The notes beneath the pieces were generated by a model. It made no database searches, was not told the DNA's origin, and was given only the letters and a program-made list of their open reading frames with translations. 12,923 nucleotides of DNA, taken from NCBI GenBank assembly GCA_030453005.1, contig JAKDLE010000022.1, positions 1 to 12,923 on the forward strand, read 5' to 3'. The translations under genes and the position numbers were made by a program. The stretch is from Pseudonocardia sp. (GTDB lineage Bacteria > Actinomycetota > Actinomycetes > Mycobacteriales > Pseudonocardiaceae). Of the stretch, positions 1-12,923 are shown piece after piece (positions within the stretch are counted from its first letter, which is position 1; each line of letters starts with the position of its first letter).

Positions 1-363
1 GGTCGAACCGCTGATCGCTCCCAGCGCCATCCCCGCCGCCTCGGTGTGGACGGCGCCGCGCGCCCTCGCGGGGGTGTGCACGGCGACCGGCTCGGCGTCG
101 CCCGCGTGCTCGACGAAGTGCCCGATGGGCCGGTCGAACGCCGCCGCGAGCTTGAGCAGCGTGGTGATCGTCGGGACCATGTCGCCCCGCTCCACCTTGT
201 GGATCGCCGCGGCGGAGACCCCCGCCCGTTGGGCGAGCTGCTGCAGCGACAGGCCGAGCTGCTGGCGCAGATCGCGCACCTTGGGCCCGATCGCTCCGAC
301 GATCGGTTCCCATGCCCCCCGGGCGTTCGTCGGGCCGCGCGAGTCCGATGGGGCGACGGCCAT
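1..363 (-). CDS. XRE-family HTH transcriptional regulator, C-terminus cut off by window edge
   Basis: The minus strand is open from an ATG at 363 to the left edge, giving 121 codons with no stop, so the 3' end is missing. After a 20-residue polar leader, residues about 21-85 form a Cro/C1-type helix-turn-helix domain: LRQQLGLSLQQLAQRAG, then VSAAAIHKVERG (positions 49-60), then a PTITTLLKLAAAF helix. Residues 86-121 (EHAGDAEPVAVHTPARAR) look like the linker that leads into a cupin sensor domain in XRE-cupin regulators, but that domain lies outside the window. An AAGGAGG ribosome site (complement of 368-374) is 4 bases before the ATG. The gene is divergent from the oxidoreductase at 481 and shares its promoter region, so local regulation of the nitrile-hydratase operon and autoregulation are likely but inferred. 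The HTH call is firm; the ligand is unknown. Confidence 0.88.
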   Translation of the reverse strand, partial: MAVAPSDSRGPTNARGAWEPIVGAIGPKVRDLRQQLGLSLQQLAQRAGVSAAAIHKVERGDMVPTITTLLKLAAAFDRPIGHFVEHAGDAEPVAVHTPARARGAVHTEAAGMALGAISGST

Positions 364-372
364 TGACCCTCC

Positions 373-400
373 TTGACAGCGTGATCGCGAACAGTATAGT
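373..400 (+). promoter_or_regulatory. Probable sigma-A-type promoter of the oxidoreductase/nitrile hydratase operon
   Basis: A perfect TTGACA (373-378) is followed after 16 bases by TATAGT (395-400). This places a transcription start near 407 and leaves a leader of about 74 bases before the GTG at 481. The -35 overlaps the ribosome site of the divergent XRE gene. On the minus strand the same TATA core gives TATACT (complement of 393-398), so the divergent promoters may share a -10 region. Just downstream, GTGA-N7-TCAC (400-414 region) is an imperfect inverted repeat that could be an operator. Only the sequence match is seen; activity is inferred. Confidence 0.6.
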
Positions 401-480
401 GAATCTTCGTCACATATGGTGGACGATCTGCCGACCGTTCGCCGGCTAGTGAACCTGGATCGCGGAAAGAGGGGTTCGTC

Positions 481-1878
481 GTGCCTCGCAAGACGGTGAT
501 CATCGGTGGTGGGGCTGCGGGCCTCGGCTCCGCGGGCGGGGTCAAGGCGGCCGATCCCGAGGCCGACGTCGTCGTCTACACACAGTACGAGGACGTCGCC
601 TACAGCCCGTGCGGCATCCCGTACGTGCACGGCGGCGAGATCCCCGACTTCGAGCGGCTGTTCCTGGCAGGCAAGCAGGCCTACGTCGACGCGGGCATCG
701 ACGTGCACTACGAGACCGAGGTCACCGCGATCGACACCGCGGCGAAGACGGTCACGGTCACGGGCGAGGGCGTGGTCCCGTACGACAACCTGATCATCGC
801 GACCGGCTGGAACTACGCCGACCCCGGCGTCCCCGGCGGTGATCTCGGCGGCCTGTACTACGTCAAGAACATCCGCAAGGCCATGGAGTGGGACAAGGTC
901 ATCTCCGAGACGAAGAGCGCGGTGGTCGTCGAGGCCGGCCCGCTCGGCCTGGAGATGGTGACGGCGCTGGCGCACCGCGGCGTCGAGACGCACCTGATCG
1001 ACCCGAGCCCCTACGCACTGTCGATGATGGCCGACCCCGACATCATGGCCCCGGTCGAGGAGTCCTGGCGCGAGCTGGGCGTGCACCTGCACTTCAACAC
1101 GACTCTGGAGGCCTTCATCGGTGGGAGTGATGGCCTGGGCGACGCCGACGGCAAGGTCCGCGCGGTCCGGACCTCCGGGGGCGAGATCGCGGCCGACCTC
1201 GTGGTCATCTCCACCCACAAGACGCCCGAGAACACGCTCGCGAAGGCGGCCGGGATCAAGCTCGGCTCCACCGGCGGCATGATCGTCGACGAGCGGATGA
1301 AGACCTCCGCCCCGAACGTGTGGGGGGCGGGCGACGTCGTCGAGATCCCGCACGGCCTCACCCGCACGCCGCTGCAGGGCCTCACCGGGTCGCACGCCTA
1401 CGCCCAGGGCAAGACGGCGGGCACCAACGCAGGCGGCGGCGACCGTACGTACCGCGCCGTCTACGTGCCGTGGGGCACGCCCGCGGGCAAGTGGGTGATC
1501 GGTGGCGCCTCCTTCGGCGAGGCCACCGCCACCGCGCTGGGCATCCCCTACGTCAAGGGCGAGGCGCAGGGCATCTCCCGCGCCCGCTACTACCCGGACG
1601 TGCAGCCGGTGAAGGTCAAGCTGCTCGCCGAGCCGGGCACGCTGCGGCTGATCGGAGCCCAGATGGTCGGCGGCGGCGAGGGCATCAAGGAACGCGCCGA
1701 CTTCCTCGCCCAGGCCATCCGCTTCGGCATGACGCTGCACGACCTCTCGACGATGGAGAACGTCTACTCGCCCGCCATCGGTGCGCTGAACGAGCCGATC
1801 GTCGTGGCCGCCACCAACGGCGTCGCCTCCGCGCGGAGCGCAGGCGGAGCGCGCATCGAGACAGCGAGGAAGGCCTGA
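481..1878 (+). CDS. FAD/NAD(P)-dependent pyridine nucleotide-disulfide oxidoreductase (CoA-disulfide reductase/NADH oxidase-like)
   Basis: This 465-residue flavoprotein starts at GTG 481, with GGAAAGAGGGG (464-474) 6 bases upstream. The FAD-binding motif GGGAAG lies at residues 9-14. Cys44 in YSPCGIPY matches the single redox cysteine of the CoA-disulfide reductase/NADH oxidase/peroxidase group. ATG at 107-109 and APNVWGAGDVVEI near 277-289 are the expected FAD signatures. The NAD(P)-binding loop is odd: residues 148-157 read VVVEAGPLGL, with Glu where the first glycine of GxGxxG is normal. A C-terminal dimerisation domain follows (about 325-465), and the last 20 residues look like a low-complexity tail. 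It leads the operon ending in nitrile hydratase. It could recycle a thiol or disulfide, or supply electrons to a partner; the substrate cannot be read from the sequence. Family is certain, specific activity is not. Confidence 0.9.
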   Translation: MPRKTVIIGGGAAGLGSAGGVKAADPEADVVVYTQYEDVAYSPCGIPYVHGGEIPDFERLFLAGKQAYVDAGIDVHYETEVTAIDTAAKTVTVTGEGVVPYDNLIIATGWNYADPGVPGGDLGGLYYVKNIRKAMEWDKVISETKSAVVVEAGPLGLEMVTALAHRGVETHLIDPSPYALSMMADPDIMAPVEESWRELGVHLHFNTTLEAFIGGSDGLGDADGKVRAVRTSGGEIAADLVVISTHKTPENTLAKAAGIKLGSTGGMIVDERMKTSAPNVWGAGDVVEIPHGLTRTPLQGLTGSHAYAQGKTAGTNAGGGDRTYRAVYVPWGTPAGKWVIGGASFGEATATALGIPYVKGEAQGISRARYYPDVQPVKVKLLAEPGTLRLIGAQMVGGGEGIKERADFLAQAIRFGMTLHDLSTMENVYSPAIGALNEPIVVAATNGVASARSAGGARIETARKA

Positions 1879-1881
1879 GCA

Positions 1882-2142
1882 ATGAGTTCTTTCTTCGGCT
1901 GGCTGCGCCGCAACTCCGAGCACTATCTCCTCGTCGCCGCCCACCAGAAGCTCGCGCGGACGCAGGGCTCGCCTGCGCCGCGGCCGCCGAAGGGCCTCAA
2001 GGAGACGTTCTGGCTGCGGATCTTCGCACCGACGTACGCGGTGCTGCCGTGGCCCGTCCGAAGCAGGATCATGCGAGCGATGCCGGGCAGCCACCGGCAG
2101 ACCTGGGCGCCACCGCCCCGACCCCAAGGACCCGCGGTCTGA
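1882..2142 (+). CDS. Small very basic hypothetical protein
   Basis: This 86-residue protein is not recognised. It starts at ATG 1882, 3 bases after the preceding stop, with GAGGAAGG (about 1863-1870) upstream. By count it has 10 Arg and 3 Lys against 2 Glu and no Asp. Residues 1-27 look like an amphipathic helix (FFGWLRR, then HYLLVAAHQKLAR). A Pro/Lys-rich linker (about 30-40) leads to an aromatic-hydrophobic segment with arginines (TFWLRIFAPTYAVLPWPVR, about 42-60), and the tail is Pro-rich. There is no clear transmembrane helix or signal peptide. It could bind the membrane surface, nucleic acid or an acidic partner. Tight placement between the flavoprotein and the Sll0783-family gene, plus mostly G/C third positions, argue that it is a real gene. 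An opposite-strand open frame of similar length exists but has no such context. Confidence 0.65.
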   Translation: MSSFFGWLRRNSEHYLLVAAHQKLARTQGSPAPRPPKGLKETFWLRIFAPTYAVLPWPVRSRIMRAMPGSHRQTWAPPPRPQGPAV

Positions 2143-2184
2143 CCGCAACAGAAGTATCCATCACCTGCGAGAAGGAGAACCACC

Positions 2185-2670
2185 GTGGCTCAGATCACCG
2201 GCGAGCGGCCCACCGAGGGCGACGTCATCGTCGACTACGACGAGAAGCTCTTCGAGGACATCCAGGCGAACGAGGGCGAGAAGGCCTACATCTTCATGCA
2301 CACCGTGCCGTTCGAGGGCTCGGTCGGGTTCGTCAACATGCTCACCGCCACCCGGATCAACCGCAAGGGCTTCGACACCAGCCTGGTGCTCTTCGGCCCG
2401 GGCGTGCTGATGGCGTCGGCCACTCGCGGCTTCCCGACCGTCGGGGCCGAGGCGTTCCCCGGCCACATGAACTTCAACAACCAGCTCAAGACGTTCATGA
2501 AGGAGGGCGGGAAGGTCTACGCGTGTCGCTTCGCGATGGCCGCGCTCTACGGCATGCGTGAGTCCGACGTGATCGAGGGCGTCCAGCCGATGCACCCGCT
2601 CGACGTGCTCGACGCCACCCTGACGGCCCGCCGCGACGGCGCACTCGTCATCCAGACCTGGACGGTCTGA
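2185..2670 (+). CDS. MSMEG_0572/Sll0783-family nitrogen starvation response protein
   Basis: This 161-residue protein starts at GTG 2185, with AAGGAG (2172-2177) 7 bases upstream. It resembles the Sll0783/MSMEG_0572 family: an N-terminal [14 protein letters not shown] segment, [20 protein letters not shown] (about 34-53), [11 protein letters not shown] (67-77), and [20 protein letters not shown] (104-123) with the sole cysteine, Cys114. The overall plan suggests a small DsrE-like fold with a cysteine at the end of a strand; that is inferred. In Synechocystis, Sll0783 is induced by nitrogen starvation and is needed for normal polyhydroxybutyrate accumulation. The family is a hallmark of the Nit1C cluster, where the next gene normally encodes a nitrilase. 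Here the next genes encode nitrile hydratase. Its biochemical role is unknown. Confidence 0.88.
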
Positions 2671-2683
2671 GCCGTAGCCAGAC

Positions 2684-2730
2684 CCGACGGGGCGGGCCGT
2701 CCGCGGCGACCGGAGGTCCCGCCCCATCGG
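2684..2730 (+). promoter_or_regulatory. Strong GC hairpin between the Sll0783-family gene and nthB
   Basis: Bases 2684-2696 pair with 2718-2730 in 12 of 13 positions: CCGA, one C/A mismatch, then GGGGCGGG against CCCGCCCC and TCGG, around a 21-base loop (2697-2717) that can form smaller pairs. It fills most of the 90-base gap between genes on the same strand. There is no T-run after it, so it is not a standard intrinsic terminator. It may be a partial terminator, an RNA stabiliser or processing site that sets nitrile hydratase level apart from the upstream genes, or an attenuator. The structure is seen in the sequence; its function is inferred. Confidence 0.5.
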
Positions 2731-2760
2731 TCACCCACCGCCCGGGAGGCGAGGGAGACG

Positions 2761-3429
2761 ATGGGCAGCATCGCCCAGATGGGCGGCACCGACGGCTGGG
2801 GGCGCGCGAGCGCGCCGACGCTCGACGAGCCGGTGTTCGCCGAGTCGTGGGAGGGCCGCGCGTTCGCGATGACCCTCTTGACGATGGGACGGATCTCGGG
2901 GCGCAACCTCGACTCGTTCCGGCACGCGCTGGGGAGCCTGTCCCGCGAGGACTACCTCGACGACGGCTACTACGGGCGGTGGCTCAACGCGGCCGAGCTG
3001 ATGCTCACCGAGAGCGCGATCCTCGCTCCCGGCGCCGTGGACGCCCGCGTCCGCGCCAACCGGGGCGAGCAGGTCGACGAGCCACCCGCCCCCGAGCAGG
3101 ACGCCAAACCCGACTACAAGCCCACCGCCGCCGGGTCACTGCGCACCGTCGAGGACCCGCCGCGGTTCGCCGTCGGCGATCGCGTCGCGGCGAAGGACGT
3201 CGACCCGACCGGGCACACCCAGCTGGTCGGCTACCTGCGCGGGCGCACCGGGGCCGTCACGATCATCCAACCGGCCGCGCTGCTCCCCGACACCCACGCC
3301 CACTTCGAGGGCGAGAACCCCCAGCACGTCTACGCGGTGGCGTTCGACTCCCGCGAGCTCTGGGGGCCCGACGCGGAGGCGTTCACGCTCACCGCCGACC
3401 TGTACGACAGCTACCTGGAGCCGGCATGA
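2761..3429 (+). CDS. nthB: Nitrile hydratase beta subunit
   Basis: This 222-residue subunit starts at ATG 2761 after purine-rich GGAGGCGAGGGAG. The N-terminal helical domain (1-100) has the expected GG..GWG start (8-14), [15 protein letters not shown] (26-40), FRHALGSL (53-60, with Arg54 in the position of the active-site-contacting Arg of the family) and [10 protein letters not shown] (70-79). A charged Pro/Glu linker (about 100-130) leads to the SH3-like barrel: [25 protein letters not shown] (151-164) and [12 protein letters not shown] (197-208). The usual GHTR.P.Y motif is altered to GHTQ.V.Y, so a commonly conserved Arg is Gln154; Arg160 is kept. With the alpha subunit it should hydrate nitriles to amides in the cytoplasm. 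The order beta-alpha-accessory is typical of cobalt enzymes. Its stop overlaps the nthA start by 4 bases (ATGA). Confidence 0.95.
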
Positions 3430-4010
3430 CCAGCAGCATCAACCCCGACCGCCTCTCCCCGGCGCTGCGCACCGAGGCGCTGGAGCAGCTGCTCACCGAG
3501 CGCGGCCTCGTCGACCCGGCGGTGATGGACAAGTTCATCAGCACCTACGAGAACGACGTGGGCCCGCTCAACGGGGCCAAGGTCGTCGCGAAGGCGTGGA
3601 CGGACCCCGAGTACCGCGCCCGGCTGCTGGCCGAAGGCACCGGTGCGATCAAGGAGCTGGGGTTCGCCGGGCCGCAGGGTGAGCACATCGTGGTGCTCGA
3701 GAACACCGCCGCGCTGCACAACGTGGTGACCTGCACGCTGTGCTCGTGCTATCCGTGGCCGGTACTGGGACTGCCGCCGAGCTGGTACAAGGACCCCGTC
3801 TACCGGGCGCGGATCGTGCGCGAGCCGCGCACGGTGCTCGCCGAGATGGGGCTGGAGCTCGTCGCTGACGTCGAGGTCAAGGTCTGGGACTCCAGCAGCG
3901 AGGTGCGCTACCTCGTGCTGCCGCTGCGCCCCGCGGGCACCGAGGGCGCCTCGGAGGAGGAGCTGACCGCACTCGTCACCCGCGACATGATGGTGGGTGT
4001 GGCCCGGTGA
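3426..4010 (+). CDS. nthA: Nitrile hydratase alpha subunit, cobalt type
   Basis: This 194-residue catalytic subunit carries the metal-claw motif CTLCSC at residues 103-108 (Cys103, Cys106, Ser107, Cys108) followed by [16 protein letters not shown]. Threonine after the first cysteine marks the cobalt class; iron enzymes have CSLCSC. In this family the second and third cysteines are oxidised after translation to sulfinic and sulfenic acids. The N-terminal [13 protein letters not shown] and [22 protein letters not shown] segments, and [14 protein letters not shown] near 128-144, are all as expected. Thiocyanate hydrolase gamma shares the claw motif, but the unsplit 222-residue beta partner favours nitrile hydratase. 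The start overlaps the end of nthB (ATGA) and the end overlaps the accessory gene (GTGA), so the three are probably translationally coupled. Substrate unknown; no amidase is in the window. Confidence 0.96.
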
Positions 4011-4372
4011 GCACCCCGCTCCTGGGGATCGACGGGCCCGCGGCCCCTCCGCGCGACAACGGCGAGCTGGTGTTCGCCGAGCCGTGGGAGAGCCGGGCGT
4101 TCGGCCTCGCCGTCACCCTGCACGCCGCGGGCGCCTTCACCTGGGACGACTTCCGCGACCACCTCGTCGCCCGCATCGCCGACTGGGAGCGGTCGCATCC
4201 CGACGGGGAGTGCTACAGCTACTACCGCTGCTGGCTCCAGGCGCTGGAGTCGGTGGTGGCCGACCGCGGCCTGGTGGGCGCGGGCGAGGTCGCGGTCCGC
4301 GCGGGTGAGCTCGCCGAGCGCCCCGCGGGCCACGACCACGCCGACGGCGCGGACCACGGCCACGGCCACTGA
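4007..4372 (+). CDS. Nitrile hydratase accessory protein (cobalt-site activator) with His-rich tail
   Basis: This 121-residue protein starts at GTG 4007, overlapping the nthA stop by 4 bases. Residues 20-55 ([19 protein letters not shown], then [10 protein letters not shown]) match the beta-subunit N-terminal domain and the small activator family (P14K/NhlE-like). [13 protein letters not shown] at 69-81 is the characteristic activator motif. The last 13 residues, [14 protein letters not shown] region (109-121), hold five His alternating with Asp/Gly, a plausible cobalt-binding tail. These accessory proteins deliver cobalt to, or exchange it into, the alpha subunit and help oxidise its cysteines. 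It ends this transcription unit, facing the convergent glycosyltransferase gene 36 bases away. No cobalt transporter is visible in the window. Confidence 0.92.
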
Positions 4373-4382
4373 CCCACCGGCT

Positions 4383-4406
4383 CCGTCGCCTGATTCGGGC
4401 GAACGG
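4383..4406. terminator. Possible bidirectional hairpin between convergent operons
   Basis: CCGTCGCC (4383-4390) can pair with GGCG (4398-4401) and ACGG (4403-4406), giving 8 pairs with one bulged A and a 7-base loop. It lies in the 36-base gap between the nitrile hydratase accessory gene (plus) and the glycosyltransferase gene (minus), so it could stop or insulate both transcripts. There is no T-run on either strand, so it is weak as an intrinsic terminator. Confidence 0.35.
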
Positions 4407-4408
4407 GG

Positions 4409-5569
4409 TCAGCGGCGGCGGGCCGCCCGCACGTCGGCGTAGACCTCGCGGTGCCGCGCCGCGCTCGCGGCCCAGGTGAACCGCTTCGCCACGGCCCGGC
4501 CGCCGACCCGCAGCCGGTCGCGCAGCGCGTCGTCGTCCACCATTCGACGCAGGGCCACGGCGAGTGCGGCGCTGTCCCCGACAGCGGGCAGGAGCGCGTC
4601 GCGGCCGTCGGTGAGGTACTCGCCGAAGACCGGCAGGTCGCTGGCGACCACGGGCAGGTCCATGCTCAGCGCCTCGAGCACGACGAGCCCCCAGCCCTCT
4701 TTCACCGACGGGAAGGCGAGCGCGTCGGCCGCGGAGTACCAGCCGGCGAGCTCGGCCTCGTCGACGGTGCCGAGCTCCACCACGTCGACGCCGAGCTCCA
4801 GGCCCAGAGACGGCAGTGCGGCGAGCGCGGCGTCGCGGTAGGCGGTGTAGTCCTGGAACGAGTGCCCGCCCACGACGGCCAGCATCGGCGGTCGGTCCGA
4901 CCCGGCCACCAGCTCACCCAGCGCCTCGAACAGGTGGTGGCTGCCCTTGCGCGGTTCGACGCCGCCCACGGCGAGGAACAGGAAGCGGTCCCCGGCGCCG
5001 ATCCGGGCGCGGAGCCCGGCGCGCCGCTCGGCCGTGACGGTCGGGAACCGCGCCAGGTCGACACCGTTGGGCACCACCTCGGGCAGCACGCCGTAGTCGT
5101 CGCGCAGGATCCGACGCCACTGCTCACTCACCACGAGCACGCGGTCCGGCTCGTGGATCGCCCGGGCCTGGCAGTCGATCAGCGCCGGGGTCGTGAAGTC
5201 GTCGACGTGGTGGACGGTGCGCACCACGGTGACCGGGGCGCCCTCCCCGCGCACCGCGACCGCGGCCCGCGCGGAGATGCAGTCCTGCGGGTGCAGGATG
5301 TCGAACCCGCACGCGAGACCGCGCAGACCCTCGGTGAGGGCGTCGATCGCGGCGAACACCCGCTCGTCGAGGGTGCCCGCCCGCTCGCGCGCCGGCACGA
5401 TCGTGTGCGGCACGTCGACCGGGCGGAAGAACCCCGCCGCCGGGTCGCCGAGCGTCACGACGTGCACGGGATAGCCCTCGCGGTGCAGCTGCTCGGCCAG
5501 ACACAGGGTGTGCACGACGCCGCCGCGGGGCTTGGTCGAGTACGTCAGCAGCGCCACGCCGCGCGTCAC
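4409..5569 (-). CDS. MSMEG_0565-like family 4 glycosyltransferase
   Basis: This 386-residue GT-B fold protein starts at GTG 5569, overlapping the fdrA stop by 4 bases. The N-terminal Rossmann half has ALLTYSTKPRGGVVHTLCLAEQL (6-28, acceptor side, with the GG loop) and DILHPQDCIS (90-99). The C-terminal half has VPNGVDLARFP (166-176), LAVGGVEPRKGSHHL (199-213, donor phosphate loop), LAFPSVKEGWGLVVLEAL (284-301) with the E-x7-E pair Glu291/Glu299 of retaining GT4-type enzymes, and VVASDLPVFGEYL (307-319). It resembles the MSMEG_0565 family, which occurs in actinobacterial Nit1C clusters, so it probably glycosylates the cluster's product or a related carrier. Sugar donor and acceptor are unknown. 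It is last in the minus-strand unit. The same frame stays open upstream to 7027, antiparallel in meaning to fdrA, but homology begins only here, so a fusion is not supported. Confidence 0.88.
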   Translation of the reverse strand: MTRGVALLTYSTKPRGGVVHTLCLAEQLHREGYPVHVVTLGDPAAGFFRPVDVPHTIVPARERAGTLDERVFAAIDALTEGLRGLACGFDILHPQDCISARAAVAVRGEGAPVTVVRTVHHVDDFTTPALIDCQARAIHEPDRVLVVSEQWRRILRDDYGVLPEVVPNGVDLARFPTVTAERRAGLRARIGAGDRFLFLAVGGVEPRKGSHHLFEALGELVAGSDRPPMLAVVGGHSFQDYTAYRDAALAALPSLGLELGVDVVELGTVDEAELAGWYSAADALAFPSVKEGWGLVVLEALSMDLPVVASDLPVFGEYLTDGRDALLPAVGDSAALAVALRRMVDDDALRDRLRVGGRAVAKRFTWAASAARHREVYADVRAARRR

Positions 5570-7122
5570 ACCGGCCTGCCCACGAGGTCGGGGTCGCGGC
5601 GGACGATCGCGGCGGCGGCGAGCGCGGCGCGCGCCGCGGTGTCGGTGACGACGCAGCCCGCCTCGGTGAACACCCGGCGCTGCGCCTCGAACCCCTGCGG
5701 GTCCTGGTCGGTGCCCAGCACGTAGACGACGATCCGCGGGCCCCCACCCGCGATGATGTCCGCGCACACCGGGGCCAGCTCGCCCGCCGGGTCGGGGTGT
5801 GAACCGTGGCCGAGCACCACGTCGAGCACGATCACGGCCACGTCCGGGTCGGCGCCGTCGGACCGCAGCCACTCCAGCCGCGCCTCGGGGTCGATCATCG
5901 GGTGCGGGCGCCCCAAGGTGTACTCCTCCTCGCCCAGATCCAGGCAGGAGTGGGCGCCCGCCGGGGCGGGCAGGCCGAGTGCGGAGTCGACCGGGGTGTT
6001 GGAGTGCACGTCGCCCAGCGCGCCCGCGAGGATCACCAGCGCCTCGTAGCAGAGCGTGCCGCCGGAGTAGAGGCCGCGCAGCAGCGTCCGGCTCTCCGGG
6101 AGCTCGGCGACCGCGGCCGCCACCGCCTCGCGCAGACCGTCCGTCGGGTCGGGGGCGGTGCGGCCCAGCGACTCCAGCGCGCGCACGACACCGGTCTCCA
6201 GCGACCCGGCGAGCGTGACGCCCTCGGGGACGTCGGTCCCCCCCGCGTAGATCTCCGTGGGGTCGAGCCCGATGAGCGCGGCCACCACCGGCTTCCCCGA
6301 CGCCGCGGCGAGCACGGAGCGCGCGACGTCGACGTCCGGCGGCTTCGACACCAGCAGCACCACCTCGGTGGCGTCGTCGTCGCGCAGTGCCATGAGCGCG
6401 GTGCGCGCCATGATGCCGCCCACGGCGGCGGAGAGGTCGCGGCCGCCGAGGCCGATGACGTGCGAGACGCCGACGCCCCAGCGGTCGAGCAGGCTCGCGG
6501 CCTCCTGCGCGCCGGTGCCCGCGGCGGCCACGACGGCGACCGGGCCCGGCGTGACCACGTTGGCGAACCCCAGGCAGGTGCCGCCGAGCATCGCCGTACC
6601 CGCACCGGGGCCCATGAGGAGCAGCCCCAGCCCGGCGGCCCGCTCCTTGAGGTCCACCTCGGCCTCGACGGAGACGTTGTCGCTGAACAGCAGCACGTGC
6701 AGGCCCGCGGTGAGGGCCTGGTGGGCCTCCAGCGCCGCGTAGTCGCCGGGCACCGACACCACGGCCACCGAGCTGTCCGGGGCCAGCTCGCATGCCTCGC
6801 GCACCGAGCGGGCGCTGCGCCGCGCGGTGTCGGCGGCGCCCCCGGAGCCCGGGGCGAACATCGCCTTCTCGCCCGCGGCGACGGCCTCGGCCACCACCTC
6901 GTCGGACTCCCCGCGGACCGCGATGAACAGGTCGCCCGCGCCCGCGCCGTCCCAGTCGGCGGCGTCGAAACCCGCCGACCCGAGGGTCTCCAGGTTGGCT
7001 GGGGTGGCCATCGCCGCCGACGCCCACTCGACGCCGTCGACCGCACGCATCGTGCGTGTACCGGACAGCTGGACGACCGAGTCCAGGTAGGTGTCGCGGT
7101 ACACGGTGACCCGGTGCTTCAC
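5566..7122 (-). CDS. fdrA: FdrA-family protein (acyl-CoA synthetase-like; oxamate carbamoyltransferase subunit homologue)
   Basis: This 518-residue protein starts at GTG 7122, overlapping the carbamate kinase stop by 4 bases (GTGA). It matches E. coli FdrA (AllF-type) from memory: N-terminal YRDTYLDSVVQLSG (8-21) and GESDEVVAEAV; then MGPGAGTAMLGG (170-181), LGFANV (184-189), AAAGTGAQE (199-207), HVIGLGGRDLS (221-231) and VVLLVSKPP (254-262), the succinyl-CoA-synthetase-alpha-like half. LLRGLYSGGTLCYEA (347-361) and YTLGRPHPMIDP (401-412) mark the ligase-like half. In E. coli, FdrA with YlbE and YlbF is reported to form oxamate carbamoyltransferase, which makes carbamoyl phosphate from oxalurate, with carbamate kinase alongside. 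Here the extra C-terminal ~50 residues of the E. coli protein are missing, and so is a DUF1116 (YlbE) gene. The substrate may therefore differ. Confidence 0.9.
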   Translation of the reverse strand: MKHRVTVYRDTYLDSVVQLSGTRTMRAVDGVEWASAAMATPANLETLGSAGFDAADWDGAGAGDLFIAVRGESDEVVAEAVAAGEKAMFAPGSGGAADTARRSARSVREACELAPDSSVAVVSVPGDYAALEAHQALTAGLHVLLFSDNVSVEAEVDLKERAAGLGLLLMGPGAGTAMLGGTCLGFANVVTPGPVAVVAAAGTGAQEAASLLDRWGVGVSHVIGLGGRDLSAAVGGIMARTALMALRDDDATEVVLLVSKPPDVDVARSVLAAASGKPVVAALIGLDPTEIYAGGTDVPEGVTLAGSLETGVVRALESLGRTAPDPTDGLREAVAAAVAELPESRTLLRGLYSGGTLCYEALVILAGALGDVHSNTPVDSALGLPAPAGAHSCLDLGEEEYTLGRPHPMIDPEARLEWLRSDGADPDVAVIVLDVVLGHGSHPDPAGELAPVCADIIAGGGPRIVVYVLGTDQDPQGFEAQRRVFTEAGCVVTDTAARAALAAAAIVRRDPDLVGRPV

Positions 7123-8102
7123 GCCGTCACCCCGACCGTGGTGGAGGCCGCGGCGACGATGCGGGTGCCGGTGTGTGGAGGCACGTCACCGCCCGGCTCC
7201 TCGGCGAGCGTGGCGCGGACCCGGCCGGTGTCGGTGATCACGGCGACCCGCCCGCCGTGCCGGACGAACTCGATCGCGGCACTCATCTTCGGCCCCATGC
7301 TGCCGGGCGGGAACTGGCCGTCGTCGAGGTGGGACTGGGCCTCGTCGACGGTCATCGCGGAGATCGAGCGCTGCCGGTCGGTGCCGAAGTCCAGCGCGAC
7401 GCGGTCGATGTCGGTGATGAGGACGAGCGCGTCGGCGCCGAGCGCGGTGGCCATCAGTCGCGCGGTGAGGTCCTTGTCGACCACCCCGTCGACGCCGTGG
7501 TACCCGTCGGCGTCCTCGACGACGGGGACGCCGCCGCCTCCGCCTGCGATCACGACCATGTGCTGCTCGACCAGCGCGCGCACGGCGTCGATCTCGAGGA
7601 TGCGCCGGGGCCGCGGGGAGGCGACGATCTGGCGGTAGCCGCGTCCGGAGTCCTCCACGATGCTCCAGCCGCGCTCCGCCGCGAGGCGCTCCGCCTCGTC
7701 CTTCGCGAAGAACGGCCCGATCGGTTTCGTCGGGTGGTCGAAGGCGGGGTCGTCCGCGTCGACGACGACGTGGGTCACCATCGACACCACCGGCTGCGGG
7801 GTCTCCGCGACCTGGTGCAGCGCCACCACGAGCAGCGTGCCGAGCTGGCCCTGCGTCATGGCGCCCTGGACGAACAGGGGGAGCGCGGGCACCTCGTCGG
7901 CGGCCTCGTGCTGCTGGATCGCGAGGTTGCCCACCTGCGGGCCGTTGCCGTGCACGACGACGACGACCCAGCCCGCGTCGTGCAGCTCGCAGATCGCGGT
8001 GGCCATGGAGCGGGCGTTGTCGGCCTGCTCGGCGTGCGTGCCTGCCTGACCGGCACGGGTGATGGCGTTGCCTCCGAGTGCGACGACAGCGATCCTCGGC
8101 AT
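7119..8102 (-). CDS. arcC: Carbamate kinase
   Basis: This 327-residue enzyme starts at ATG 8102, with GGGGAG (complement of 8110-8115) 7 bases upstream. It carries the amino-acid-kinase signatures of carbamate kinase: VVALGGNAITRAGQ near the start, VVVVHGNGPQVGNLA, PTKPIGPFF, VIAGGGGGVPVVED, GVVDKDLTARLMATALGADALVLITDI (the KDL.A.LA region) and FPPGSMGPKMSAAIEFV. It should convert carbamoyl phosphate and ADP to carbamate and ATP, carbamate then breaking down to ammonia and CO2. No arginine deiminase or ornithine carbamoyltransferase is nearby; instead fdrA follows directly, which points to an oxamate/ureido-type carbamoyl donor as in the E. coli allantoin locus. An in-frame extension upstream to 8822 is antisense to another gene and shows no homology, so it was not used. 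It leads the minus-strand unit. Confidence 0.95.
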   Translation of the reverse strand: MPRIAVVALGGNAITRAGQAGTHAEQADNARSMATAICELHDAGWVVVVVHGNGPQVGNLAIQQHEAADEVPALPLFVQGAMTQGQLGTLLVVALHQVAETPQPVVSMVTHVVVDADDPAFDHPTKPIGPFFAKDEAERLAAERGWSIVEDSGRGYRQIVASPRPRRILEIDAVRALVEQHMVVIAGGGGGVPVVEDADGYHGVDGVVDKDLTARLMATALGADALVLITDIDRVALDFGTDRQRSISAMTVDEAQSHLDDGQFPPGSMGPKMSAAIEFVRHGGRVAVITDTGRVRATLAEEPGGDVPPHTGTRIVAAASTTVGVTA

Positions 8103-8159
8103 GTGCGAGCTCCCCAGGCGACGGTTGTCCACGACGTACAGGATGATGATGGTCGATCC

Positions 8160-8167
8160 ACTATAGT
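8160..8167. promoter_or_regulatory. Palindromic -10 (ACTATAGT) shared by divergent promoters
   Basis: ACTATAGT reads the same on both strands, giving TATAGT at 8162-8167 on plus and at 8160-8165 on minus. Its centre (8163.5) is almost exactly midway between the divergent starts at 8102 and 8226, which predicts leaders of about 50 bases on each side. No good TTGACA -35 is seen at the expected distance on either strand, so an activator may be needed. The plus-strand continuation TTGACGTTCG resembles the bases after the other two TATAGT copies (TATAGT, 6-7 bases, TTC). Promoter function is inferred. Confidence 0.5.
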
Positions 8168-8225
8168 TGACGTTCGCGGTGAGGAACCAGGGCGAGGGAC
8201 CCAGAACGAAAGGACGGAGAGCGAC

Positions 8226-8819
8226 GTGCACGGTGGGGCAGGACGGGAGGTCGAGGCCGCGGCCCAGGCCCGGTGGCGCGCCGCGGAGGACCGGCTCTAC
8301 CCGATGGCGATGAGCGACCCGGACGGCTACCGCCGGGCGCTGGAGGCCGTGCAGGTCCTCGTCGACGAGCTGCGCCGCACCGCCTCCACGTTCGACGAGC
8401 TGCTGGCCGTCGAGGCGGACCCGACGCCGCTGCTGGCCGCGCTGCCCGCGGGTCCGGCGCTGTCGCCCGACCTCCTGGTGCAGGCCGCGTGCGGATCCCG
8501 CGGTCGGGAGCTCGGGGTCGCCCGGGAGGGTGCCCGCCGCGCGGCCGCCGTCGCCGCCGCACGCGCCGAGGGACGTGCCTGGGTGGTGCTGGAGGGCCCG
8601 GAGCGGATCGGGGAGCTGGTCGGCGGCAGGACCGTCGCCACCCACCTGTCCACCGGCCGTACGCTCATGGCCGTGCTCGACCCCTACTCCGGGGCAGACC
8701 CCTTCGGTCTGCAGGAGTTCGACGCGGACGGGGAACCGGGTCGCGACCGCATGCTCGCCGACCGCGACGAGTGGGTCACCGAGTGGGACCGGTGGCGCAC
8801 GGAGATCGAGTCCTCTTGA
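8226..8819 (+). CDS. Hypothetical protein, unrecognised family
   Basis: This 197-residue protein is not recognised. The start chosen is GTG 8226, because GGACGGAGA (8212-8220) lies 5 bases upstream and the TATAGT element lies about 58 bases upstream. The frame stays open far upstream, but that part is antisense to carbamate kinase. Residues 1-55 are predicted mostly helical (EAAAQARWRAAEDRLYPMAM, then YRRALEAVQVLVDELRR). A Pro/Leu-rich middle and an Ala/Arg-rich helix (about 95-115) lead to a mixed alpha/beta end with RAWVVLEGPERIGELVGG, LSTGRTLMAVLDPYSGADPF and an acidic, Trp-containing C-terminus (DEWVTEWDRWRTEIE). There are no membrane segments or signal peptide. It leads the unit containing the radical SAM and acetyltransferase genes, so it probably belongs to the same process. 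Its stop codon lies within a TTGACA (8816-8821). Confidence 0.75.
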   Translation: MHGGAGREVEAAAQARWRAAEDRLYPMAMSDPDGYRRALEAVQVLVDELRRTASTFDELLAVEADPTPLLAALPAGPALSPDLLVQAACGSRGRELGVAREGARRAAAVAAARAEGRAWVVLEGPERIGELVGGRTVATHLSTGRTLMAVLDPYSGADPFGLQEFDADGEPGRDRMLADRDEWVTEWDRWRTEIESS

Positions 8820-8837
8820 CAATTCCGCGGCGGGGAG

Positions 8838-8868
8838 TCTCCTATGAGATATGGCCGCTCCCTATAGT
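8838..8868 (+). promoter_or_regulatory. Probable promoter and operator before the radical SAM gene
   Basis: The 78-base gap before the radical SAM gene is unusually A/T-rich for this window. TATAGT (8863-8868) in CCCTATAGTGAATACTTCC resembles the copies at 395 and 8162. TCTC-CTAT-GAGA (8838-8849) is a perfect inverted repeat covering the place where its -35 would lie (8840-8845), and no TTGACA is there, so an activator or repressor site is plausible. A separate TTGACA (8816-8821) overlaps the upstream stop, but a matching -10 (TATGAG at 8843) is 21 bases away. The predicted leader is about 23 bases. Function is inferred from sequence only. Confidence 0.45.
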
Positions 8869-8897
8869 GAATACTTCCTCGGCGGGTGGAGTCACGG

Positions 8898-10067
8898 ATG
8901 AGTACTGAGCTCAGCGCAGGTTCGGCGGTCGACGTCACCTCACTGATCATCGAGCTGCAGAGCGCAGGCCTGCGCGTCGAGGCGCCGGTGGAGTCGCGCC
9001 GCGGCGGCGCGGGGCCGTCGGACTCCGGGATGCTGTGGATCGAGGGCATCCCCGCCACGGTGCCCTTGCAGACCGGGCCCACCCAGACCGACGACGCCCG
9101 CAGCTCGCCCTACGTGCTCAAGGCCGAGGACGACGGACAGGGTATCTACCGCGACGGCATCAAGCTGGCCTCGGTCGCGGCGAGCCACCGGCCCCGGTTC
9201 TACGACATGACCACGGCGGACGGGGTGCCGTACTGGAAGATCGCCCTGCTGCACCTCGACTCGCTGGCCAGCACCGTGCTGCAGACCTGCAACTACTGGG
9301 GCAACTCCGACCAGTGCCGGTTCTGCGGGATCGGCGTGTCGCTCGACTCGGGCAACACGATCGCGAAGAAGACCCCGGCGCAGCTCGCCGAGGTGGCGGT
9401 GGCGGCACGCGACCTCGACGGGGCCGTCGACGCCACCCTCACCACCGGGAGCACCCGGGCCCCCGACCGCGGCGCGCTCTACGTCGCCGAGTGTGGCCGT
9501 GCGGTCAAGGAGGCCTCCGGGCTGCCGGTCGAGGTGCAGTTCGAGCCGCCCCACGACCTGGCCGTGCTCGACCGCGTCCACGGCGCGGGCGTCGACGCGG
9601 TCGGGATCCACGTGGAGTCGTTCGACCCGGCGGTCCTCGCGCACGTCGCGCCGGGCAAGTTCCGCACCGGCATCGAGACCTACTTCCGCACGTGGGAGCG
9701 CGCCGTCGAGCTGTTCGGCGCGGGCCGGGTGTCCACCTACGTCATCCTCGGGATGGGGGAGGACCCCGACCTCACGATCGCCGCGTGCAAGCGCGCCGTC
9801 GAGATCGGCGTGTACCCGTTCGTGGTGCCGCTGCGGCCCGTGGCGGGCTCACTCATGGAGGAGGTCGCCCCTCCCACCGCGGAGTACACCGAGCGCGTCT
9901 ACCGCAAGGTCGCGGGTTACCTCACCGAACGGGGCATCGGCGCCGACACCGCCGTGGCCGGGTGCGTGCGCTGCCAGGCCTGCTCGGGGATCAACGGGCT
10001 GCAGAACGAGCTCAGCGGAGGTAAGCCGCTGCTGCAGATCGGGTCGCGACCGGCCGGCCTGTCGTGA
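8898..10067 (+). CDS. MSMEG_0568-like radical SAM protein
   Basis: This 389-residue protein starts at ATG 8898, with GGTGGAG ending 7 bases upstream; an in-frame GTG at 8886 is part of that ribosome site. The putative 4Fe-4S site is Cys131, Cys140 and Cys143, in QTCNYWGNSDQCRFCGIG, a CX8CX2C spacing rather than the usual CX3CX2C. The core barrel continues with VDATLTTGSTRAPDRG (177-192), VEVQFEPPHDLAVLDR (211-226) and VDAVGIHVESFDPAVL (232-247), much as in the biotin-synthase-like group. A C-terminal CVRCQAC (356-362, CX2CX2C) could bind a second cluster. It resembles the MSMEG_0568/Sll0785 family found in Nit1C clusters. The reaction it catalyses is not known to me. It overlaps the acetyltransferase gene by 4 bases (GTGA), and there is no sign of truncation. 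Confidence 0.9.
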   Translation: MSTELSAGSAVDVTSLIIELQSAGLRVEAPVESRRGGAGPSDSGMLWIEGIPATVPLQTGPTQTDDARSSPYVLKAEDDGQGIYRDGIKLASVAASHRPRFYDMTTADGVPYWKIALLHLDSLASTVLQTCNYWGNSDQCRFCGIGVSLDSGNTIAKKTPAQLAEVAVAARDLDGAVDATLTTGSTRAPDRGALYVAECGRAVKEASGLPVEVQFEPPHDLAVLDRVHGAGVDAVGIHVESFDPAVLAHVAPGKFRTGIETYFRTWERAVELFGAGRVSTYVILGMGEDPDLTIAACKRAVEIGVYPFVVPLRPVAGSLMEEVAPPTAEYTERVYRKVAGYLTERGIGADTAVAGCVRCQACSGINGLQNELSGGKPLLQIGSRPAGLS

Positions 10068-10543
10068 CGCGGGCGGTGGAGGCGCGGGCCCAGGTCTCCT
10101 GCCGCCTCGCCGCGCCCGGGCCCGACCTGGCCGCCCATCACCGCGTGCGGCACCAGGTGTTCGTCACCGAGCAGCAGATCTTCGTCCACGGCGACCGGGA
10201 CGACCGGGACGACGACCCGGCCACGTTGCACGTGCTGGGGCTGGTCGACGGCGAGCCGGCGGGAACCGTGCGGCTCTACCCGCTCGACGACGGCCCGGAG
10301 CCGACCCGGTGGCAGGGCGACCGGCTCGCGGTGCTGGCCGCCCATCGCACCTCCGGACTGGGCGGGCCGCTGGTGCGTTTCGCCGTGGCCACCGCCGGGG
10401 CGCTGGGGGGCGCGACGATGCTCGCCCACGTGCAGCAGGCCAACGAGCGGTTCTTCGTGCGCCTCGGCTGGACCAGCCTCGGGAACGAGGACTACGTCGG
10501 TCGTCCGCACGTGCGGATGGAGATCGCGCTCAGCGCTCCCTGA
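10064..10543 (+). CDS. MSMEG_0567/Sll0786-like GNAT N-acetyltransferase
   Basis: This 159-residue protein starts at GTG 10064, overlapping the radical SAM stop by 4 bases. It has the GNAT layout: HHRVRHQVFVTEQQIF (25-40), GEPAGTVRLYPL (63-74), the acetyl-CoA loop RTSGLG (95-100, matching RxxGxG) followed by a helix, and ANERFFVRLGWTSLG (126-140) near the end. Order and type match the sll0785-sll0786 pair of the Nit1C cluster, in which the next gene would normally encode an AIR-synthase-related protein. That gene is absent here; instead a convergent ATPase gene overlaps the last 14 bases. The acyl acceptor is unknown but probably is, or derives from, the product of the radical SAM protein. Confidence 0.88.
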   Translation: MTRAVEARAQVSCRLAAPGPDLAAHHRVRHQVFVTEQQIFVHGDRDDRDDDPATLHVLGLVDGEPAGTVRLYPLDDGPEPTRWQGDRLAVLAAHRTSGLGGPLVRFAVATAGALGGATMLAHVQQANERFFVRLGWTSLGNEDYVGRPHVRMEIALSAP

Positions 10544-12890
10544 GGTAGGACTCGCGCAGCTCGATCGGCAGCGCCCCGGCGATGCGGTCGCCGGCGGCAC
10601 CCCGGTCGACCGACGCCCCGAGCCAGCTCACGAGCAGGTCGGAGCGGACGCGGCCTGCCACCCGCGCCGCGGCCTCGTCCCGACCCAGATGTGCCAGCGC
10701 GAGCGCCTGGTACTTCGGCGACGAGTGCACGCGGGCCTCCTCGTAGAGGGCCTCGGCCCACGTGCGGTCTAACCGGGCCCGCATCTCCAGCAGCCGCATC
10801 ACCGCGCGGGGCCGGAAGGGCAGGGGGAGCTCCAGCATCGGGGCGGCGGCCTCCACGCGGGCGCCCGCGTCGGCGCGGCGGCCCAGCAGCAGGTCGCAGT
10901 CGGCCAGCGCGAGCAGTGCGTGCAGCTCCTGCTCCAGCTCCAGGGCCCCGCCGCCGCGATGGGCGAGGTCGACGGCCAGCTCGGCGTGCTCGCGTGCGCG
11001 TCCCACGTCGCCCAGCTCCTGCCACAGCCAGGACGTGGTGGTCTCGATCCCGGCGCGGTAGAAGCTCACCCCGTAGCGGTCGATCAACGCGCGGGCGCGG
11101 CCGAGCGAGCGCAGCGCCCCGCCGAAGTCGCCGACGTCGCCGCGGGCCAGGCCGATGAAGAACAGCGTCTGCAGCAGCGGCCGGAACTGGCCGGTGCGCC
11201 TGCAGAGCACGGCGGCGCGTTCGAGGACGGCGCGGGCCTCGGTGAAGCGGTCCTGGTGCTGCAGCAGGGCGCCCTGGTAGGCCAGTGCGATCGCCGTGGT
11301 GGCATCACCCGTGTCGGCGCCGAGCACGCGGTCGTACGCCGCGGTGGCACCCGCGTAGTCGCCGTCCCAGTGCCGCACGCGGCCCAGCAGCAGCGTCGCG
11401 CTGGGGAGCGCGCCCTTCGCCGCCGCGGCCGACTCGGCCAGCTGGGTGGCCCGCTCGGCGAGGTCGACCGCGCCGAGCGCGTCGCGGGCGTAGAGCGCCG
11501 TCCAACCGAGCTGTTCGAGGATTCGCGCCTCGAGCTCCTCGTCGCCGAGCTCGCGCGCCAGCACCAGCGCGTGCTCGTGGTCGTCGCGGGCGTCGTCGTG
11601 GCGCCCGAGCTCGGTGCGGATCCGACCCCGACGCAGGCGCACCCCGGCGATCTGGAACAGGTCGCCGCTCGAGGTGACGGCGGCGAGGGCGTCGGTGAGC
11701 AGGCGCTCGGCCTCGGCTCCGGCGAACGTCAGGTGCGCGGCGTGGGCGGCGAGCTGCCAGGCGCGCGCCGCCTCGGCCCAGTCGCCCGCCGCCGCGAGGT
11801 GCCGGGCCGCAGCCTCCGGGCGCGCGTCCACCAGCTTGGCCGCCCGGCGGTGCCTGCTGACGCGGATGGGTTCGGGGACGGTGTCGTAGGCGACCGTGCG
11901 GACGATGTCGTTGGGGAAACGGAAGCTGTGCCCGCGCGCGACGAGCAGGCCCGCCCGCAGGGCCCGTCCGGCCCGGTGCGCACAGTCCTCGACGTCGATC
12001 CCGCTCAGCGCGGCCACGTCGTCGAGGGAGAACGAGGTGCCGAGGACGGCGCCCTGGGCGAGCAGCACGCTCACGTCCTCACCCGCGTGCTCCAGCCGCT
12101 GGGCGACCGCCTCGTGCAGCGAGCCCGGAATGGCCAGCTCCCCGGTACCCGAGGCCGGGTGGCGCAGCAGCTCGGTGACGAACAACGGCGACCCGCCCGT
12201 CCACGCGTAGAGCTTCGCCACGTCGTAGGGCAGGCCCGCCTCGCGCACGAGATCGGCGACGGCGGGCTCGGGGAGCGGGCCGAGCTCGTGCAGGGACGCC
12301 ACGTCGCGGAGCCCGACCACCCCGGGCGGGTCCTCGTCGGTGCGCTCGGTGACCACCGCGAGGATCCGGCTGCGCTCCCAGCGGGTGACCAAAAAGTGCA
12401 GCGCCTCCACCGTGGACGCCCCCGCGTGCTGCAGGTCCTCGATCACGAGCAGCACCGGCCGGTCTTCGGCGAGCCGTTCGAGGAACGTGGCCAGCGCCTC
12501 CAGGCTCTTGCGGTGCTCGAGCTCGGACCCGACGCGCTCGTAGGGCACCGGGCCGGTGGCCCTGGCGACCTCCGGGATCAGCTCGATCAGGGTGCCCAGC
12601 CACTCACCGGCCAGCTCCCGCACCCGCCGCGGGTCCTGTCGGGCGACGGTGCCGCGCACGGCCTCCAGCAGCGGCTGCAGGTAGAGCGAGCGCTCCGCCT
12701 CGAAGCACGAACCGGTGAGCACGTGCGCACCGGTGGCGCGGGCCCGCGCCACCGGCACGGCGCCCACGGCGCGCTTGCCGAGCCCCCCCACCCCCCCGCC
12801 CACCCCGCCCCACTCCCCCCGGGGGGGGTTGCCGGGGGGGGGCCCCCCGCCGGTGGGCGGGGGGGGGCGCACGCTGCTCACGTTCGGCAC
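10530..12890 (-). CDS. Large P-loop ATPase with TPR-like repeats (LuxR/SARP-associated type), 5' end unreliable
   Basis: The open frame from GTG 12890 gives 786 residues. From about residue 48 it reads as a normal AAA_16-type signalling ATPase: ARARATGAHVLTGSCFEAE (49-67), a Walker B segment RPVLLVIEDLQHA (144-156), VVTERT, and WTGGSPLFVTELLRH. Residues from about 340 to the end are Ala/Leu/Arg-rich helical pairs typical of TPR regions (such as WELAA-like, RTELGRHDDARDDHEHAL, GALLQHQDRFTEARAVL, GDVGDFGGALRSL). No C-terminal LuxR helix-turn-helix is seen. Residues 9-38 are Pro/Gly homopolymer nonsense, and where Walker A is expected only GGLGKR remains, although spacing is about right. The DNA there is G/C runs, so poor base calls are likely. 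The true start, Walker A and any N-terminal domain cannot be judged. It overlaps the acetyltransferase by 14 bases, tail to tail, and may be unrelated to the nitrogen cluster. Confidence 0.75.
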   Translation of the reverse strand: MPNVSSVRPPPPTGGGPPPGNPPRGEWGGVGGGVGGLGKRAVGAVPVARARATGAHVLTGSCFEAERSLYLQPLLEAVRGTVARQDPRRVRELAGEWLGTLIELIPEVARATGPVPYERVGSELEHRKSLEALATFLERLAEDRPVLLVIEDLQHAGASTVEALHFLVTRWERSRILAVVTERTDEDPPGVVGLRDVASLHELGPLPEPAVADLVREAGLPYDVAKLYAWTGGSPLFVTELLRHPASGTGELAIPGSLHEAVAQRLEHAGEDVSVLLAQGAVLGTSFSLDDVAALSGIDVEDCAHRAGRALRAGLLVARGHSFRFPNDIVRTVAYDTVPEPIRVSRHRRAAKLVDARPEAAARHLAAAGDWAEAARAWQLAAHAAHLTFAGAEAERLLTDALAAVTSSGDLFQIAGVRLRRGRIRTELGRHDDARDDHEHALVLARELGDEELEARILEQLGWTALYARDALGAVDLAERATQLAESAAAAKGALPSATLLLGRVRHWDGDYAGATAAYDRVLGADTGDATTAIALAYQGALLQHQDRFTEARAVLERAAVLCRRTGQFRPLLQTLFFIGLARGDVGDFGGALRSLGRARALIDRYGVSFYRAGIETTTSWLWQELGDVGRAREHAELAVDLAHRGGGALELEQELHALLALADCDLLLGRRADAGARVEAAAPMLELPLPFRPRAVMRLLEMRARLDRTWAEALYEEARVHSSPKYQALALAHLGRDEAAARVAGRVRSDLLVSWLGASVDRGAAGDRIAGALPIELRESYLRER
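12781..12870. other. G/C homopolymer tract, probable sequencing or assembly artefact
   Basis: About 90 bases are almost only C then G runs, including runs of 8-9 G (12821-12828, 12834-12842, 12859-12867) and C6-C7 runs. They replace the expected N-terminal P-loop of the ATPase while keeping about the right length, and normal sequence resumes on both sides. This looks like low-quality base calls rather than biology. The last 33 bases of the window (12891-12923) appear normal, with an in-frame minus-strand stop at 12897-12899 just before the assigned start, but nothing else can be said of them. Confidence 0.6.
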
Positions 12891-12923
12891 ACCGGATCAG
12901 TCTGCGTTGACCGGCCCAGGCTG

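What the first reader, a model, noticed from the sequence alone, without database searches (positions are those of the whole stretch)
2185..10543. Nit1C-type nitrogen-starvation locus with nitrile hydratase in place of nitrilase
Four families characteristic of the Nit1C cluster are present (Sll0783-like, radical SAM, GNAT, MSMEG_0565 glycosyltransferase). No Nit1 nitrilase, AIR-synthase-like or MSMEG_0569/0570 gene is visible. In the usual order the nitrilase follows the Sll0783-family gene; here a complete cobalt nitrile hydratase (beta, alpha, accessory) occupies that place. This looks like replacement of one nitrile-converting enzyme by an unrelated one, which would change the product from acid plus ammonia to amide.
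Basis: partly seen in the sequence, partly recalled or inferred. Interest (0 to 1): 0.75.

Follow-up and report, generated by a model that had tools for sequence, protein, structure and literature searches.

The report
Nitrile hydratase coenzyme-M nitrogen gene cluster
This stretch of bacterial DNA holds part of a conserved gene set in which a nitrile-hydrating enzyme sits with genes that seem to make the unusual cofactor coenzyme M and to recover nitrogen and ATP from carbamoyl groups, a combination I did not find described.

Summary
Sll0783-family, radical SAM, GNAT and MSMEG_0565 genes flank a complete cobalt-type nitrile hydratase directly after the Sll0783 gene. This is not Nit1C with one enzyme swapped but part of a distinct variant, seen in Pseudonocardia, other actinobacteria, Acidobacteria, alphaproteobacteria and Desulfovibrio-type bacteria. 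The variant lacks the Nit1C flavoprotein and has a CoA-disulfide-reductase-like enzyme, FdrA/AllG/AllH (oxamate-carbamoyltransferase family), carbamate kinase and coenzyme M biosynthesis genes. FdrA and carbamate kinase lie in the window. AllG/AllH and coenzyme M genes lie just past the window's end in the three nearest relatives, but were not found in the window's own 72%-complete genome. The nitrile slot is exchangeable: of 71 resolved named loci, 42 have nitrile hydratase, 23 an amidohydrolase-2 protein (AmdH), 3 true Nit1 nitrilase, 3 both of the first two. On a supported tree AmdH goes opposite to NHase in 6 of 7 independent pairs (p = 0.03). Proposed mechanism (inferred): nitrile to carbamoyl group to carbamoyl phosphate to ATP, ammonia and CO2, with coenzyme M as carrier thiol.

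The parts
1..363 (-). XRE-type transcriptional regulator, cut by the contig end; an intact relative carries HTH + cupin
   Evidence: gene call; ortholog L050:12003-12614 hits HTH_3 and Cupin_2 (28); profile hit 161 bits
373..400 (+). sigma-70-like promoter TTGACA-N16-TATAGT upstream of the flavoenzyme gene
   Evidence: conserved in an alignment of 13 upstream regions; coordinates
395..423 (+). two operator-like words TATRGTGRA (395-403 and 415-423)
   Evidence: 4 copies in the window, 0.01 expected
481..1878 (+). FAD-dependent oxidoreductase of the CoA-disulfide/persulfide reductase family (FADox)
   Evidence: TIGR03385 245 bits, below cut-off 578.8 (4); PDB relatives include CoA-persulfide reductase and CoA-disulfide reductase
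1882..2142 (+). small conserved protein (86 aa), no family
   Evidence: gene call; ortholog in 68 of 80 named loci; no Pfam family over cut-off
2185..2670 (+). MSMEG_0572/Sll0783 family protein, DsrE-like, with a cysteine invariant in all 144 sequences aligned (124 distinct)
   Evidence: TIGR04044 238 bits; DsrE; cysteine
2761..3429 (+). nitrile hydratase beta subunit
   Evidence: TIGR03888 164 bits; PDB
3426..4010 (+). nitrile hydratase alpha subunit, CTLCSC
   Evidence: TIGR01323 297 bits; PDB
4007..4372 (+). nitrile hydratase accessory protein
   Evidence: TIGR03889 78 bits
4409..5569 (-). MSMEG_0565 family glycosyltransferase
   Evidence: TIGR04047 356 bits; start from gene call
5566..7122 (-). 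FdrA/AllF-like protein (oxamate carbamoyltransferase subunit family, succinyl-CoA-synthetase-like)
   Evidence: PRK06091 414 bits, cut-off 433 (4); PDB 3dmy FdrA 260 bits
7119..8102 (-). carbamate kinase
   Evidence: TIGR00746 352 bits, cut-off 358; PRK12352 295 bits, over cut-off 266 (4)
8157..8165 (-). operator-like word TATAGTGGA upstream of the kinase-FdrA-glycosyltransferase unit
8304..8819 (+). conserved protein without a family, upstream of the radical SAM gene
8863..8871 (+). operator-like word TATAGTGAA upstream of the radical SAM gene
8886..10067 (+). radical SAM protein, MSMEG_0568 family
   Evidence: TIGR04043 382 bits
10064..10543 (+). GNAT acetyltransferase, MSMEG_0567/Sll0786 family
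   Evidence: TIGR04045 109 bits
10530..12890 (-). AAA-ATPase/TPR protein, possibly a regulator; neighbour in 26 of 80 named loci
   Evidence: Pfam AAA_16, TPR_12 (24); synteny

Best explanation
The window holds about half of a conserved nitrogen-scavenging cluster, a variant of Nit1C built around coenzyme M (CoM) and carbamoyl phosphate. SHOWN by comparison: the gene set in relatives, its conservation, the exchange of NHase, AmdH and Nit1 in one slot, and operator-like words at three promoters in the window. INFERRED: the shared Nit1C genes (Sll0783-like, radical SAM, GNAT, AIR-synthase-like, glycosyltransferase) present a C-N triple bond; NHase hydrates it to a carboxamide or carbamoyl group; FdrA/AllG/AllH phosphorolyse the carbamoyl group to carbamoyl phosphate; carbamate kinase turns that into ATP, ammonia and CO2. 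CoM is the small thiol of the pathway, possibly carrying the cyano/carbamoyl group as CoM-S-CN and then CoM-S-CONH2. The CoA-disulfide-reductase-like flavoenzyme and the DsrE-like Sll0783 protein would handle its disulfide or persulfide. Flavoprotein-type Nit1C of the same genus would release the same group by hydrolysis with its paired CN-hydrolases.
For: XcbA occurs in 16 of the 17 genomes with the variant Sll0783 gene and in 4 of the other 43 (60 genomes, the window's included; p = 5e-10). 54 of 80 named loci have at least one CoM gene in the fetched stretch. Of 17 named genomes searched whole, 16 had no XcbA in the stretch and 11 of these 16 have a match elsewhere. In 7 of 10 Pseudonocardia genomes the only ComA is the one in this cluster; in P. 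hydrocarbonoxydans the only XcbA, with XcbD/E, is on another contig, so the pathway is split. Slot exchange. NHase also stands in for AmdH beside flavoprotein-type Nit1C in G002 and G026 (L056, L063). FdrA resembles PDB FdrA and then succinyl-CoA synthetase alpha, a family that phosphorolyses thioesters (recalled); AllFGH makes carbamoyl phosphate in E. coli (PMC11326118, abstract and passages). A CoA-disulfide reductase gene lies beside CoM genes in vinyl-chloride clusters (PMC8727900, passages). Operator-like words.
Against: No AllG, ComA or XcbA was found in the window's own genome (72% complete). CoM enzymes of the variant score below NCBIfam equivalog cut-offs: XcbC 433 and 423 of 575, XcbE 232 of 450, XcbD 599.1 of 600, ComA 229 of 280, so the product may be a relative of CoM. 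Five genomes with the variant Sll0783 gene (three Desulfovibrio-type, L172, L191) gave no XcbA. Three loci carry both NHase and AmdH; AmdH also occurs away from the cluster in three more NHase-type genomes (L136, L162, L174) and an unlike NHase away from it in two AmdH-type genomes (L122, L180). The known AllFGH substrate is N-carbamoyl, not S-carbamoyl. No transporter is among the six unlabelled families that recur in 5 or more loci. The operator-like word is absent from 17 of 27 variant loci. The Sll0783+FADox tree has long branches and a doubtful join. Nothing biochemical was tested.
Confidence: 0.4

Rival explanations
1. The carbamoyl group is N-linked: NHase hydrates a cyanamide-like N-C-N triple bond to a ureido compound, FdrA/AllG/AllH release carbamoyl phosphate as in allantoin breakdown, and CoM serves only redox or thiol protection.
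For: The AllFGH reaction shown in E. coli is with oxalurate, an N-carbamoyl compound (PMC11326118). The paired CN-hydrolases of a flavoprotein-type locus resemble N-carbamoylputrescine amidase (L055). Desulfovibrio-type loci keep AmdH and All genes without XcbA.
Against: Does not explain why CoM synthesis genes are built into the cluster in several phyla.
Confidence: 0.25
2. One reading: plain replacement of Nit1 nitrilase by NHase for organic nitriles, giving amides that an amidase elsewhere hydrolyses.
For: Nit1 holds the slot in three alphaproteobacterial loci of the variant; NHase is the usual nitrile-to-amide enzyme (recalled).
Against: AmdH is the commoner alternative; FdrA and carbamate kinase point to carbamoyl phosphate; no amidase is among the unlabelled families recurring in 5 or more loci; two unlike backgrounds exist.
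Confidence: 0.15
3. A biosynthetic cluster: radical SAM, AIR-synthase-like, GNAT and glycosyltransferase make a small molecule or cofactor; NHase, AmdH or Nit1 and AllFGH are late tailoring steps, and CoM or a relative is a building block.
For: The enzyme classes suit cofactor synthesis (inference); XcbC and XcbE are diverged; the nickel-pincer cofactor gene larC lies next to 12 of 80 named loci, the Pseudonocardia ones.
Against: Carbamate kinase speaks for breakdown; Nit1C is linked to growth on cyanide in Pseudomonas (PMC11049912, passages).
Confidence: 0.15

Closest known systems
Nit1C cluster (Podar et al. 2005, PMC1199592; nit1C of Pseudomonas, PMC11049912; passages of both)
   Same: Sll0783 protein, radical SAM, GNAT, glycosyltransferase; AIR-synthase-like in relatives; a nitrile-converting enzyme in the same slot
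   Different: No MSMEG_0569 flavoprotein and, in the window, no nitrilase; adds a CoA-disulfide-reductase-like flavoenzyme, FdrA, carbamate kinase and an XRE regulator, and in relatives AllG/AllH, CoM genes and OsmC
Cobalt-type nitrile hydratases (e.g. 3qxe, 1ire)
   Same: alpha and beta align over nearly their whole length, CTLCSC claw
   Different: Embedded in the variant cluster; beta chains of five off-cluster NHases (L239, L240, L242-L244) score 144-173 on a profile built from cluster chains, on which 56 full-length cluster-type chains (50 distinct) score 320-411
Oxamate carbamoyltransferase AllFGH with carbamate kinase of E. coli (PMC11326118)
   Same: FdrA/AllF, AllG, AllH and kinase families
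   Different: Combined with NHase/AmdH/Nit1, CoM genes and Nit1C genes; substrate unknown. A study of nitrifiers reports allFGHK, nit1 and nthA in ammonia-oxidising archaea as separate pathways and does not mention coenzyme M or Nit1C (PMC12625717, passages)
Bacterial CoM biosynthesis of vinyl-chloride/alkene degraders (xcb genes; PMC8727900, passages)
   Same: ComA/XcbB, XcbA, XcbC, XcbD, XcbE families, with a CoA-disulfide-reductase gene nearby
   Different: XcbA of this cluster scores 312-339 against 379-414 for separate copies in G005, G006, G018, G020 and G023 (one split copy in G017 222); no alkene gene is among the families recurring in 5 or more loci
Amidohydrolase-2 enzymes (3cjp, 2-pyrone-4,6-dicarboxylate hydrolase, gamma-resorcylate decarboxylase, ACMSD, LigJ)
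   Different: By sequence only weak matches in the PDB (none by one sequence; best E 2.5e-6 over 49 residues by profile); predicted here to act on the nitrile step

Membership tests
Nit1C | Sll0783-family protein, radical SAM and GNAT of the cluster's families | tested here: met
   all over curated cut-offs
Nit1C | Nit1 (Nit6803-type) nitrilase | tested here: not met
   none in the window; own genome best 237 of 502.6 on another contig, genome 72% complete
Nit1C | MSMEG_0569 flavoprotein | tested here: not met
   my family profile finds none in the window; own genome not searched for it
Nit1C | AIR-synthase-like protein | tested here: inconclusive
   not in window; just outside in relatives, 249 bits against cut-off 321; own genome not searched for it
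Nit1C | MSMEG_0570 small protein | not tested
   no search with that family was run
Co-type nitrile hydratase | alpha, beta and accessory families over cut-off and cobalt claw CTLCSC | tested here: met
Co-type nitrile hydratase | nitrile-hydrating activity | not testable with these tools
   needs enzyme assay
Thiocyanate hydrolase | gamma subunit over cut-off, split beta chain | tested here: not met
   TIGR03887 190.6 against 291.5; beta chain is one piece
AllFGH oxamate carbamoyltransferase | AllF, AllG and AllH subunits | tested here: inconclusive
   AllF in window, 414 against cut-off 433; AllG and AllH in relatives; no AllG found in own genome
Bacterial CoM biosynthesis | XcbA-E set | tested here: inconclusive
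   complete in relatives, several genes below equivalog cut-offs; XcbA and ComA not found in own genome

The most novel reading that the evidence does not exclude
A coenzyme-M-dependent, ATP-yielding route for cyanide or nitrile nitrogen: CoM-S-CN made by cyanolysis of CoM disulfide or persulfide, hydrated by NHase (or by AmdH as a third, unrelated nitrile-converting enzyme), the carbamoyl group phosphorolysed by an AllFGH homologue, and ATP formed by carbamate kinase. It would be a new role for CoM outside methanogenesis and alkene metabolism.
Probability: 0.22. Interest if true: 0.92.

Novelty: new variant of a known kind. Interest (0 to 1): 0.76.

Why it matters
In 2005 there was no experimental evidence for the function of the Nit1C gene set (PMC1199592, passages); since then only growth on cyanide in Pseudomonas has been tied to it (PMC11049912, passages). 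A natural variant in which the end steps are replaced by enzymes of better-known chemistry narrows what the shared steps can do: they should deliver a nitrile or cyano group that ends as a carbamoyl group. It also ties CoM, known in bacteria mainly from alkene metabolism (recalled), to nitrogen recovery in several phyla, and it predicts that an uncharacterised amidohydrolase-2 family converts nitriles. All three are testable in cultured Pseudonocardia.

Tried and rejected
Thiocyanate hydrolase instead of NHase: rejected. FADox as the Nit1C flavoprotein MSMEG_0569: my profile does not hit it. A decayed AmdH beside the NHase cluster of P. parietis: one search listed one TGA inside, which I first noted as an interrupted gene (note); one search shows that it is the normal stop, so this was withdrawn (note). 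Plasmid survey: 515 records match the Sll0783 query; not followed further. PDB search with the Sll0783 protein: one weak hit, DsrE-like, E 0.026. Protein search with NHase beta: 1526 hits, 120 listed, those with a name given all named nitrile hydratase; not used further. Literature: searches pairing coenzyme M with nitrile hydratase (14 papers), coenzyme M with cyanide and carbamoyl phosphate (5 papers) and phosphosulfolactate synthase with nitrile hydratase (1 paper). No listed title or abstract start links them in a gene cluster; one small-molecule crystal note (PMC3393319) is counted as holding both terms in its abstract. I did not read these papers. The 2022 paper on bacterial CoM synthesis is recalled; the cyanotrophy papers of Estepa and of Jones were seen only as references.

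Rows dropped and hand steps: the 17 genomes with the variant Sll0783 gene were sorted by hand; G031 counts by fragments at contig ends and G022 by a gene standing alone, with FADox and CoM genes on another contig (L224). One search merged 7 pairs of identical Sll0783 sequences and left the three NHase+AmdH rows out of the count of changes; L202 bears the label CoM there by default but falls in the flavoprotein clade. One search dropped five duplicate genomes and each locus without both genes. Nine of 80 named loci have no resolved slot: L121, L123, L124, L126, L129, L130, L132, L158, L179. The resolved table (42/23/3/3 of 71) was tallied by hand; for L156 and L144 the AmdH, and for L165 the NHase, lies on another contig of the same genome with cluster genes around it. 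The Fisher value printed for that table treats loci as independent and is not used. The listing was cut in the middle; counts come.


Full report
WHAT IS IN THE WINDOW. The window is the whole of contig G000:C313 (12,923 bases). Gene calls and family scans give: XRE regulator (cut), CoA-disulfide-reductase-like flavoenzyme (FADox), an 86-residue conserved protein, Sll0783/MSMEG_0572, NHase beta, alpha and accessory in a row; MSMEG_0565 glycosyltransferase, FdrA and carbamate kinase on the other strand; then an unassigned protein, radical SAM MSMEG_0568 and GNAT MSMEG_0567; then an AAA/TPR protein. FdrA and carbamate kinase were missed and change the meaning of the locus.

THE SAME LOCUS IN RELATIVES. 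Of 60 genomes (the window's included), 31 have a Sll0783-family match, 29 over cut-off. Fetched neighbourhoods fall into two kinds. One has the MSMEG_0569 flavoprotein and mostly two CN-hydrolases (FMO type). The other is the window's kind. In the three closest relatives (G005, G006, G008) the order is that of the window, and beyond the XRE regulator lie AllH, AllG, XcbC and ComA (with XcbE, XcbD, XcbA in G008), then an AIR-synthase-like gene, OsmC and the nickel-pincer gene larC. Families were named by NCBIfam and Pfam on genes of representative loci: XcbA over cut-off (340 of 150); XcbD 599.1 of 600; XcbC, XcbE and ComA below; AllG and AllH over Pfam cut-offs; AIR-synthase-like 249 of 321.

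HOW WIDE. One scan of named genomes found 159 stretches that encode a relative; the best 80 were kept: Pseudonocardia, Actinomycetospora, Nocardioides, Kribbella, Acidimicrobiia, Acidobacteria, Sphingobium, Methylocystis, Nitrobacter, Ruegeria, Desulfovibrio and others. Profile annotation of the 80: FADox in 69, the 86-residue protein in 68, at least one CoM gene in 54 (ComA 44, XcbA 43, XcbC 47, XcbD 45, XcbE 39), at least one of FdrA/AllG/AllH/ArcC in 55 (43, 32, 25, 38), radical SAM 33, GNAT 47, AIR-synthase-like 21, flavoprotein or paired CN-hydrolases 0. Stretches are at most about 20 kb and many end at contig edges, so counts of presence are lower bounds. CoM genes in loci of the other kind: 0 of 19 from relatives (18 with the flavoprotein), 0 of 15 from Pseudomonadota, 0 of 3 from an even actinobacterial draw. 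In that draw 15 of 296 genomes, the window's included, have the family; of 14 fetched, 10 are of the window's kind by FADox or All genes, 3 FMO type and 1 unclear; 5 of the 10 have Sll0783 sequences identical to named loci. In Pseudomonadota 18 of 398 match, 16 over cut-off: 15 FMO type with Nit1, plus the Sphingobium used as centre, so the variant is rare there.

COENZYME M LINK. Of 17 named genomes searched whole for XcbA, 15 had no CoM gene in their stretch, L177 had XcbC, XcbE and XcbD but not XcbA, and L160 had ComA and XcbA; 12 of 17 have a match, 11 over cut-off; the three Desulfovibrio-type genomes, L172 and L191 do not. ComA occurs only in this cluster in 7 of 10 Pseudonocardia genomes. 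In P. hydrocarbonoxydans (G005) the cluster keeps ComA and XcbC, while XcbA-D-E lie on another contig. In the window's own genome ComA, AllG and XcbA were not found. With 72% completeness and the contig ending at the regulator this does not decide, but the CoM link is not shown for that genome itself.

THE EXCHANGEABLE SLOT. Within the fetched stretches, 41 of 80 named loci have NHase, 20 AmdH, none both, 19 neither (Fisher p = 2e-8, loci not independent). Extension resolved 71: NHase 42, AmdH 23, Nit1 3, NHase and AmdH 3 (P. spinosispora L117, P. parietis L148, P. ammonioxydans L151), 9 open. Whole-genome searches also show AmdH away from the cluster in three NHase-type genomes (L136, L162, L174) and NHase of an unlike kind away from the cluster in two AmdH-type genomes (L122, L180); AmdH was sought in only 27 of the NHase-bearing named genomes or both-types. 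Nit1 scores 557-572 by TIGR04048 in Sphingobium, Methylocystis and Nitrobacter, next to CoM genes and radical SAM. Loci of the other kind show the same exchange: Nit1 in 15 of 15 from Pseudomonadota; AmdH in 8 and NHase in 2 of 19 from relatives, the rest neither in the stretch. On the Sll0783 tree the slot changes at least 14 times over 98 rows. On a better supported Sll0783+FADox tree it changes at least 9 times; of 7 independent pairs on supported branches that differ in NHase, AmdH goes the opposite way in 6, the same way in 0, does not differ in 1 (sign test p = 0.031). On the weaker tree only 4 such pairs exist, p = 0.125. AmdH is an amidohydrolase-2 fold with invariant histidines and aspartate.

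CO-REGULATION. A TTGACA-N16-TATAGT promoter before FADox is conserved in 13 aligned upstream regions, and TATRGTGRA occurs four times in the window against 0.01 expected: twice before FADox, once before the kinase-FdrA unit, once before radical SAM. The word was defined after copies had been seen. It occurs 19 times in 523 kb of 27 variant loci (window included; 17 of the 27 have none, and the two closest relatives supply 7 hits) and once in 523 kb of 27 loci of the other kind.

HOW IT MOST LIKELY WORKS. NHase keeps its claw motif: CTLCSC in 61 and CSLCSC in 3 of 64 alpha chains, off-cluster ones and duplicates included (53 and 2 of 55 distinct). Hydration of a nitrile is the best guess. FdrA is closest in the PDB to FdrA (3dmy), then to succinyl-CoA synthetase alpha; E. 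coli AllFGH makes carbamoyl phosphate (PMC11326118; abstract and passages). Carbamate kinase then gives ATP. The CoM genes, the flavoenzyme family (CoA-disulfide and CoA-persulfide reductases) and the DsrE-like Sll0783 protein with its invariant cysteine (144 of 144 sequences, 124 distinct) suggest thiol chemistry, from which I infer S-cyano- and S-carbamoyl-CoM. That step is a guess; the N-carbamoyl (ureido) rival fits the known AllFGH reaction better. Nit1C in Pseudomonas is tied to cyanide (PMC11049912, passages).

VERDICT. Observation confirmed; interpretation partly supported; a new variant of Nit1C, not found described in the searches listed. Whether the window's own genome has the CoM half is open.

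Noticed in passing
L112:1-1420 and G008/G005 stretches: The nickel-pincer cofactor gene larC (with genes that look by eye like larB and larE) sits beyond the OsmC end of the cluster in 12 of 80 named loci, all Pseudonocardia; stretches of other genera mostly end before that point.
   Followed up: partly
L056, L063 (G002, G026): A cluster-type NHase operon adjoins the MSMEG_0569 flavoprotein gene of FMO-type Nit1C, and AmdH is absent from the 20 kb.
   Followed up: partly
L055:5279-6903: The nitrilase place is held by two N-carbamoylputrescine-amidase-like CN-hydrolases, far from Nit6803 type (37 and 32 of 502.6 bits).
   Followed up: partly
L001 (G000:C902:4491-5405): The window's genome has a non-Nit1 nitrilase (237 bits) beside a gene that looks like an AraC-type regulator.
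   Followed up: no
L123/L125, P. dioxanivorans CB1190: Two copies of the cluster; in one no nthA or nthB was found, though the accessory gene and AllG are there.
   Followed up: no
L187:10485-20406: Desulfovibrionaceae locus with AmdH, AllG, ArcC and FdrA followed by genes that look like glycolate oxidase subunits; no XcbA in that genome.
   Followed up: no
L112:2241-3206: The AIR-synthase-like protein also matches methanogenesis marker 2 (169 bits, cut-off 365).
   Followed up: no
L121, L124, L130: Sll0783 genes standing alone, with none of the profiled cluster genes within 10 kb.
   Followed up: no
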